Below, one piece after another: positions 1 through 64,000 of a DNA stretch of 64,000 nucleotides; the first letter of the stretch is position 1; every line of letters starts with the position of its first letter. The notes beneath the pieces were generated by a model. The model did not search any database, had not been told where the DNA came from, and was given only the letters and a program-made list of their open reading frames with translations. Origin of the DNA: Noviherbaspirillum suwonense (lineage in GTDB: Bacteria > Pseudomonadota > Gammaproteobacteria > Burkholderiales > Burkholderiaceae_D); the NCBI RefSeq assembly GCF_900182955.1, contig NZ_FXUL01000003.1, positions 186,001-250,000 of the forward strand, in the 5' to 3' direction. Position numbers and translations under genes: made by a program.

Positions 1-1254
1 TACCTGCCGTCGCCTGTGGACATTCCACCGGTCGGCGGCCTGGACGAGAACGACGAGCCAACCACCCGCCGTGCAGAAGACGACGAAAAGTTTGCCGCGC
101 TCGCGTTCAAGATCATGACCGACCCGTTCGTTGGCCAGCTGATCTTCTTCCGCGTCTACTCGGGCATGATCAAGTCGGGCGACACCGTGTTCAATCCGGT
201 CAAGAACAAGAAGGAACGTCTTGGCCGTATTCTGCAGATGCACGCAAACCAGCGTGAAGAGATCAAGGAAGTCCGCGCCGGCGATATCGCCGCTGCTGTC
301 GGCCTGAAGGATGCGACCACCGGCGAGACCCTGTGCGATCCGACCGCGGTCATCACCCTGGAGCGCATGGTGTTCCCTGAGCCCGTGATCTCGCAGGCTG
401 TCGAGCCCAAGACCAAGGCCGACCAGGAAAAAATGGGCCTGGCGCTGAATCGCCTGGCACAGGAAGATCCGTCGTTCCGCGTCAAGACCGACGAAGAATC
501 CGGCCAGACCATCATCGGCGGCATGGGCGAGCTTCACCTCGAGATCATCGTCGACCGTATGCGTCGCGAGTTCAACGTCGAAGCCACCGTCGGCAAGCCG
601 CAAGTGGCTTACCGCGAGACCATCCGCAAGTCGGTCTCCGATGTCGAAGGCAAGTTCGTCAAGCAGTCCGGCGGTCGCGGCCAGTACGGCCACGCTGTCG
701 TGACGATCGAGCCGCAGGAACAGGGCAAGGGCTTCGAATTCATCGACGCGATCAAGGGCGGCGTGATTCCTCGCGAATACATCCCTGCAGTCGAGAAGGG
801 TGTCCGCGAAGCGCTGAACTCCGGCGTGCTGGCTGGTTATCCGGTCGTCGACGTCAAGGTGACGCTGACCTTCGGTTCCTACCATGACGTCGACTCGAAC
901 GAGAATGCGTTCCGCATGGCTGGTTCGATGGCATTCAAGGACGGCTGCCGCAAGGCCAGCCCGGTCATCCTCGAGCCGATGATGGCAGTGGAAGTCGAGA
1001 CGCCGGAAGACTACGCCGGTACCGTGATGGGCGACCTGTCGTCCCGCCGCGGCATGGTGCAGGGCATGGATGAAATCGCCGGCGGTGGCGGCAAGATCAT
1101 CAAGGCTGAAGTGCCGCTGTCCGAAATGTTTGGCTATTCGACCACGTTGCGTTCCGCAACCCAGGGTCGCGCAACCTACACGATGGAATTCAAGCACTAC
1201 GCTGAAGCGCCGAAGAACGTGATCGAAGCAATCGTCAGCGCCAAGAGCAAGTAA
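1..1254 (+). CDS. fusA: Elongation factor G, 3' part (truncated by window edge)
   Basis: EF-G is the GTPase that drives translocation of tRNA and mRNA on the ribosome. The frame is already open at base 1 and reads [11 protein letters not shown], so the real start and the P-loop of the G domain lie upstream of the window. The 417 residues present cover the end of the G domain and domains II to V. The family is about 700 residues, so roughly 280 N-terminal residues are missing. A GTG at base 16 could pass for a start but lies inside the conserved protein. The gene sits 77 bases before tuf, the standard str-operon order. Confidence 0.98.
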
Positions 1255-1263
1255 TTCCCGCAC

Positions 1264-1293
1264 GCCGGCCCTGGCATTCAGGGCCGGCATTTT
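1264..1293 (+). terminator. Hairpin with short T-run between fusA and tuf
   Basis: A perfect 10-bp stem (GCCGGCCCTG at 1264-1273, complement at 1279-1288) with a 5-base loop is followed by ATTTT. It looks like a weak intrinsic terminator or attenuator. It would let tuf be partly uncoupled from fusA or protect the 3' end of the upstream message. Confidence 0.6.
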
Positions 1294-1331
1294 GCAGTCA
1301 AAGACATCGTTCTTTTTGAAGGAAGAATCAA

Positions 1332-2522
<1,191 letters not shown>

Positions 2523-2555
2523 TTGCAGTAGACACACTTATCTGACTCATCATTA

Positions 2556-2590
2556 CCGCGGACGGACAGCCGTCCGCGGCTCGCTCTTTT
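2556..2590 (+). terminator. Strong hairpin between tuf and rpsJ
   Basis: CCGCGGACGG at 2556-2565 pairs perfectly with 2570-2579 across a 4-base loop; a TTTT tract follows at 2587-2590. The stem is very stable but the T-run is short and set back by 7 bases. Partial termination or 3'-end protection of the tuf message is more likely than a full stop, because rpsJ follows 14 bases later with no obvious promoter of its own. Confidence 0.55.
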
Positions 2591-2603
2591 AAGGAAGAAT
2601 CAC

Positions 2604-2933
2604 ATGTCGACCCCAGTTACCAAGCTGAACCAGAAAATCCGCATCCGCCTGAAGGCATTCGACTATCGCCTGATCGACCAATCCGCTCAGGAAATCGTCG
2701 AGACCGCCAAGCGCACCGGCGCCGTAGTCAAGGGCCCGGTTCCCCTGCCGACCCGTATCGAACGCTTCGACATCCTGCGTTCGCCGCACGTCAACAAGAC
2801 CTCGCGCGACCAGTTCGAGATCCGTACCCACCAGCGCCTGATGGACATCGTCGATCCGACCGACAAGACTGTCGACGCGCTGATGAAGCTCGACCTGCCT
2901 GCCGGCGTCGACGTAGAAATCAAGCTGCAGTAA
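2604..2933 (+). CDS. rpsJ: 30S ribosomal protein S10 (NusE)
   Basis: S10 is a head protein of the 30S subunit and doubles as NusE in antitermination. The protein is 109 residues against about 103 in most bacteria. The canonical start ([18 protein letters not shown]) is preceded here by about eight extra residues, MSTPVTKL. The upstream ATG is chosen because a good AAGGAAG site sits just before it and no alternative start exists at the conserved position. A terminator and promoter separate it from rplC, so it behaves as the last gene of the str operon rather than the first of S10. Confidence 0.97.
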
Positions 2934-2973
2934 GGTTTTTGTCTCGCGGGGCTTTGACTTCATCAACTTTCTG

Positions 2974-3002
2974 TTGTATGGGGCAAAGTCCCGCGTTATA
3001 AT
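2974..3002 (+). promoter_or_regulatory. Sigma-70 promoter for the rplC operon
   Basis: TTGTAT (2974-2979) and TATAAT (2997-3002) are separated by exactly 17 bases, a close match to the housekeeping consensus. Transcription would start near 3009 and give a leader of about 90 bases before rplC. The -35 lies in the loop of an 11-bp inverted repeat (2946-2956 with 2984-2994, one G-T pair), which may be an operator or an RNA structure of the upstream message. Confidence 0.7.
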
Positions 3003-3003
3003 T

Positions 3004-3035
3004 GCCGGCTTAGTTTAAGGCCGGCTTTGTTTTTT
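3004..3035 (+). terminator. Intrinsic terminator after rpsJ, overlapping the rplC start site
   Basis: GCCGGC (3004-3009) pairs with GCCGGC (3020-3025), extended by one T-G and one T-A pair, and is followed by TTTGTTTTTT. A transcript arriving from rpsJ contains both arms and can terminate. A transcript starting near 3009 from the promoter just upstream lacks most of the first arm and should escape. Confidence 0.6.
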
Positions 3036-3100
3036 GCAGAGCCGGTAGTCAAGTAGCACAACATCAGCCCCGCCCAATCGCAGGCGGGAATGGAGAAAAA

Positions 3101-3769
3101 ATGAACCAAGATCAAGGCCAAGGCCTGGTTGGTCGCAAGGTTGGCATGATGCGCATCTTCACGGATGACGGGAGCTCGATCCCTGTTACCGTGCTGGACG
3201 TGTCCAACAACCGCGTGACTCAAATCAAAACGCCCGAGACGGACGGTTATACCGCCGTTCAGGTCGCATTCGGTCAGCGTCGCGCTTCGCGTGTGAACAA
3301 GGCAGCCGCCGGTCACTACGCAAAAGCAGGCGTCGAAGCTGGCACCGTACTTAAGGAATTCCGTATCAGCGCAGAGCGCGTCGCCGAACTCAAGGTCGGT
3401 GATGTCGTTCCCCTGAGCCTGTTCGAAGTTGGTCAGAAAGTGGACGTGCAGGGCACCTCCATCGGTAAGGGTTACGCCGGTACCATCAAGCGTCACAACT
3501 TCGCATCGGGTCGCGCATCCCACGGTAACTCGCGTTCGCACAACGTGCCGGGTTCCATCGGTATGGCGCAGGATCCGGGTCGTGTTTTCCCGGGTAAGCG
3601 CATGACCGGTCACATGGGTGACGTCACCGTGACGACCCAGAACCTCGAAATCGCACGTATCGATGCCGAGCGCCAGCTGCTGCTGGTCAAGGGCGCTGTG
3701 CCTGGTGCCAAGAATGGCCAGGTAGTAGTGTTCCCGGCGATCAAAGTCAAAGCAAAGAAGGGAGCATAA
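3101..3769 (+). CDS. rplC: 50S ribosomal protein L3
   Basis: L3 is an early-assembly protein that binds 23S rRNA near the peptidyl transferase centre. At 222 residues it has normal proteobacterial length. The start [17 protein letters not shown] and the central loop with [17 protein letters not shown] are diagnostic. The ATG follows a GGAG site in a leader of about 90 bases downstream of its own promoter. It opens the S10-type run and is 3 bases from rplD. Confidence 0.99.
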
Positions 3770-3772
3770 GCG

Positions 3773-4393
3773 ATGGAACTCAAGCTCCTGAATGACCAGG
3801 GCCAGGCTGCATCGAACGTTGCTGCGCCGGATACCATTTTCGGTCGCGACTACAACGAAGCGCTGATCCATCAGATCGTGGTGGCCTACCAGGCCAATGC
3901 CCGTAGCGGCAACCGCAAGCAGAAGGACAGGGAAGAAGTTCATCACACGACCAAGAAGCCATGGCGCCAAAAAGGTACGGGCCGCGCCCGCGCCGGTATG
4001 TCGTCGTCGCCACTGTGGCGTGGAGGCGGTCGGATTTTCCCGAATTCGCCTGATGAAAACTTCACCCAGAAGGTCAACAAGAAGATGTATCGCGCAGGTA
4101 TCTGCTCGATCCTGTCGCAGCTGGCCCGTGAAGACCGTTTGTCCATTATTGAAGACCTGTCGGTCGATGCGCCCAAGACCAAGCTGCTGGCGCAGAAACT
4201 GAAGGGCATGGGGCTGGACTCCGTGCTGGTGATCACTGACAACCTTGATGAAAACCTGTTGCTGGCTTCGCGCAACCTGCCGCACGTGCTGGTTTGCGAG
4301 CCGCGCCATGCCGATCCGGTATCGCTGGTTCACTACAAGAAGATCCTGATCACCAAGGCTGCACTGGCCAAGATTGAGGAGATGCTGGCATGA
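3773..4393 (+). CDS. rplD: 50S ribosomal protein L4
   Basis: L4 lines the peptide exit tunnel and in enterobacteria represses its own operon. The 206 residues include the extended loop [25 protein letters not shown] typical of the family (only its ends are diagnostic: [12 protein letters not shown] and SPLWRGGG). The E. coli-type S10 leader that L4 binds would sit before rpsJ; here the operon starts at rplC, so whether L4 autoregulates is unclear. The stop overlaps the rplW start as ATGA. Confidence 0.99.
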
Positions 4394-4704
4394 ACAACGT
4401 GAAACATAGCGAAGAGCGCCTGATGAAAGTGCTGCTGGCTCCGGTGATTTCGGAGAAAGCCACCTTCGTCGCAGAGAAGAACGAGCAAGTCGTCTTCCTG
4501 GTCGCGCCGGATGCCAACAAGCTCGAGATCAAGGCTGCGGTCGAGATGCTGTTCAAGGTCCAGGTTGAGTCGGTCCAGGTCGCAAACCGCGAAGGCAAGC
4601 AAAAGCGTTCGGGCCGTTTCACTGGCCGTCGCAACCACACCCGTCGCGCATTTGTCTGCCTGAAGCCCGGTCAGGAAATCAATTTCACCGAGGAGGCTAA
4701 ATAA
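4390..4704 (+). CDS. rplW: 50S ribosomal protein L23
   Basis: L23 sits at the tunnel exit and is the docking site for trigger factor and SRP. At 104 residues it is normal length, with the conserved KHSEERL and [10 protein letters not shown] near the N-terminus and the basic [12 protein letters not shown] loop. It starts inside the rplD stop (ATGA) and its own stop overlaps the rplB start (TAATG), so the three genes are translationally coupled. Confidence 0.98.
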
Positions 4705-5531
4705 TGGCTCTCGTTAAAATGAAACCAACCTCGCCGGCACGGCGCGGTATGGTCAAGGTTGTGACGCCCGACCTGTACAAGGGTCGTCCGTTTGCAGCCC
4801 TGATCGAAAAGAAGTCCAAGACTGCCGGTCGTAACAACAACGGTCACATCACCACCCGTCATATCGGTGGTGGTCACAAGCAGCACTATCGCGTGGTTGA
4901 TTTCCGTCGCAACAAGGACGGCATCCCGGCGAAAGTCGAGCGCGTTGAATACGACCCGAACCGCAGCGCGCACATTGCACTGCTGTGCTACGCGGACGGC
5001 GAGCGCAAGTACATCATCGCCAGCAAGGGCATGTCCGTTGGCGACAGCGTGATGAATGGCTCGGAAGCGCCGATCAAGTCGGGCAACTGCCTGCCTCTGC
5101 GCAATATCCCGGTCGGCACCACGATGCACTGCGTCGAAATGCTGCCAGGTAAGGGCGCCCAGATGGCCCGTACCGCCGGCGCCGGCGTCGTGCTGATGGC
5201 ACGCGAAGGCACTTACGCCCAGGTCCGCCTGCGCTCCGGTGAAGTCCGTCGCGTGCACATCGAGTGCCGCGCAACGATCGGTGAAGTCGGCAACGGCGAG
5301 CACAACCTGCGCAAGATCGGCAAGGCCGGTGCAATGCGCTGGCGCGGTGTCCGCCCAACGGTCCGTGGTGTGGTTATGAACCCGGTCGATCACCCGCACG
5401 GTGGTGGTGAAGGCAAGACGGCAGCTGGTCGTCATCCGGTATCGCCATGGGGTCAACAGACCAAGGGCAAGAAGACGCGTCGCAACAAGCGCACGACTTC
5501 GATGATCGTCTCTCGCCGCGGCAAGAAATAA
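4704..5531 (+). CDS. rplB: 50S ribosomal protein L2
   Basis: L2 is needed for subunit joining and peptidyl transferase activity. The 275 residues include the N-terminal [15 protein letters not shown] and the conserved C-terminal [13 protein letters not shown], whose histidine is implicated in activity. The ATG overlaps the rplW stop by one base, with AGGAGG just upstream inside rplW. Confidence 0.99.
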
Positions 5532-5540
5532 GGAATAACC

Positions 5541-5816
5541 ATGACACGTTCATTGAAAAAAGGGCCGTTTTGCGACGCCCACCTGGTGAAAAAGGTCGAA
5601 ACAGCCCAGGCGACCAAGGACAAGAAGCCTATCAAGACCTGGTCCCGTCGTTCGACCATCATGCCGGACTTCATCGGCCTGACTATCGCAGTGCATAACG
5701 GCCGCCAGCACGTGCCCGTGTATGTCTCCGAAAACATGGTTGGCCACAAGCTCGGCGAATTTGCGGTAACCCGCACGTTCAAAGGCCATGCGGCTGACAA
5801 GAAGGCGAAGAAATAG
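5541..5816 (+). CDS. rpsS: 30S ribosomal protein S19
   Basis: S19 is a head protein that contacts S13 and A-site tRNA. The 91 residues start [12 protein letters not shown] and contain the conserved [15 protein letters not shown] and [13 protein letters not shown] blocks. An AAGGAATA site precedes the ATG. The next gene starts 8 bases after the stop. Confidence 0.99.
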
Positions 5817-5823
5817 GTCCGAT

Positions 5824-6153
5824 ATGGAAACTAAAGCTATCCTCCGTGGCGTGCGCCTGTCGGCCCAAAAAGGCCGTCTCGTCGCCGACCTGATCCGGGG
5901 CAAAAAAGTTGATCAAGCGTTGAACATCCTGCAATTCAGCCCTAAAAAAGGTGCTGTCATCATCAAGAAGGTTCTGGAGTCCGCAATTGCGAACGCCGAG
6001 CACAATGATGGCGCGGATATCGACGAGCTGAAAGTCACCACCATTTACGTCGAGAAGGCCGCTGTACTCAAGCGCTTCACCGCACGTGCAAAAGGTCGTG
6101 GCGATCGTATCTCTAAACAATCCTGTCACATATTCGTGACTGTCGGCAACTAA
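5824..6153 (+). CDS. rplV: 50S ribosomal protein L22
   Basis: L22 lines the exit tunnel; its beta-hairpin tip is a macrolide resistance hot spot. The start is placed at [18 protein letters not shown], giving 109 residues, the normal length; a longer in-frame start at 5788 would lie inside rpsS and adds arginine-rich non-family sequence. The hairpin region [20 protein letters not shown] is intact. Confidence 0.98.
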
Positions 6154-6162
6154 GGAGTCACG

Positions 6163-6996
6163 ATGGGACAGAAGATACATCCTACCGGTTTCCGTCTTTC
6201 GGTTACCCGCAACTGGGGCTCGCGCTGGTTCGCCAGCAGCAGCAACTTCGCCAGCATGCTGTCCGAAGACCTGAAGGTGCGTGCTTACCTGAAGAAGAAA
6301 CTGAAGAGCGCATCGGTTGGCCGCGTGGTCATCGAGCGTCCGGCCAAGAATGCGCGGATCACGATTTTCAGCTCGCGTCCTGGCGTCGTCATCGGCAAGA
6401 AGGGTGAAGACATCGAGGTGCTGAAAGCAGCGCTGACCAAGATGATGGGCGTGCCCGTGCACGTCAACATCGAGGAAATCCGCAAGCCGGAAACCGATGC
6501 ACAGCTGATCGCCGACTCGATCGCGCAGCAGCTCGAAAAGCGCATCATGTTCCGCCGCGCAATGAAGCGCGCGATGCAGAATGCAATGCGTCTTGGCGCC
6601 CAGGGCATCAAGATCATGTCGTCCGGTCGTCTGAACGGCATCGAGATTGCCCGTACCGAATGGTATCGCGAAGGCCGTGTGCCACTGCACACACTGCGCG
6701 CTGACATCGACTATGGCACCAGCGAAGCGGAAACCACCTACGGCATCATCGGCATCAAGGTCTGGGTCTACAAGGGCGATCGTCTCGCAAGCGGCGAAGC
6801 CCCGACCATCGACGTGCCGTCCGATGATGACAAGAAGCGTCGCCCACCGCGCCGCGATGATGGCAAGCCAGGCACCGGACGTCCTCCGGCCCGCAGCCGC
6901 CGTCCCGAAGGTCAAGCTGCAGCGCCGTCCGCTCCAGGCGCGCCTGGCGCACCGGGTGCTGCCAAGCGTGTGCGCGCTACCAAGCCAGGAGAATAA
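6163..6996 (+). CDS. rpsC: 30S ribosomal protein S3 with long C-terminal tail
   Basis: S3 forms part of the mRNA entry helicase site. The core starts [22 protein letters not shown] and contains the KH-domain signature [12 protein letters not shown]. The protein is 277 residues, about 45 longer than E. coli S3. The extra sequence is a low-complexity tail from about residue 215, rich in Arg, Pro, Gly and Ala, with PGAPGAPGA near the end. Similar tails occur in other Burkholderiales; the function is unknown. An AAGGAG site lies before the ATG and rplP starts 3 bases after the stop. Confidence 0.99.
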
Positions 6997-6999
6997 AAC

Positions 7000-7419
7000 A
7001 TGCTGCAACCAGCACGCAGAAAATATCGTAAAGAGCAGAAAGGCCGCAACAAGGGCATTTCTCACGATCGCGGCACCGCGGTGTCGTTCGGCGAATTCGG
7101 CCTGAAGGCCGTTGGCCGTGGCCGTATCACCGCGCGCCAGATCGAGGCAGCACGTCGTGCCATGACCCGTCACATCAAGCGTGGCGGCCGGATCTGGATC
7201 CGTATCTTCCCGGACAAGCCGATTTCGAACAAGCCGGCCGAAGTCCGTATGGGTAACGGTAAAGGTAATCCGGAATACTACGTCGCCGAAATCCAGCCAG
7301 GCAAAGTCCTGTACGAGATGGATGGTGTCGATGAAACCCTGGCGCGCGAGGCATTCCGCCTTGCCGCAGCCAAACTGCCGCTGCTGACTACGTTCGTCGT
7401 CCGCCAGGTCGGCCAATAA
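7000..7419 (+). CDS. rplP: 50S ribosomal protein L16
   Basis: L16 organises the A site of the large subunit. The 139 residues start [19 protein letters not shown] and include [18 protein letters not shown] and the [14 protein letters not shown] block. RBS and spacing are standard. It lies between rpsC and rpmC as in nearly all bacteria. Confidence 0.99.
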
Positions 7420-7431
7420 TAGGAGCGAAAC

Positions 7432-7626
7432 ATGAAAGCATCTGAACTCCTCGGCAAGGATCAGGCTGCCCTGAACAAGGAGCTGACCGACCTGCTGAAG
7501 GCGCAATTCAGCCTGCGCATGCAAATCGCAACGCAGCAGCTGAACAACACTTCGCAGCTGAAGAAAGTGCGTCGCGACATTGCCCGTGTCAAGACTGTAC
7601 TGAACCAGAAGGAAGCGACCAAATGA
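7432..7626 (+). CDS. rpmC: 50S ribosomal protein L29
   Basis: L29 is a small helical protein near the tunnel exit that helps dock SRP and trigger factor. The 64 residues start [20 protein letters not shown] and show the family pattern [25 protein letters not shown] (quoted in part: [21 protein letters not shown]). Its stop overlaps the rpsQ start as ATGA. Confidence 0.98.
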
Positions 7627-7895
7627 CTGAGCAAGTAAAAGAAACGTCCAAGCGGACCCTGGTCGGCGAAGTCGTCTCCGACAAGATGGACAAAAGCGTC
7701 ACCGTCCTGATCAAGCGCCAGATGAAACACCCGCTGTACGGCAAGATCATCGAGCGCTCGAAGAAATATCATGCGCACGATGAATCGAACCAGGTCAAAG
7801 CTGGTGACGTCGTCGAGATCCAGGAAGGTCGTCCCATCTCGAAGACCAAGTCGTGGACCGTCACCCGCGTGGTACAGGCAGCGCAAATCGTGTAA
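7623..7895 (+). CDS. rpsQ: 30S ribosomal protein S17
   Basis: S17 is a primary 16S rRNA-binding protein of the body of the 30S subunit. The 90 residues contain the OB-fold core [18 protein letters not shown] and the block [16 protein letters not shown]. It is the last gene of the S10-type run; 233 bases separate it from rplN, which opens the spc run. Confidence 0.98.
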
Positions 7896-7902
7896 TTGGG
7901 TA

Positions 7903-7971
7903 TTGCAGGTACAGTGATTATCTGCCATACTCCTTGGCTTCCTCGAGCAAATGATTTTCCGGCTCGAGGGA
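7903..7971 (+). promoter_or_regulatory. Possible promoter and leader hairpin before rplN (spc run)
   Basis: The 233 bases between rpsQ and rplN have no gene. They hold a modest promoter candidate, TTGCAG (7903-7908), 17 bases, CATACT (7926-7931), followed by a hairpin with CCTCGAGC (7941-7948) pairing with GCTCGAGG (7962-7969), extended by one T-G and one T-A pair. The rest, up to a GGGAAAG site before rplN, shows no clear element. The unusual length for this operon suggests a separate promoter and leader. Confidence 0.35.
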
Positions 7972-8128
7972 ATCGCTGCCTGCAATTGGCAGTACCGAAC
8001 AGCAAGTAGTTTTGGAAATCGTCCACCTAATCGGCGCCCTTTTGCTTAAAGAGTGCTGACGGGACCAAGACTGACCGTGAAAGCCGCATTGTGCGGACGG
8101 AACGGGAAAAGTTGGGAAAGAAAATATC

Positions 8129-8497
8129 ATGATTCAAACTGAAAGCCGGCTCGAAGTAGCCGACAACACCGGCGCGCGCGAAGTTTTGTGCATCAAGGTC
8201 CTGGGTGGTTCGAAGCGTCGCTATGCCAGCATCGGCGACATCATCAAGGTGACCGTCAAGGAAGCCACGCCACGCGGCCGCGTCAAAAAGGGTGAAATTT
8301 ACAATGCAGTCGTCGTTCGCACCGCCAAAGGCGTGCGTCGTCCAGATGGCTCGTTGGTAAAGTTCGACGGCAATGCTGCGGTATTGCTGAATGCAAAGCT
8401 GGAGCCGATTGGTACGCGTATTTTTGGACCGGTTACACGTGAGCTGCGCACTGAGCGCTTCATGAAAATCGTCTCCCTCGCACCAGAAGTTCTGTAA
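8129..8497 (+). CDS. rplN: 50S ribosomal protein L14
   Basis: L14 forms an intersubunit bridge and is the binding site of the silencing factor RsfS. The 122 residues start [19 protein letters not shown] and match the family throughout. It opens the spc-type run rplN-rplX-rplE-rpsN-rpsH-rplF-rplR-rpsE-rpmD-rplO-secY after a long leader. Confidence 0.99.
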
Positions 8498-8506
8498 GGA
8501 GTCGAC

Positions 8507-8821
8507 ATGAGCAACATTCGAAAAGGCGACGAAGTCATCGTCCTGACTGGTAAAGACAAAGGCAAGCGCGGCACCGTCGCGCAGCGCGTCAGCGCAGATT
8601 ACGTCGTTGTGGAAGGCGTAAACGTTGCCAAGAAGGCGACCAAGCCGAACCCGATGGCGGGTACCACTGGCGGCATCGTCGACAAGCTGATGCCAATTCA
8701 CGTGTCCAACGTTGCGTTGTTCAACGCAGCATCGGGCAAGGCAGATCGCGTGGGCTCTAAAGTGGTGGACGGCAAGAAAGTCCGCGCTTACAAGTCCAAT
8801 GGCGAAGTCGTTAAGGCGTAA
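8507..8821 (+). CDS. rplX: 50S ribosomal protein L24
   Basis: L24 initiates 50S assembly. The 104 residues start [20 protein letters not shown], the KOW motif. It follows rplN by 9 bases with a GGAG site in the gap. In E. coli the S8 repressor binds the mRNA near the rplX/rplE junction; I see no convincing copy of that helix here. Confidence 0.98.
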
Positions 8822-8826
8822 AGATC

Positions 8827-9366
8827 ATGGCACGTTTCCAACAGCAGTATAAAGAGAAAGTCGTTGGCGAGCTGACCGAGAAATTCGGTTACAAGTCGCC
8901 GATGGAAGTGCCGCGTTTGCTGAAGATCACCCTGAACATGGGTCTGTCCGAAGCCGTGGCTGACAAGAAGATCATCGAGCACGCCGTAGGCGACCTGACC
9001 AAGATCGCAGGCCAGAAGCCGGTGATCACCAAGGCTCGCAAGGCTATCGCAGGTTTCAAGATCCGCGAAGGCTATCCGATCGGTTGCATGGTGACCCTGC
9101 GTGGCGCCCGCATGTACGAATTCCTGGATCGCCTGATCACTGTTGCGCTGCCCCGCGTGCGTGACTTCCGTGGCGTGTCCGGTCGTGCATTCGACGGCCG
9201 CGGCAACTACAACATCGGTGTGAAAGAGCAGATCATTTTCCCCGAGATCGAGTACGACAAGATTGATGCGTTGCGTGGCATGAACATCAGTATCACCACA
9301 ACCGCGAAGACCGACGACGAAGCAAAAGCGCTTCTCGCCGCATTTAAATTCCCGTTCAGAAACTGA
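8827..9366 (+). CDS. rplE: 50S ribosomal protein L5
   Basis: L5 binds 5S rRNA and contacts P-site tRNA. The 179 residues contain the conserved [15 protein letters not shown], the block [20 protein letters not shown] and [19 protein letters not shown] in order. Five bases separate it from rplX. Confidence 0.99.
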
Positions 9367-9373
9367 GGTTGCC

Positions 9374-9679
9374 ATGGCAAAACTCTCACTGATTAACCGT
9401 GAAAAGAAGCGTGCCGACCTGGTGCAGAAATACGCAGGCAAGCGCGCTGAATTGAAGGCAATCATTGACGACCAATCGAAGTCGGAAGAAGAGCGCTACG
9501 AAGCGCGCCTGAAACTCCAGGCGCTGCCACGTAACTCGGCTCCGACCCGCCAACGTAATCGTTGTGCACTCACCGGTCGTCCCCGTGGCACCTTCCGGAA
9601 GTTCGGGCTTGCCCGCACGAAGGTCCGTGAAATCGCCATGCGTGGCGAGATCCCGGGCATGACCAAAGCCAGCTGGTAA
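9374..9679 (+). CDS. rpsN: 30S ribosomal protein S14, zinc-free type
   Basis: S14 is a head protein of the 30S subunit. The 101-residue long form has a single cysteine ([11 protein letters not shown]), so it lacks the CXXC pairs of the zinc-binding short form. The C-terminus [21 protein letters not shown] is conserved (quoted ends: [19 protein letters not shown]). It is normal for proteobacteria. Confidence 0.98.
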
Positions 9680-9693
9680 TAGGAGAAGAAGCA

Positions 9694-10089
9694 ATGAGCA
9701 TGAGCGATCCTATCGCCGATATGCTGACCCGTATCCGCAATGCGCAAGGTGTCAAGAAGACCACGGTTGCAATGCCGTCGTCCAAAGTCAAGGTTGCTAT
9801 TGCCAACGTCCTGAAGGACGAGGGTTACATTGAGGATTTTGCTGTCGCGGAAGCGGACGGCAAGGCAGAATTGAAAATCGGTTTGAAATATTACGCAGGC
9901 GCCCCTGTTATCGAGCGTCTGCAGCGGGTTTCCCGCCCTGGTCTGCGTATTTACAAAGGCAAGGACGATATTCCTAGTGTTATGAACGGCCTCGGCGTGG
10001 CGATCGTGTCGACCCCGCAGGGCGTCATGACCGACCGCAAAGCGCGCGCAACCGGTGTCGGTGGCGAAATCATTTGCTACGTGGCCTAA
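9694..10089 (+). CDS. rpsH: 30S ribosomal protein S8
   Basis: S8 binds 16S helix 21 and in E. coli represses the spc operon. The 131 residues start [18 protein letters not shown]; the first ATG is preferred over the second (two codons later) because an AGGAG site is correctly spaced from it. The C-terminal signature [14 protein letters not shown] is intact. Confidence 0.98.
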
Positions 10090-10099
10090 GGAGAGAAAC

Positions 10100-10636
10100 A
10101 TGTCTCGTGTAGGTAAAATGCCGATCACACTGCCAGCCGGCGCGGAAGCGACCATCGCGGCAGACCAGATCACCGTCAAGGGCCCACTGGGCAGCCTGAC
10201 GCAGGCGATCAACGGCGACTTGGTTAAAGTCACCAACGACAATGGCACGCTGACGTTCGAAGCGGCCAACGACAGCCGCGAAGCCAATGCCATGTTCGGC
10301 ACGCTGCGCGCACTGGTCAACAACATGGTTACCGGCGTCACCAAGGGTTTCGAGCGCAAGCTGACCCTGGTCGGCGTTGGCTACCGTGCTGCACTTCAGG
10401 GCAACAGCCTGAACCTGTCGCTGGGCTTCTCGCATCCGGTAGTGCATGCGATGCCGGAAGGCGTCACCGCCACGGTGCCGACCCAGACAGAAATCGTGAT
10501 CAAGGGCGCTGACAAGCAGCGCGTTGGTCAGGTTGCTGCCGAAGTCCGCGCCTACCGTCCTCCCGAGCCTTACAAAGGCAAGGGCGTTCGCTACGCTGAA
10601 GAGCGCGTAGTGATTAAAGAAACGAAGAAGAAGTAA
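10100..10636 (+). CDS. rplF: 50S ribosomal protein L6
   Basis: L6 lies near the sarcin-ricin loop and the factor-binding site. The start is placed at [14 protein letters not shown], which has an AAGGAGAG site, giving 178 residues, the family length; a longer in-frame start at 10055 lies inside rpsH and is rejected. The C-terminal [14 protein letters not shown] motif is the family signature. Confidence 0.98.
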
Positions 10637-10648
10637 CAGGGGCTGACG

Positions 10649-11011
10649 ATGGACAAGAAACAATCACGTCTGCGTCGCGGACGTCAGACTCGCGCGAAAA
10701 TCGCCGAGCTGAAAGTAAATCGCCTGGCGGTGCACCGTACCAACCTGCATATCTATGCGCAGGTCATCGGTCCGGATGCAACCGTCCTGGCTTCTGCCTC
10801 CACGCTGGAAGCCGAAGTGCGCCAGCAGCTGGCTGGCGAGTCGGGCAAGGGCGGCAACGCTGCCGCGGCGGCTCTGGTGGGCAAGCGTGTGGCCGAAAAA
10901 GCCCTGCAAGCCGGTATCGCCGAAGTCGCATTCGACCGCTCGGGTTTCCGTTATCACGGCCGTGTCAAGGCAGTGGCAGAAGCCGCTCGCGAAGCCGGTC
11001 TGAAGTTCTAA
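10649..11011 (+). CDS. rplR: 50S ribosomal protein L18
   Basis: L18 binds 5S rRNA together with L5 and L25. The 120 residues start [18 protein letters not shown] and include [16 protein letters not shown] and the C-terminal [14 protein letters not shown] block, all family features. It lies 12 bases from both rplF and rpsE. Confidence 0.98.
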
Positions 11012-11023
11012 GGAAGAATCGTC

Positions 11024-11542
11024 ATGGCAAAGATGCAATCGAAGATGCAAAGCGACAAGCCAGATGATGGCATGCGCGAAAAAATGATCGCGGTCAACCG
11101 TGTGACCAAAGTGGTCAAGGGTGGCCGTATCATGGGTTTCGCCGCGCTGGCAGTGGTTGGCGACGGCGATGGCCGTATCGGCATGGGCAAGGGCAAGTCG
11201 AAGGAAGTGCCGGTCGCCGTGCAGAAGGCAATGGAAGAAGCCCGCCGCAAGATGATCAAGGTCACCCTGAAGAACGGCACGCTGCAGCACACCGTGACCG
11301 GCAAGCATGGCGCCTCGTCGGTAATGATGGGTCCTGCAAAAGACGGTTCCGGCGTGATCGCCGGCGGCCCGATGCGCGCTATTTTTGAAGTCATGGGCGT
11401 GACCAACGTCGTGGCCAAGTCCAACGGTTCGACCAATCCTTACAACCTGGTTCGCGCCACGCTGAACGGCCTGTCGAAGATGAACACCCCGTCGGATATT
11501 GCAGCCAAGCGCGGCAAGTCCGTCGAAGAAATCCTGGGCTAA
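11024..11542 (+). CDS. rpsE: 30S ribosomal protein S5
   Basis: S5 takes part in decoding fidelity and mRNA unwinding. The 172 residues contain the double-stranded-RNA-type block [20 protein letters not shown] (conserved core [12 protein letters not shown]) and [18 protein letters not shown]. An AAGGAAGA site precedes the ATG. Confidence 0.99.
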
Positions 11543-11552
11543 GGTGAACGAC

Positions 11553-11732
11553 ATGGCAAACACAATCAAAGTGCAACTGGTCAAGGGCCTGATCGGCACG
11601 CGCGAAAGTCATCGCGCGACCGTTCGCGGTCTCGGCCTGCGCGGTATCAATTCTGTCCGCGAACTTGAAGACACGCCGGCAGTTCGCGGCATGATCAACA
11701 AGGTCTCGTATCTCGTGAAAGTGGTGTCGTAA
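11553..11732 (+). CDS. rpmD: 50S ribosomal protein L30
   Basis: L30 is a small protein of the 50S core. The start is set at [16 protein letters not shown], giving 59 residues, the normal size; a longer in-frame start at 11499 lies inside rpsE and reads non-family sequence. The block [18 protein letters not shown] is diagnostic. Confidence 0.97.
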
Positions 11733-11759
11733 GCCTCGCGGCTTGCGCACGGAGCAAAC

Positions 11760-12191
11760 ATGGAACTGAATAACATTCAACCGGCAGATGGCGCCAAGCA
11801 CGCAAAGCGTCGCGTTGGTCGCGGCATCGGCTCGGGTCTGGGCAAAACCGCAGGTCGCGGCCACAAGGGTCAGAAGTCCCGTTCGGGCGGCTTTCACAAG
11901 GTCGGCTTCGAAGGCGGTCAGATGCCTCTGCAGCGTCGCCTGCCGAAACGCGGCTTCAAGTCGCTGGCAGCGCCTTACAAGGCGGAAGTGCGTCTCTCCG
12001 ATCTCGAGAAGCTGCCAGTCGGCGAAGTCGACATCCTGGCACTGAAGCAGGCCGGCGTCGTCGGCGAGCTGGCTCGCGTCATCCGCGTGATCGCTTCTGG
12101 CGAACTGACCAAGAAAGTCAGCCTCAAGGGCCTGATCGTAACCAAGGGCGCCAAAGCCGCAATTGAAGCCGCTGGCGGCTCGATTGCTTAA
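11760..12191 (+). CDS. rplO: 50S ribosomal protein L15
   Basis: L15 is a late-assembly protein with a long glycine-rich extension. The 143 residues show [20 protein letters not shown] near the N-terminus and the signature [15 protein letters not shown]. It precedes secY by 25 bases. Confidence 0.98.
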
Positions 12192-12216
12192 ATCGGCATC
12201 CTGAACGGAGTACCAA

Positions 12217-13548
12217 TTGGCGACTACTCCTCAACTGGCTAAAGGCGCTGCAAGCGGGTTTCCCTGGAACCGTCTGTGGTTCCTGCTGGCAGCGCTGGTT
12301 GTGTACCGTATTGGCGCACATATTCCAGTCCCAGGCATCGACCCGACCCAACTGGCGCAGCTTTTCAAGCAAAACCAGACTGGCATCCTGGGGATGTTCA
12401 ACATGTTCTCGGGCGGAGCGCTGTCGCGTTTCACGATCTTTGCGCTCGGGATCATGCCGTACATCTCCGCGTCCATCATCATGCAGTTGTTGACGGTGGT
12501 GTCGCCCCAGCTTGAGGCGATCAAGAAGGAAGGTGAGTCCGGACGGCGCAAGATTACGCAGTACACCCGTTATGGCACGCTGCTGTTGGGCACGTTCCAG
12601 GCGCTGGGTATCGCGGTTGCGCTGGAGTCGCAGGCTGGACTGGTTCTCGATCCTGGCTATGCATTTCGCTTTACCACGGTCGTGACCCTGATCACCGGCA
12701 CCATGTTCCTGATGTGGCTGGGCGAGCAGATCACCGAGCGCGGTCTGGGCAACGGCATCTCGATCATCATTTTTGCCGGCATCGCAGCTGGACTGCCAAA
12801 TGCTCTCGGCGGCTTGTTCGAGTTGGTTCGGACCGGTTCGATGAGCGCGATTTCCGCGATCCTGATCTGCCTGATCGTTGCTGCAGTTACGTTCCTGGTG
12901 GTATTCATCGAACGTGGCCAGCGCAAGATACTGGTGAATTATGCGAAGCGTCAGGTTGGCAACAAGATTTACGGTGGCCAAAGCAGTCATCTGCCGCTGA
13001 AGCTGAACATGGCAGGGGTGATCCCGCCGATCTTTGCATCGTCGATCATTCTCTTCCCGGCAACGCTGACGAGCTGGTTCACGACAGGCGAGACGACGAA
13101 TCCTTTTGTGCGTTTTCTGAAGGATCTGTCTGCTTCACTGGCGCCGGGCGAGCCGATTCATGCGCTGCTGTACGCAGGTGCGATCGTATTTTTCTGCTTC
13201 TTCTATACCGCGCTGGTATTCAACAGCAAGGAAACGGCGGACAACCTGAAGAAGAGCGGCGCATTTGTGCCAGGTATTCGTCCAGGCGAACAGACTGCCC
13301 GGTACATCGACCGCATCCTGATGCGCCTGACGCTGGCTGGCGCCGTGTATATCACGCTGGTCTGCCTGTTGCCGGAGTTCCTGATTGCGCGCTGGAAGGT
13401 GCCTTTCTATTTCGGCGGCACGTCATTGCTGATCATTGTCGTGGTGACAATGGACTTCATGGCGCAGGTACAGAACTATGTCATGTCGCAGCAATATGAT
13501 TCATTGCTTCGCAAGGCTAATTTCAAGGGTGGCATCCCGACGCGCTAA
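12217..13548 (+). CDS. secY: Protein translocase subunit SecY (TTG start)
   Basis: SecY is the ten-helix channel of the Sec translocon in the inner membrane. The 443 residues include the conserved first-helix block [15 protein letters not shown], the [17 protein letters not shown] segment and the cytoplasmic loop with [15 protein letters not shown]. The start is a TTG six bases after a GGAG site; no in-frame ATG or GTG exists nearby and the following ATTPQLAKG is plausible. A TTG start on a core gene amid ATG-starting, highly expressed neighbours would lower its translation, fitting the lower need for translocons than ribosomes. Confidence 0.98.
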
Positions 13549-13572
13549 GCGTCAGGGCTGACAACGAATCGC

Positions 13573-13791
13573 ATGGCAAAAGACGACGTTATTCAGATGC
13601 AGGGCGAGATTCTGGAGAATCTGCCGAATGCCACGTTTAGAGTGAAATTGGAAAACGGGCATGTTGTGTTGGGACATATTTCGGGAAAGATGCGGATGAA
13701 CTATATCCGTATCCTGCCGGGTGACAAGGTGACGGTAGAGTTGACGCCTTATGATTTGAGTCGTGCACGTATCGTGTTCCGTACCAAGTAA
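13573..13791 (+). CDS. infA: Translation initiation factor IF-1
   Basis: IF-1 occupies the A site during initiation. The 72 residues form a single OB fold, with [20 protein letters not shown] and [17 protein letters not shown] (family motifs). The region before the ATG has no good Shine-Dalgarno sequence, so translation may depend on ribosomes finishing secY 24 bases upstream. Many betaproteobacteria carry a second infA elsewhere. Confidence 0.97.
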
Positions 13792-13828
13792 TTCAATTGA
13801 ACCAAGAACTGGAAGAGAGAGGGCGAAA

Positions 13829-13942
13829 ATGAAAGTGCTCGCATCAGTCAAGCGGATCTGCCGCAACTGTAAGATCATCAAGCGCAAGGGCGTCGTTCGT
13901 GTTATCTGCATCGAACCGCGCCATAAACAGCGCCAAGGTTAA
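13829..13942 (+). CDS. rpmJ: 50S ribosomal protein L36, zinc type
   Basis: This very short gene codes for 37 residues starting [20 protein letters not shown]. Cys11, Cys14, Cys27 and His32 form the zinc ribbon of the C+ type of L36, the smallest 50S protein. It sits in the normal place between infA and rpsM, with a GGAAGAGAG stretch upstream. Confidence 0.95.
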
Positions 13943-13969
13943 TTAACGTTATTGATCGAGGAATAACGA

Positions 13970-14335
13970 ATGGCACGTATTGCAGGGGTTAATATCCCCA
14001 ACCATCAGCACACCGTGATCGGCTTGACCGCGATCTTCGGCATTGGCCGTCCACGCGCAGAGGAAATCTGCCAGAAGACGGGTGTAGCGACCGACAAGAA
14101 GGTCAAGGACCTGGACGACAACGAGCTCGAGAAGCTGCGTGACGAGATCGGCAAGTTTGTTGTCGAAGGCGATCTGCGTCGTGAAGTCTCGATGAGCATC
14201 AAGCGTCTGATGGACCTCGGCTGCTACCGCGGCCTGCGTCACCGCAAGGGCCTGCCGGTTCGCGGTCAGCGTACCCGCACCAATGCACGTACCCGCAAAG
14301 GTCCGCGTAAGGCAGCACAATCGCTGAAGAAATAA
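13970..14335 (+). CDS. rpsM: 30S ribosomal protein S13
   Basis: S13 forms head-to-body and tRNA contacts. The 121 residues start [20 protein letters not shown] and end with the basic tail typical of the family, after [20 protein letters not shown]. It opens the alpha-operon genes rpsM-rpsK-rpsD-rpoA-rplQ. GAGGAATA precedes the ATG. Confidence 0.99.
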
Positions 14336-14368
14336 TCCACAGCAGCATCGGGATTCAAGGAAATCATT

Positions 14369-14773
14369 ATGGCAAAAGCACCAAACAACGCCGCCGCATC
14401 ACGCGTGCGCAAGAAAGTCAAAAAGAACGTTGCCGAAGGCATTGCGCACATCCACGCATCCTTCAACAACACCATCATCACGATCACTGATCGTCAGGGC
14501 AATGCGCTGTCGTGGGCAACGTCCGGCGGTGCAGGCTTCAAGGGTTCGCGTAAATCGACCCCGTTTGCGGCGCAGGTCGCAGCAGAAGCTGCCGGCAAAG
14601 TGGCTGTCGAGTTTGGTGTCAAGAACCTGGAAGTCCGTATCAAGGGACCAGGTCCTGGCCGTGAATCCGCTGTACGCGCGCTGAACAACCTGGGCATCAA
14701 GATCACCCAGATCCAGGACGTGACGCCGGTTCCGCACAATGGCTGCCGTCCTCCGAAGCGTCGTCGCATCTAA
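14369..14773 (+). CDS. rpsK: 30S ribosomal protein S11
   Basis: S11 lies on the platform near the E site. The 134 residues contain [19 protein letters not shown] and end with the signature [25 protein letters not shown] 162-base non-coding gap follows before rpsD. Confidence 0.99.
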
Positions 14774-14812
14774 GACGTTTCAAGCTGCAAGGCAAAGCAT
14801 TACCTGCATTTG

Positions 14813-14840
14813 CCCGTCATGAAACCTGACGGGACTATTT
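14813..14840 (+). terminator. Hairpin in the rpsK-rpsD gap
   Basis: CCCGTCA (14813-14819) pairs with TGACGGG (14827-14833) over a 7-base loop and is followed by ACTATTTT. It could be a weak terminator or part of an rpsD leader. The 162-base gap here is unusual, because the alpha-operon genes are normally tightly packed; S4 is the autogenous repressor of that operon in E. coli. Confidence 0.4.
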
Positions 14841-14935
14841 TCAAGACCACCGTCTGGCCGTTTGAAAGCCGGACTAGCGCCTGGCACTGCATGGAATTCC
14901 CATGAGCCTGGGGCGTCATTACTAAGGAAATTCTC

Positions 14936-15559
14936 GTGGCACGTTATATCGGACCAAAAGTAAAACTGTCCCGCCGTGAAGGCACCGACCTGTTTCTGAA
15001 GAGCGCACGTCGCTCGGCGGACTCCAAGGGCAAGATGGACTCGAAGCCAGGCCAGCATGGCCGCACTTCGGGCGTTCGCACCTCCGACTACGGCAACCAG
15101 CTGCGTGAAAAGCAGAAGGTCAAGCGGATGTACGGCATCCTGGAGCGCCAGTTCCGCCGTTATTACACCGAAGCGAACCGCCGCAAGGGCAACACCGGCG
15201 AAACCCTGCTGAAGCTGCTGGAAACCCGCCTGGACAACGTTGTCTATCGCATGGGCTTCGGCTCCACCCGTGCTGAGGGCCGCCAGCTGGTCTCGCACAA
15301 GGCATTCACTGTCAATGGCATCGTCGTCAACATCGCTTCCTACCAGGTCAAGCCGGGCGACGTGATCGCCGTGCGTGAAAAGTCGAAGAAGCAGACCCGT
15401 ATCGTCGAGGCGCTGTCGCTGGCTGAACAGATCGGCATGCCTAGCTGGGTGACCGTCGACAGCAAGAAAATGGAAGGCACGTTCAAGTCGATTCCCGAGC
15501 GCAGCGACATCGCTGGCGACGTCAACGAATCGCTGATCGTCGAACTGTACAGCCGTTAA
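14936..15559 (+). CDS. rpsD: 30S ribosomal protein S4 (GTG start)
   Basis: S4 nucleates 30S assembly and acts in fidelity. The 207 residues start [20 protein letters not shown]; the initiator is GTG, with AAGGAAAT correctly spaced. The S4 RNA-binding domain block [20 protein letters not shown] is intact (conserved core VVYRMGF). The N-terminus has no zinc-finger cysteines, so it is the zinc-free type. It is set apart from rpsK by 162 bases holding a hairpin. Confidence 0.98.
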
Positions 15560-15587
15560 TCTTCCCGGCAGCACTCCGTTTCTCCTG

Positions 15588-15613
15588 GCCCGCCACATCC
15601 GTGGCGGGCTTTC
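15588..15613 (+). terminator. Hairpin between rpsD and rpoA
   Basis: A perfect 9-bp stem (GCCCGCCAC at 15588-15596, complement at 15601-15609) with a 4-base loop is followed by TTTCTCG. The stem is strong but the T-run is broken, so it is probably an attenuator that adjusts rpoA relative to ribosomal proteins. Confidence 0.6.
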
Positions 15614-15671
15614 TCGTAATGCCATCAGCCTTATCGGTGTAATGAGCCGAGGGTATTGAAAAGGACATTTC

Positions 15672-16649
15672 ATGCAAAACAGCCTGTTGAAACCCCGTAT
15701 TATCGAAGTCGAAGTGCTCGGTCCCGGCCACGCGAAAGTCGTGATGGAACCGTTCGAGCGCGGCTACGGCCACACGCTCGGCAATGCGCTGCGCCGCGTG
15801 CTGCTGTCTTCGATGGTTGGCTACGCGCCGACCGAAGTCACGATCGCGGGTGTCGTGCACGAATACTCGTCGCTCGACGGCGTGCAGGAAGACGTTGTCG
15901 ACATGCTGCTGAACCTGAAGGGCGTCGTCTTCAAGCTGCATAATCGCGATGAAGTCACGCTGACCCTGAAGAAGGAAGGCGAAGGCGCCGTGCTGGCGTC
16001 CGATATCGACCTGCCGCACGATGTCGAGCTGGTCAACCCGGATCATGTGATTTCCCACCTGACCGCCGGCGGCAACCTCGACATGCAGATCAAGGTCGAA
16101 AAGGGCCGCGGCTATGTGCCGGGCAACGTGCGTCGCCTGGCTGAAGACACCAACAAGACGATCGGCCGCATCATTCTCGACGCATCGTTCTCGCCGGTCC
16201 GCCGCGTGTCGTATGCAGTCGAGTCGGCTCGCGTCGAACAGCGCACCGACCTGGACAAGCTGGTCATCAACATCGAGACCAACGGCGTCATCTCGCCGGA
16301 AGAAGCGATCCGCCAGTCGGCCCGCGTGCTGGTCGACCAGCTCAATGTGTTTGCCGCGCTGGAAGGCACCGAGGCGACTGCCGAAGCACCGTCGCGCGCA
16401 CCGTCGGTCGATCCTATCCTGCTGCGTCCGGTGGACGACCTGGAACTGACCGTCCGTTCCGCGAACTGCCTGAAAGCCGAAAATATCTACTACATCGGCG
16501 ACCTGATCCAGCGCAGCGAGAACGAGCTGTTGAAGACGCCTAACCTGGGACGCAAGTCGCTTAACGAAATCAAGGAAGTCCTTGCTTCGCGCGGCCTGAC
16601 CCTGGGCATGAAGCTGGAAAACTGGCCGCCTGCCGGCCTGGAGAAGTAA
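15672..16649 (+). CDS. rpoA: DNA-directed RNA polymerase subunit alpha
   Basis: Alpha forms the dimer on which RNA polymerase assembles and contacts UP elements and activators. The 325 residues comprise the N-terminal domain ([17 protein letters not shown] motif) and the C-terminal helix-hairpin domain ([20 protein letters not shown], then [13 protein letters not shown]). RBS AAAAGGAC. A strong terminator lies immediately downstream, between rpoA and rplQ. Confidence 0.99.
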
Positions 16650-16658
16650 TTACCGAAA

Positions 16659-16694
16659 CCGCTGGGGCACATTGTGCCTCCAGCGGGGTTTTTT
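16659..16694 (+). terminator. Strong intrinsic terminator after rpoA
   Basis: CCGCTGG (16659-16665) and GGCAC (16666-16670) pair with GTGCC (16674-16678) and CCAGCGG (16680-16686), with one bulged T and a 3-base loop. GGGTTTTTTCGG follows. This 12-bp stem with six Ts is a convincing Rho-independent terminator, placed before rplQ, the usual last gene of the operon. Confidence 0.85.
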
Positions 16695-16799
16695 CGGATA
16701 TCATGCTGCACTTTTAAAACCAAGCTTACCGGCCCGCGCCGACCAGATCTGGCGGCGATAGAAGAGCTGGAATCAAACTCAATACCGAAAGGAATCACC

Positions 16800-17195
16800 A
16801 TGCGTCATCGTCACGGCCTTCGCAAGCTGAACCGCACCTCTTCCCACCGTCTCGCCATGCTGCGCAACATGACTGTTTCGCTGCTGCGCCACGAAGCCAT
16901 CAAGACCACCCTGCCGAAAGCCAAGGAACTGCGCCGCGTCGTCGAGCCTATCCTGACCCTGGGCAAGACCGACACGCTGGCCAACAAGCGCCTGGCATTT
17001 TCCCGCCTGCGCGACCGCGAAATGGTCGTCAAGCTGTTCGCCGAACTCGGCCCGCGTTATGCAAACCGCAATGGCGGCTACCTGCGCATCCTGAAGATGG
17101 GTTTCCGCGTCGGCGACAACGCGCCTATGGCCTTCATCGAACTGGTTGACCGTCCGGAAATCACCGAGGCAGTGGAAGACACCAGCGCCGACTAA
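16800..17195 (+). CDS. rplQ: 50S ribosomal protein L17
   Basis: L17 lies near the tunnel exit. The start is set at [17 protein letters not shown] with an AAAGGAAT site, giving 131 residues; upstream in-frame sequence crosses the rpoA terminator and is not family-like. The block [19 protein letters not shown] is diagnostic. Because a strong terminator precedes it, rplQ either depends on read-through or has its own weak promoter in the 16695-16790 gap, where I found no clear one. Confidence 0.98.
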
Positions 17196-17241
17196 GCATG
17201 TCGGGGCGCCCCAGGCGCTTTTGACAGGCGTTGTACAATCG

Positions 17242-17266
17242 AAAGCCAGGCTGATGCCTGGCTTTT
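17242..17266 (+). terminator. Intrinsic terminator after rplQ
   Basis: AAAGCCAGGC (17242-17251) pairs perfectly with GCCTGGCTTT (17256-17265) over a 4-base loop, with T-run on both strands. It closes the ribosomal protein region. A smaller GC hairpin with TTTT (17206-17222) lies just upstream and may act with it. Confidence 0.8.
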
Positions 17267-17329
17267 GTCATTGAGGCGTTCCAGTAAAAGCAGTTGCGGC
17301 CATTGCCGCATCAGAGGAAAAAAATCCGC

Positions 17330-18262
17330 ATGCGAGCATCAGCGATACTTTCAGTCGAAGACCTGCGCAAGACCTACGGCACGGGCGACGACAAGCACAC
17401 CATCATCGACGGCCTGTCTTTTTCATTGCGTCGCGGCGAATGCTATGGCCTGCTCGGCCCGAACGGCGCAGGCAAGACGACGACCCTGCGGCTGTGCCTG
17501 GGACTGACCAAGCCAGACAGCGGCAACGTGACGCTGGTCGGCCGCCCGGTGCCGGACGATGCCCGCGCCGCCCGCGTCAGGGTCGGCGTGGTGCCGCAGG
17601 GCGACAATCTCGACCCGGACTTCACGGTGTCCGAAAACCTGCTGGTCTATGGCCGGTATTTCGGGATCGCCGATGCGGTGATCCGCGAGCGCATCCCGCG
17701 GCTGCTGGAATTTTCCAACCTGACGGCCAAGAAGGACGCGCGGATCAGCGAACTTTCCGGCGGCATGCGCCGCCGGCTGACGCTGGCGCGGGCGCTGGTC
17801 AACGATCCCGACCTGATCTTCATGGACGAACCGACCACCGGCCTCGACCCGCAGGCGCGGCACATGATCTGGGAGCGCCTGAAGGCCCTGCTGGCCGACG
17901 GCAAGACCATCCTGCTGACGACGCATTTCATGGACGAAGCCGAGCGCCTGTGCGACCGCCTGGCCGTGATCGACCATGGCAAGATGATCGCCGAAGGCAA
18001 TCCGCGCGACCTGATCGCCGCGCATATCGAATCGCAGGTCATCGAGGCATACGGCGAGAATGCGCTGTCCTGGGGCGAGTCCACCGGACGCAGGATGGCC
18101 GAGCGTTATGAAGTCAGCGGCGAGACCGTATTCTGCTATACCAACGATGCACAGCCCCTGCTGGACAGCCTGGCAACCGTCAGCGGCGTGCGCTACATCC
18201 ACCGGCCGGCGAATCTGGAAGACCTGTTCCTGAAAATGACCGGCCGTGAAATGAGGGATTGA
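17330..18262 (+). CDS. ABC transporter ATPase, NodI/ABC-2 family
   Basis: This is the cytoplasmic ATPase of an ABC-2 exporter. The start [17 protein letters not shown] follows an AGAGGA site and gives 310 residues. The Walker A motif is [10 protein letters not shown], the signature [14 protein letters not shown], Walker [15 protein letters not shown] and the H-loop [11 protein letters not shown]. The C-terminal region ([14 protein letters not shown]) resembles NodI-type ATPases. The permease gene starts one base after the stop, so the two form a pair. NodIJ exports lipochitin oligosaccharides in rhizobia, but the same pair is widespread in Burkholderiales without nodulation genes; the substrate here is unknown. 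Confidence 0.9.
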
Positions 18263-18263
18263 A

Positions 18264-19052
18264 ATGAGCACTACCGCACTCTATGCGTTGCCGTCTTTTT
18301 CGCTGCGCTTCCTGCCGATCTGGCGGCGCAATTTCCTGGTCTGGAAAAAGCTGGCGGTCGCCAGCGTGCTCGGCAATATCGCCGACCCGCTGATCACGCT
18401 GATCGCCTTCGGCTACGGCCTAGGCAGCCTGCTCAAGACCGTCGACGGCATACCGTACATCCATTTCCTGGCCTCGGGTTCAATCTGCATGTCGGTGATG
18501 ATGGCGTCCTCGTTCGAGGCGCTGTATTCGGCGTTTTCGCGGATGCACGTGCAAAAGACCTGGGAAGCGCTGCTGAATGCGCCGCTCGCGCTCGACGACG
18601 TGGTGCTGGCCGAGATGCTGTGGGCCGCGACCAAGTCCCTGTTTTCCGGCGTCGCCATCCTGGGCGTGATGTTCCTGCTCGGGATAGGCCTGCATCCGCA
18701 TACGCTGCTCGCGTTGCCGCTGCTGTTCCTGATCGGCATGACCTTCGCGTCGCTGGGACTGGTCTTCAACGCGATTGCGCAGGGCTATGATTTTTTCACC
18801 TACTATTTCACGCTGGTGCTGACGCCGATGATCTTCCTGTCGGGCGTCTACTATCCGGTGGCGCAATTGCCGGGCTGGCTGCAGATCGTCTCCCAGGCCT
18901 TGCCGCTGGGCGCCGCCGTCAACCTGGTGCGTCCGCTGATACTCGGGAACTGGCCGGCGACGCCGGTGCAGGATCTGGCGATTTTGGTCATCTACTGCAT
19001 CGCCGGCTTCTACCTGGCCACGATGCTGACCCGTCGCCGGCTGCTCAAGTAG
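18264..19052 (+). CDS. ABC-2 transporter permease, NodJ family
   Basis: This 262-residue integral membrane protein has about six hydrophobic segments and pairs with the ATPase gene just upstream. The N-terminal block FLPIWRRNFLVWKKLAVASV and GNIADPLITLIAFGYGLG are typical of NodJ-like permeases. It probably exports a lipid-linked or glycan substrate across the inner membrane; no substrate gene is next to it. The pair lies between rplQ and cutA. Confidence 0.88.
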   Translation: MSTTALYALPSFSLRFLPIWRRNFLVWKKLAVASVLGNIADPLITLIAFGYGLGSLLKTVDGIPYIHFLASGSICMSVMMASSFEALYSAFSRMHVQKTWEALLNAPLALDDVVLAEMLWAATKSLFSGVAILGVMFLLGIGLHPHTLLALPLLFLIGMTFASLGLVFNAIAQGYDFFTYYFTLVLTPMIFLSGVYYPVAQLPGWLQIVSQALPLGAAVNLVRPLILGNWPATPVQDLAILVIYCIAGFYLATMLTRRRLLK

Positions 19053-19091
19053 GCTGCGCCGGAAACTGCCACACGATCGCAAAGGCACATC

Positions 19092-19424
19092 ATGGAACAG
19101 GCGCTGCTTGTCCTCACCAATCTGTCCGACGTCGCCAGCGCACGGCAGCTGGCGCGCGCGCTGGTCGAGCAGCGCCTGGCTGCCTGTGTGAACATGCTGC
19201 CCGCGGTGCAGTCCATCTATCGCTGGAACGACGCGGTGGAGGAGGCTGCCGAAGTGACGCTACTGATCAAGACCACGACAGCGCGCTATGCGGCGCTTGA
19301 GGAAGCCATCCGGTCGCTGCATCCGTATGACTTGCCGGAAGTGATTGCCCTGCCGGTCAGCGCCGGCCTGCCGGCCTACCTGGCGTGGATCGTCAAGGAA
19401 ACAAGGAAAGAAACCGATGTTTAA
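19092..19424 (+). CDS. cutA: Divalent-cation tolerance protein CutA
   Basis: CutA1 is a very stable trimeric ferredoxin-like protein linked to copper and divalent metal tolerance; its molecular role is unsettled. The 110 residues contain the family motifs LARALVEQRLAACVNMLP, SIYRWNDAVEEAAEV and LHPYDLPEVIALPV. The stop overlaps the start of dsbD by 8 bases. In E. coli cutA is also next to dsbD. Confidence 0.95.
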   Translation: MEQALLVLTNLSDVASARQLARALVEQRLAACVNMLPAVQSIYRWNDAVEEAAEVTLLIKTTTARYAALEEAIRSLHPYDLPEVIALPVSAGLPAYLAWIVKETRKETDV

Positions 19425-21252
19425 GCGTGTATTGCGCCGCGGCCTGTCCATGCCGTCGGCGTTCCTTTCGCTGCTGTCGTTGGCGGCGCTGCTGTCTCTC
19501 CTGGCCCTGCTGGCCGGCCTGACGGCGCCGAATGCGCATGCCGAGGAGGATTACCTCGAGCCGGAAGCGGCCTTCCGGTTTTCCAGCCGCATGCTGGACC
19601 CGAAAACCATCGAGGTCAGCTACCAGATTGCCGACGGCTACTACATGTACCGGGAGCGCTTTGCCTTCCGGGCGGAAGGCGCGACCCTGGGCGCGCCGGC
19701 CATCCCGGCCGGCAAGGTCAAGTTCGACGAGACCTTCCAGAAGGACGTCGAGACTTACCGCAAGCTCGTTGTCGTCACGATACCGGTCGAGGCCGCAGGA
19801 CCTTTCAGGCTGGTGGCGACCAGCCAGGGCTGCGCCGACAAGGGCCTGTGCTACACGCCGATGGAATCGCAGGCCAGCCTCTCGCCGACCGGCGGCGGCG
19901 GCCTGCTGTCGGCGGCGCGCGGCACATCCGGCGCCGCCGGCAGCGCACCCGCCGGCGCGTCCGCTCTGGACGGCGCGGCGCCCGACTCCGAGATGGGTCG
20001 CATCGAGTCCTCGCTGAAGAGCGGTCGCCTGCTCGCCATCATGCCGCTGTTCCTGCTGCTGGGACTGGGACTGGCGTTCACGCCCTGCGTGCTGCCGATG
20101 GTGCCCATCCTGTCCTTCATCATCGTCGGCGAAGGCGCGAAGGCGACCCGGCTGCGCGGATTCACGCTGTCGGCCGCCTACAGCCTCGGCATGGCCATCG
20201 TCTACACCGCGCTGGGCGTGACCGCAGGCCTGCTCGGCGAAGGGCTGTCGGCGGCGCTGCAGACCCCGTGGGTGCTGTCGGCGTTCGCGCTGCTGATGGC
20301 GGCGCTGTCGCTGTCGATGTTCGGCGTCTACCAGCTGCAGATGCCGGCGTCGGTGCAAACCCGGCTCAGCCAGTTTTCGGAGCGGCAGACCTCCGGCAAG
20401 CTGGCGGGCGTCTTCGTGATGGGCGCGCTGTCGGCGCTGATCGTCGGCCCCTGCGTCGCCGCGCCGCTGGCCGGCGCGCTGCTCTACATCAGCCAGACCC
20501 GCGACGTGGTGGTCGGCGGCAGCGCGCTGTTCGCAATGGCCATCGGCATGAGCATTCCGCTGATGATCATCGGGCTGTCGGCCGGTTCGCTGCTGCCGCG
20601 CGCCGGTGCCTGGATGAACGCGGTCAAGCGTTTCTTCGGCGTGCTGATGCTGGCCGCGGCGTTGTGGATGGTCGCGCCCGTGCTGCCGGAGTGGCTGCAG
20701 ATGGCCGGCTGGGCGGCGCTGGGCATAGGCTACGGCGCATGGCTGATCCTGCCGCGCGACGCCCGCTGGGGCGGCAAGCTGGCCGGGCTGCTGTTCCTGA
20801 TGCTCGGCGCGGTCGAGCTGGCCGGCCTCGCCACCGGCGGCCGCGACCCGCTGGCGCCGCTGGCGCACCTGAGCGGCGACCAGCACACGACCCGCTTCAT
20901 CCGCGTCAAGTCGCCGGCCGACCTGGACGCTGCGCTGGCGCAGGCCGCCAGCAGCGGCAAGCCGGCGATGCTCGACTTCTATGCCGACTGGTGCGTGTCC
21001 TGCAAGGAAATGGAGAAGCTGACGTTCACCGACCCGCGGGTGCGCGCCCGGTTCGACAACATGGTGCTGCTGCAAGCCGACGTCACGGCCAACAATGCCG
21101 ACGACAAGGCCTTGCTCAAACGCTTCCGGCTGTTCGGCCCGCCGGGCATCATCTTTTTCGGCAAGGACGGCGCGGAGACGCCGGGCGGACGCGTGATCGG
21201 CTACCAGGATGCCGACCGTTTCCTCGCGTCCATGGCGGTCGTCGGCCGCTGA
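19417..21252 (+). CDS. dsbD: Thiol:disulfide interchange protein DsbD
   Basis: DsbD carries electrons from cytoplasmic thioredoxin to periplasmic DsbC, DsbG and cytochrome c maturation. The start MFKRVLRRGLSMPSAF follows AAGGAAAG and overlaps the end of cutA; 611 residues. Order: signal peptide (residues 1-42), periplasmic alpha domain with the cysteine pair CADKGLC, a transmembrane domain with TPCVLPMVPI and GPCVAAPLAG, and a C-terminal thioredoxin domain with DWCVSC. All six redox cysteines are present. It fits the nearby cytochrome c genes at 25311-29455, which need reduced haem-binding cysteines. Confidence 0.96.
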   Translation: MFKRVLRRGLSMPSAFLSLLSLAALLSLLALLAGLTAPNAHAEEDYLEPEAAFRFSSRMLDPKTIEVSYQIADGYYMYRERFAFRAEGATLGAPAIPAGKVKFDETFQKDVETYRKLVVVTIPVEAAGPFRLVATSQGCADKGLCYTPMESQASLSPTGGGGLLSAARGTSGAAGSAPAGASALDGAAPDSEMGRIESSLKSGRLLAIMPLFLLLGLGLAFTPCVLPMVPILSFIIVGEGAKATRLRGFTLSAAYSLGMAIVYTALGVTAGLLGEGLSAALQTPWVLSAFALLMAALSLSMFGVYQLQMPASVQTRLSQFSERQTSGKLAGVFVMGALSALIVGPCVAAPLAGALLYISQTRDVVVGGSALFAMAIGMSIPLMIIGLSAGSLLPRAGAWMNAVKRFFGVLMLAAALWMVAPVLPEWLQMAGWAALGIGYGAWLILPRDARWGGKLAGLLFLMLGAVELAGLATGGRDPLAPLAHLSGDQHTTRFIRVKSPADLDAALAQAASSGKPAMLDFYADWCVSCKEMEKLTFTDPRVRARFDNMVLLQADVTANNADDKALLKRFRLFGPPGIIFFGKDGAETPGGRVIGYQDADRFLASMAVVGR

Positions 21253-21298
21253 AGCGCCCAACCCTGCCGCCGGTAATTTGCATAGTCGGTAAAAATCG

Positions 21299-21328
21299 TT
21301 GGAACACCGGGGGCAGGAGCGCTATAGT
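21299..21328 (+). promoter_or_regulatory. Promoter of the peroxiredoxin gene
   Basis: TTGGAA (21299-21304) and TATAGT (21323-21328) are 18 bases apart; CTATAG one base earlier gives 17. The start site would be near 21335, leaving a short leader with the GAAGGAGA site. It makes the peroxiredoxin gene independent of dsbD. Confidence 0.55.
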
Positions 21329-21359
21329 TTTCGTCTTAATAACAAAGAAGGAGATCGAG

Positions 21360-21998
21360 ATGAGCTTACGACTTGGCGACACCGCACCGGACTTTGAACA
21401 GGATTCCTCCATCGGACGCATCAAGTTCCATGAGTGGGCCGGAGATTCATGGGTGGTGCTGTTCTCCCATCCCGCCGACTTCACGCCGGTCTGCACGACC
21501 GAACTCGGGCTGACCGCCAAACTCAAGCCCGAATTCGACAAGCGTAATGTCAAGGCCATCGCGCTGTCGGTCGACCCGGCCGAGAAGCACGTGGACTGGA
21601 TCAAGGATATCGAAGAGACCCAGAAGACCGTGGTCGGCTTTCCGATTATTGCCGACGCCGACAAGACCGTGTCGACGCTGTACGACATGATCCATCCGGA
21701 ACAGTCGGAAACGATGACGGTGCGCTCGCTGTTCGTCATCGATCCGAAGAAGAAAGTGCGCCTGATCATCACCTACCCGATGAGCACCGGCCGCAATTTC
21801 GATGAAGTGCTGCGGGTCATCGACGCGCTGCAACTGACTGATGGCTACACGGTGGCGACGCCGGGCAACTGGCGCGACGGCGACGACGTGATCATCCCGC
21901 TGACCATACAGGACGAGGCGGTGATCAAGCAGAAGTATCCGAAAGGCTACACGGCGGCCAAGCCTTACCTGCGCCTGACGCCGCAGCCGAACAAGTAA
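21360..21998 (+). CDS. 1-Cys peroxiredoxin (Prx6 type)
   Basis: This enzyme reduces hydrogen peroxide and alkyl hydroperoxides. The ATG at 21360 follows GAAGGAGA and gives 212 residues, the Prx6 length. The active-site motif PADFTPVCTTELG holds the peroxidatic Cys45; no second cysteine exists in the protein, which defines it as 1-Cys. The extended C-terminal arm after PGNWRDGDDV is typical of the subfamily. The frame stays open far upstream through dsbD, but the promoter and ribosome binding site fix the start here. A bidirectional terminator follows. Confidence 0.95.
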   Translation: MSLRLGDTAPDFEQDSSIGRIKFHEWAGDSWVVLFSHPADFTPVCTTELGLTAKLKPEFDKRNVKAIALSVDPAEKHVDWIKDIEETQKTVVGFPIIADADKTVSTLYDMIHPEQSETMTVRSLFVIDPKKKVRLIITYPMSTGRNFDEVLRVIDALQLTDGYTVATPGNWRDGDDVIIPLTIQDEAVIKQKYPKGYTAAKPYLRLTPQPNK

Positions 21999-22036
21999 AA
22001 CGCCCTCCGGCGGCACGCCTTTTCGTACAGGCAACA

Positions 22037-22060
22037 AAAAACGCCCCTCGGGGCGTTTTT
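22037..22060 (+). terminator. Bidirectional terminator between prx and corA
   Basis: AAAAACGCCC (22037-22046) pairs with GGGCGTTTTT (22051-22060) over CTCG. With A-run and T-run on both flanks it works on either strand, serving the converging peroxiredoxin and corA genes. Confidence 0.85.
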
Positions 22061-22091
22061 CATTTGGGTCGGCCCGGGGTTGGCTTGCGGG

Positions 22092-23207
22092 CTAGCCGGG
22101 CTTGCGCCGGGAATCGACATGCGCCTGCTCGCGCACCTGGTCTTCCAGGTAGCGCCGGCGGCGGAAGAAGAACAGCAGCACTGCGACCATCACCACCATC
22201 GCACCCATGGTGATCCAGAAGCCCGCGCGGTCTTTCAATAGGGGCATTACTTCGAAATTCATGCCGAAGATGCCGGTGATCAGCGTCAGCGGCATGAACA
22301 GCGCGGTGATCACGGTCAGCGTGCGCATGATCTCGCTGGTCCGGTGCGCCATCGCGGCAAAATGGATCTGCACCGCCGACTCGATCGACGACTCGAGCCG
22401 GCGCGCGTGGTTGAGCACGCGGGTGATGTGCTCCATCACGTCGTTGATGCGCACCAGCAACAGGTCGCTGGCGCGGCTGTTGTCCTGGCCATGGAAGGTG
22501 TCGACGAAATGGTCGCGCAATTCCTGCAGCGCATCATGCTGTTCCTCGCAGAGATGATCGAGCTTGCGCAGTTCGATGCGCGCATCGAGCAGCGCGAGCC
22601 AGTCGTTGAACGGACGCTGGGTATTGAGCAGCGCGCGCTGCCAGCGGTCGATCTGCAGCGACAGCGGCTGGCGCAGGTCGAGATACTGGTCGACCATCGC
22701 GTTGAGCAGCCGCAGCATCAGTTCGCGCGGCGAAGAAGGCGGGCGGCCGCTATGGTTGTTGCCATTGGCCTTGGGGCGGTATTCCAGCAGCCGGGTGCGC
22801 GCGCTTTCTATCGTGCGGCTGTGCGATGCCCTGACGGTGACCAGCGCACTGTCCATCACGACGAAGGTGACAGGCCGGGTGGCGAGTTTGGTCACGTTGG
22901 CGGAGACCTTGGCCTGCTCGGCATTGGCGGCTGACTCGCCATTCAGCGCAAGCTTGCGGAACACCACCATTTCGTAGTCCTGCGTGGAATCGAAATAGGA
23001 CGGGTGGCGCACGTTGACGGCGTCGGTCAGGTGGGGGTCGTACAGGTGGACGCCGGTGACACGCTCGACGGCTGCGCGCCAGGCCTCGGGAGCGGCGACC
23101 ACTTCCTCGTGCGTCGCATCCAGCCACAGGAAACCCTGCTGCGGCTGGGCGGCGGGCACTTCGTCGAGAAGGCGTACCTGCGTGTCGGTAATCAGGAAAA
23201 TATCCAT
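22092..23207 (-). CDS. CorA-family magnesium/cobalt transporter
   Basis: CorA proteins are pentameric inner-membrane channels for Mg2+ and similar ions. The 371 residues have a long N-terminal cytoplasmic domain, then two transmembrane helices at the C-terminus with the family motif GMN in LITGIFGMNFEV. The tail after the second helix is arginine-rich. It is 18 bases downstream of hemB and probably co-transcribed. ZntB-type zinc export is an alternative within the same superfamily. HemB here looks magnesium-dependent, which makes the pairing suggestive. Confidence 0.92.
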   Translation of the reverse strand: MDIFLITDTQVRLLDEVPAAQPQQGFLWLDATHEEVVAAPEAWRAAVERVTGVHLYDPHLTDAVNVRHPSYFDSTQDYEMVVFRKLALNGESAANAEQAKVSANVTKLATRPVTFVVMDSALVTVRASHSRTIESARTRLLEYRPKANGNNHSGRPPSSPRELMLRLLNAMVDQYLDLRQPLSLQIDRWQRALLNTQRPFNDWLALLDARIELRKLDHLCEEQHDALQELRDHFVDTFHGQDNSRASDLLLVRINDVMEHITRVLNHARRLESSIESAVQIHFAAMAHRTSEIMRTLTVITALFMPLTLITGIFGMNFEVMPLLKDRAGFWITMGAMVVMVAVLLFFFRRRRYLEDQVREQAHVDSRRKPG

Positions 23208-23225
23208 GCAGGCGGCGCCGGTCGA

Positions 23226-24422
<1,197 letters not shown>

Positions 24423-24424
<2 letters not shown>

Positions 24425-25157
24425 ATGCCTGCGCTGCGTCATCCGCGGCTTGCGGCGCATCCGGCAAATCCGGCGCGGCCTGTTCCGGCGCCGGCAGGTT
24501 CAGTCCCAGCAAGGTTTCGATACGGTCGGTCGCCTCGTCCAGGCCGGTGCGCTTGAGCGCGGAAAACAGCTGCACGGTGAACGGGCAGGGACTGCCGTCC
24601 TCCATCACGTAGCTGGCCAGGATGGTCTGCGCCTGCCGCAGCGCGTTGGTCGCGTCGTTGCGGTTGAGCTTGTCGGACTTGGTCAGGATGCAATGGATGG
24701 GCTTGCCGGTCGGCGCAAACCATTCGAGCATCTGGATGTCCAGTTCCGTGAACGGGCGGCGCGAATCGACGATCAGCACCAGCGCGGCCAGCTGCGCGCG
24801 CCGCTGCACATAGTCGCCCAGCAGCGCCTGCCAGTGGAGCTTCGCGTTGCCCGAGACTTCGGCGTAGCCATAACCGGGAAGGTCGACCAGCAGGCCGCGG
24901 ATTTCATCGACCCGGGTCTCGTCCTTGCGATGCTGGCCGACATGCGCGCCGCCGATGGAAAAATAATTGATATGCTGCGTGCGGCCCGGCGTCTTCGATG
25001 CGAAGGCCAGTTTTTTCTGGTTGCACAATACGTTGATGGCCGTCGATTTGCCGGCGTTGGAGCGGCCGGCGAACGCGATCTCGGGGACTTGCGTCCCGGG
25101 CAGATCGCGCAGGTGATTGACGGTGGTGAAGAAGCGTGCCTGCCAGAGTTGGGACAT
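24423..25157 (-). CDS. engB: Ribosome biogenesis GTPase EngB (YihA/YsxC)
   Basis: EngB is an essential GTPase for 50S assembly. The start is set at [16 protein letters not shown] (244 residues), which matches the family; upstream in-frame codons are not conserved-looking. G1 is GRSNAGKS (residues 31-38), G3 VDLPGYGYA and G4 TKSDKL. A C-terminal Ala/Pro/Asp-rich tail of about 25 residues follows the domain. Its stop codon overlaps the T-run of the opposing terminator. Confidence 0.96.
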
Positions 25158-25310
25158 GGTTTGTACAGAAAATGCTGCTGGAGAGGCGAAAAGCCGGAAA
25201 GCTATTGTACAATAAGGGGTTAAATGCTGCCTCTCCAACAGGTTTTTGAAATGTTCGCAAGCACTGTTGGCGACAGCGCAAAATCTAAAATCAAGCCTCA
25301 GGGTGTCTGA

Positions 25311-25970
25311 ATGAATCGTGCGTTTCTACCGTTTGCAAAATCCTTGTTCGTTGCATTGCTCGCCGTGTCTTCCATAGCCAGCGCAGCGGAAGAAGCCAAA
25401 GTCGTCAAGGCTGATCCTGCAAAGGGTGAAACCATCTTTACCAACGGCGACACGTCCCGCAATATCCCGGCATGCGTTTCCTGCCACGGCGCCGCCGGCA
25501 ATTCCACCATCGTCCAGAACCCCAAGCTGTCGGCCCAGCACGAGCCGTACACCTACAAGCAGTTGATGAACTTCCGCACGCCGGAACGCAACAATCCCAT
25601 CATGTCGCCGATTTCCAAGGCGCTGACGGAACAGGACATGCACAATATCGCCGCCTGGCTGGACAAGCAGCAGCCCAAGCCGGGCGCGGCCAAGAACAAG
25701 GCCAGCATCGACCTTGGCAAGAAGATCTACCGCGGCGGCATCGCGGAGAAGAACGTGCCGGCATGCGCTAGCTGCCACGGCGCGAGCGGCGCAGGCATCC
25801 CGGCGCAATTTGCCCGGCTGGCCGGCCAGCACCAGGAATACACCGGCGCGCAGCTGACCGCCTTCCGCGCAGGCACCCGCAACAACAGCGCCCAGATGAC
25901 CACCATCGCCAAGCGCCTGTCCGACGACGAGATCGCCGCGGTATCGGACTACATTGCCGGTCTGAAATAA
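25311..25970 (+). CDS. Diheme cytochrome c4
   Basis: Cytochrome c4 is a periplasmic two-haem electron carrier that feeds terminal oxidases. The 219 residues begin with a signal peptide (cleavage after SIASA, about residue 25). Two haem sites are visible, CVSCH at 55-59 and CASCH at 152-156, each followed by a methionine ligand region (PIMSP at 97-101, AQMTTIA later), so the protein is a tandem duplication. It diverges from engB, and the cytochrome c assembly genes resB and ccsB follow. Confidence 0.95.
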
Positions 25971-25997
25971 AACAAAAAACAAGAAGGCATGCATGCG

Positions 25998-26026
25998 GGG
26001 GTGGCCAAGGCTGCCCCTTTTGTTTT
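25998..26026 (+). terminator. Terminator after cytochrome c4
   Basis: GGGGTGGC (25998-26005) pairs with GCTGCCCC (26010-26017) with two wobble pairs and a 4-base loop; TTTTGTTTTT follows. An A-rich stretch lies on the other side. It separates the c4 gene from resB. Confidence 0.65.
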
Positions 26027-26075
26027 TATAACGCGTTGACGCGCGCAGCGCGCAAGCGGAAATGAACCGACCGAC

Positions 26076-28169
26076 ATGAGCACGAGCACCGCAGGCATAC
26101 AACTGAAGACCGAACGGCGTGCGCTGGCCAGCGCCATCGAACTGCTGTCGTCGATGCGTTTTGCGATCAGCCTGCTTTCCGTGCTGGCGATTGCGTCGGT
26201 GATCGGCACCGTGCTGAAGCAGAACGAGCCGATGCCCAATTACGTCAACCAGTTCGGCCCGTTCTGGTTCGACGTGTTCGGCAAGCTGGGCCTTTACTCG
26301 GTGTATTCGGCCTGGTGGTTCCTGCTGATCCTGGCATTCCTGGTCATGTCGACCTCGCTGTGCATCGTGCGCAATGCGCCGCGCATGCTGGCCGACATGC
26401 GCAGCTGGCGCGAGAACGTGCGCGAACAGTCGCTGCGCAATTTCCATCACAAGGCCGAATGGCATGATGCGCAGGACCAGGCGCAGCTGGTGCGGCAAAC
26501 GGCCGAGCGGATAAGTGCGCATGGCTACCGGGTCAAGGTCGTGCAGAAGGAGCAGGCGACGCTGATCACCGCCAAGAAGGGCGCCGCCAACAAGTGGGGC
26601 TATATCTTCGCCCACAGCGCAATCGTCATCATCTGCGTCGGTGGCCTGCTCGATTCCGACCTCAGCATCCGCTTCCAGGAATGGGCCTACGGCAAGACGC
26701 CGTTTGCCGGCAATGGCGTGATCGCCCAGATTCCGGCGCAGCACCGGCTGGGCCTGGGCAACCCGACTTTCCGCGGCAACATGCTCATTCCCGAGGGCGG
26801 CACCAGCGCCACCGCCATCATCGCGCGGCAGAATGGCGTGCTGATCCAGGACCTGCCGTTCACCGTCAAGCTGAACCGCTTCATCATCGACTTCTATTCG
26901 ACCGGCATGCCCAAGCTGTTCGCCAGCGAAGTCCAGGTGACCGACCATGTAACCGGCGAAACCTTCCCGGCGACGATCAAGGTCAACCAGCCGCTGATCT
27001 ACAAGGGCCTCGCGCTCTACCAGTCCAGTTTCGAGGATGGCGGCACCAAGCTCAAGCTGGCGGGTTACCCGATGACCGGGCCGCTTGCCGCCGGCTTCAA
27101 GCTCGAAGGCGAAGTCGGCGGATCGACGCCGCTCACGGGCAGCCAGTCGGGCGAATATACGGTGGAGTGGTCGGGTTTCCGTCCGTTCAATGTCGAGAAC
27201 ATGGCCCAGAGCGGACAGGACCTGCGCGCCGTCACCAAGAACAAGTCGCTGGCCGACAGCCTGCAGCAGCAGCTCGGCTCGGCGGGCAAGGGCACCAACA
27301 CCAAGGACCTGAAAAACGTCGGCCCCAGCGTGCAGTACAAGCTGCGCGACAAGACCGGACAGGCGCGGGAATTCCACAACTACATGCAGCCGGTGCTGGC
27401 CGATGGCGCCTGGGTCTACCTGTCCGGCGTGCGCGAAAACCCGAACGAGCCGTTCCGCTACCTGCGCATCCCGGCCGACGACAACGACTCGGTCGCCGAG
27501 TGGATGCGGCTGCGCGCGGCGATCCAGAACCCGGCGCTGCGGGCGCAGGCTGCCGAACGCTATGCGGCGCGCGCGATGCCGGGCAGCAGCGAGACGGTCC
27601 GCACGCAGCTCAAGGAATCGGCGCAGAAAGGCATGGACATTTTCGCCGGAAACACGACCGAATCCGGCTATGTCGCGGTGGCCCGTTTCCTGGAGCGGGT
27701 GCCGGCGGCAGAGCAGGAAAAGGCCGCCGACATCTTCATGAAGATACTCAACGGCGGCATGTGGGAACTGTGGCAGGTGGCGCGCGAGAAAGACGGCCTG
27801 AAGCCGGTCGACAGCGACGAAAAGCATGCGCGTTTCCTGCAACTGGCGACGAACGCATATGCCGATGCCTTCTTCTACGGCGCGCCGGTCTACATGAACC
27901 TGGACGGCTTCGACGAGATCAAGGCATCGGTGCTGCAGGTCACGCGCTCGCCGGGCAAGAACGTGGTCTACCTGGGCTGCCTGTTTCTGGTGCTGGGCGT
28001 GTTCGCGATGCTGTACATCCGCGAGCGCCGGGTCTGGGTATGGGTCAGGAATGCCGAAGACGGCAGGGCGCATGCGCTGATGGCGATGAGCACCCAGCGC
28101 CGCAGCCTGGACTTCGACAAGGAATTTGATACGCTGAAGACAGGGCTGCTGCACGGGCAGGACCGCTAG
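26076..28169 (+). CDS. resB: Cytochrome c biogenesis protein ResB (Ccs1)
   Basis: ResB/Ccs1 works with CcsA/CcsB in system II, carrying haem across the membrane and attaching it to apocytochromes. The 697 residues show an N-terminal membrane segment starting SSMRFAISLLSVLAIASVIG, two further helices (WWFLLILAFLVMST and YIFAHSAIVIICVGGLL), a large periplasmic domain and a last helix VVYLGCLFLVLGVFAMLYI. The next gene is its partner. The ribosome binding site is weak. Confidence 0.95.
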   Translation: MSTSTAGIQLKTERRALASAIELLSSMRFAISLLSVLAIASVIGTVLKQNEPMPNYVNQFGPFWFDVFGKLGLYSVYSAWWFLLILAFLVMSTSLCIVRNAPRMLADMRSWRENVREQSLRNFHHKAEWHDAQDQAQLVRQTAERISAHGYRVKVVQKEQATLITAKKGAANKWGYIFAHSAIVIICVGGLLDSDLSIRFQEWAYGKTPFAGNGVIAQIPAQHRLGLGNPTFRGNMLIPEGGTSATAIIARQNGVLIQDLPFTVKLNRFIIDFYSTGMPKLFASEVQVTDHVTGETFPATIKVNQPLIYKGLALYQSSFEDGGTKLKLAGYPMTGPLAAGFKLEGEVGGSTPLTGSQSGEYTVEWSGFRPFNVENMAQSGQDLRAVTKNKSLADSLQQQLGSAGKGTNTKDLKNVGPSVQYKLRDKTGQAREFHNYMQPVLADGAWVYLSGVRENPNEPFRYLRIPADDNDSVAEWMRLRAAIQNPALRAQAAERYAARAMPGSSETVRTQLKESAQKGMDIFAGNTTESGYVAVARFLERVPAAEQEKAADIFMKILNGGMWELWQVAREKDGLKPVDSDEKHARFLQLATNAYADAFFYGAPVYMNLDGFDEIKASVLQVTRSPGKNVVYLGCLFLVLGVFAMLYIRERRVWVWVRNAEDGRAHALMAMSTQRRSLDFDKEFDTLKTGLLHGQDR

Positions 28170-28170
28170 C

Positions 28171-28194
28171 CGCAGGCTCACAGGCGAGCCTGCG
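28171..28194 (+). other. Perfect 9-bp hairpin between resB and ccsB
   Basis: CGCAGGCTC (28171-28179) pairs with GAGCCTGCG (28186-28194) over six bases, directly after the resB stop. It has no T-run, so it is more likely to affect mRNA stability or Rho-dependent events than intrinsic termination. Confidence 0.5.
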
Positions 28195-28297
28195 CACGGC
28201 GCAAGCGGCGGGCCGGCACTATCCACTATACTTGCCGCCTGCCCAGGAACATTGCACCAAGGTGCTGCCGACGACGCGGCACAACCGGAGAAACCGC

Positions 28298-29455
28298 ATG
28301 GAACTCACCCAACAAGGCAACGTTGCCTACACCCGCCCGGCCGGATTCTTCCGGCGGCTCACCGTCATCGACTGGCTGTACGCGCTGGCCTTGCTTGCCG
28401 GTGCGCTGTTCGCGCTGAATCGCTATGGCCATCACATGGACTATTACGAGCAGGCCATCCTGGTGCTGGCCGCGCCGACCTTTGCCTGGCTGGGCTGGCA
28501 CTGGAAGTCGGTGCGATGGCTGATGCCGCTGCTGGCCTTGCTGTCGCTGTCGGCGATCTCGATGTATGCCGGCTCGCTGGACATGGCCAACACCAAATTC
28601 TTCCTGAAGTACATGCTGTCGAGCCAGTCGGCCATCCTGTGGATGAGCACGCTGTTCTTCCTGTCGACGCTGTTCTACTGGGGCGGGCTGATTGCCCGTT
28701 CGGACTTCGGCGCCGCCATCGGCAGCAAGCTGTGCTGGGCCGCCGTGGTGCTGGGATTCACCGGCATGCTGGTGCGCTGGTACGAGTCCTACCTGGTCGG
28801 TGCGGATGTCGGCCACATCCCGGTTTCGAACCTGTACGAAGTCTTCATCCTGTTCTGCATGATCACCGCGCTGTTCTACCTGTACTACGAACAACGATAT
28901 GCAACCCGTCAGCTGGGCGCCTTCGTCATGCTGATCGTCTCGGCCGCGGTCGGCTTCCTGCTGTGGTACACGGTCACCCGCAATGCGGCCGAGATCCAGC
29001 CGCTGGTGCCTGCGCTGCAAAGCTGGTGGATGAAGATCCACGTGCCGGCGAACTTCATCGGCTACGGCACGTTTGCGCTGGCCGCGATGGTGGGCGTGGC
29101 TTACCTGTGCAAGTCGAATGGCATCCTGGCCGACCGGCTGCCGTCGCTCGAGCTGCTGGACGACGTGATGTACAAGTCGATCGCGGTCGGCTTTGCCTTC
29201 TTCACCATCGCCACCATTCTCGGCGGCCTGTGGGCGGCCGAAGCGTGGGGCGGCTACTGGTCATGGGATCCGAAGGAAACCTGGGCGCTGATCGTCTGGC
29301 TGAACTATGCAGCCTGGCTGCACATGCGGCTGATGAAGGGCTTGCGCGGCCAGATCGCCGCTTGGTGGTCGGTAGTCGGCCTCTTGGTGACGACATTTGC
29401 TTTCCTTGGCGTCAACATGTTCCTGTCCGGCCTGCATTCCTACGGCGAACTGTAG
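28298..29455 (+). CDS. ccsB: Cytochrome c biogenesis protein CcsB/CcsA
   Basis: This is the haem-handling partner of ResB in system II. The start MELTQQGNVAYTRPAG follows CCGGAG and gives 385 residues with about eight membrane helices. The tryptophan-rich haem-binding motif WGGYWSWDPKETWALIVWL is intact (conserved WGxYWxWDPKE), with histidines in flanking helices. An upstream in-frame ATG at 28232 lacks a ribosome binding site and was rejected. Confidence 0.95.
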   Translation: MELTQQGNVAYTRPAGFFRRLTVIDWLYALALLAGALFALNRYGHHMDYYEQAILVLAAPTFAWLGWHWKSVRWLMPLLALLSLSAISMYAGSLDMANTKFFLKYMLSSQSAILWMSTLFFLSTLFYWGGLIARSDFGAAIGSKLCWAAVVLGFTGMLVRWYESYLVGADVGHIPVSNLYEVFILFCMITALFYLYYEQRYATRQLGAFVMLIVSAAVGFLLWYTVTRNAAEIQPLVPALQSWWMKIHVPANFIGYGTFALAAMVGVAYLCKSNGILADRLPSLELLDDVMYKSIAVGFAFFTIATILGGLWAAEAWGGYWSWDPKETWALIVWLNYAAWLHMRLMKGLRGQIAAWWSVVGLLVTTFAFLGVNMFLSGLHSYGEL

Positions 29456-29545
29456 GGCGCGATTTCCGCAAGACCGGGGCACAGCGGCTGCGTCGATTTT
29501 GGTGTACTGTGCTCCAGTCGAAAAACAGACTCCGGAGCAACAAAC

Positions 29546-30520
29546 ATGCTGATCAAACGCGGCCCCAACGGCATCGACCTGCCGTATTCGTCCGAAATCA
29601 CGCCGCGCGAGGTGTTCGAGTCGCGCCGCACCTTTATCCGCCAGATGGCGGTCGGCTCCATCGCCGGCGGGGCGCTGCTGGAAATGGTCAACCGCGAAGC
29701 GTTCGCGCAGGCCGGGCAAAAGCTCGCTGCCAAGCCCAATCCGGCCTTCGTGGTGATGGACAAGCAGACCTCGTTCAAGGATGCCAGCACCTACAACAAC
29801 TACTACGAGTTCGGCACCGACAAGGCCGATCCGGCCCGCAATGCCGGCACGCTGAAAACCCGGCCGTGGACGCTTGCGATCGAGGGCGAGGTCAAGAAGC
29901 CGATGACGCTGGACCTCGACAGCCTGATGAAGCTGGCGCCGCTGGAAGAACGGGTCTACCGGCTGCGGTGCGTCGAAGGCTGGTCGATGGTGGTGCCCTG
30001 GGTCGGCTACTCGCTTTCCGAACTGATCAAGAAGGCCGAGCCGACCGGCGACGCCAAGTACGTCGAGTTCGTCACGCTGGCCGACAAGGCGCAGATGCCC
30101 GGCCTCGGCAGCCCGGTGCTGAAATGGCCGTATGTCGAAGGCTTGCGCATGGACGAAGCGATGCATCCGCTGACGCTCCTCACCGTGGGCATGTACGGCG
30201 AAGTCCTGCCCAACCAGAACGGCGCGCCGGTGCGCATCGTGGTGCCCTGGAAATATGGCTTCAAGTCGGCCAAGTCCATCGTCAAGGTGCGCTTCACCAA
30301 GGAGCAGCCGAAAACCGCGTGGAACCTGGCGGCCGCATCCGAATACGGCTTTTATTCCAACGTCAATCCCGAGGTCGACCATCCGCGCTGGTCGCAGGCC
30401 AGCGAGCGCCGCATCGGCGAGGACGGGCTGTTTGCGAAGAAGCGCAAGACGCTGATGTTCAACGGCTATAACGAGGTCGCCAGCCTGTACACCGGCATGG
30501 ACCTGCGAAAACTGTTCTAA
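29546..30520 (+). CDS. msrP: Periplasmic methionine sulfoxide reductase, catalytic subunit MsrP
   Basis: MsrP is the molybdopterin subunit that repairs oxidised methionines in periplasmic proteins. The 324 residues carry a Tat signal, [11 protein letters not shown] at about 26-36, followed by a hydrophobic stretch. The molybdenum-ligand cysteine lies in [16 protein letters not shown], as in YedY. Its stop overlaps the msrQ start (TAATG), as expected for the two-subunit system. Confidence 0.96.
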
Positions 30521-31164
30521 TGGCGACCTCGCTGTCGAGCCTGAATCCGGCGCAGCTGCGGCGCCTGAAGGTCGTGCTCTTCATCGTCGCGACGCTGCCT
30601 TTCCTGCGGCTGGTGGTGTACACGATCAATGACTGGCTGGGCGCCAATCCGGTCGAATTCATTACCCGCAATACCGGGGACTGGACGCTGTATTTCCTGT
30701 GCATCACGCTGGCGGTGACGCCGCTGCGGCGGCTGACCGGGTGGAACTGGCTGATCCGGCTGCGGCGCATGATCGGCCTGTTCGCGTTCTTTTACGCGGC
30801 GCTGCACTTCATGACGTTTCTCTGGTTCGACCATTTCTTCGATGTCGCGGAAATGCTGAAGGACGTGGTCAAGCGGCCTTTCATCACCGTGGGATTCACC
30901 GCGTTCGTCCTCCTGATCCCGCTGGCGGCGACCAGCACCAATGCAATGATCAAGCGGCTGGGCGGCAAGCGCTGGCAGTGGCTGCACCGGCTGATCTACC
31001 TGGTCGCGCCATTGGGTATCCTGCATTACTGGTGGATGAAGGCCGGCAAGAACGATTTCTCGCAGCCCATCCTGTTCGGCCTGATCGTCGCGGCGCTGCT
31101 GCTGGCGCGGGTGTACTGGCGGTTCGGCCAGCGCGCCGCCGCCAGGTCGCCGGCGGCAGGATAG
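30520..31164 (+). CDS. msrQ: MsrQ haem-binding membrane subunit
   Basis: MsrQ is the inner-membrane haem b protein that passes electrons from the respiratory chain to MsrP. The 214 residues have about six helices of the ferric-reductase type, with histidines in FYAALHFMTFLW, WQWLHRLIYL and GILHYWWM. Start overlaps the msrP stop by one base. An inverted REP-like pair lies downstream. Confidence 0.95.
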   Translation: MATSLSSLNPAQLRRLKVVLFIVATLPFLRLVVYTINDWLGANPVEFITRNTGDWTLYFLCITLAVTPLRRLTGWNWLIRLRRMIGLFAFFYAALHFMTFLWFDHFFDVAEMLKDVVKRPFITVGFTAFVLLIPLAATSTNAMIKRLGGKRWQWLHRLIYLVAPLGILHYWWMKAGKNDFSQPILFGLIVAALLLARVYWRFGQRAAARSPAAG

Positions 31165-31266
31165 GCAATCCGCCTGTCCTGCCGACCTTTGGCAAGGCAG
31201 CTTCCTACACATCCCAGGGCATCGCGTCCCGGATGAGACCGATGCTTCCGATGCGTCTGCGCGCCT

Positions 31267-31369
31267 CGTAGGGTGTAATAAGCGCAGCGCATTACACCGT
31301 TCGTTGCGAACAGGCGATGGTCGTTGATTGGCCAGTGGTGTAATGCGCTTGCGCTTATTACACCCTACG
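31267..31369. repeat. Inverted pair of REP-like palindromic repeats
   Basis: A 32-base arm at 31267-31298 and a 33-base arm at 31337-31369 are reverse complements apart from one inserted base, with a 38-base spacer. Each arm is itself a palindrome (GGTGTAAT ... ATTACACC around GCGC-rich centre) preceded by CGTAG. This looks like a BIME-type REP pair of the kind mobilised by RAYT transposases. It lies between two converging genes, msrQ and the TonB receptor, and may terminate or protect both messages. The rest of 31165-31433 shows nothing recognisable. Confidence 0.7.
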
Positions 31370-31433
31370 TCCACCCTCCGGAGTTTCATCGCACCTTCTG
31401 AAACGGAATTGGTGTTAAACCTTTCCCGCCGCG

Positions 31434-33428
31434 CTAGAACGCGGTCCGCACGCCCACGATCAGGTTGCGCCCAGGCTGCGGCACCTCGTCCTTCAGGACC
31501 GATGTCGAATAACGGATGTCCTGGTTCAGCAGGTTCCTGCCTATCAGGAACCAGGTCACGTCATAGCGGCCGAGGCTCTGCGTGTACGCCACGCTGGCGT
31601 CGAGCTGGGTATAAGCGGGCGTGGCGCTGGTCTCGAAGACGGCCAGCCTGTCCTGCCGCAATGCGCGCAGCACGGTCATGCTGCCGCGCCACGGACCCTG
31701 CCGGTAATTGACGTCGACGCCGGCCCGGCTGGCCGGCTGCAGCGGCAGGTTGCCGGCATTCTCCAGCGTGCCGCGGGAAGTGTCGGCGAACACACGGCCG
31801 GACCAGCCTGCGCCGCGCGGATTGTAGGAAATCTCGGCTTCGGCGCCGCGTATCGTGGCGTCGCCCTGGCGGAAGATGCGCTCGTTGAATTCGCCGCCGG
31901 CAGTGCCGCTGGCGTCCACCTGGGCGCCGGTGATGTCGCCATAGACGAAATTCTTGACGCGGTTATAGAACAGGTTGGCTTTCCAGCGCACCAGGCCGTC
32001 GGTCTTTTGCAGGCTGAGTTCGAGATTGCGCGACGTTTCGCGCGCGAAGTCCTGGTCGCCGATGTCATAGGTGCCGGTCGCCTCGTGCGGTCCGCGCGAA
32101 TAGAGTTCTTCGGTCGACGGCGCGCGCTGCGCCAGCGACCCGGTCAGGCCGAGGCCGTAGCCCGGCTGGAATGCCCACAGGCCGCCGATCGAACCGGAAC
32201 CAAGGTTGAAGCGGCGGTCGCGCAGGTTGTCCGGCTCGCGCTTGACCGACTCCAGCCGGGCGCCGGCGCTCAGGCGCACCGGGCCGACATCCTTTTCCTC
32301 CACCAGGAAGCCGGCGACGGTATTGGACCGGGTTGCCGGCACGGTAGCGCCGCTGCCGTCGGCGGCCAGCGCCGAAAACCGTTCGTTGTTGGCCTGCATG
32401 CCCAGCGTGCCGCGCCAGCCGGCAAGGCGCTCATGCGTCAGTTCCAGCCGTGTTTCCAGCGCCCTGTTCTTGAAATTGGTTTGCGGCACGCCCTCGGCGT
32501 CGAGTTCGTCATGCCGGTAATCGGTGTATCCCATACGTAGACGAACACTTTCAACGCCGGCGAAGGGCTTGCGGACCAGGCCGTCGATGTCATAGCGATT
32601 CTGGTGCATGTCGATCTGGGCCTGCTCCTCGGTCGGGATGCCATAGCGCTTGTCCAGCGTGGATGCCGACGCGCCGATGTAGCCCCAGGACTGGACGGTG
32701 GAGAGGCCGAAGCCGACATTGTTCTGCCGGGCAAAGGAATTCGGCAGCCGGCCTGACGCGGATGCCGGATCGTCCTGTACCGCGTTGCCGGGTATCCGGT
32801 AGTCGATTGCGTTGCGCACATCACCGTCGACATGCAGGCCGACCGCGCCGGCGGCGCCGTCCAGCGACAGCGACAGGCTCTTGGACTGGTCGACGCTGCC
32901 GTAGCGCACTTCGGCTTCGCCGGTAGGCGCCGGCGCGAGGCTGGTTGGAATGCGGTCGTTGATCACATTGACCAGCCCGCCTATCGCACCTGAACCATAG
33001 AGCAGGGCAGCCGGGCCGCGCAGGATCTCGATCTGGCGTGCGGTTGCCGTCTCGGTCGCCACTGCATGGTCGTTCGACAGCGTCGAGACGTCGGATAACG
33101 ACATGCCGTTTTGCAGCATCTTCACGCGGGCGCCGTCCAGGCCGCGGATGATGGGCCGCGACGCCCCGGCGCCGAATGCGGAGCCGGACACGCCCAGTTC
33201 ATGGGACAGCGTCTCGCCCAGCGTGGCGGCCTGGCGGTCGCGCAGTTCGTCGCCGGACACGACGCGGGCAGGCGTCAGGATCTGCTCGCCTGCGCTGCCG
33301 GCCAGCGGGCTGGTGGTGACGACGACTTCGGGCAGCGCATCGGCCGCATGGACGGTGTGTGCGGATTGGGCATAGGCGACGCAAGCGAGCAGGACGGCGC
33401 GCGCCATGGTGGAACGTTGGAATTGCAT
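31434..33428 (-). CDS. TonB-dependent outer-membrane receptor, ZnuD-like
   Basis: This is a 22-strand outer-membrane channel driven by TonB. The 664 residues begin with a signal peptide (cleavage near HTVHA, about residue 28), then a TonB-box-like EVVVTTSP, a plug domain with IRGLDGARVKMLQNG and ILRGPAALLYGSGAIGG, and a barrel ending in F. The plug stretch SDVSTLSNDHAVATE resembles ZnuD, the neisserial zinc receptor, but no histidine-rich loop is obvious, so the ligand is uncertain (zinc, iron chelate or other). The start follows CAGGAAAAACC. The small exported-protein gene and dksA lie upstream on the same strand. Confidence 0.88.
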   Translation of the reverse strand: MQFQRSTMARAVLLACVAYAQSAHTVHAADALPEVVVTTSPLAGSAGEQILTPARVVSGDELRDRQAATLGETLSHELGVSGSAFGAGASRPIIRGLDGARVKMLQNGMSLSDVSTLSNDHAVATETATARQIEILRGPAALLYGSGAIGGLVNVINDRIPTSLAPAPTGEAEVRYGSVDQSKSLSLSLDGAAGAVGLHVDGDVRNAIDYRIPGNAVQDDPASASGRLPNSFARQNNVGFGLSTVQSWGYIGASASTLDKRYGIPTEEQAQIDMHQNRYDIDGLVRKPFAGVESVRLRMGYTDYRHDELDAEGVPQTNFKNRALETRLELTHERLAGWRGTLGMQANNERFSALAADGSGATVPATRSNTVAGFLVEEKDVGPVRLSAGARLESVKREPDNLRDRRFNLGSGSIGGLWAFQPGYGLGLTGSLAQRAPSTEELYSRGPHEATGTYDIGDQDFARETSRNLELSLQKTDGLVRWKANLFYNRVKNFVYGDITGAQVDASGTAGGEFNERIFRQGDATIRGAEAEISYNPRGAGWSGRVFADTSRGTLENAGNLPLQPASRAGVDVNYRQGPWRGSMTVLRALRQDRLAVFETSATPAYTQLDASVAYTQSLGRYDVTWFLIGRNLLNQDIRYSTSVLKDEVPQPGRNLIVGVRTAF

Positions 33429-33523
33429 GGTTTTTCCTGAAAATCGATTTGGGGCGAAAACGTGGCGGCCGGCAATCCCGTCAAGCGGGACGGCGCGGCA
33501 GCATCAAGGGAGCCGGAAAACGT

Positions 33524-33916
33524 TCAGGAAAGGGGTGGTGCGCGGGACTGGAAATGGCAGGAGAACGGCTGGTTCCACGACAGGAATGCAGCCCACAGCG
33601 CCAGCACGCTGGCTGCCGGCAACAGCGGCGCCCGGTAAGGCGGCGTGGTCAGCAGCGCGGGGAGGGTGGCGTCGTCGAACGCGGCGCACGAGTGGCGCAG
33701 GTCGATGTCGCCGATTTTGCCGATACTGCTGCTTGTGCTGCCTGCATTGCTTGCGCCGCTACTGAAAACGGCAGCCTTCGCCGCCTGCCCGGGGACGCCC
33801 CAGCCGGCGTGCGACACCCGGTGTCCCAGTCCCAGCCACTGCGCGCCCAGCAGGCAGCACAGCATCAGCAGCACCAGGGCGCTGCGGCTGGAGACGGAGA
33901 TGCGTACGGGATTCAA
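33524..33916 (-). CDS. Small membrane-anchored or exported protein, unknown
   Basis: The frame from a TTG at 33916 gives 130 residues. The TTG overlaps the dksA stop as TTGA, the same geometry as the common ATGA coupling. The protein starts LNPVRISVSSRSALVLLMLC (read as Met first), with one hydrophobic segment ending AQWLGLGHRVSHAG, followed by a polar part with one cysteine in HSCAAFDDATLP and a second hydrophobic stretch. Similar small proteins with a GHRxxHA motif often precede TonB receptors in Burkholderiales; the role is unknown. Start choice is inference from the overlap. Confidence 0.6.
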   Translation of the reverse strand: MNPVRISVSSRSALVLLMLCCLLGAQWLGLGHRVSHAGWGVPGQAAKAAVFSSGASNAGSTSSSIGKIGDIDLRHSCAAFDDATLPALLTTPPYRAPLLPAASVLALWAAFLSWNQPFSCHFQSRAPPLS

Positions 33917-34359
33917 TCGCCGTACAGTTTCTGTTTCAGTTCGCGGCGCTGCTGGGCTTCCAGCGACAGCGTGGCGGTGGGACGTGCCAGCAGGCGCGGT
34001 ATGCCGATCGGCTCGCCGGTTTCCTCGCACCAGCCGTAGTCGCCGGTGTCGATCGAGGCGATCGATTGCTGCACCTTTTTCAGCAGCTTGCGTTCGCGGT
34101 CGCGCGTGCGCAGTTCCAGCGCATGCTCTTCCTCGATCGTCGCGCGGTCCGCAGGATCGGGCACCAGCACGGTTTCCCGCAGGTGCTCGGTCGTCTCGCC
34201 GGCATTCTTGAGCAAGTCCTTTTCAAGCTGTTGCAGACGGGCGCGGAAAAACGCCAGCTGTGCGGCATTCATGTAATCCTTCTCGCCCATCTTCAGAATT
34301 TCTTCTTCGGTGAGCAAGGCATCGTCGGCGACGGTCGGTTTGGTTGTCTTGGTTGCCAC
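33913..34359 (-). CDS. dksA: RNA polymerase-binding transcription factor DksA (single-Cys type, GTG start)
   Basis: DksA binds in the secondary channel of RNA polymerase and, with ppGpp, represses rRNA promoters and activates amino acid genes. The 148 residues have the coiled coil with the conserved tip region VPDPADRATIEEEHALE. The C-terminal globular domain reads YGWCEETGEPIGIPRLLARPTATLSLEAQ (quoted ends YGWCEETGEPIG and TATLSLEAQ), so three of the four zinc cysteines are replaced; such zinc-independent forms are normal in betaproteobacteria. GTG is the only available start after the upstream in-frame stop. Confidence 0.95.
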   Translation of the reverse strand: MATKTTKPTVADDALLTEEEILKMGEKDYMNAAQLAFFRARLQQLEKDLLKNAGETTEHLRETVLVPDPADRATIEEEHALELRTRDRERKLLKKVQQSIASIDTGDYGWCEETGEPIGIPRLLARPTATLSLEAQQRRELKQKLYGD

Positions 34360-34549
34360 TTCGGTAACTTTCGAAACTACGGTTTAGTCAAATGTATCCG
34401 TTAAACGGACAAACGTTTTGTTGCTGCTCAGTAGTATGCCGGAATGAATAATGCTGTCAAAGCATTAAGTAGCTCCCGGTAATTCTTTTGTCAATGCCGG
34501 CCAGGGATGATGAAAATCGGCCATCTTATTGCATTACAGACTGTAAGCA

Positions 34550-34570
34550 TGTTGAATCTTTATTTCAACA
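34550..34570. promoter_or_regulatory. Dyad-symmetric site in the dksA upstream region
   Basis: TGTTGAA (34550-34556) and TTCAACA (34564-34570) form a perfect 7-bp dyad around seven AT-rich bases, in the 262-base AT-rich gap between the COG0523 gene and dksA. It may be a protein-binding site; an RNA hairpin is possible but has no T-run. It is not an obvious Zur or Fur box. A second small hairpin, TCCGTTAAACGGA, lies at about 34399-34411, nearer dksA. Confidence 0.35.
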
Positions 34571-34621
34571 ATGTTGCAGGCGCCGGTGACTGCTTGTCAC
34601 ATCTGGAAAAACCGCGATAGT

Positions 34622-35641
34622 TTATATCAAACACTGCTCCAGTCCCTGAAGAATGGTGGACTGCGGCAGGCTCACGCCGATGAACACCATCTTGCTGCCG
34701 CGCTCCTCGCCATCCAGCCACGGTGCGCCGATATCCGACCCCATGGTCTGGTGCACGCCCTGGAACACGACTTTCCGGTCCGCGCCCTCCATATACAGTA
34801 TGCCCTTGTAACGCAGCAGCCGCGGACCGAACACCTGGATCAGGCCGCCCAGGAAGTTGTCCAGCCGCGCGGTATCGAACGGCCGCGTGCTGCGAAAGAC
34901 GAACGCGGCGATATCGTCCGTATGGCCATGATGGTGGTGGTGGTCATGGCCGCAGTGCTCGTCATGCACGTGGCCGTCCTCCTGCGTCTCGGCCGCCAGG
35001 AAGTCCGGGTCGATGTCGAGCTTGTCGTTGAGCCTGAAGCCGCGCAGGTCGAGCAGGCTGGCGACCGGTTCGCCTTCCAGGCCGTTGCTGCCGATGGGCG
35101 CACGCGGGTTCATGCGCTTCAGCCGCGCCACCAGCGTCGCGACATCGCCGGCGCTGCACAGGTCGGTCTTGGACAGCAGGATGCGGTCGGCGAAACCGAC
35201 CTGGCGCTGCGCTTCCTCGCGTTCGTCGAGCTGGGTCATCGCGTGCCGCGCATCGACCACGGTGATCACCGCGTCCAGCATGTAATGCAGGCTGATTTCC
35301 TCGTCCATGAAGAAGGTCTGCGCGACCGGGCCGGGGTTGGCGAGGCCGGTGGTCTCGATCACCACGTGGTCGAAGTGCAGCTCGCCGGCATTGCGCCGGA
35401 TCGCCAGCGACGACAGCGCGCTGATCAGGTCGCCGCGCACCGTGCAGCAGATGCAGCCGTTGTTCATCTCGACGATCTGCTCGGTGCTGTCCTGCACCAG
35501 GATCTCGTTGTCGATGTTTTCGGCGCCGAACTCGTTCTCGATGACCGCGATCTTGTAGCCGTGCGGCTCCTTGAGCAGTCGGTTCAGCAGCGTGGTTTTG
35601 CCGGCGCCGAGAAAGCCGGTCAGGATGGTGGTCGGGATCAT
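34622..35641 (-). CDS. COG0523 (CobW/YjiA-type) GTPase, probable zinc metallochaperone
   Basis: COG0523 proteins are G3E GTPases that hand metal to client enzymes, often under zinc shortage. The start MIPTTILTGFLGAGKTT gives 339 residues. The P-loop is GFLGAGKTTL (9-18), the metal-binding CxCC motif is CICC at 63-66, and a histidine-rich stretch HVHDEHCGHDHHHHHGH lies in the second half before the C-terminal CobW domain. No cobalamin genes are nearby, so the zinc-type role is favoured over CobW itself. Upstream on the same strand are xerC, DUF484 and dapF. Confidence 0.92.
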   Translation of the reverse strand: MIPTTILTGFLGAGKTTLLNRLLKEPHGYKIAVIENEFGAENIDNEILVQDSTEQIVEMNNGCICCTVRGDLISALSSLAIRRNAGELHFDHVVIETTGLANPGPVAQTFFMDEEISLHYMLDAVITVVDARHAMTQLDEREEAQRQVGFADRILLSKTDLCSAGDVATLVARLKRMNPRAPIGSNGLEGEPVASLLDLRGFRLNDKLDIDPDFLAAETQEDGHVHDEHCGHDHHHHHGHTDDIAAFVFRSTRPFDTARLDNFLGGLIQVFGPRLLRYKGILYMEGADRKVVFQGVHQTMGSDIGAPWLDGEERGSKMVFIGVSLPQSTILQGLEQCLI

Positions 35642-35681
35642 GGCTGTGTCGCGCAGTATCTGGCAGTGTCGGTAAGGGAGA

Positions 35682-36671
35682 TCAGGCGTCGCGCTTCCTG
35701 GCGCGCGGATGGGCCGCATCATACACCTGCGCCAGCCGCTGGAAGTCGAGCGACGTATATACCTGGGTTGACGATATAGACGCATGGCCCAGCATCTCCT
35801 GCACCGCGCGCAGGTCGCCGGACGACTGCAGCACATGCGAGGCGAACGAATGCCGCAGCACATGCGGATGCACGTCGGTCGGTATGCCCAGCGCCAGCGC
35901 ATGCGCCTTGATGCGCACCTGCACCATGCGCGGCGTCATGCGCTTGCCGCGCAGCGACAGGAACAGCGCGTGCCGCGCGGTGTCGGCCCCGGCATCGGCG
36001 CGCAGCAGCTGCGGCCGGACAGTCAGCCAGGCGCGCAGCGCGTCCAGCGCGGCGGCGCCGACCGGCACCACCCGCTTCTTGCTTCCCTTGCCGGTGACGG
36101 TGACTTCGCCGCCGGCGTAATCGATCCAGCCGGGCGACGTGTAGCCGCCTTCCTGCACATAGCCGGCGTCCAGCGACACCAGCTCCGACACCCGCAGGCC
36201 GCTGGAGTAGAGCAGCTCGAACATCGCACGGTCGCATAGCTGGTCGGGCGCCAGCGGGTCGCGGCCGGGACGGCTGTTCGATACCAGCTGCACCGCGTCG
36301 TCGGCCGACAGCGCCTTGGGCAGGGGCTTGCCGCGCTTGGGCGGCCGCACGCCGTCGACCGGGTTGGCCGCCAGCGGCAGCTGCTCGGACAGCCAGTTGA
36401 AAAAGCCGCGCCAAGCCGACAGCCGGCGCGCGATCGAGCGCGGATGCAGGCCGGCGCCATGCATCTGCGACGCGAATTTGCGGATATGGAAATGGTCCAG
36501 CGCTTCCAGCGCGGGTGCGGCGGCCGGCGGCGCGAATGCCGCCGCGACCAGCCGTTCCAGTTCTGCCAGGTCGCGCCGGTAGCCTTCGACCGTGTGCGGC
36601 GACAGCCGGCGCTGCGTCGCCAGGTTCTGCAGGTAGCCGTGGTAATGGGCCTGGCGTTGCTGCGCGCTCAT
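35682..36671 (-). CDS. xerC: Site-specific tyrosine recombinase XerC
   Basis: XerC resolves chromosome dimers at dif together with XerD. The 329 residues have the N-terminal SAM-like domain and a C-terminal catalytic domain with all residues visible: Arg in SSGLRVSEL, Lys in GKGSKKRVVPV, HxxR in HVLRHSFASH, His in LGHASI and the nucleophile Tyr in STQVYTSLD. It is 7 bases downstream of the DUF484 gene, the same dapF-DUF484-xerC order as in E. coli. Confidence 0.95.
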   Translation of the reverse strand: MSAQQRQAHYHGYLQNLATQRRLSPHTVEGYRRDLAELERLVAAAFAPPAAAPALEALDHFHIRKFASQMHGAGLHPRSIARRLSAWRGFFNWLSEQLPLAANPVDGVRPPKRGKPLPKALSADDAVQLVSNSRPGRDPLAPDQLCDRAMFELLYSSGLRVSELVSLDAGYVQEGGYTSPGWIDYAGGEVTVTGKGSKKRVVPVGAAALDALRAWLTVRPQLLRADAGADTARHALFLSLRGKRMTPRMVQVRIKAHALALGIPTDVHPHVLRHSFASHVLQSSGDLRAVQEMLGHASISSTQVYTSLDFQRLAQVYDAAHPRARKRDA

Positions 36672-36678
36672 CGCGGCC

Positions 36679-37341
36679 TCAGGCCAGCAGGCTGGCCAGC
36701 GCGGCGCTGGCGGTGGCGGCGAAGCGGATCAGGAAATCGGTCGACATGGTTTCCGAGAAGCGCTGCGCATCGGGCGAACCCAGCACCAGCATGCCGAACG
36801 CCTGCTGTGCGCCGGGCGCGCGCAGCGGCAGCATCGCGATGGATTTCACCGTGCCCGCATCGTCGAGCCAGCCGGCGGCCTCGAAGTCGTTGTTGGGGCC
36901 GCAGAACGGCGCATCCAGGCCGTTTGCGAATATGCGGATGTCGCCCGAGACCGGTTTGGCGAACCAGGCGTTCGCATGGTCGGCGCCGACGCCCCACAGC
37001 CGCAGCGTGACCTGCGGCACGTCGAAACGGTTGCGCAGGCCGTCGACCAGGATGCGCGGCAGCTCGGTGTCATGCCGGCTGGCCAGCAGGCTGCAGGTCC
37101 ACTGCTGGAATTTTTCGGCGATCGCGTCGTTTTCCTGGCCGTTGCGCATCAGCGTGGACATCTTCAGTTCCAGCTGCTTGTACTTTTCCCGCAGCACTTC
37201 CATCTGCCGCTCCTGCAGCGAGATGGCGCGCCCGGACAGGCCGCTGGACAGGCGCACCGACGACAGCAGCTCCGTGTGCTCCTCGAAGAAATCCGGATGG
37301 CTGGCAAGGTAGGCGGCGACGGTGGTGGATTCCATGGACAT
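36679..37341 (-). CDS. DUF484 family protein (YigA-like, GAF fold)
   Basis: The 220 residues have an N-terminal helical part starting MSMESTTVAAYLASHPDFFE, the signature YLxxxPDFF of the family, a coiled segment (LQERQMEVLREKYKQLELKM, about 45-65) and a C-terminal GAF-like domain. The function is unknown; its constant place between dapF and xerC suggests a link to division or wall synthesis, but that is inference. The first of two nearby ATGs is used; neither has a strong ribosome binding site. Confidence 0.88.
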   Translation of the reverse strand: MSMESTTVAAYLASHPDFFEEHTELLSSVRLSSGLSGRAISLQERQMEVLREKYKQLELKMSTLMRNGQENDAIAEKFQQWTCSLLASRHDTELPRILVDGLRNRFDVPQVTLRLWGVGADHANAWFAKPVSGDIRIFANGLDAPFCGPNNDFEAAGWLDDAGTVKSIAMLPLRAPGAQQAFGMLVLGSPDAQRFSETMSTDFLIRFAATASAALASLLA

Positions 37342-37385
37342 GACGGTTTTCGGAGAATGAAAGCGGATTAGGGGATGGTGTGTCG

Positions 37386-38237
37386 TCAGAGTTCGATTTC
37401 GCCGTCGAACACGGTGACCGCGGGACCGGTCAGCAGCACCGGCGCATTGCCGCCGGCCCAGGCGATGGACAGTTCGCCGCCGCGGGTCCCGACCCGCACC
37501 GGCGACGCCAGCAGGCCGCGCCGGATGCCGGCCACCACTGCCGCGCAGGCTCCGGTGCCGCAGGCCAGGGTTTCGCCGGCGCTGCGCTCGAATACCCTGA
37601 GGCGTATCGCGTGGCGGTCGACGACCTGCATGAAGCCGGCGTTGACCCGCTTCGGGAAGCGCGGATGATGCTCGATCGCCGGGCCGTCCTGCAGCACCGG
37701 CGCGGCGTCGACATCGTCGACCAACTGCACCGCATGCGGATTGCCCATCGAGACCGCCGACACCAGCACCGTATGGCCGTTCACGTCCAGCGGCCACAGC
37801 GTGTCGTCGTTCTGCGGTTGGCCCTGGAGGCCGCTGGCGTCGAACGGCACCCGCGCCGCCTCCAGCACCGGCGCGCCCATGTCGACCGTGATGCCGCCGT
37901 CGTCTTCCATCCGCGGCTCGATCACGCCGGACAGGGTCTCGACGCGGATCGCGCGCTTGGCGGTCAGGCCTTTTTCGGTCACGTAGCGGACGAAGGCGCG
38001 CGCGCCGTTGCCGCACTGCTCCACCTCGCCGCCGTCGCTGTTGTAGATGCGGTAGCGGAAATCGATGCCCGGCGTCTGCGCCTTTTCGACCACCAGCATC
38101 TGGTCGGCGCCGACGCCGAAACGGCGGTCGGCAAGGCGCTGCCACTGCGCCGGCGTGAAGGCAATTTCCTGGGCGGTGGCGTCGATGACCACGAAGTCAT
38201 TGCCGGCGCCGTGCATCTTGGTGAACTTGAGTTTCAT
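37386..38237 (-). CDS. dapF: Diaminopimelate epimerase
   Basis: DapF converts LL- to meso-diaminopimelate for lysine and peptidoglycan synthesis. The 283 residues match the family. The two catalytic cysteines are Cys75 in [10 protein letters not shown] and Cys226 in [10 protein letters not shown]. The start [19 protein letters not shown] is canonical. It follows the two acyltransferase genes by 11 bases on the same strand. Confidence 0.97.
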
Positions 38238-38248
38238 GGCAGGGAAAT

Positions 38249-39220
38249 TCAGTAGCCGTCCGCTGGGTCGGTCGCCATCGGGACGGTGGAATCGGACGAG
38301 GCATCATACACGTCGGGCACGCCTGGCGGGCGGGTCTTGAAACGCTTGTGCGCCCAAAAATATTCGCCCGGCGCCTCCCTGACGCGCGCCTCGATGAACG
38401 CATTCATCCGGCGCGCGGAAACCGCCAGGTCGTCGCCCGGATAATCGTCCCAGGCCGGAAAGAAGCGCACCTTCCAGCCGCGGTAGCCGGGCAGGAAGGT
38501 CGCCACCACCGGGATCACTTTCGCGCCGGTCGCCGCGGCAATGCGGGCCGGCGCGGTCAGCGTGGCGGCCGGCACGCCGAAGAAGGGCACGAACAGCGCG
38601 TCCCTGGCGCCGAAGTCGAGGTCGGGCAGCATGAAGTAGGGCAGGCCGCGGCGCATCGCGCGGATGATGGGCTTGATGCCGGCCGCGCGCGACACCAGCT
38701 CGATCGGCCGGAAACGGGTGCGGCCGCGGCGCAGCGCGCCGTCGAACACCGGGTCGCGCTGCGCGGTATAGATCGAGCACAGCGACGACTCCAGCATCAC
38801 CGCCACGCCGGCGACATCGAGGCAGACGAAATGCGGGCACAGCAAAATGGTCGGTCCGGCGCCGATCTGCGCCAGCGGCACGCCAGGCTCGCGTTGCACG
38901 TCCTGCACGTCCTTCGCGCCGGGCACGTCGGGCACGCCAGGCTCCACCTGTATCAGCCGCCGCAGCCGCGCGGTCGAACCCCACCAGAGCACGCCGCGCT
39001 CCAGCACGCTGCGGGCGTAATGCTGGAAGTGGCGGCGGGCGAGCGCATTGCGTTCGCGCTCGGACAGTTCCGGCATGCACAGCCGCAGGTTGGTCTGCGT
39101 GATGTGGCGGCGCGGGCCCATCACGAGGTAGAGCAGGCTGCCGACGCCGGTGCCGAGGCGGCCCAGCAGCGGCAGCGGCAGCCAGTGCAGCAGCCACATC
39201 AATGCCAGCAGCAGCCTCAT
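38249..39220 (-). CDS. Lipid A biosynthesis acyltransferase (LpxL/HtrB family), second of pair
   Basis: Enzymes of this family transfer an acyl chain to Kdo-lipid IVA at the inner face of the inner membrane. The 323 residues begin with a hydrophobic N-terminus, and the HX4D catalytic motif is HFVCLD, followed by the family region with [20 protein letters not shown] (core PDLDFG). An unusual insertion of about 25 residues rich in Pro, Gly, Val and Asp ([20 protein letters not shown]) lies just before the motif. Start overlaps the upstream paralogue's stop as ATGA. Confidence 0.92.
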
Positions 39221-40068
39221 GACGGCGACGCCACTGCGGCCGGCGCCACGCCGGGTGGCGTCTTGTAGCGGTTATAGCTCCAGAAGTACTGCGCCGGGCA
39301 CAGCGCGATCAGCTTTTCCATCGCCGCGTTGATGCTGCGCGCCTGCTGCTCCGGCGTGCCCGACAGGTTTTCCTCGAAGCGCACGAAGCGCAGCTCGTAG
39401 CCGCGCCCGTGCTTCAGCCTTTCCGCATAGGCCAGCAGGATGGGCGCGCCGCTCATCTGGTGCAGCTTGGCCGGCAGCGTCATCGTGTAGGCCGGCTTGC
39501 CGTAGAAGTCGGCCCACGCGCCTTCGCCCTGCTGCGGCACCTGGTCCGGCAGCAGCCCGATCGCCTGGCCGCCTTTCAGCGTCTTCAGCAGCATGCGCAC
39601 GCCCGACAGGTTGGCCGGCGCCAGCCGCATGGCCGGCCGCGCCCGGGCCACTTCCAGCAGCGGCTTCAGCGCCTCCTTGCGCGGCGGCCGGTACAGCACG
39701 GTCAGCGGGATGTGCTCGGCCACCGCCTGCGCCAGGATCTCGAAGCAGCCCAGGTGCGGCGTCAGGAAGATCAGGCCGCGGCCCTCGGCCAGCGCGGCCC
39801 GCGGCAGGTCCAGGCTCTCGATATGGGCAACCGGCAGCACCCGCCGCGCCGGGCCGCACCAGACGAAAGGCAGTTCCATCAAACTCTTGCCGGCTTCGGC
39901 GATGGCGCTGCTGCGCAGGCCGCTGTAGCCGGCGCGCTGCAGGTGCGCGTTCAGGCGGCGGCGGTAGGAAGGGGAGGCGGCATAGACCAGCCAGCCGAGC
40001 GCGGCGCCGGTCAGGTGCAGCACTGGCAGCGGCAGGCGCGACAGCAGGCGGAATAGGTTGACAAGCAT
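39217..40068 (-). CDS. Lipid A biosynthesis acyltransferase (LpxL/HtrB family), first of pair
   Basis: This 283-residue member has the motif HLGCFE in place of HX4D, as in many LpxL/LpxM proteins, and the conserved RPPRKEALKPLLE and LPDQVPQQGEG blocks. The start MLVNLFRLLSRLPLPVL is chosen by similarity; a TTG 12 codons upstream (40104) is an alternative, and neither has a good ribosome binding site. With its coupled downstream copy it presumably adds the two secondary acyl chains of lipid A; which does which cannot be told from sequence. Confidence 0.9.
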   Translation of the reverse strand: MLVNLFRLLSRLPLPVLHLTGAALGWLVYAASPSYRRRLNAHLQRAGYSGLRSSAIAEAGKSLMELPFVWCGPARRVLPVAHIESLDLPRAALAEGRGLIFLTPHLGCFEILAQAVAEHIPLTVLYRPPRKEALKPLLEVARARPAMRLAPANLSGVRMLLKTLKGGQAIGLLPDQVPQQGEGAWADFYGKPAYTMTLPAKLHQMSGAPILLAYAERLKHGRGYELRFVRFEENLSGTPEQQARSINAAMEKLIALCPAQYFWSYNRYKTPPGVAPAAVASPS

Positions 40069-40087
40069 TAAGGAAGACGTCAGCGTT

Positions 40088-40116
40088 TTGCGCGTTTTTT
40101 TCAAGACGCGTAAAAT
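40088..40116 (+). promoter_or_regulatory. Promoter of metK
   Basis: TTGCGC (40088-40093) and TAAAAT (40111-40116) are exactly 17 bases apart. The start site would be near 40123, giving a leader of about 115 bases that includes the whole pseudoknot at 40159-40238. The -35 is a weak match. Confidence 0.45.
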
Positions 40117-40158
40117 AGCACGAAGTTTTATCCGCCGAGTTAACAGACAACTTGCGAG

Positions 40159-40238
40159 GCGGCCTACAAATCTCGCTAAAGCGTCGCAGGCTCATAGATA
40201 GGCCGCGACTTTTCGACTATCACTTTCATGGAGCCTGC
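40159..40238 (+). promoter_or_regulatory. Predicted pseudoknot leader sequestering the metK ribosome binding site
   Basis: GCGGCCTA (40159-40166) pairs perfectly with TAGGCCGC (40199-40206), closing a 32-base loop. Inside the loop GCAGGCTC (40186-40193) is perfectly complementary to GAGCCTGC (40231-40238), which holds most of the Shine-Dalgarno GGAG (40230-40233) and ends next to the ATG. A small hairpin CGC-TAAA-GCG (40174-40183) sits in the first loop. The two 8-bp helices form an H-type pseudoknot that would block translation. I do not recognise it as SAM-I, SAM-II or another known class; SAM feedback is the obvious hypothesis. Confidence 0.5.
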
Positions 40239-41399
40239 ATGGCACACGAATACCTCTTTACCTCCGAATCCGTCTCCGAAGGCCATCCCGACAAGGTAGC
40301 CGACCAGATTTCCGACGCGATCCTAGACGCCATCTTCGAGCAGGACCCGAAGGCGCGCGTCGCCGCCGAGACCCTGTGCAACACCGGCCTGGTGGTGCTG
40401 GCCGGCGAAATCACCGCGCATGCCAACGTCGACTACATCGGCGTCGCCCGCGATACGCTGAAGCGCATCGGCTACGACAATGCCGACTTCGGCATCGACT
40501 ACAAGAGCTGCGCGGTCATGGTCTGCTACGACAAGCAGTCGCCCGACATCGCGCAGGGCGTCGACGAAGGCCGCGGCATCGACCTCGACCAAGGCGCCGG
40601 CGACCAGGGCCTGATGTTCGGCTACGCCTGCAATGAAACGCCGGAACTGATGCCCGCCGCGATCCATTACGCGCACCGCATCGTCGAGCGCCAGTCGCAG
40701 CTGCGCAAGGATGGCCGCCTGCCATGGCTGCGCCCGGACGCCAAGTCGCAGGTCACGCTGCGCTACGTCGACGGCCGCCCGGTCGGCATCGACACCATCG
40801 TGCTGTCGACCCAGCATGCGCCCGAGATGGAGCACAAGCAGATCGAGGAAGCCGCGATCGAGATGATCATCAAGCCGGTGGTGCCGCAGGAATGGCTCAA
40901 CGGCACCCGCTTCCTGATCAACCCGACCGGCCGCTTCGTCATCGGCGGCCCGCAGGGCGACTGCGGCCTGACCGGCCGCAAGATCATCGTCGACACCTAC
41001 GGCGGCGCTGCGCCCCACGGCGGCGGCGCGTTCTCCGGCAAGGACCCGTCCAAGGTCGACCGCTCGGCCGCCTATGCGGGCCGCTACGTCGCCAAGAACA
41101 TCGTCGCCGCCGGCCTCGCCGAGCGCTGCCAGATCCAGATCTCGTATGCGATCGGCGTCGCCAAGCCGACCTCGGTCATGGTCACCACCTTCGGCACCGG
41201 CAAGATCAGCGATGAAAAGATCGCCGAACTGGTCAGGGAACATTTCGACCTGCGTCCGAAAGGCATCGTGCAGATGCTGGACCTGCTGCGCCCGATCTAC
41301 AGCAAGACCGCCGCCTACGGCCATTTCGGCCGCGAGGAGCCGGAGTTCAGCTGGGAACGGACCGACAAGGCCGAAGCGCTGCGCGCCAGCGTCGGCTGA
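40239..41399 (+). CDS. metK: S-adenosylmethionine synthetase
   Basis: MetK makes SAM from methionine and ATP. The start [20 protein letters not shown] gives 386 residues, the family length; an earlier in-frame ATG at 40152 falls inside the leader structure and is rejected. The ATP motif [12 protein letters not shown] and the phosphate loop [19 protein letters not shown] (core GGGAFSGKD) are intact. The SD GGAG is five bases from the ATG and lies within the predicted pseudoknot. Confidence 0.98.
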
Positions 41400-41401
41400 A
41401 C

Positions 41402-42262
41402 GTGCGAGTCCGCGCAACGGCGGCGGCGCTGGCTGCGTGCTGGGCCGCCGCTGCGTTGCCGGCGCATGCGGCCCAGCCGTCGGCGCATTGCGTGCAGATC
41501 AGCCAGGCGCTGCCCGGCGTGGCCGCGTCCGACTGCCAGGCGCAGATGCTTGCGCCGGGCGGCGGCCGCTCGGTCAAGGGCGTGCCCCTGCTGGTGCGCC
41601 GCATACCGGCGCAGCCGGCCGACAAGGCCAAGCCGGTGCGCATCTTGCTGCTGGGCGGCATCCATGGCGATGAGCCCACCTCGTCGGCCATCATCTTCCG
41701 CTGGATGCGCAACATGCAGACGCCGACCGCGCGCCAGTTCAGCTGGAGCATTGCGCCGGTGGTCAATCCGGACGGCATGCTGGCCAGGCAGAAAACCCGC
41801 GTCAACGCGCGCGGCGTCGACCTCAACCGCAATTTCCCGACCCCGGACTGGCAGCGCGAAACCGACCGCTACTGGAACCGCGTCACCGGCCGCGACCCGC
41901 GCAGGTATCCGGGGCGCTCGGCCCTGTCCGAGCCGGAAAGCCGCTGGCTGGACGATGAAATACGCCGCTTCCAGCCCGACCTGATCATCTCGGTCCATGC
42001 ACCGTTCGGCCTGCTCGACTTCGACGGTCCGGCAGCCCCGCCCAACCGTTTCGGCCTGCTGCGCTACGACCCGATCGGCGTCTATCCGGGCTCGCTCGGC
42101 AACTACGGCGGCGGCCAGCGCAAGGTGCCGGTCGTGACGATCGAACTGCCGCATGCGCAGGACATGCCCAAGGATGCCGAAGTGGACCGGATCTGGCGCG
42201 ACATGCTCAACTGGGTAGGGCGAAGCGTGACCGCGCAGAAGCTGGCGGATGCGCGGCCGTAA
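41402..42262 (+). CDS. Secreted M14-family zinc carboxypeptidase (MpaA-like)
   Basis: The 286 residues begin with a GTG directly after metK and a signal peptide (cleavage near LPAHA, about residue 22). The M14 zinc ligands are seen in GGIHGDEP (His and Glu) and ISVHAPFG (His), and the substrate arginine region is RGVDLNRNFP. The likely catalytic Glu is in VTIELPHA. Family members such as MpaA cleave murein peptides, but this one appears to be exported, so a periplasmic peptidoglycan-peptide or protein substrate is more likely. It is close enough to metK to be co-transcribed. Confidence 0.85.
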   Translation: MRVRATAAALAACWAAAALPAHAAQPSAHCVQISQALPGVAASDCQAQMLAPGGGRSVKGVPLLVRRIPAQPADKAKPVRILLLGGIHGDEPTSSAIIFRWMRNMQTPTARQFSWSIAPVVNPDGMLARQKTRVNARGVDLNRNFPTPDWQRETDRYWNRVTGRDPRRYPGRSALSEPESRWLDDEIRRFQPDLIISVHAPFGLLDFDGPAAPPNRFGLLRYDPIGVYPGSLGNYGGGQRKVPVVTIELPHAQDMPKDAEVDRIWRDMLNWVGRSVTAQKLADARP

Positions 42263-42340
42263 ACAAGCCGGCGTGCGCTGCTGGAACGTTAAGGGCGGCA
42301 GCGGGGACTGAAGCCGGTCTTTAACTGCTTCGAGGTTCCC

Positions 42341-42805
42341 ATGAGTATCCTAGTTCCGGCAAACAACATCTTTAAAAAATTCGCAGATTATGTCTTTCCT
42401 GCCAATCTGGCTATCGGCAAAGCAGAGACGCGGGCGGGCGAGCAAAGGGCGCAGAAGGTGCAGCGCACGCAGCCGATGCCGATCGGCATGCGTTCGCCCA
42501 GGCAGCAATTGGCCGACGGGCTTGGCAAGCCCATCGCAGGGAAGGCGTCCGGCAGCGTGCCGTTTTCAACCCGCTTCGCCATCCTGGTGTTTTCGGTCCG
42601 GCTGAAATTCACCGGCAGCACCGCGGGCCTGAATGCGTTGCGGACAGAGGTGAAAACATTGCAGAAAAGCCTGGCGGCCGCCAATGACGCATCCAGCGCC
42701 GCCGCGCTTGGCGAGATGAAAGCAAGAATAAGCGACAGGCTCGCAAAGCAGGACCCGCAGCATTTCATTCCCGAGGCTGGCGGCCGGCAATACCAGGGCT
42801 GGTAA
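42341..42805 (+). CDS. Hypothetical protein, 154 residues
   Basis: No known family is recognised. The ATG has a CGAGG site 7 bases upstream. The protein starts MSILVPANNIFKKFADYVFP and is basic and polar, with no clear signal peptide; one short hydrophobic patch (STRFAILVFSV, about residues 76-86) is too short and charged at the flanks for a certain membrane helix. The C-terminal third is predicted helical and alanine-rich (LRTEVKTLQKSLAAANDASS). It is inserted between the M14 peptidase and the SAH riboswitch, a place where related genomes usually have none. Confidence 0.6.
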   Translation: MSILVPANNIFKKFADYVFPANLAIGKAETRAGEQRAQKVQRTQPMPIGMRSPRQQLADGLGKPIAGKASGSVPFSTRFAILVFSVRLKFTGSTAGLNALRTEVKTLQKSLAAANDASSAAALGEMKARISDRLAKQDPQHFIPEAGGRQYQGW

Positions 42806-42813
42806 GCCTGTCC

Positions 42814-42842
42814 CTGACAGCCGCGGGTTTTTCCGTTAAAAT
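42814..42842 (+). promoter_or_regulatory. Promoter of the ahcY transcript
   Basis: CTGACA (42814-42819) and TAAAAT (42837-42842) are 17 bases apart, each one base from consensus. The start site would be near 42849, immediately before the riboswitch. Confidence 0.7.
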
Positions 42843-42848
42843 TCGCGG

Positions 42849-42920
42849 TTCGTCAAGGAGCGTTGCGACAGGGTGGTCATCCTGCCAGGCTTGGCGTATC
42901 AACACCGCAACCGCGCTCAC
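42849..42920 (+). promoter_or_regulatory. S-adenosylhomocysteine (SAH) riboswitch
   Basis: SAH riboswitches switch on SAH-recycling genes when SAH accumulates. P1 is CGTCAAG (42851-42857) with CTTGGCG (42890-42896). The conserved core GGAGCGTTGCG follows P1, P2 is CAGG (42869-42872) with CCTG (42881-42884), and the downstream AACCGCGCTCAC supplies the pseudoknot, CGCTC (42914-42918) with GAGCG (42858-42862). The conserved GAGCG-TTGC, AGGCTTG and GCGCTCA segments match the class. The AGGAGG ribosome binding site of ahcY lies about 30 bases further on, so control of translation or stability is likely. Confidence 0.9.
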
Positions 42921-42958
42921 GTGACTTTTTTCTTGGTTTTTTACAGAAAGGAGGCGTG

Positions 42959-44401
42959 ATGAGCGCCCTGCCACAAGCACCAAAATCCAACGCTGATTTC
43001 ACCGACTACGTCGTAGCCGACCTGTCCCTGGCAAGCTGGGGCCACAAGGAAATCCGCATCGCCGAGACCGAAATGCCCGGCCTGATGGCAATCCGCGAGG
43101 AATACGCCGCCGCCCAGCCGCTCAAGGGCGCGCGCATCACCGGTTCCATCCACATGACCATCCAGACCGCCGTGCTGATCCAGACGCTCGAAGCGCTGGG
43201 CGCGAAGGTGCGCTGGGCGTCGTGCAACATCTACTCGACCCAGGATCACGCCGCCGCGGCCATCGCCGACGCCGGCACCCCGGTCTTCGCGTTCAAGGGC
43301 GAATCGCTGGACGACTACTGGGAATTCACCCATCGCATCTTCGAATGGCCGGACACCGCTGAAGGTCCACAGTATTCGAACATGATCCTCGACGACGGCG
43401 GCGACGCCACGCTGCTGCTGCACCTCGGCACGCGCGCTGAAAAGGATGCATCGGTGCTCGAGAACCCGGGCTCGGAAGAAGAGGTCTGCCTGTTCAACTC
43501 GATCAAGAAACGCCTTGCATCGCAACCCGGCTGGTATTCGACCCGCCTGGCCGAGATCAAGGGCGTGACCGAGGAAACCACGACCGGCGTGCATCGCCTG
43601 TACCAGATGCACCGCGACCTGAAGCTGGCGTTCCCGGCCATCAACGTCAACGATTCGGTCACCAAGTCCAAGTTCGACAACCTGTACGGCTGCCGCGAGT
43701 CGCTGGTGGACGGCATCAAGCGCGCGACCGACGTGATGATCGCTGGCAAGGTCGCTGTCGTGGCCGGCTATGGCGACGTGGGCAAGGGTTCGGCCCAAGC
43801 GCTGCGTGCGTTGTCCGCACAGGTCTGGGTCACCGAAGTCGACCCGATCTGCGCGCTGCAGGCGGCAATGGAAGGCTACCGCGTCGTGACCATGGATTAC
43901 GCGGCCGAGCATGCCGACATCTTCGTCACCGCCACCGGCAACTACCATGTGATCACCCATGAGCACATGAAGAAGATGAAGGACCAGGCGATCGTCTGCA
44001 ACATCGGCCACTTCGACAATGAAATCGAAGTCGCCGCGCTGCGCGAGCACACCTGGGAAAACATCAAGCCGCAAGTCGATCACGTGATCTTCCCGGACGG
44101 CAAGCGCATCATCCTGCTGGCCGAAGGCCGGCTGGTGAACCTGGGCTGCGGCACCGGCCATCCGTCCTACGTGATGAGCTCGTCGTTCGCGAACCAGACC
44201 ATCGCCCAGATCGAACTGTTCGTCAACACCGACAGGTACCCGGTCGGCGTCTACACGCTGCCCAAGCACCTGGATGAAAAAGTGGCGCGCCTGCAGCTGA
44301 AGAAGCTCAATGCGCAGCTGACCGAGCTGACCGACGAGCAGGCCGGCTACATCGGCGTGTCGAAGGAAGGCCCGTTCAAGCCCGAGCATTACCGCTACTA
44401 A
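42959..44401 (+). CDS. ahcY: S-adenosylhomocysteine hydrolase
   Basis: AhcY cleaves SAH to adenosine and homocysteine, relieving inhibition of methyltransferases. The start [19 protein letters not shown] gives 480 residues with an AGGAGG site; the GTG one codon earlier is a less likely start. The NAD-binding motif is [14 protein letters not shown], and the substrate region [15 protein letters not shown] is intact. The C-terminus KPEHYRY is the family signature. A strong terminator follows before the holin-like gene. Confidence 0.98.
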
Positions 44402-44409
44402 GACTGGCT

Positions 44410-44434
44410 GGGCGGCGCGAGCCGCCCTTTTTTT
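44410..44434 (+). terminator. Intrinsic terminator after ahcY
   Basis: GGGCGGC (44410-44416) pairs perfectly with GCCGCCC (44421-44427) over GCGA and is followed by seven Ts. It is strong, so expression of the downstream holin-like gene and metF from the riboswitch-led promoter would need read-through. Confidence 0.85.
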
Positions 44435-44470
44435 GCCCGCCGTATCGTTGGAGTCCACCGAGGAGCACGC

Positions 44471-44812
44471 ATGCGACTGCTGTTAGCCTGGCTGATCAAT
44501 ACCATCGCCCTGTTTGCCGTGCCCTACATTCTCCGCACGGTCTACGTGCAGGACCTTGGCACCGCGCTCGTCGCCGCGCTGATCCTTGCCCTGGTCAATA
44601 CCCTGATACGCCCCATACTCGTGCTGCTGACGCTGCCGGTCACGCTGGTCACGCTCGGCCTGTTCATCTTCGTCATCAACGGCCTGATGTTCTGGCTGGT
44701 CGCCAACCTGGTCGGCGGTTTCGCCGTGGCCGGCTTCTGGTCCGCGGTGGGCGGCGCGCTGATCTACAGCGTGATTTCCTGGGGGCTATCGGCCTTACTG
44801 TTGAGAAAATAA
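44471..44812 (+). CDS. Small four-helix membrane protein, phage-holin 4 family
   Basis: The 113 residues are almost entirely hydrophobic, with four predicted helices, and match the pattern of the phage holin family 4 / YvlD type (LVNTLIRPILVLLTLPVTL is the typical central block). The family is not phage-borne in most bacteria; the role is unknown. GAGGAGC precedes the ATG. Its stop overlaps the metF start (TAATG), so the two are co-translated. Its constant place between ahcY and metF in Burkholderiales suggests a link to the methyl cycle, but no mechanism is known. Confidence 0.8.
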   Translation: MRLLLAWLINTIALFAVPYILRTVYVQDLGTALVAALILALVNTLIRPILVLLTLPVTLVTLGLFIFVINGLMFWLVANLVGGFAVAGFWSAVGGALIYSVISWGLSALLLRK

Positions 44813-45654
44813 TGTCCGAGAACACTTACAGCATCGAGCTGTTCCCGCCCAAGACGCCGGAAGGCGCGCAAAAGCTGCGCGCCACCCGTGCCGAACTGGC
44901 GCAGCTCAAGCCACGCTATTTTTCCGTCACCTTCGGCGCCGGCGGCTCCACGCAGTCCGGCACCCGCGACACCGTGTTCGAGATCAGCGCCGAAGGCCAC
45001 GAAGCCGCGCCGCACCTGTCCTGCATCGGCCGCAATCGCGACGAACTGCGCGCGATGCTGGCCGAGTACCAGGCGCACGGCATTCGCCGCGTGGTCGCGC
45101 TGCGCGGCGACCTGCCCAGCGGCTACGGCATGCTGGACGCCTCGTCCGGCGAGTTTGCCTATGCCAGCCAGCTGATCGAATTCATCCGCGCCGAGACCGG
45201 CGACTGGTTCCATATCGAGACCGCCGCCTACCCGGAAGTGCATCCGCAAGCCAGGTCCGCGCAGGAAGACCTGCGCCATTTTGCCGGCAAGGTGAAAGCC
45301 GGCGCCGACGCCGCCATCACCCAGTATTTCTATAACGCCGATGCCTATTTCCGCTTCGTCGATGACGCCCGCGCACTGGGCGTGGACGTGCCGGTGGTGG
45401 CAGGCATCATGCCGATCACCAACTACACCCAGCTGATGCGCTTTTCCGACATGTGCGGCGCCGAGATTCCGCGCTGGATACGGCTGAAGCTGGCCGGCTA
45501 TGCCGACGACACCGCGTCGCTGAAGGCATTCGGCCTGGACGTGGTGACGCAACTGTGCGAACGGCTGCTGGCGGGCGGCGCGCCCGGGCTGCATTTCTAT
45601 ACGCTGAACCAGGCAGGGCCGACGACGGCCATATGGAAGCGGCTGGGCTTGTAG
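44812..45654 (+). CDS. metF: 5,10-methylenetetrahydrofolate reductase
   Basis: MetF makes 5-methyl-THF, the methyl donor for methionine synthesis. The 280 residues start MSENTYSIELFPPKTPEG and contain TFGAGGSTQSGTRD and the flavin-barrel block ALRGDLPSG. FAD is bound without a separate domain, as usual in bacteria. It is the last gene of the ahcY-holin-metF group; the gap to the next gene (45655-45768) holds no clear terminator. Confidence 0.96.
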   Translation: MSENTYSIELFPPKTPEGAQKLRATRAELAQLKPRYFSVTFGAGGSTQSGTRDTVFEISAEGHEAAPHLSCIGRNRDELRAMLAEYQAHGIRRVVALRGDLPSGYGMLDASSGEFAYASQLIEFIRAETGDWFHIETAAYPEVHPQARSAQEDLRHFAGKVKAGADAAITQYFYNADAYFRFVDDARALGVDVPVVAGIMPITNYTQLMRFSDMCGAEIPRWIRLKLAGYADDTASLKAFGLDVVTQLCERLLAGGAPGLHFYTLNQAGPTTAIWKRLGL

Positions 45655-45768
45655 CGCAAGCGGTGGATTAGTGAAATATCAAGCCAGGCATCGCCGCATG
45701 CCGCGCTGAAGGAACGGATTCGGGTTGGCAAGCTACCTAACATTTTTCTCCATCTCCTGGAGTGCAAA

Positions 45769-48222
45769 ATGTGGGCTTGCCTTTTTCCTTCCTACACGGC
45801 ACCTTCCGCGCCGCAGCAAGCCGCCCGGAAAGCCGCCTCGCCATCCGCCGCGAAGGGCCGCGCATGGACCACTGCCGCGCCTGGCTCGCCCCGCATCTCC
45901 CATCGGTCGACCTGGTGGCAGGTATTGGGAAGCGGCAGCGTTAAAAACCTGATTTACTGGGTGGAGCGCAAAATACTGGACAGCAGGCTTCCCAGGACCG
46001 CACGCGCACAAAACCCCGAAAATGCAAGGATCGCCTTGCAGCAGGCATTGAAGTCGACCTTCAAGACCAATTCTCCCCAGGAAGAAAAAGCAGCCCGCAC
46101 CAAGCTGGAAACGAGCCTGGAAAACGCGATCTGGTACGGCGTCGATATAGAGAACGTGGCCCGGGAAGTCTATTCCGCTGCGAATGCCGGTGAACGTTTT
46201 TCCATGCAGACAAGCTGCCAGGCGACAACGGCACTTGCCATCCTTTCCGATTGTCTTGCTGACAGCCACCTGGCCCATGAGAATTTGAAGCGTCAGCTGA
46301 GAATCGGGTTTCTGAAATCGAATGAATATTCCCAGGCATCTGCAGGATTTGATTCGGCTGTCCAGCAAACACTCTGGTCGCAGATGGACCTTGCCTTCAG
46401 GGCGGCCTGTCCCGGATTAAGAAGTGAATTGATCGACCAGGTATTGCAGGGATCGGATAAAAATGAATTGCTGTTTCTGGCGACGCATCACTACATGGGA
46501 TGCAGTGGAAAGCTTTCTGTCCTCCAGGCTCTTTCCGCTCGCGCCTTTTTCCTCCTGGAAAAACAGTTGGAAAATAAAAACGTTAAAGATATCCGGTTGA
46601 CTGCAGCAAACGACACAGAACTTGACGCTTTCGGAAAACTGGCAGGCTGCTATAACTTCAGGAAGCTCAAGGCAGCGCAAGAAACAGAAAAACAGCACCG
46701 CACGACTTTCAATGCAAGGACTGAATTATTCGAAAGTTTCAGGAAACATCTTATCCAGGCCGGTTCGCCCGGAGACGATGGCACCAGGCAGCGTTTTTTA
46801 TCGACGAATAAATCGGCGTCAGCATGTTTCTCTACTGCTGAACAGAAGGCGATATTAAGGAAGGCAATCGCTGCATCCGATCCCGCAACAATCGTCAAAG
46901 TGGCAAATCTTGCCAAGGTAACCGCCGGGGATCGCATGCTGGTGGAAGCGGCCAATGACTACCTTGCATCGCCCGACGTGGCCGACCTGGATGATGACAA
47001 GCTGATTGCTTATCTTGCCTTCCCTAAAAATAAAATCCCACCCGGCACGCGTGATCTGCTCGTTAAAGAGGCAATAAGACGTGCCGATGCAGCGACGATA
47101 GCGGTAGCCCGGCTGATAGCTGAACAGTTCAATCCCGATACCCATCTCCCTTTTACATGCCGCCGCCTGGTTCGCGCTGCGCTGGAGATCCGCGCATGGG
47201 AAAAAATCCGCGTCGAACTTCAGGATGCGGCCGGTGCCGGGGTGGCGCCACAGTCGATCGGGATAGATCTGGGCGACGAAACGCCCGGCAGATATTCACG
47301 CGCCTATAAAAAATTGATGTTCCAGCATTTGTCCGACAAATTAAGGATGAATGACGACGATCAAATCGGCACAAGGACAAGGACAGAGCCGCTTTTTTCC
47401 AGGCTGATCGAAGAACAGGATGCGGCCGATCTGGCGCCGCTTGCTGCCCGGGATCAGGACGAAATGGATGAGGCGCTTTCTGACTTTCTTCCTGACGCCG
47501 GAAATTGGAAGCGCGGACCAGGTTTGCAAAGGCTGACCGTTGGTCAGGAAAATACCTTGCGGACCATGCTTCTGGAACATATCTCGCAAGCGGCCTCTTC
47601 AAGAAAGGTCGCGGAAAACTCGCAGGAATTTCCGGTTTGCAGCCAGTTCCTGCGCGATACGACGCAAGCGCACCTGGCAGTGAACGGGGTGCTGATCCCG
47701 AAAATTGTCGATGCCAGGGTTCCAATGCAATCCGTAAGCCGGGGTCAGGCATACCTGAATGCAATGCGCAAGCTCCGCAACATCAGCGATGCGCAAATTT
47801 TCATGGCAAGCAGGGTCGCCAATCAAAGCATCGCCAATGTTTTTTCCGATTTCGTCTTGCAGGAAAAATTGTGTTCGCTGTCTGTCGATGAAATGGAAGC
47901 AGGGAATTTATCCGGGGCTGCCATTGCCAGCGAAGGTTTGCTGCCTGCCGACCTGCAATTCGATGAGAATGTCTTCATGAAGGCCAACGGAAATCTTGTC
48001 ATTCGCGTCCATGCCGTGCAAAAAAATATCAGGGAATGGAAAGGCGCAGACATAAGCGAAGTCACTGTTCATACCGATGAAAACGCTTCTTCGTTCATGG
48101 CTGAATTAAATTTAGAAATCAATCGGGAGGGCGAAATATTGGAAGAGTTGTCCGCAAAAATTTCATTCGAGCGGATGTTTTCTGCGCAGCGTACGTTCCA
48201 GGTTGCCGGGCTCGCGCCGTAG
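45769..48222 (+). CDS. Large protein of unknown function, 817 residues (paralogue A)
   Basis: No family is recognised. The start MWACLFPSYT follows CTGGAGTG. Residues 7-45 are rich in Ala, Pro, Ser and Arg and look disordered; the rest is predicted mainly helical and soluble, without signal peptide or membrane segments. The last about 90 residues (from ENVFMKANGNLVIRV) look beta-rich. It shares ordered motifs with the next gene: WYGVD at 122-126, LxDDKL at 407, CxQFxxD at 624 and an SR...Q...N block near 681. The DNA is visibly AT-richer than its neighbours, with AAA, GAA, TTT and AAT codons common, which suggests recent transfer. The disordered N-terminus recalls secreted effectors, but no secretion genes are in the window. 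Confidence 0.7.
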   Translation: MWACLFPSYTAPSAPQQAARKAASPSAAKGRAWTTAAPGSPRISHRSTWWQVLGSGSVKNLIYWVERKILDSRLPRTARAQNPENARIALQQALKSTFKTNSPQEEKAARTKLETSLENAIWYGVDIENVAREVYSAANAGERFSMQTSCQATTALAILSDCLADSHLAHENLKRQLRIGFLKSNEYSQASAGFDSAVQQTLWSQMDLAFRAACPGLRSELIDQVLQGSDKNELLFLATHHYMGCSGKLSVLQALSARAFFLLEKQLENKNVKDIRLTAANDTELDAFGKLAGCYNFRKLKAAQETEKQHRTTFNARTELFESFRKHLIQAGSPGDDGTRQRFLSTNKSASACFSTAEQKAILRKAIAASDPATIVKVANLAKVTAGDRMLVEAANDYLASPDVADLDDDKLIAYLAFPKNKIPPGTRDLLVKEAIRRADAATIAVARLIAEQFNPDTHLPFTCRRLVRAALEIRAWEKIRVELQDAAGAGVAPQSIGIDLGDETPGRYSRAYKKLMFQHLSDKLRMNDDDQIGTRTRTEPLFSRLIEEQDAADLAPLAARDQDEMDEALSDFLPDAGNWKRGPGLQRLTVGQENTLRTMLLEHISQAASSRKVAENSQEFPVCSQFLRDTTQAHLAVNGVLIPKIVDARVPMQSVSRGQAYLNAMRKLRNISDAQIFMASRVANQSIANVFSDFVLQEKLCSLSVDEMEAGNLSGAAIASEGLLPADLQFDENVFMKANGNLVIRVHAVQKNIREWKGADISEVTVHTDENASSFMAELNLEINREGEILEELSAKISFERMFSAQRTFQVAGLAP

Positions 48223-48230
48223 CCATGTTA

Positions 48231-48255
48231 GCCGGCCGGTCGAGCGCCGGCCGGC
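48231..48255 (+). other. Perfect 9-bp hairpin between the two large paralogues
   Basis: GCCGGCCGG (48231-48239) pairs with CCGGCCGGC (48247-48255) over seven bases, nine bases after the first gene's stop. There is no T-run, so it is not a standard intrinsic terminator. It is GC-rich, unlike the two genes it separates. Confidence 0.5.
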
Positions 48256-48371
48256 GCAGTGGCAGTAGCCGGATGGTTTGATTCCTGGAAGGCAGGCTCC
48301 ATAAATCAATGGGGAACGTGGCTCGACATGCGTGGTACAGATCGGCCAGTTTCCATAGCCCGAGGATTGCC

Positions 48372-50663
48372 ATGCATGCGATTTCTGAACAGTCGTACGA
48401 GAACTGGAATGTACCTTATTCCGCATCTGCTCCAATCACTACCCCCGGCGACGAAGAAAATTTCTCCACGCGGCATTATGTCGCCGCCAAGCCATCCATT
48501 CCGCGTGCAAGTCAGAAAATCGTTTGCACCCAGAACATCAAATCAATACTTGAAAGAGTCCTGCTGACCGTTACAGACTTTTTCTCATGTTCCAGCGCGC
48601 TTGTGACCAAGCGTCTCGCTATCGAAAAAGATTTGAATCAGATGCTTCAATCCCCCCATAAAATGAAGCTGGACAATTGGGACATTGCTTTTAACAAGCG
48701 GTGTGCCGATGCAAGATGGTATGGCGTCGACGTGGATCGCGTCATCTACCAGGCATTCCTCAGCATGGAAAGTCACGCAGCAACTTCACTGAAATCGGTC
48801 TGCGAAAAAGGTGATTCACTAGGCTGGCTACAGCCTGCTATTGAGAGCCGGACACAGGCGCATGGCGCTGCCGTGAAGAAACTGGCTACCTTGTTGAGCC
48901 TGGATCCAAGCATTAAAAATGACGAGGATGACAACGAGATTGCCAGGATTTTTCAGGGCGCAGTGGCTGACGGATGCAACATTCGTTCTATCGTTGATTC
49001 GCTGATTGCTGGTGACAGCCTGCGTGCATTTCGTTTGCTGACAATAGCGTCGAATCCACATGGGGCATACTCTTCATTATTCGATGCAGTCAACGAGGCG
49101 GTCTGCGGAAAACTCCTGTCCGATGATAAAGTTTTCAACGAGCTGCTGGATCGAAACAGCATGCAGAATATAGACAAGATCTTTGGCCTGCTGAATCCGC
49201 ATCTTTCTGGAGCATCCTCCGAAAAGGCCGCGGTCATCCACCTGACATGGGCTGCGAAAAATCGGCTGGATGAATTGGACAAACCTGGCGCTGCAAACGG
49301 CAATTACACGAAGTTTGAACGCTTTATACACGCCAGCGGATGCAAGCCAAACGAGATCCGGAGAATTTTTGCGCTGGCTGCCGCAAAGCATGTAAAGACA
49401 GCGCCACATTCTGCAGCCCCTTCGGCCAGTTCACCGAATGGTTATGACAAATGGCTGATTGATGCGAGACACGCCGGCGCATTAAGCGACGACAAACTGG
49501 TCAAGGCATTTGACGACGGCCTGTACGGTCTGCCAACGATGGAAATTGGCATATCGTCCGAGGACATGGCAGTTCTCAAGGCGGAAGCGGGTCGTCGGGC
49601 GGAATCTTCCGAAACCGATCTTTTAGTGACGCTCACGTCTGCTGCCACAGGTGCGATATTGATGGACAGCGTGTGGTATCTGCTGCCTGCCGTTCTGTTG
49701 GCGGAAAAACATGACGCGCGCATGAAAAAGTTCCAGGAGTTGTCTTTCTTCGAGCCTGGAAATACACAGGGGGAAATAGTCGAAAAAATGGTTCCGCGCG
49801 ATCGGCAAAGGATCATCCAGTGCCTGAATTATTTATCAGGAAAATTACATGCGCATGGCGAAACCGATGCCGCGAAATTCCTGACAAGGCTTTTGCCGAA
49901 AATCGGAAGTTCCAGGAAGTGTGGAACCCCTCGTAAAAGCGACAGGAAAATGATCGTAACAATGCTGGCTCGCCATCTTTCAAAAGAGTCAGACTGGAAA
50001 CGCGACTTCGAATGCAAGAAATTTTCACCCTCTGAACTTGCCAGTTTTCAGGAAAGTTTGACAAAGAGCCATAAGGAAATTTCCAACTTGAGTCAAAACA
50101 GCAGCCATGATGCGGGCAATCCGTTTTGCGAGCAGTTTAAAGTCGACAACCGGGGCTTCCATATATGGATCGGGACTGAGCCCATGGACGGCTTCTCGGG
50201 CCGCACCCCTGATGAACGATCACAGGCAATCATCCACGCGCTGATTTCCCGCTTGCAGATTTCGAAAGAGCAGGCAATGACAGTTTCCAGGCTTTGCACG
50301 CAGGACGTATCGAATCAAGTCATTTCGACGATGGCCGAGAAGAAAATATTCCTGATGCATCCGGCTGATGAGGAATCGCTCGGATTGCACGGTCCCCTGG
50401 GCGAGCGTGCGCTGACGCCGATGGTTCTGCCAATGGAGCAGATCGTGTCGAAAACCGCGGATGGAATCCTGACGGTAAAGTATTTCCTGTTCAAGGATAA
50501 CCTGGCCGCAATGAGCGCCGCACCGTATGCGGTGCTACTGGATCCCGACAATTCGGCGTTTTGCGGCGAGTTGACGTTTTCCATTCAGGCGAATGGCGAA
50601 TTCAACGTGGAAGGGGACGTGGTCCTTGGCTTGAAGAAGATCATCGTGGGCGTGTCCGAATAG
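48372..50663 (+). CDS. Large protein of unknown function, 763 residues (paralogue B)
   Basis: No family is recognised. The start MHAISEQSYENWNVP follows a CGAGG site; an in-frame ATG at 48309 lacks one. The protein is mainly helical and soluble, with a polar Ser/Pro/Thr-rich first 50 residues and no signal peptide. It shares with paralogue A, in the same order and spacing, WYGVD (116-120), LSDDKL (371), CEQFKVD (586) and SRLCTQDVSN (639), and a beta-rich C-terminus with ELTFSIQANGEF. Overall identity is low, so the duplication is old or the pair diverges fast. The DNA is again AT-rich. A role as secreted effectors or as phage or plasmid defence proteins cannot be judged from sequence. Confidence 0.7.
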   Translation: MHAISEQSYENWNVPYSASAPITTPGDEENFSTRHYVAAKPSIPRASQKIVCTQNIKSILERVLLTVTDFFSCSSALVTKRLAIEKDLNQMLQSPHKMKLDNWDIAFNKRCADARWYGVDVDRVIYQAFLSMESHAATSLKSVCEKGDSLGWLQPAIESRTQAHGAAVKKLATLLSLDPSIKNDEDDNEIARIFQGAVADGCNIRSIVDSLIAGDSLRAFRLLTIASNPHGAYSSLFDAVNEAVCGKLLSDDKVFNELLDRNSMQNIDKIFGLLNPHLSGASSEKAAVIHLTWAAKNRLDELDKPGAANGNYTKFERFIHASGCKPNEIRRIFALAAAKHVKTAPHSAAPSASSPNGYDKWLIDARHAGALSDDKLVKAFDDGLYGLPTMEIGISSEDMAVLKAEAGRRAESSETDLLVTLTSAATGAILMDSVWYLLPAVLLAEKHDARMKKFQELSFFEPGNTQGEIVEKMVPRDRQRIIQCLNYLSGKLHAHGETDAAKFLTRLLPKIGSSRKCGTPRKSDRKMIVTMLARHLSKESDWKRDFECKKFSPSELASFQESLTKSHKEISNLSQNSSHDAGNPFCEQFKVDNRGFHIWIGTEPMDGFSGRTPDERSQAIIHALISRLQISKEQAMTVSRLCTQDVSNQVISTMAEKKIFLMHPADEESLGLHGPLGERALTPMVLPMEQIVSKTADGILTVKYFLFKDNLAAMSAAPYAVLLDPDNSAFCGELTFSIQANGEFNVEGDVVLGLKKIIVGVSE

Positions 50664-50721
50664 TCGAAACCCGGTGCCTGAGGTGGATAGGATATCCGGG
50701 ACCCCTGGCAGGCCTGCGCGT

Positions 50722-51258
50722 TTAACGCTCGGTAATGATCGTTCCCATCATGACGTCATGTGCGTTCGCCGCAAACACCGCCTCGCATGCCGCATACGCA
50801 ATCCCGACCGTGCGGGGCGGTGCTTCCACCGCCAGCGTGCGGTCGTAGTAACCGCCGCCATATCCCAGCCGGTAACCCTGGGCATTGAATCCCACGCAGG
50901 GTATCGCCAGCAATTCGGGTCGCACCGGGGCGCCGCGTTGGGCCGGCGCCATCACTCCGTGCGCGTCGGCCGCCAATGCATCGCCCGGCCGCCACGGATG
51001 GAACGCCAGCGGCGCGTCGCGGCCGACGACCACCGGCAGCGCCAGCCGTATCCCGCGGTCGGCAAGGAGGGAATAGACGCCGGTCAGGTCCGGCTCGCCC
51101 TGCGTGGGCCAGTAGAGGCCGATCGATGCCGCCGGGTTTTCCTCCAGCCAAGCGGCCAGCCGTTCCGCGATCGCCTTGTCCCGCCAGGCCTTCTCGTCCG
51201 GCGGCATTGCCCTGCGCATGGCGAGCAGCGTCTTCCGTAATTGATGCTTTTCCATCAT
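50722..51258 (-). CDS. ygfA: 5-formyltetrahydrofolate cyclo-ligase
   Basis: This enzyme returns 5-formyl-THF to the folate pool. The 178 residues contain the family motifs LRKTLLAMRRAMP near the N-terminus and GYRLGYGGGYYDRTLA. No ribosome binding site is evident; MMEK allows either of two adjacent ATGs. In gammaproteobacteria 6S RNA lies next to this gene, but the 102 bases to slt here are too few for it. It diverges from slt. Confidence 0.93.
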   Translation of the reverse strand: MMEKHQLRKTLLAMRRAMPPDEKAWRDKAIAERLAAWLEENPAASIGLYWPTQGEPDLTGVYSLLADRGIRLALPVVVGRDAPLAFHPWRPGDALAADAHGVMAPAQRGAPVRPELLAIPCVGFNAQGYRLGYGGGYYDRTLAVEAPPRTVGIAYAACEAVFAANAHDVMMGTIITER

Positions 51259-51360
51259 GTTGTAAGCGATATTCGAACGTGATTCCCGCAGGCCAGATGG
51301 CCGATGGGGCGTGCTATTCTAGTCCACCCACCAAACGATCAAGAATAAGGCAGCAAACCG

Positions 51361-53319
51361 ATGTTTCCGATGAAATGGACAGCCGGCCTGGCGCTCGCGT
51401 GCGCCGCAATCATGGTCCCCGCCGCCCACGCCCAGCAGCGCCCGCAACAGCAGCAATACAGCAGCGAGGACGACATGTTTGCCGCGCTGCGCGAAGCAGC
51501 GAAGGTTAACGATGTCCTCAGGACGTCCGACCTGGCTTCCCGGCTGGGCAATTATTCCATCCCTTCCTACATCGATTACTACCGCCTGAAGCCGCGCATG
51601 AAGGACCTGCCGGAGGCGGAAATCCGCGACTTCCTGCGCCGCTACGAGAACACGGCCATCGCCGACCGGCTGCGCAACGACTGGCTGCTGGAACTGGGCA
51701 AGGTGCGCGACTGGAGGACCTTCGACGAGCAATATCCGTTGTTCGCGCTGGACGACGATACGCAGGTCAAGTGCTATGCGCTGATGTCGAGGATCGATCG
51801 CGGCCAGAATGTCGCGGCCGAGGCGCGCTCGCTGCTGGTGTCGCCCAAGGACTATGGCGAAGCCTGCCCGGCGCTGGTGATGCGGCTCGCGGAAACCCGC
51901 CAGTTCACCGACGAGGAAGTCTGGAACCAGGTGCGGCTGGCGGCCGAATACAATTATCCCAACCTGATGCGCCGGCTGGCGCTGGCGACCGACGCGCCGG
52001 AAAACCTGGTGCAGCTGGCCTATGACAAGCCAGCCGCCGTGATCGCGAAGAGCGCCAGCGGCCCGCGCGCGGTGCATGAAGCCTTCCTGATCGCGGTGGG
52101 CCGGGTCGCGCGCGGCAACCTGGAACAGGCGGGCGCCGAAGTGCTGGGCGCATCGTCCTACCTGTCGCCCCGCGAAGTCGCCATCGGCTGGTCGATGGTG
52201 GCGATGCAGGCGGCGCAGAAGCTGCAGCCGGATGCGGTCGAGTACTGGAAGAAAACCCTGCCGGCGCCGCTGTCGCTCGACGGTTACCAGTGGCGGGTGC
52301 GCAGCGCGCTGCGCGCCGGCGACTGGGCGCTGGTCAGGAGCAGCATCGAGGCGATGCCGGCGTCGCTGAAGGACGACAGCGCCTGGGTCTACTGGCTGGG
52401 CCGGGCCTACAAGGCGCAGGGCCAGCGCGAGCAGGCGGACGAACGCTTCCAGTCGATCGCCGGGCTGACCAGCTTCTACGGCCAGCTCGCGCTGGAGGAA
52501 CTGGGACAGAAGATCACGATACCGCCGCGCGCCGCCGCCCCGAGCGAGGACGACCTGGCCGCGATGGCGTCGAACCAGGGCTTCCGCCGGGCGTTCCGCT
52601 TCTTCGACCTGAACATGCGCTTCGAGGGTTACCGCGAGTGGAACTGGCAGCTGCGCAAGATGAGCGAGCGCCAGCTGCTGGCCGCGGCTGAATTCGCGCG
52701 CCGCAGCAATGTGCTGGACCGCATGGTCAACACCTCGGACCGCACGAAGACCGAGGTCGACTTCACCCAGCGCTTCCCGTCGCCGCACCATGACATCATG
52801 CATCCGGCCACGCGCGACCTGGGGCTGGACAAGGCCTGGGTCTACGGGCTGATCCGCCAGGAATCGCGCTTCGTGCAGGCCGCGCGCTCGCATGTCGGCG
52901 CCTCCGGGCTGATGCAGCTGATGCCGGGGACGGCGAAGGAAGTGGCGCGCAAGATCGGCCTGCTGGACTTCAGCCAGGCCCGCATCAACGATGTCGGCAC
53001 CAACATCCTGCTGGGCACCAATTACCTGAACATGGTGCTGCAGTCGCTCGACAATTCGCAGCCGCTGGCGACCGCCGCCTACAACGCCGGTCCGGGCCGT
53101 CCGAAGGCCTGGCGCGCAACGCTGACGCGGCCGGTGGAAGGCGCGATCTTCGCCGAGACCATCCCGTTCGCGGAAACCCGCGGCTATGTGAAGAACGTGA
53201 TGTCCAACGCGACCTACTACGCGGCCCTGTTCGAGAATGCGCCGCAGTCGCTCAAGGCCAGGCTGGGCACGATCACGCCCAAGGGTTATAACGGCAGTTC
53301 GAACGGAGATGCATTCTGA
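51361..53319 (+). CDS. slt: Soluble lytic murein transglycosylase (Slt70 family)
   Basis: Slt cleaves peptidoglycan glycan strands to 1,6-anhydro products in the periplasm. The 652 residues have a signal peptide (cleavage near AAHAQ, about residue 22), a long alpha-superhelical domain and a C-terminal lysozyme-like domain. The catalytic Glu is in YGLIRQESRFVQAARS, followed by VGASGLMQLMPGTA and the NYLNMVLQ block. An extended -10 (TGCTATTCT, 51312-51320) about 40 bases upstream is a possible promoter. Its stop overlaps the next start (TGATG). Confidence 0.95.
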   Translation: MFPMKWTAGLALACAAIMVPAAHAQQRPQQQQYSSEDDMFAALREAAKVNDVLRTSDLASRLGNYSIPSYIDYYRLKPRMKDLPEAEIRDFLRRYENTAIADRLRNDWLLELGKVRDWRTFDEQYPLFALDDDTQVKCYALMSRIDRGQNVAAEARSLLVSPKDYGEACPALVMRLAETRQFTDEEVWNQVRLAAEYNYPNLMRRLALATDAPENLVQLAYDKPAAVIAKSASGPRAVHEAFLIAVGRVARGNLEQAGAEVLGASSYLSPREVAIGWSMVAMQAAQKLQPDAVEYWKKTLPAPLSLDGYQWRVRSALRAGDWALVRSSIEAMPASLKDDSAWVYWLGRAYKAQGQREQADERFQSIAGLTSFYGQLALEELGQKITIPPRAAAPSEDDLAAMASNQGFRRAFRFFDLNMRFEGYREWNWQLRKMSERQLLAAAEFARRSNVLDRMVNTSDRTKTEVDFTQRFPSPHHDIMHPATRDLGLDKAWVYGLIRQESRFVQAARSHVGASGLMQLMPGTAKEVARKIGLLDFSQARINDVGTNILLGTNYLNMVLQSLDNSQPLATAAYNAGPGRPKAWRATLTRPVEGAIFAETIPFAETRGYVKNVMSNATYYAALFENAPQSLKARLGTITPKGYNGSSNGDAF

Positions 53320-54287
53320 TGGCTATCCTGCATGGTCCCTATTGCGCCAACGTGCTGGTGCTCGGCGGCAGCGGATTCATCGGCAGCCGCCTCGTTGCGC
53401 AACTGGCGTCGCAGGGACGCGGCATCGTCCTGCCGACCCGCCGCGCCATCAACGCCAGACATCTGCAGATGCTGCCGGGCGTCGACGTGGTCGAGGCCGA
53501 TATCCATGACGAGGCCGCGCTGGCGCAGCTGATGCGCGGCGTCGATGCGGTGATCAACCTGGTCGGCGTGCTGCACTCGCGCCGCGGCAGGAGCGGCACC
53601 GCCTACGGACCGGACTTCGAGCGCGCCCATGTCGAGCTGCCGCGCAAGGTGGCGGCGGCCTGCGTCCGGGCCGGCGTGCGCCGCAGCCTGCACATGAGCG
53701 CGCTGGGCGCGTCGCCGGACGGGCCGTCGATGTACCTGCGCTCGAAGGCGGCCGGCGAGGCGGCGGCGCTGTCCCAGCCGGGGCTGGCGGTCACGATCTT
53801 CCGGCCCTCGGTGGTGTTCGGCGAGGGCGACAGTTTCCTCAACCTGTTCGCGTCGCTGCAGAAGATCCTGCCGGTGGTGGCGATCGGCGGCGCCGACGCC
53901 CGCTTCCAGCCGGTGTATGTCGAGGACGTGGTGCATGCGTTCGTCGCCGCGCTGGAAGACCAGGCGACGATCGGCCAGGTCGTCGAGCTGGTCGGCCCCA
54001 AGGTCTACACGCTGCGCGAGCTGGTGCAGCTGGCGGGCCGCTACAGCGGCCATCCGCGCCCGGTGTTCGGCTTGCCGCCGGCGCTGGCGCGGATGCAGGC
54101 CTGGTTCCTCGAGCATGCGCCGGGCGGACCCCTGATGAGCCGCGACAACCTCGACTCGATGCAAACCGATAATGTCGGTTCCCCCGGCGCCGTGCCGATG
54201 CCGACCGCGCCGGAAGACATCGCCCCGTTCTACCTGGGCGACCAGCCGTCGCCGACAGGCTACGACCATACCCGCCGGCGCGGCTGA
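53319..54287 (+). CDS. NAD(P)-binding Rossmann protein, NDUFA9-like
   Basis: The 322 residues form an atypical short-chain dehydrogenase. The nucleotide-binding motif VLVLGGSGFIGSR is near residue 15, and VINLVGVLHSR and HMSALGASPDGPSMYLRSKA (core MSALGA and YLRSK) follow as in the NDUFA9/39 kDa complex I-like family. In bacteria the role is unknown; it may act on quinone or membrane-lipid metabolism. The start overlaps the slt stop by two bases less than a codon (TGATG), so the two are coupled. Confidence 0.85.
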   Translation: MAILHGPYCANVLVLGGSGFIGSRLVAQLASQGRGIVLPTRRAINARHLQMLPGVDVVEADIHDEAALAQLMRGVDAVINLVGVLHSRRGRSGTAYGPDFERAHVELPRKVAAACVRAGVRRSLHMSALGASPDGPSMYLRSKAAGEAAALSQPGLAVTIFRPSVVFGEGDSFLNLFASLQKILPVVAIGGADARFQPVYVEDVVHAFVAALEDQATIGQVVELVGPKVYTLRELVQLAGRYSGHPRPVFGLPPALARMQAWFLEHAPGGPLMSRDNLDSMQTDNVGSPGAVPMPTAPEDIAPFYLGDQPSPTGYDHTRRRG

Positions 54288-54333
54288 CCCGGCCGCCTTC
54301 CCGCATTCCCGCCTTACACCCGGATATCCTGCC

Positions 54334-55047
54334 ATGCAATCAACCATACTCGACCCGACGCTTTCCGAAACCCTCGCCAGCGCCGAGCACTCCGGCTACA
54401 AGCTGGTGATCGCCAACAAGAATTATTCTTCGTGGTCGATGCGGCCGTGGGTCGCGATGACCGCCTTCGGCATCCCGTTCCAGGAAATCCGCATCCCGCT
54501 GGACCAGCCGGAAACCGGCAACAAGATCGCGATGTACTCCAGTTCCGGCCGGGTGCCGGTGCTGGTCACCCGTGAAACCACGATCTGGGACTCGCTGGCC
54601 ATCTGCGAATACCTCGCCGAGCAGTTCCAGGAAAAGAACATGTGGCCGCAGGACATGGTCGCGCGGGCGCTGGCGCGCAGCATCTGCGCCGAGATGCATT
54701 CGGGTTTCACCGGCCTGCGCAATGCGATGACGATGAACATCCGCGCCCGGCTGCCGGGCCGGGGCCGCTCGCCGGAAGCGCAGGGCGACATCGGCCGCAT
54801 CTGCGAAATCTGGGAAACCTGCCTGTCCAATTTCGGCCATCACCAGTTCCTGTTCGGCGACTTCTCGATTGCCGACGCGTATTACGCGCCGGTCGTGACC
54901 CGCTTCCAGACCTACGGCGTGTTCCTGGCGCCGGCGCTGCAGGCCTATGCCGACCGGGTGCGCGAACATCCGGCGGTGGCGCAATGGATGCGCGAGGCCG
55001 AGGCGGAAACCGAAGTCGTCGAGCGCTTCGAGGACTGGCCAGAGTAA
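54334..55047 (+). CDS. Glutathione S-transferase family protein
   Basis: The 237 residues show a thioredoxin-like N-domain (KLVIANKNYSSWSMRPWVAM) with the conserved SGRVPVLV cis-proline block, then WDSLAICEYLAEQF, and an all-alpha C-domain with the motif FSIADAYYAPVVTRF. The Ser in NYSSWSMRPW is the likely glutathione-activating residue. The substrate is unknown. The ribosome binding site is poor. The frame is close to the preceding NDUFA9-like gene and 14 bases before cca. Confidence 0.88.
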   Translation: MQSTILDPTLSETLASAEHSGYKLVIANKNYSSWSMRPWVAMTAFGIPFQEIRIPLDQPETGNKIAMYSSSGRVPVLVTRETTIWDSLAICEYLAEQFQEKNMWPQDMVARALARSICAEMHSGFTGLRNAMTMNIRARLPGRGRSPEAQGDIGRICEIWETCLSNFGHHQFLFGDFSIADAYYAPVVTRFQTYGVFLAPALQAYADRVREHPAVAQWMREAEAETEVVERFEDWPE

Positions 55048-55061
55048 GGGGCGGGCTGCAT

Positions 55062-56300
55062 ATGAAAACCTTCGTGGTGGGCGGAGCGGTGCGCGACCGG
55101 CTGCTCGGGTTGCCGGTCCAGGATCGCGACCACGTGGTCATCGGCGCCACGCCCGAACAGATGCTGGCCCAGGGCTTCCGCCCGGTCGGCAAGGACTTCC
55201 CGGTGTTCCTGCATCCCAAAACCAGCGAGGAATACGCGCTGGCCCGCACCGAGCGCAAGACGGCGCCCGGCTACAGGGGATTCCTGTTCCACGCGGCGCC
55301 CGACGTGACGCTGGAAGAAGACCTGGTGCGGCGCGACCTGACCATCAATGCGATTGCCGAAACCGAGGACGGCACGCTGATCGACCCGTTCGGCGGCCAG
55401 CATGACCTGGAAGCGCGGGTGTTTCGCCACGTGTCGGACGCCTTTGCCGAAGACCCGGTGCGCATCCTGCGCCTGGCCCGGTTTGCCGCCCGCTTCGCCG
55501 ACTTTACCGTCGCGCCTGAAACCGAGGCGCTGATGCGCGCGATGGTGCTGGCCGGCGAGGTCGATGCGCTGGTGCCGGAACGGGTCTGGCAGGAACTGTC
55601 GCGCGGGCTGATGGAGCGGGCGCCGTCGCGGATGTTCGAGGTGCTGCGCGGCTGCGGCGCGCTGGCCCGCATCCTGCCGGAACTCGACCAGCTGTGGGGC
55701 GTGCCGCAGCCGCCCCAGCATCATCCGGAAGTCGACACCGGCGTGCACGTGATGATGGTGGTCGACATGGCCGCGCGCATTGGCGGCACGCTGCCCGTGC
55801 GCTTCGCCGCGCTGATGCATGACCTCGGCAAGGGCGCCACGCCGCCGTCCGAATGGCCGCGCCATTATGGCCACGAGGCGCGCAGCGTCGAACTGGCGGA
55901 AGCGGTCTGCCACCGGCTGAAAATACCCAACGACTGCCGCGAACTGGCGCTGATGGCCGCACGCGAGCATGGCAACGTGCAGCGCGCGCAGGAACTGCGG
56001 CCGGCCACTATCGTGAAGATGCTGGAGCGCTGCGACGCCTTCCGCAAGCCGCAGCGCTTCGTCGACATGCTGCAGGTTGCCGAATGCGACCATCGCGGCC
56101 GCATGGGGCTGGAGGAACGGCCGTTTCCGCAGATGCAGCTGCTGCAGAAGGCGATGGAAGCGGCGCGGTCGGTCAACGCCGGCGCCATTGCCCAGTCAGT
56201 CGCGAAAAGCCATCCGGACCAGCCATCCCGGATAACGGAAGCGATACACCAGGCCCGGATTGCTGCAGTTGCACTATGCGTCAAAGAAACAACATTTTAA
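55062..56300 (+). CDS. cca: Multifunctional CCA protein (tRNA nucleotidyltransferase)
   Basis: This enzyme adds and repairs the CCA end of tRNAs; the long form also has phosphatase and 2',3'-cyclic phosphodiesterase activities from an HD domain. The start MKTFVVGGAVRDRLLGLP gives 412 residues; the frame runs further upstream through the GST gene, but that is not the family. Nucleotidyl-transfer motif: RRDLTINAIA. HD domain: HHPEVDTGVHVMMVVDMAAR (core HHPEVDTGVH) and ALMHDLGKGATP. It is the class II long type. Confidence 0.95.
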   Translation: MKTFVVGGAVRDRLLGLPVQDRDHVVIGATPEQMLAQGFRPVGKDFPVFLHPKTSEEYALARTERKTAPGYRGFLFHAAPDVTLEEDLVRRDLTINAIAETEDGTLIDPFGGQHDLEARVFRHVSDAFAEDPVRILRLARFAARFADFTVAPETEALMRAMVLAGEVDALVPERVWQELSRGLMERAPSRMFEVLRGCGALARILPELDQLWGVPQPPQHHPEVDTGVHVMMVVDMAARIGGTLPVRFAALMHDLGKGATPPSEWPRHYGHEARSVELAEAVCHRLKIPNDCRELALMAAREHGNVQRAQELRPATIVKMLERCDAFRKPQRFVDMLQVAECDHRGRMGLEERPFPQMQLLQKAMEAARSVNAGAIAQSVAKSHPDQPSRITEAIHQARIAAVALCVKETTF

Positions 56301-56492
56301 ATGTATTGCCCTAAAAGAACGTATCTCCGGCCTTATTTCACTAATTTCTACTCAAACTTTCACTATCTCGCCCCAACTCCTTTGAGTACAAACAAAACTG
56401 CTCGTATTAGAGAGCGGATTCCAGCATTTTTCGCACACATGTCCTAGAATGAGTTGTGCGTTGCAGCATGCTGCGACCGTCTGGAGCAAACA
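56301..56492. other. AT-rich intergenic region with an inverted repeat
   Basis: These 192 bases are clearly AT-richer than their surroundings. They contain a perfect 8-bp inverted repeat, TACTCAAA (56349-56356) and TTTGAGTA (56381-56388), with a 24-base spacer. A TAGAAT at 56445-56450 could be the -10 for the GNAT gene but has no good -35. No ORF or RNA is recognised. Confidence 0.4.
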
Positions 56493-57173
56493 ATGAATTT
56501 ACTGAGTAATGCCTTATCCCGTCTGGCCGTGCGCGATCCCGAGGAAGGACCGGAGAAGTTTCCGGTGCGCGTCAAGGCGCTCTCGGAACGGGACCGCCGC
56601 CGCCTGCTGATGCACTTCCTTGCGCTCAACGAGTCGGACCGGCTTTTGCGTTTCGGCACGGTGCTGCCGGATGAATTGCTGACCCGTTATGTGCAGAAGC
56701 TGAATTTTTCGCGCGATACGGTGTTCGGCGTCTATGACAACCGGTTCAAGCTGATGGGCGTGGGCCACCTGGCCTTCGCCCCGCGCGAAGCGCTGCCGGC
56801 GGTGCGCGATGCGACGACCAAGGAGCGGGTGGCCGAATTCGGCGTGTCGGTCTCGTCCGAGGCGCGCGGCATGGGCATAGGCACCAAGCTGTTCCAGCGC
56901 GCCGCCATCCACTGCCGCAACGCGGATGTCGATACGCTCTACATGCATTGCCTGTCTTCCAACCGCACGATGATGCATATCGCCAAGAAAGCCGGCATGG
57001 CGATCGAGCGCTCCTACGGCGAGGCGGATGCCTACCTGAAACTGGCGCCGCCCAGCCCGGCCACCGTGATGCAGGAAGCGGTCGAGGAACAGGTGGCGAT
57101 GCTCGATTACACGCTGAAAGCCAATGCCCGCGCCGCTTCCAAGTGGCTGTCGAGCCTGACCAAGGAACATTGA
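56493..57173 (+). CDS. GNAT-family N-acetyltransferase
   Basis: The ATG follows CTGGAGC and gives 226 residues (MNLLSNALSRLAVRDPEEGP). The acetyl-CoA binding motif A reads VSSEARGMGIGTKLFQRA (R/QxxGxG/A pattern in RGMGIG), with the second strand VDTLYMHCLSSNRTMMHIAK. The N-terminal 45 residues are longer than a minimal GNAT. The C-terminus after LKLAPPSPATV is an extra helical tail. The substrate is unknown, and no neighbouring gene indicates it. An in-frame upstream ATG at 56454 has no ribosome binding site. Confidence 0.85.
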   Translation: MNLLSNALSRLAVRDPEEGPEKFPVRVKALSERDRRRLLMHFLALNESDRLLRFGTVLPDELLTRYVQKLNFSRDTVFGVYDNRFKLMGVGHLAFAPREALPAVRDATTKERVAEFGVSVSSEARGMGIGTKLFQRAAIHCRNADVDTLYMHCLSSNRTMMHIAKKAGMAIERSYGEADAYLKLAPPSPATVMQEAVEEQVAMLDYTLKANARAASKWLSSLTKEH

Positions 57174-57227
57174 GCGCGGTCGGCGCCGGCCAGGGTGACG
57201 CGACCGTTGTCCCGGCCGGCCGCCCGC

Positions 57228-57719
57228 TCAGCCCAGCGGCAGTGCCGTCGTCTCCTTCACCTGCTGCAGCGCAAAGCTCGACCTGACGTCCAGCACCGCC
57301 GGATGCCGCAGCAGCGTGTCCATCATGAAGCGGGAAAAATGCTCCATGTCCTCGACATGCACCCGGAGCAGGTAATCCATGTCGCCGGTCATCGCATGGC
57401 AGGCAATCACTTCCGGCCAGTGCATGACCGCGGCCGCGAAGGCCGCGCGTGACGAGGTCGCGGAACGGGCGCCGCCCTCGCCGTGTTTTTCCAGCCGCAC
57501 GTTGACATAGGCCAGCAGGCCCAGCCCGAGCTTGTCAGCGTCCAGCAGCGCCACGTATTTGCGGATCACGCCGGCCTGTTCGAGCCGCCGTATGCGCCGC
57601 AGGCAGGGCGACGGCGACAGGCTGACCTGCTCGGCCACCTCCTGGTTGCTGAGCCGCCCGTTCTCCTGCATCACCGCCAGAATCCGCCTGTCCATCTTGT
57701 CCAGTTCAATCCGCGCCAT
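57228..57719 (-). CDS. Lrp/AsnC-family transcriptional regulator
   Basis: The 163 residues have a winged-helix N-domain (MARIELDKMDRRILAVMQEN with HTH at LSNQEVAEQVSLSPSPCLRR) and a RAM ligand-binding C-domain with GDMDYLLRVHVEDM. It diverges from hppD, so it very likely regulates the hppD-phhA pair, as Lrp-type regulators do for aromatic amino acid catabolism in other bacteria. A GGGGCAG site precedes the ATG. The ligand may be an aromatic amino acid; that is inference. Confidence 0.92.
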   Translation of the reverse strand: MARIELDKMDRRILAVMQENGRLSNQEVAEQVSLSPSPCLRRIRRLEQAGVIRKYVALLDADKLGLGLLAYVNVRLEKHGEGGARSATSSRAAFAAAVMHWPEVIACHAMTGDMDYLLRVHVEDMEHFSRFMMDTLLRHPAVLDVRSSFALQQVKETTALPLG

Positions 57720-57744
57720 AATCTGCCCCAGATAATCGTATCGA

Positions 57745-57759
57745 CGCAATATTATTGCG
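57745..57759. promoter_or_regulatory. Perfect palindrome between the Lrp-type gene and hppD
   Basis: CGCAATA-T-TATTGCG is a 15-base perfect palindrome with a one-base centre, 26 bases upstream of the regulator's ATG and 86 bases before hppD. AT-rich centre and size fit Lrp/AsnC binding sites. A TATACT (57813-57818) further on may be the hppD -10, but no -35 is convincing at normal spacing, as expected for an activator-dependent promoter. Confidence 0.55.
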
Positions 57760-57845
57760 CAAGGCCGGCAAACACCAGGCGGGATTGCAATTTAATGCCA
57801 GCCACTCCTGCCTATACTGTTCGCTAGTCAATCAAGGAGAAAAGC

Positions 57846-58996
<1,151 letters not shown>

Positions 58997-59000
<4 letters not shown>

Positions 59001-59884
59001 ACACAGAACTCGATCCGGCAGGACAGGCGGCATTCCTCGAAGCGGTGGCGGAGAAATCCGGCAGCGGCGCATTGCGCGGCGACTATACCCACGCCGACGC
59101 GCAGTACGTGGTGCGGCAGGACTGGAATGCCTATACGCCGGACGAGCATGCATTGTGGCGGCGGCTGTATGCGCGGCAGGCGAAGCTGCTGCCGGGCCGG
59201 GCGGCGGACGTGTACATCGAGGGCTTGGCGAAGCTGGAAGCCGAGGACGGCATACCGCGTTTCGACCAGGTGTCCGAAAAGCTGCATGCGGCCACCGGCT
59301 GGCGGCTGGTGGCCGTGCCGGGCCTGGTCCCGGACCAGACGTTCTTCGAACACCTGGCGGCGCGCCGCTTCCCGGTGACAGTCTGGCTTCGCACGCCCGC
59401 GGAAGTCGACTACATCGTCGAGCCGGACATCTTCCACGACTTTTTCGGGCACGTGCCGCTGCTGTTCAACCCGGTGTTCGCCGACCACCTGCAGGAGTAC
59501 GGCAAGGGCGGCCTGAAGGCCATGCCGCTGGGCGGACTGCCTTACCTGGCAAGGCTTTACTGGTACACGATCGAATTCGGCCTGATGGAAACCGCGCAGG
59601 GCCTGCGGGCGTACGGCGCCGGCATCCTGTCCTCGGGCGGGGAAATCGAGCACTGCCTGACCAGCCCGAAACCGCGCCGCATCGCCTTCGATGTGGAACG
59701 GGTGATGCGCACGCTCTACCGTATCGACGACTACCAGGACACGTATTTCGTGATCCGCGATTTCGAACAGCTGTTCCAGGAAACTGCGCCCGATTTCACA
59801 CCCATCTATGCCCGCCTGTCGCAACAGGCGCCGTACCCGGCCAACACGCTGCTGCCGGGCGAAAAGCACTGGAAAGTTGATTAA
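58997..59884 (+). CDS. phhA: Phenylalanine 4-monooxygenase
   Basis: PhhA hydroxylates phenylalanine to tyrosine using tetrahydrobiopterin. The 295 residues show the iron ligands His-His in FHDFFGHVPLLF and Glu in WYTIEFGLME, and the pterin-binding VAVPGLVP region. No regulatory ACT domain precedes the catalytic domain, as in other bacterial forms. Coupled to hppD, it starts the phenylalanine-to-homogentisate route. No dehydratase (phhB) is adjacent. Confidence 0.95.
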
Positions 59885-59902
59885 ACAAGTACGGTAGCAA
59901 TT

Positions 59903-59934
59903 CATTAATCGCCTTAACGGGCGATATGTTAATG
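59903..59934 (+). other. Hairpin between phhA and the indolepyruvate oxidoreductase gene
   Basis: CATTA (59903-59907) and ATCGCC (59908-59913) pair with GGCGAT (59920-59925) and TAATG (59930-59934), with a four-base internal bulge and a 6-base loop. No T-run follows directly. A second, 5-bp CCCAC/GTGGG hairpin is at 59963-59975. These mark the leader of the next gene; no promoter is clear. Confidence 0.4.
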
Positions 59935-60030
59935 TTTAAGCCAGGTCGAACAAGATGGCCCGCCCACAAGGTGGGTTGTCGGCCGCGAGAAGTCGCACCC
60001 CAAAGACACAATTTTTGGCATGGAGACAGT

Positions 60031-63000
60031 ATGAACGCACCATTACCACCCGATCGGCAATCGCCGGCCGGTCCGATATCCCTCGACGACAAATACACGC
60101 TGGAGCGCGGCCGGGCCTTCCTGACCGGCACCCAGGCGCTGATCCGCCTGCCGATGCAGCAGCGCATCCGCGACGCCCATGCCGGCCTCAACACGGCCGG
60201 CTTCGTGACCGGTTATCGCGGCTCGCCGCTGGGCAGCGTCGACCAGACCGCGATGAAGGCGAAGAAATACCTGGACGCGCAGCATGTGCGCTTCCATCCG
60301 GGCGTCAACGAAGACCTGGCCGCCACCAGCATCTGGGGCACGCAGCAGGTCAACCTGTTCGAGGGCGCGCTGTACGACGGCGTGTTCGGCATGTGGTACG
60401 GCAAGGGGCCGGGCGTGGACCGCTGCGGCGACGTCTTCAAGCATGCGAACATGGCCGGCACCAGCGCCCATGGCGGCGTGCTGGTGCTGGCCGGCGACGA
60501 CCATGCGGCGAAGTCGTCCACCACCGCGCACCAGAGCGAGCACATCCTGAAAGCCTGCGGCATCCCGGTGCTGTATCCGTCCACTGTGCAGGAATACCTG
60601 GACTACGGCCTGCATGGCTGGGCGATGAGCCGCTACACCGGGCTGTGGGTGGCGATGAAGTGCGTGACCGACATCGTCGAGTCGGGCGCCGCGGTCGACC
60701 TCGACCCGGACCGTGTGCAGATCGTGCTGCCGCAGGATTTCCAGCTGCCGGCGGGCGGGCTCAACATCCGCTGGCCGGACGCGGTGCTGGAGCAGGAAGC
60801 GCGGATGAGCAACTACAAGTGGTACGCGGCGCTGGCCTATGCCCGCGCCAACAAGTTGAACCGCATCGTCTGGGACAGCCCGCGCGCCCGGATCGGCATC
60901 ATCACCGCCGGCAAGTCCTACCTCGACACGCGGCAGGCGCTGGCCGACCTCGGCATCGACGAGACGGTGGCGCGCGACATCGGCATCCGCCTCTACAAGG
61001 TCGGCATGACCTGGCCGCTGGAAGCCGAAGGCGTGCGCGAATTCGCGCAGGGGCTGGAGGAAATCCTGGTGGTCGAAGAGAAGCGCCAGATCCTCGAATA
61101 CCAGCTGAAGGAAGAGCTGTACAACTGGCGCGACGACGTCCGTCCGCGCGTGGTGGGCAAGTTCGACGACACCGGCGAGTGGAGCAACAAGCACCAGGCC
61201 GGGCACGGCGAATGGCTGCTGCCGGCAACCTATGAACTGAACCCGGCGCAGATTGCGCGGGCGATCGCCAGCCGCATCTCGCGCTACTTCGCCGGCCATC
61301 CGATCGAGGCGCGGGTGCGCGAGCGCATCGCCTACCTGGAGGCCAAGGAAGCGGTGCTGAAGGTCAGCGCGCCCGACCCGGCCAAGGACCGCATCCCGCA
61401 TTTCTGCTCGGGCTGCCCGCACAACACCTCGACCAGGGTGCCCGAAGGCAGCCGCGCGCTGGCCGGCATCGGCTGCCACTACATGGCGCTATGGATGGAC
61501 CGCGAAACCGCGACCTTCACCCACATGGGCGCGGAAGGCGCGACCTGGATAGGCGCGGCGCCGTTCACCAGCGAGAAGCACGTGTTCTCCAACCTCGGCG
61601 ACGGCACCTACTACCACTCGGGCCTGTTGGCGATACGGGCGGCGGTGGCAGGCAAGGTCAACATCACCTACAAGATCCTGTACAACGACGCCGTGGCGAT
61701 GACCGGCGGCCAGACGGTGGATGGCCCGATCGACCCGGCGATGATCTCGCGCCAGATCGCGGCCGAAGGCGTGCACCCGATCATCGTGGTGACCGACGAG
61801 CCGGACAAGTACCCGGCCGGCGTCGACTGGGCGCCGGGCGTGACGATACGCCACCGCAGCGAACTCGACGCGGTGCAGCGCGAACTGCGCGAGGTGCAGG
61901 GCGTCTCGGCAATGATCTACGACCAGACCTGCGCGTCGGAGAAGCGCCGCCGCCGCAAGCGCAACGAGTACCCGGACCCGGCCAAGCGTGTGGTCATCAA
62001 CGAGGCGGTCTGCGAAGGCTGCGGCGACTGCAGCGTGCAGTCCAACTGCCTGTCGGTGGAGCCGCTGGAAACCGAGTTCGGCCGCAAGCGCCAGATCAAC
62101 CAGTCCTCGTGCAACAAGGACTATTCCTGCGTCAACGGCTTTTGCCCGAGCTTCGTGACGGTCGAGGGCGGCCAGCTCAGGAAGCCGAAGAAGGCCGCCG
62201 TTGCCGAGGCCGGCAAGCCGATGCCGGCGCAGGCCAGCCTGCCGACGCCGGCGCTGCCGGGCACGCAGGAGCCGTACGGCATCCTGGTCACCGGCATCGG
62301 CGGCACCGGCGTGGTGACGGTCGGCCAGATCCTGGCGATGGCCGCGCACGTCGAAGGCAAGGGCTGCTCGGTGCTGGACATGAGCGGCCTGGCGCAGAAG
62401 GGCGGGCCGGTGCTGTCGCACGTGCGCCTGGCCGACCACCCGGAGCAAATCTTTTCGACCCGCGTGGGCACCGGCGCCGCCGACCTCGTCATCGGCTGCG
62501 ATGAAATCGTGACCGCCGGCCGCGACGCGCTGTCGCGCATGGGCGAGGGCCGCACCCACGCGGTGATCAACGCGACCGGCACGCCGACCGCCGCCTTCGT
62601 CCGCAACCCGGACTGGCAGTTCCCCGAAGCCGGCGCGCAGCAGGACATCAACCGCGCCTGCGGCGCCGGCCAGGCCGAGTTCGTCGACGCCGGCCGCATC
62701 GCGACCGCGCTGATGGGCGACACCATCGCCACCAACATGTTCATGCTGGGCTATGCGTGGCAAAAAGGCTGGGTGCCGCTGGCCGAGGCGTCGGTGCTGA
62801 AGGCCATCGAGCTCAATGGCGTGTCGGTCGCCTTCAACACCCAGGCATTTGCCTGGGGCCGGGTCGCCGCGCATGACCTTGCAGCGGTGGAAAAGCTGGC
62901 CCGCGCCAGCGCACCGGCCCAGGTGATCGAGTTCAAGCGCGCGCCCGGCCTGGACGACGTGATCACCCGTCGCGTCGCCTTCCTGACCGGCTACCAGAAT

Positions 63001-63609
63001 GCCGCCTATGCGGCGCAGTACACCGACCTCGTTGCGAAGGTGCGGCAGGCCGAGAGCGCCGTGGTCGAGGCAGGCAAGCCCCTGCGCCTGACCGAGACGG
63101 TGGCGCGCTACTACTTCAAGCTGATGGCCTACAAGGACGAGTACGAAGTGGCGCGCCTGCATTCGGACCCGGCGTTCGCGCAGAAGATCGCCGGCATGTT
63201 CGAAGGCGACTACAAGGTGAAATTCCACCTGGCGCCGCCGCTGCTGGCCAGGCGCGACAGCAAGGGCCACCTGGTCAAGCGGGAATTCGGGCCATGGATG
63301 ATGGGCGCGTTCCGTATTCTGGCGCGGCTGCGGGGCCTGCGGGGGAGCGCGCTCGATGTGTTCGGGTATACCGCCGAGCGGCGGACCGAGCGGGAGCTGA
63401 TCGGGCATTATCGCGACACGCTGCTGGGTGTGCTGCCGCGGCTGTCTTCGGACAATCTGGCGCAGATGATTGCGCTGGCGGCGGTGCCGGAGGATATACG
63501 GGGATATGGGCATGTGAAGGAGCGGCACCTGCTTGCTGCGCGGGCGAAGGAGGCGGCGTTGCTGGCGGCCTTGCGGGGGGAGAAGGTGGAGGAGCTTCAT
63601 GCCGCATGA
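60031..63609 (+). CDS. Indolepyruvate:ferredoxin oxidoreductase, fused single-chain form
   Basis: The enzyme oxidatively decarboxylates aryl pyruvates to acyl-CoA using thiamine diphosphate, passing electrons to ferredoxin. The start MNAPLPPDRQSPAGPIS follows TGGAGAC; 1192 residues, the size of the fused alpha-beta form of proteobacteria. It has an N-terminal pyrimidine-binding part, a ThDP region around SEKHVFSNLGDGTYYHSG, two cysteine clusters (HFCSGCPHNTS and CEGCGDCSVQSNC) for iron-sulfur centres, and a C-terminal gamma-type domain from GILVTGIGGTGVVTVGQ. It completes an aromatic amino acid catabolic block with the Lrp regulator, hppD and phhA. Confidence 0.94.
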   Translation: MNAPLPPDRQSPAGPISLDDKYTLERGRAFLTGTQALIRLPMQQRIRDAHAGLNTAGFVTGYRGSPLGSVDQTAMKAKKYLDAQHVRFHPGVNEDLAATSIWGTQQVNLFEGALYDGVFGMWYGKGPGVDRCGDVFKHANMAGTSAHGGVLVLAGDDHAAKSSTTAHQSEHILKACGIPVLYPSTVQEYLDYGLHGWAMSRYTGLWVAMKCVTDIVESGAAVDLDPDRVQIVLPQDFQLPAGGLNIRWPDAVLEQEARMSNYKWYAALAYARANKLNRIVWDSPRARIGIITAGKSYLDTRQALADLGIDETVARDIGIRLYKVGMTWPLEAEGVREFAQGLEEILVVEEKRQILEYQLKEELYNWRDDVRPRVVGKFDDTGEWSNKHQAGHGEWLLPATYELNPAQIARAIASRISRYFAGHPIEARVRERIAYLEAKEAVLKVSAPDPAKDRIPHFCSGCPHNTSTRVPEGSRALAGIGCHYMALWMDRETATFTHMGAEGATWIGAAPFTSEKHVFSNLGDGTYYHSGLLAIRAAVAGKVNITYKILYNDAVAMTGGQTVDGPIDPAMISRQIAAEGVHPIIVVTDEPDKYPAGVDWAPGVTIRHRSELDAVQRELREVQGVSAMIYDQTCASEKRRRRKRNEYPDPAKRVVINEAVCEGCGDCSVQSNCLSVEPLETEFGRKRQINQSSCNKDYSCVNGFCPSFVTVEGGQLRKPKKAAVAEAGKPMPAQASLPTPALPGTQEPYGILVTGIGGTGVVTVGQILAMAAHVEGKGCSVLDMSGLAQKGGPVLSHVRLADHPEQIFSTRVGTGAADLVIGCDEIVTAGRDALSRMGEGRTHAVINATGTPTAAFVRNPDWQFPEAGAQQDINRACGAGQAEFVDAGRIATALMGDTIATNMFMLGYAWQKGWVPLAEASVLKAIELNGVSVAFNTQAFAWGRVAAHDLAAVEKLARASAPAQVIEFKRAPGLDDVITRRVAFLTGYQNAAYAAQYTDLVAKVRQAESAVVEAGKPLRLTETVARYYFKLMAYKDEYEVARLHSDPAFAQKIAGMFEGDYKVKFHLAPPLLARRDSKGHLVKREFGPWMMGAFRILARLRGLRGSALDVFGYTAERRTERELIGHYRDTLLGVLPRLSSDNLAQMIALAAVPEDIRGYGHVKERHLLAARAKEAALLAALRGEKVEELHAA

Positions 63610-63717
63610 GCGGGGACCTGATCAGGCCTGATTGAGGTTTGATCGGGTTGGTGGTTTCGGCGGGGGCAGGGGAAAATTGCATCCTGATGCAGTTGCGACT
63701 GGCCCCGCGCAGCGACA

Positions 63718-63771
63718 GTTGCGGTTGCAGTTGCCGTTGCTTGTGAAGTGGCAGTTGCCGTTGCCGTTGCA
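63718..63771. repeat. Degenerate hexamer array (GTTGCN)
   Basis: Four consecutive GTTGCN units (63718-63741) and three more (63754-63771) are separated by exactly 12 bases, that is two degenerate units. The array lies 108 bases after the indolepyruvate oxidoreductase stop. Unit length of six keeps any reading frame open but no gene is supported; 63610-63717 otherwise shows nothing recognisable. Slippage-prone simple repeat is the most economical reading. Confidence 0.65.
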
Positions 63772-63787
63772 GTGAATCCCCGTTAGA

Positions 63788-63878
63788 TGGCGACGCGTCG
63801 CCAGCGCCTGAAACGGATAAAGAAGCGTCCGCTGTCTGAGCGAAGCGAGTTTCGGACGCTTCCCGTTTCAGGTGCTGG
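63788..63878. repeat. 16-base palindrome overlapping a long imperfect inverted repeat
   Basis: A perfect 16-base palindrome with GACGCGTC at its centre occupies 63788-63803. Overlapping it, an arm at 63801-63831 is matched by a complementary arm at 63853-63878: CGCTTCGxxx-type pairing is carried by GAAGCGTCCG with CGGACGCTTC, and CTGAAACGG with CCGTTTCAG, one G-T pair and a five-base insertion in the left arm. The central 21 bases contain GAGCGAAGCGAG. The remaining bases to 64000 hold T- and A-runs around 63936-63957 and no supported gene. Confidence 0.65.
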
Positions 63879-64000
63879 CGGCGCGTGCAGTCCGCGCAGC
63901 GGACCGCCATCGTAGGGGTCGCCTTTTTTGCGCCACTTTTTTGGCGAAGCAAAAAAGCGGGTCGGCTGCCGGGCCGAACACCCGGCTACTCCCCACGGCA

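Follow-up and report, generated by a model that had tools for sequence, protein, structure and literature searches.

The leader of metK in Noviherbaspirillum suwonense very likely contains a SAM-II-type translational switch. We estimate at about 0.87 the probability that it is a translational OFF riboswitch of the SAM-II/SAM-V kind, with SAM binding and switching predicted from sequence comparison. At plentiful SAM, metK would probably be shut off by its own leader RNA. The element looks like a variant of the known small SAM sensor, with a GAGUUAA third strand and an anti-Shine-Dalgarno (anti-SD) platform. It lies in a window of 64,000 nucleotides (contig NZ_FXUL01000003.1, positions 186,001 to 250,000), whose numbering is used throughout; all features of the element are on the + strand. 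The gene concerned is the open reading frame 40239..41399 (start ATG 40239), which we take from its sequence to be metK, encoding SAM synthetase. A search with its product gave 97 matches, and a MetK homologue is present in 95 of the 97 genomes of the window's family.

Upstream of the element, the hexamer TAAAAT at 40111..40116, about 21 nt before stem P1, is a candidate −10 box. In 69 of 88 family leaders a TANAAT precedes P1 by 5-45 nt, and 48 of these have it at 20-22 nt. As a promoter scan of 40000-40260 returned no sigma-70 type consensus promoter, the candidate is put forward on its conservation alone. A transcript starting just before the aptamer would be consistent with the TANAAT position. 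No terminator was found in the same interval, 40000-40260.

Leyn et al. (2014, PMC4239095) place betaproteobacterial metK outside all known methionine regulators, their own regulator search having failed. In the sections of that paper used here, SAM_alpha is given only for Rhizobiales and Rhodobacterales, and a terminator-linked metXZ element is newly found in betaproteobacteria. SAM-II has been described in alphaproteobacteria, with Bordetella bronchiseptica in the published alignment (PMC1273637), and in betaproteobacteria with terminators (PMC2258182). For Burkholderia cenocepacia and Herbaspirillum seropedicae, the cited portions of papers on their RNAs name the SAH riboswitch and do not refer to any element at metK (PMC4603805, PMC7011215). 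We found no description of a SAM-II-type metK leader in these bacteria in the accessible text of the open-licence PubMed Central literature. The element is a concrete and testable regulator candidate for one family and parts of its order that would fill a published gap, at an essential gene where the SAM-II model of Rfam misses a riboswitch candidate.

Pseudoknot and proposed expression platform of the metK leader

Comparisons were made on nested sets of leaders. Ninety leaders were taken from the 97 family MetK matches; seven matches fell outside this set, and two of those genomes gave L102 and L103, both with the element. The first alignment holds 77 of the 90 leaders, leaving out the duplicates L017 and L077, the coreless L072, and L049, L069 and L082-L089, which have long inserts or are divergent. 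Removal of duplicate or N-containing pieces left 71 leaders, from which a covariance model, R1, was built; its structure contained P1 and P3 alone. Ninety-three loci were searched with R1, and 97 matches were aligned to it.

The sensor lies at 40132-40185 and forms an H-type pseudoknot of SAM-II/SAM-V topology, made of P1, the GAGUUAA third strand, GACAACUUGCGA and CGCUAAAGCGUC. P1 pairs CCGCC (40132..40136) with GGCGG (40158..40162) and covaries. Its loop begins with the L1 third strand, GAGUUAACA (40137..40145), followed by GAC (40146..40148), the 5′ strand of the distal pseudoknot helix, and by CUUGCGA (40151..40157). P2 consists of an inner helix, 40154-40157 with UCGC at 40173..40176, and a distal helix, 40146-40148 with GUC at 40183..40185. 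Between the two 3′ strands of P2 lies UAAA (40177..40180). The GUC segment also forms the base of P3, and this overlap of P2 and P3 makes it the putative switching segment. The consensus, drawn mainly from family leaders, reads CCGCC-GAGUUAA-nn-GAC-AACUU-GCGA-GGCGG-nnUAnAAAUnU-CGC-UAAA-GC-GUC-GC-AGGCUC, then a loop, GCGAC, GGAGCCUGC and the start codon.

Across the 97 R1-aligned matches, 94.5% of the cells of P1 and both pseudoknot helices are paired, compared to 20.6-40.8% in slid controls. Both members of a pair have changed in 98 cells, against 26.7 in shuffles, and 0/500 shuffles were as high. The pseudoknot pairs were absent from the model that made this alignment; P1 was part of R1, so that the P1 covariation count leans towards the model. 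The P1 closing pair is CG in 48 rows, GC in 24, UA in 16, UG in 2, AU in 1 and other in 3. The third inner pseudoknot pair, 40156:40174, is GC in 44, AU in 10, GU in 8, UA in 1 and other in 23; within the window's family, L067 has A-U at this pair and its relatives G-C. The fourth, 40157:40173, is AU in 31, GC in 19, GU in 2, other in 2 and a gap in 41. Two of the three distal pairs show two-sided changes, with 93.5% of cells paired (GC 64, CG 3, GU 3, AU 2, UA 1, other 10; AU 70, UG 5, UA 4, GU 3, other 7; CG 90). For SAM-II, Barrick and Breaker (PMC2258182) predicted that the last base of the P1 loop pairs with a base further downstream and that adjacent C-G and G-C pairs could lengthen this pairing, which appears to be the inner pseudoknot helix. 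An extension of P1 by 40131:40163 was discarded, being paired in only 30/71 leaders.

The anti-SD, GCAGGCUC (40186..40193), pairs with the SD-containing strand GAGCCUGC (40231..40238) at −13.8 kcal/mol. In the 77 aligned metK leaders 87.9% of the cells of this helix are paired; slid versions reach 23.9-48.7%. Changes on both sides occur in 10 cells, against 3.7 in shuffles (0/500 as high). Other measures are weaker: the three pairs with a two-sided change were reached by 134/500 shuffles, and there is no excess of pair types. An alignment-free permutation test on 112 distinct metK leaders gave −15.06 kcal/mol for each leader's own pairing compared to −11.42 for permuted pairing (0/2000 permutations). 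In 37 leaders that are divergent or outside the first set the values were −12.99 and −9.73 kcal/mol (0/2000). Relatedness inflates such tests; the divergent set of 37 covers many families. A run of at least six pairs, G-U allowed, was present in 76/91 family leaders and 22/28 others, counts for which no chance level was computed. L162 provides an example, with CCUGCUCC opposite GGAGCAGG. Pairing is weak in some divergent leaders (L088 −3.3, L187 −4.9, L125 −5.9, L087 −6.2 kcal/mol). That the helix is conserved and adjoins the aptamer, as expected for a translational riboswitch, is supported by these comparisons. The first-pass annotation had proposed a structured, possibly SAM-responsive leader RNA that masks the Shine-Dalgarno sequence. 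This proposal is supported, the RNA being probably SAM-responsive, and the anti-SD:SD helix shows the covariation that the annotation had called for.

A second hairpin, P3, could compete with this helix. It pairs GUCGC (40183..40187) with GCGAC (40205..40209) and may be extended by 40189-40191:40202-40204; a further pair, 40188:40204, was too weak to retain (28/69 paired). P3 uses both the GUC 40183-40185 needed by the pseudoknot and the GC of the anti-SD, and so cannot coexist with the distal pseudoknot helix or with the anti-SD helix. Extended P3 (−11.6 kcal/mol) and the anti-SD:SD helix (−13.8 kcal/mol) are close in energy. The nested minimum-energy fold of 40122-40241 (−31.1 kcal/mol), calculated ligand-free, already pairs the anti-SD with the SD; therefore P3 would have to win during transcription. 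From this overlap we infer the role of P3 as an anti-anti-SD hairpin. At high SAM, the ligand would lock the pseudoknot and make GUC 40183-40185 unavailable to P3; the anti-SD, free of P3, would then pair with the SD, and translation would stop. At low SAM, P3 would form first during transcription and bury the anti-SD, the SD would stay free, MetK would be made and SAM would rise.

The same aptamer may also work without P3, SAM stabilising the pseudoknot together with an adjoining anti-SD:SD helix that otherwise breathes. Such a switch has been proposed for SAM-V, in a model that needs no competing hairpin (PMC6061858). The anti-SD begins directly after the last pair of the pseudoknot, so the two helices can stack. 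P3 itself shows no covariation: over the 77 leaders 98.2% of its cells are paired with no two-sided change, and 500/500 shuffles were as high on each measure. However, this high pairing speaks against a switch without P3, although the aptamer, too, fixes the 5′ strand, and P3 overlaps both of its partners as a competing helix would. We consider a switch without P3 unlikely, but a serious possibility, and retain P3 in the proposed mechanism.

Predicted ligand site and relation to known SAM riboswitches

In the SAM-V crystal structure (PMC6061858), the adenine of SAM pairs with U47 and its aminoacyl end binds A50. In the U20:A48.U9 triple, the O4 atoms of U9 and U20 are turned towards the sulfonium; U19:A49.U10 is a neighbouring triple. 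U8 holds U47 without contacting SAM, and SAM-II binds SAM almost as SAM-V does (PMC6061858). We mapped this site onto the metK leader by sequence register, using the published account of the structure. In this register U47 corresponds to U40177, U9 to U40140, U20 to U40153, A48 to A40178, A50 to A40180, U19 to U40152, A49 to A40179, U10 to U40141 and G21 to G40154; C40176 is taken as the counterpart of C46, the base before U47. Six partial or misplaced rows (L049 twice, L183, L140:258, L089 and L167) were removed from the 97. In the 91 copies that remain, all ten counterparts of the SAM-V ligand site are invariant.

The position that braces U47 in SAM-V (U8) is the variable one. Its counterpart, 40139, is G in 58 rows, U in 32 and C in 1, and the window has G. 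G is accompanied by CAACUU in 58/58 rows, and U by CAGCUU (19), CAACUU (12) or CAAAUU (1). Because the bracing base is G and not U, the metK element is filed as a variant. The metK type, with GAGUUAA, CAACUU and a G brace, might go further and constitute an aptamer subclass of its own, related to SAM-II in the way that SAM-V is, with a particular affinity window or ligand preference; we find this doubtful. Were it so, properties such as a raised Kd or a response to the SAM:SAH ratio would suit a SAM producer rather than the methionine pathway, and the cell would own two differently tuned SAM-II-type sensors, transcriptional at metX and translational at metK.

The change from U to G in the brace of the adenine-binding U, found in 58/91 rows and always with CAACUU, could also mean that the aptamer senses a ligand other than SAM, or SAH too. 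This is improbable. U40140 and U40153 never vary in the 91 copies, and in SAM-V the corresponding bases face the sulfonium and favour SAM over SAH; moreover metK encodes the SAM-producing enzyme, and SAH has a riboswitch of its own in this cell, at ahcY.

The first-pass annotation recognised no class to which the arrangement belongs. That it fits no known class is not borne out by the covarying pseudoknot, which has SAM-II/SAM-V architecture and the bases of the ligand site, and a new, unrelated SAM class is rejected on account of the SAM-II core. A scan with the Rfam SAM models had been suggested at the same time. Against 4227 Rfam families at a lax threshold, the leader aligned to SAM_alpha (SAM-II, RF00521) at 12.2 bits (E 3.5), under the gathering threshold of 36; P1 and the two pseudoknot helices were read from this alignment. 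Other, uninspected places of the same genome score up to 18.7 bits with RF00521, so that 12.2 bits alone means nothing. The same register was found in 2/20 other sources (19.8 and 18.0 bits, E 1.1 and 3.5), and the tandem upstream copy at L108 reaches 36.9 bits. Further matches of these scans were set aside: adapt33_3 in the window and IRES_Bip in L090 and L066 are far below threshold, though one IRES_Bip E-value (0.45) beats the SAM_alpha matches, and miRNA matches in L120 lie inside an inverted repeat about 900 bases from the element.

The link to SAM-II is provided by classic copies within the family. RF00521 matches at E up to 0.1 occur in 38/94 family genomes, two of them over the cut-off and neither on the metK contig. 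The 12 family loci taken from these RF00521 matches, with scores of 31.7-40.6 bits, are all recognised by R1 as well, at 20.1-32.9 bits and E up to 0.013. Where readable they precede metX, metZ or metH; they carry GAUUUGA and mostly CAGCUUGC, and several have a terminator-like stretch, by eye. When R1 was run on 18 RF00521 loci from other classes of the phylum, 7 matched at E up to 10, the best at 0.09, which makes R1 a weak finder of SAM-II outside the class. As R1 does not reliably recover distant SAM-II, the relation is a chain, from SAM-II elsewhere through the classic copies of the window's family to the metK type.

The metK element shares with SAM-II the P1 stem, the H-type pseudoknot, the CUUGC and GCUAAAG core in the same register, the association with methionine and SAM genes and the predicted OFF logic. 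It differs by having GAGUUAA instead of GAUUUG as third strand and CAACUU instead of CAGCUU, by falling below the Rfam threshold, and by its anti-SD/P3 translational platform. SAM-II is described as mostly transcriptional (PMC6061858, PMC2258182), and SAM-II riboswitches hiding an SD are known (PMC9373788). With SAM-V the element has in common the H-type pseudoknot, the ligand-site bases and the predicted translational control by hiding of the SD (PMC6061858), and where SAM-V has its P3, some divergent relatives have an insert. However, the window has only 10 bases (40163-40172) and no stem-loop between the 3′ strands of P1 and P2, and the SD strand 40231-40238 is hidden by a separate anti-SD, not by the distal pseudoknot strand 40183-40185. 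SAM-V gave no match in the Rfam scans of the window, its leader and the other loci scanned.

The betaproteobacterial metXZ element is likewise described as a pseudoknot between conserved regions followed by a terminator, before metX or metZ, but the sections cited contain no report of it at metK (PMC4239095). Compared by its published description, it probably corresponds to the classic SAM-II copies of the window's family. The metK element places SAM-II and SAM-V, and probably metXZ as well, in a single series. Known SAM-responsive RNAs of metK leaders include the SAM/SAH riboswitch of Rhodobacterales and SAM-III, the SMK box (PMC2864571, PMC4239095). Neither matched the window's leader at E up to 10 in Rfam, and the fold of the SAM/SAH riboswitch is unlike that of the metK element. 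The SAM-III fold differs from it as well.

The two complementarities first noticed

The leader had drawn attention through two exact 8-base complementarities, both of which exist: helix 1 pairs 40159-40166 (GCGGCCTA) with 40199-40206 (TAGGCCGC), and helix 2, the anti-SD:SD helix, pairs 40186-40193 (GCAGGCTC) with 40231-40238 (GAGCCTGC). They had been called unlikely by chance. This holds for the 80-nt span, in which 0.67% of 3000 dinucleotide shuffles contain at least two such pairs, but it is a modest argument only, as the level rises to 1.4% for 40125-40238 and 7.0% for 40070-40238. Therefore comparison with relatives must decide.

The first-pass annotation had read the two interlocked helices as the sensing pseudoknot and named covariation as the proof. 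Helix 2 covaries across relatives, whereas helix 1 has little support, and the pseudoknot that does covary lies mostly further upstream. For the two helices to be themselves a SAM-sensing fold of a new class, helix 1 would have to be functional. Both are perfect and stable in the window (−13.1 and −13.8 kcal/mol), and in the 77 aligned leaders helix 1 is 75.4% paired compared to 31.9-57.6% for slid versions, a percentage reached by 4/500 shuffles. Its outer four bases give a weak signal that relatedness could produce (60/2000 permutations as good, n=73). However, the outer four pairs are unpaired in 28/74, 32/74, 53/74 and 23/68 of the aligned sequences. Two-sided changes are no better than those of shuffles (2 pairs versus 2.3; 20 cells versus 15.9, 33/500 as high), and for the whole helix 267/2000 permutations pair as well (n=73). 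The inner half of helix 1 is common to P1 and P3, and its formation would break the covarying P1. We reject helix 1 as a functional helix; it is most likely a coincidence, and a new class built on it is very improbable.

A conserved leader that is recognised by a trans-acting sRNA or a protein and binds no ligand itself is equally hard to credit: the 41 invariant columns among 71 leaders would suit a protein site too, but all ten bases of the SAM-V ligand site are among those that never vary, and related copies are also found in front of other methionine genes (names read by eye).

Distribution and neighbouring RNA elements

Both halves of the conserved block are present in 89 of the 90 metK leaders of the window's family, L072 (genome G013) being the sole leader without the element. 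R1 matches occur in 155 of 300 genomes of the order and in 69 of 274 genomes of the class; many of the latter are near threshold and not all were inspected. In the rest of the order the element is present in about 16 of the 40 metK leaders sampled, and these 16 represent 12 of 33 families. The 40 leaders, one to three per family, come from the strongest MetK matches listed and are not a random sample. A regular expression flagged 15 of them; the count of 16 follows from dropping L150 (false) and adding L154 and L167. It includes L164 and L170, which were identified by eye and are not matched by R1 at E up to 0.01, and L183, whose match covers the 5′ half only. Among 80 listed of at least 118 matching stretches, an exact match to the degenerate core was found in Massilia, Duganella, Janthinobacterium, Herminiimonas, Oxalobacter, Noviherbaspirillum and unclassified MAGs.

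Nineteen divergent leaders were folded in which a long insert separates P1 from the GCUAAAG strand, where SAM-V has its P3. L049, L164, L151 and L182 have inserts that fold clearly better than their shuffled versions, unlike most of the others. Among other genomes of the class, copies stand before genes whose translations read as metZ, metE, metF, bhmT, metY and metK. In the window's genus, a second metK-like stretch (G078:C6:146160-147305), 58% identical and with two internal stop codons, is perhaps a decayed copy.

The window's genome holds a second SAM-II-type copy, of the classic form, before metX, with two inserts and an apparent terminator (G000:C19:21817-21859, L340). The SAH riboswitch reported 2.6 kb away by the first-pass annotation was recovered downstream with RF01057 at 42849-42925 (58 bits, threshold 37), where it precedes a gene reading as ahcY. 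Taken together, these assignments suggest three switches in the cell: SAM-II at metX, the element described here at metK, and the SAH riboswitch at ahcY. The window also contains an anti-hemB RNA at 24333-24426 (RF02837, 62.8 bits, threshold 49.5).

At several other loci two SAM-II-like copies stand about 95-200 bases apart (L108, L111, L112, L123, L128, L129, L130, L132, L143). Mostly a classic GAUUUGA copy, in some cases with an apparent terminator, is followed by a metK-type copy; L143 has a different order. In L111, L123 and L128 the tandem is followed by a small ORF and a gene for a MATE-like transporter. At L115, two different SAM riboswitch classes apparently stand in tandem before a gene reading like an AAA ATPase: a SAM-I/IV match (44.9 bits, threshold 41.1) and, immediately downstream in the same orientation, a metK-type SAM-II-like element (1608-1731 and 1501-1577, minus strand). 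Finally, sub-threshold matches to RF02424 (Burkholderia sRNA Bp2_287) fall on the strand opposite to classic SAM-II-like copies (L123:1612-1748, L112:1308-1444, L111:1312-1447, L108:1356-1483), and the predicted sRNA is perhaps such a leader in reverse complement.
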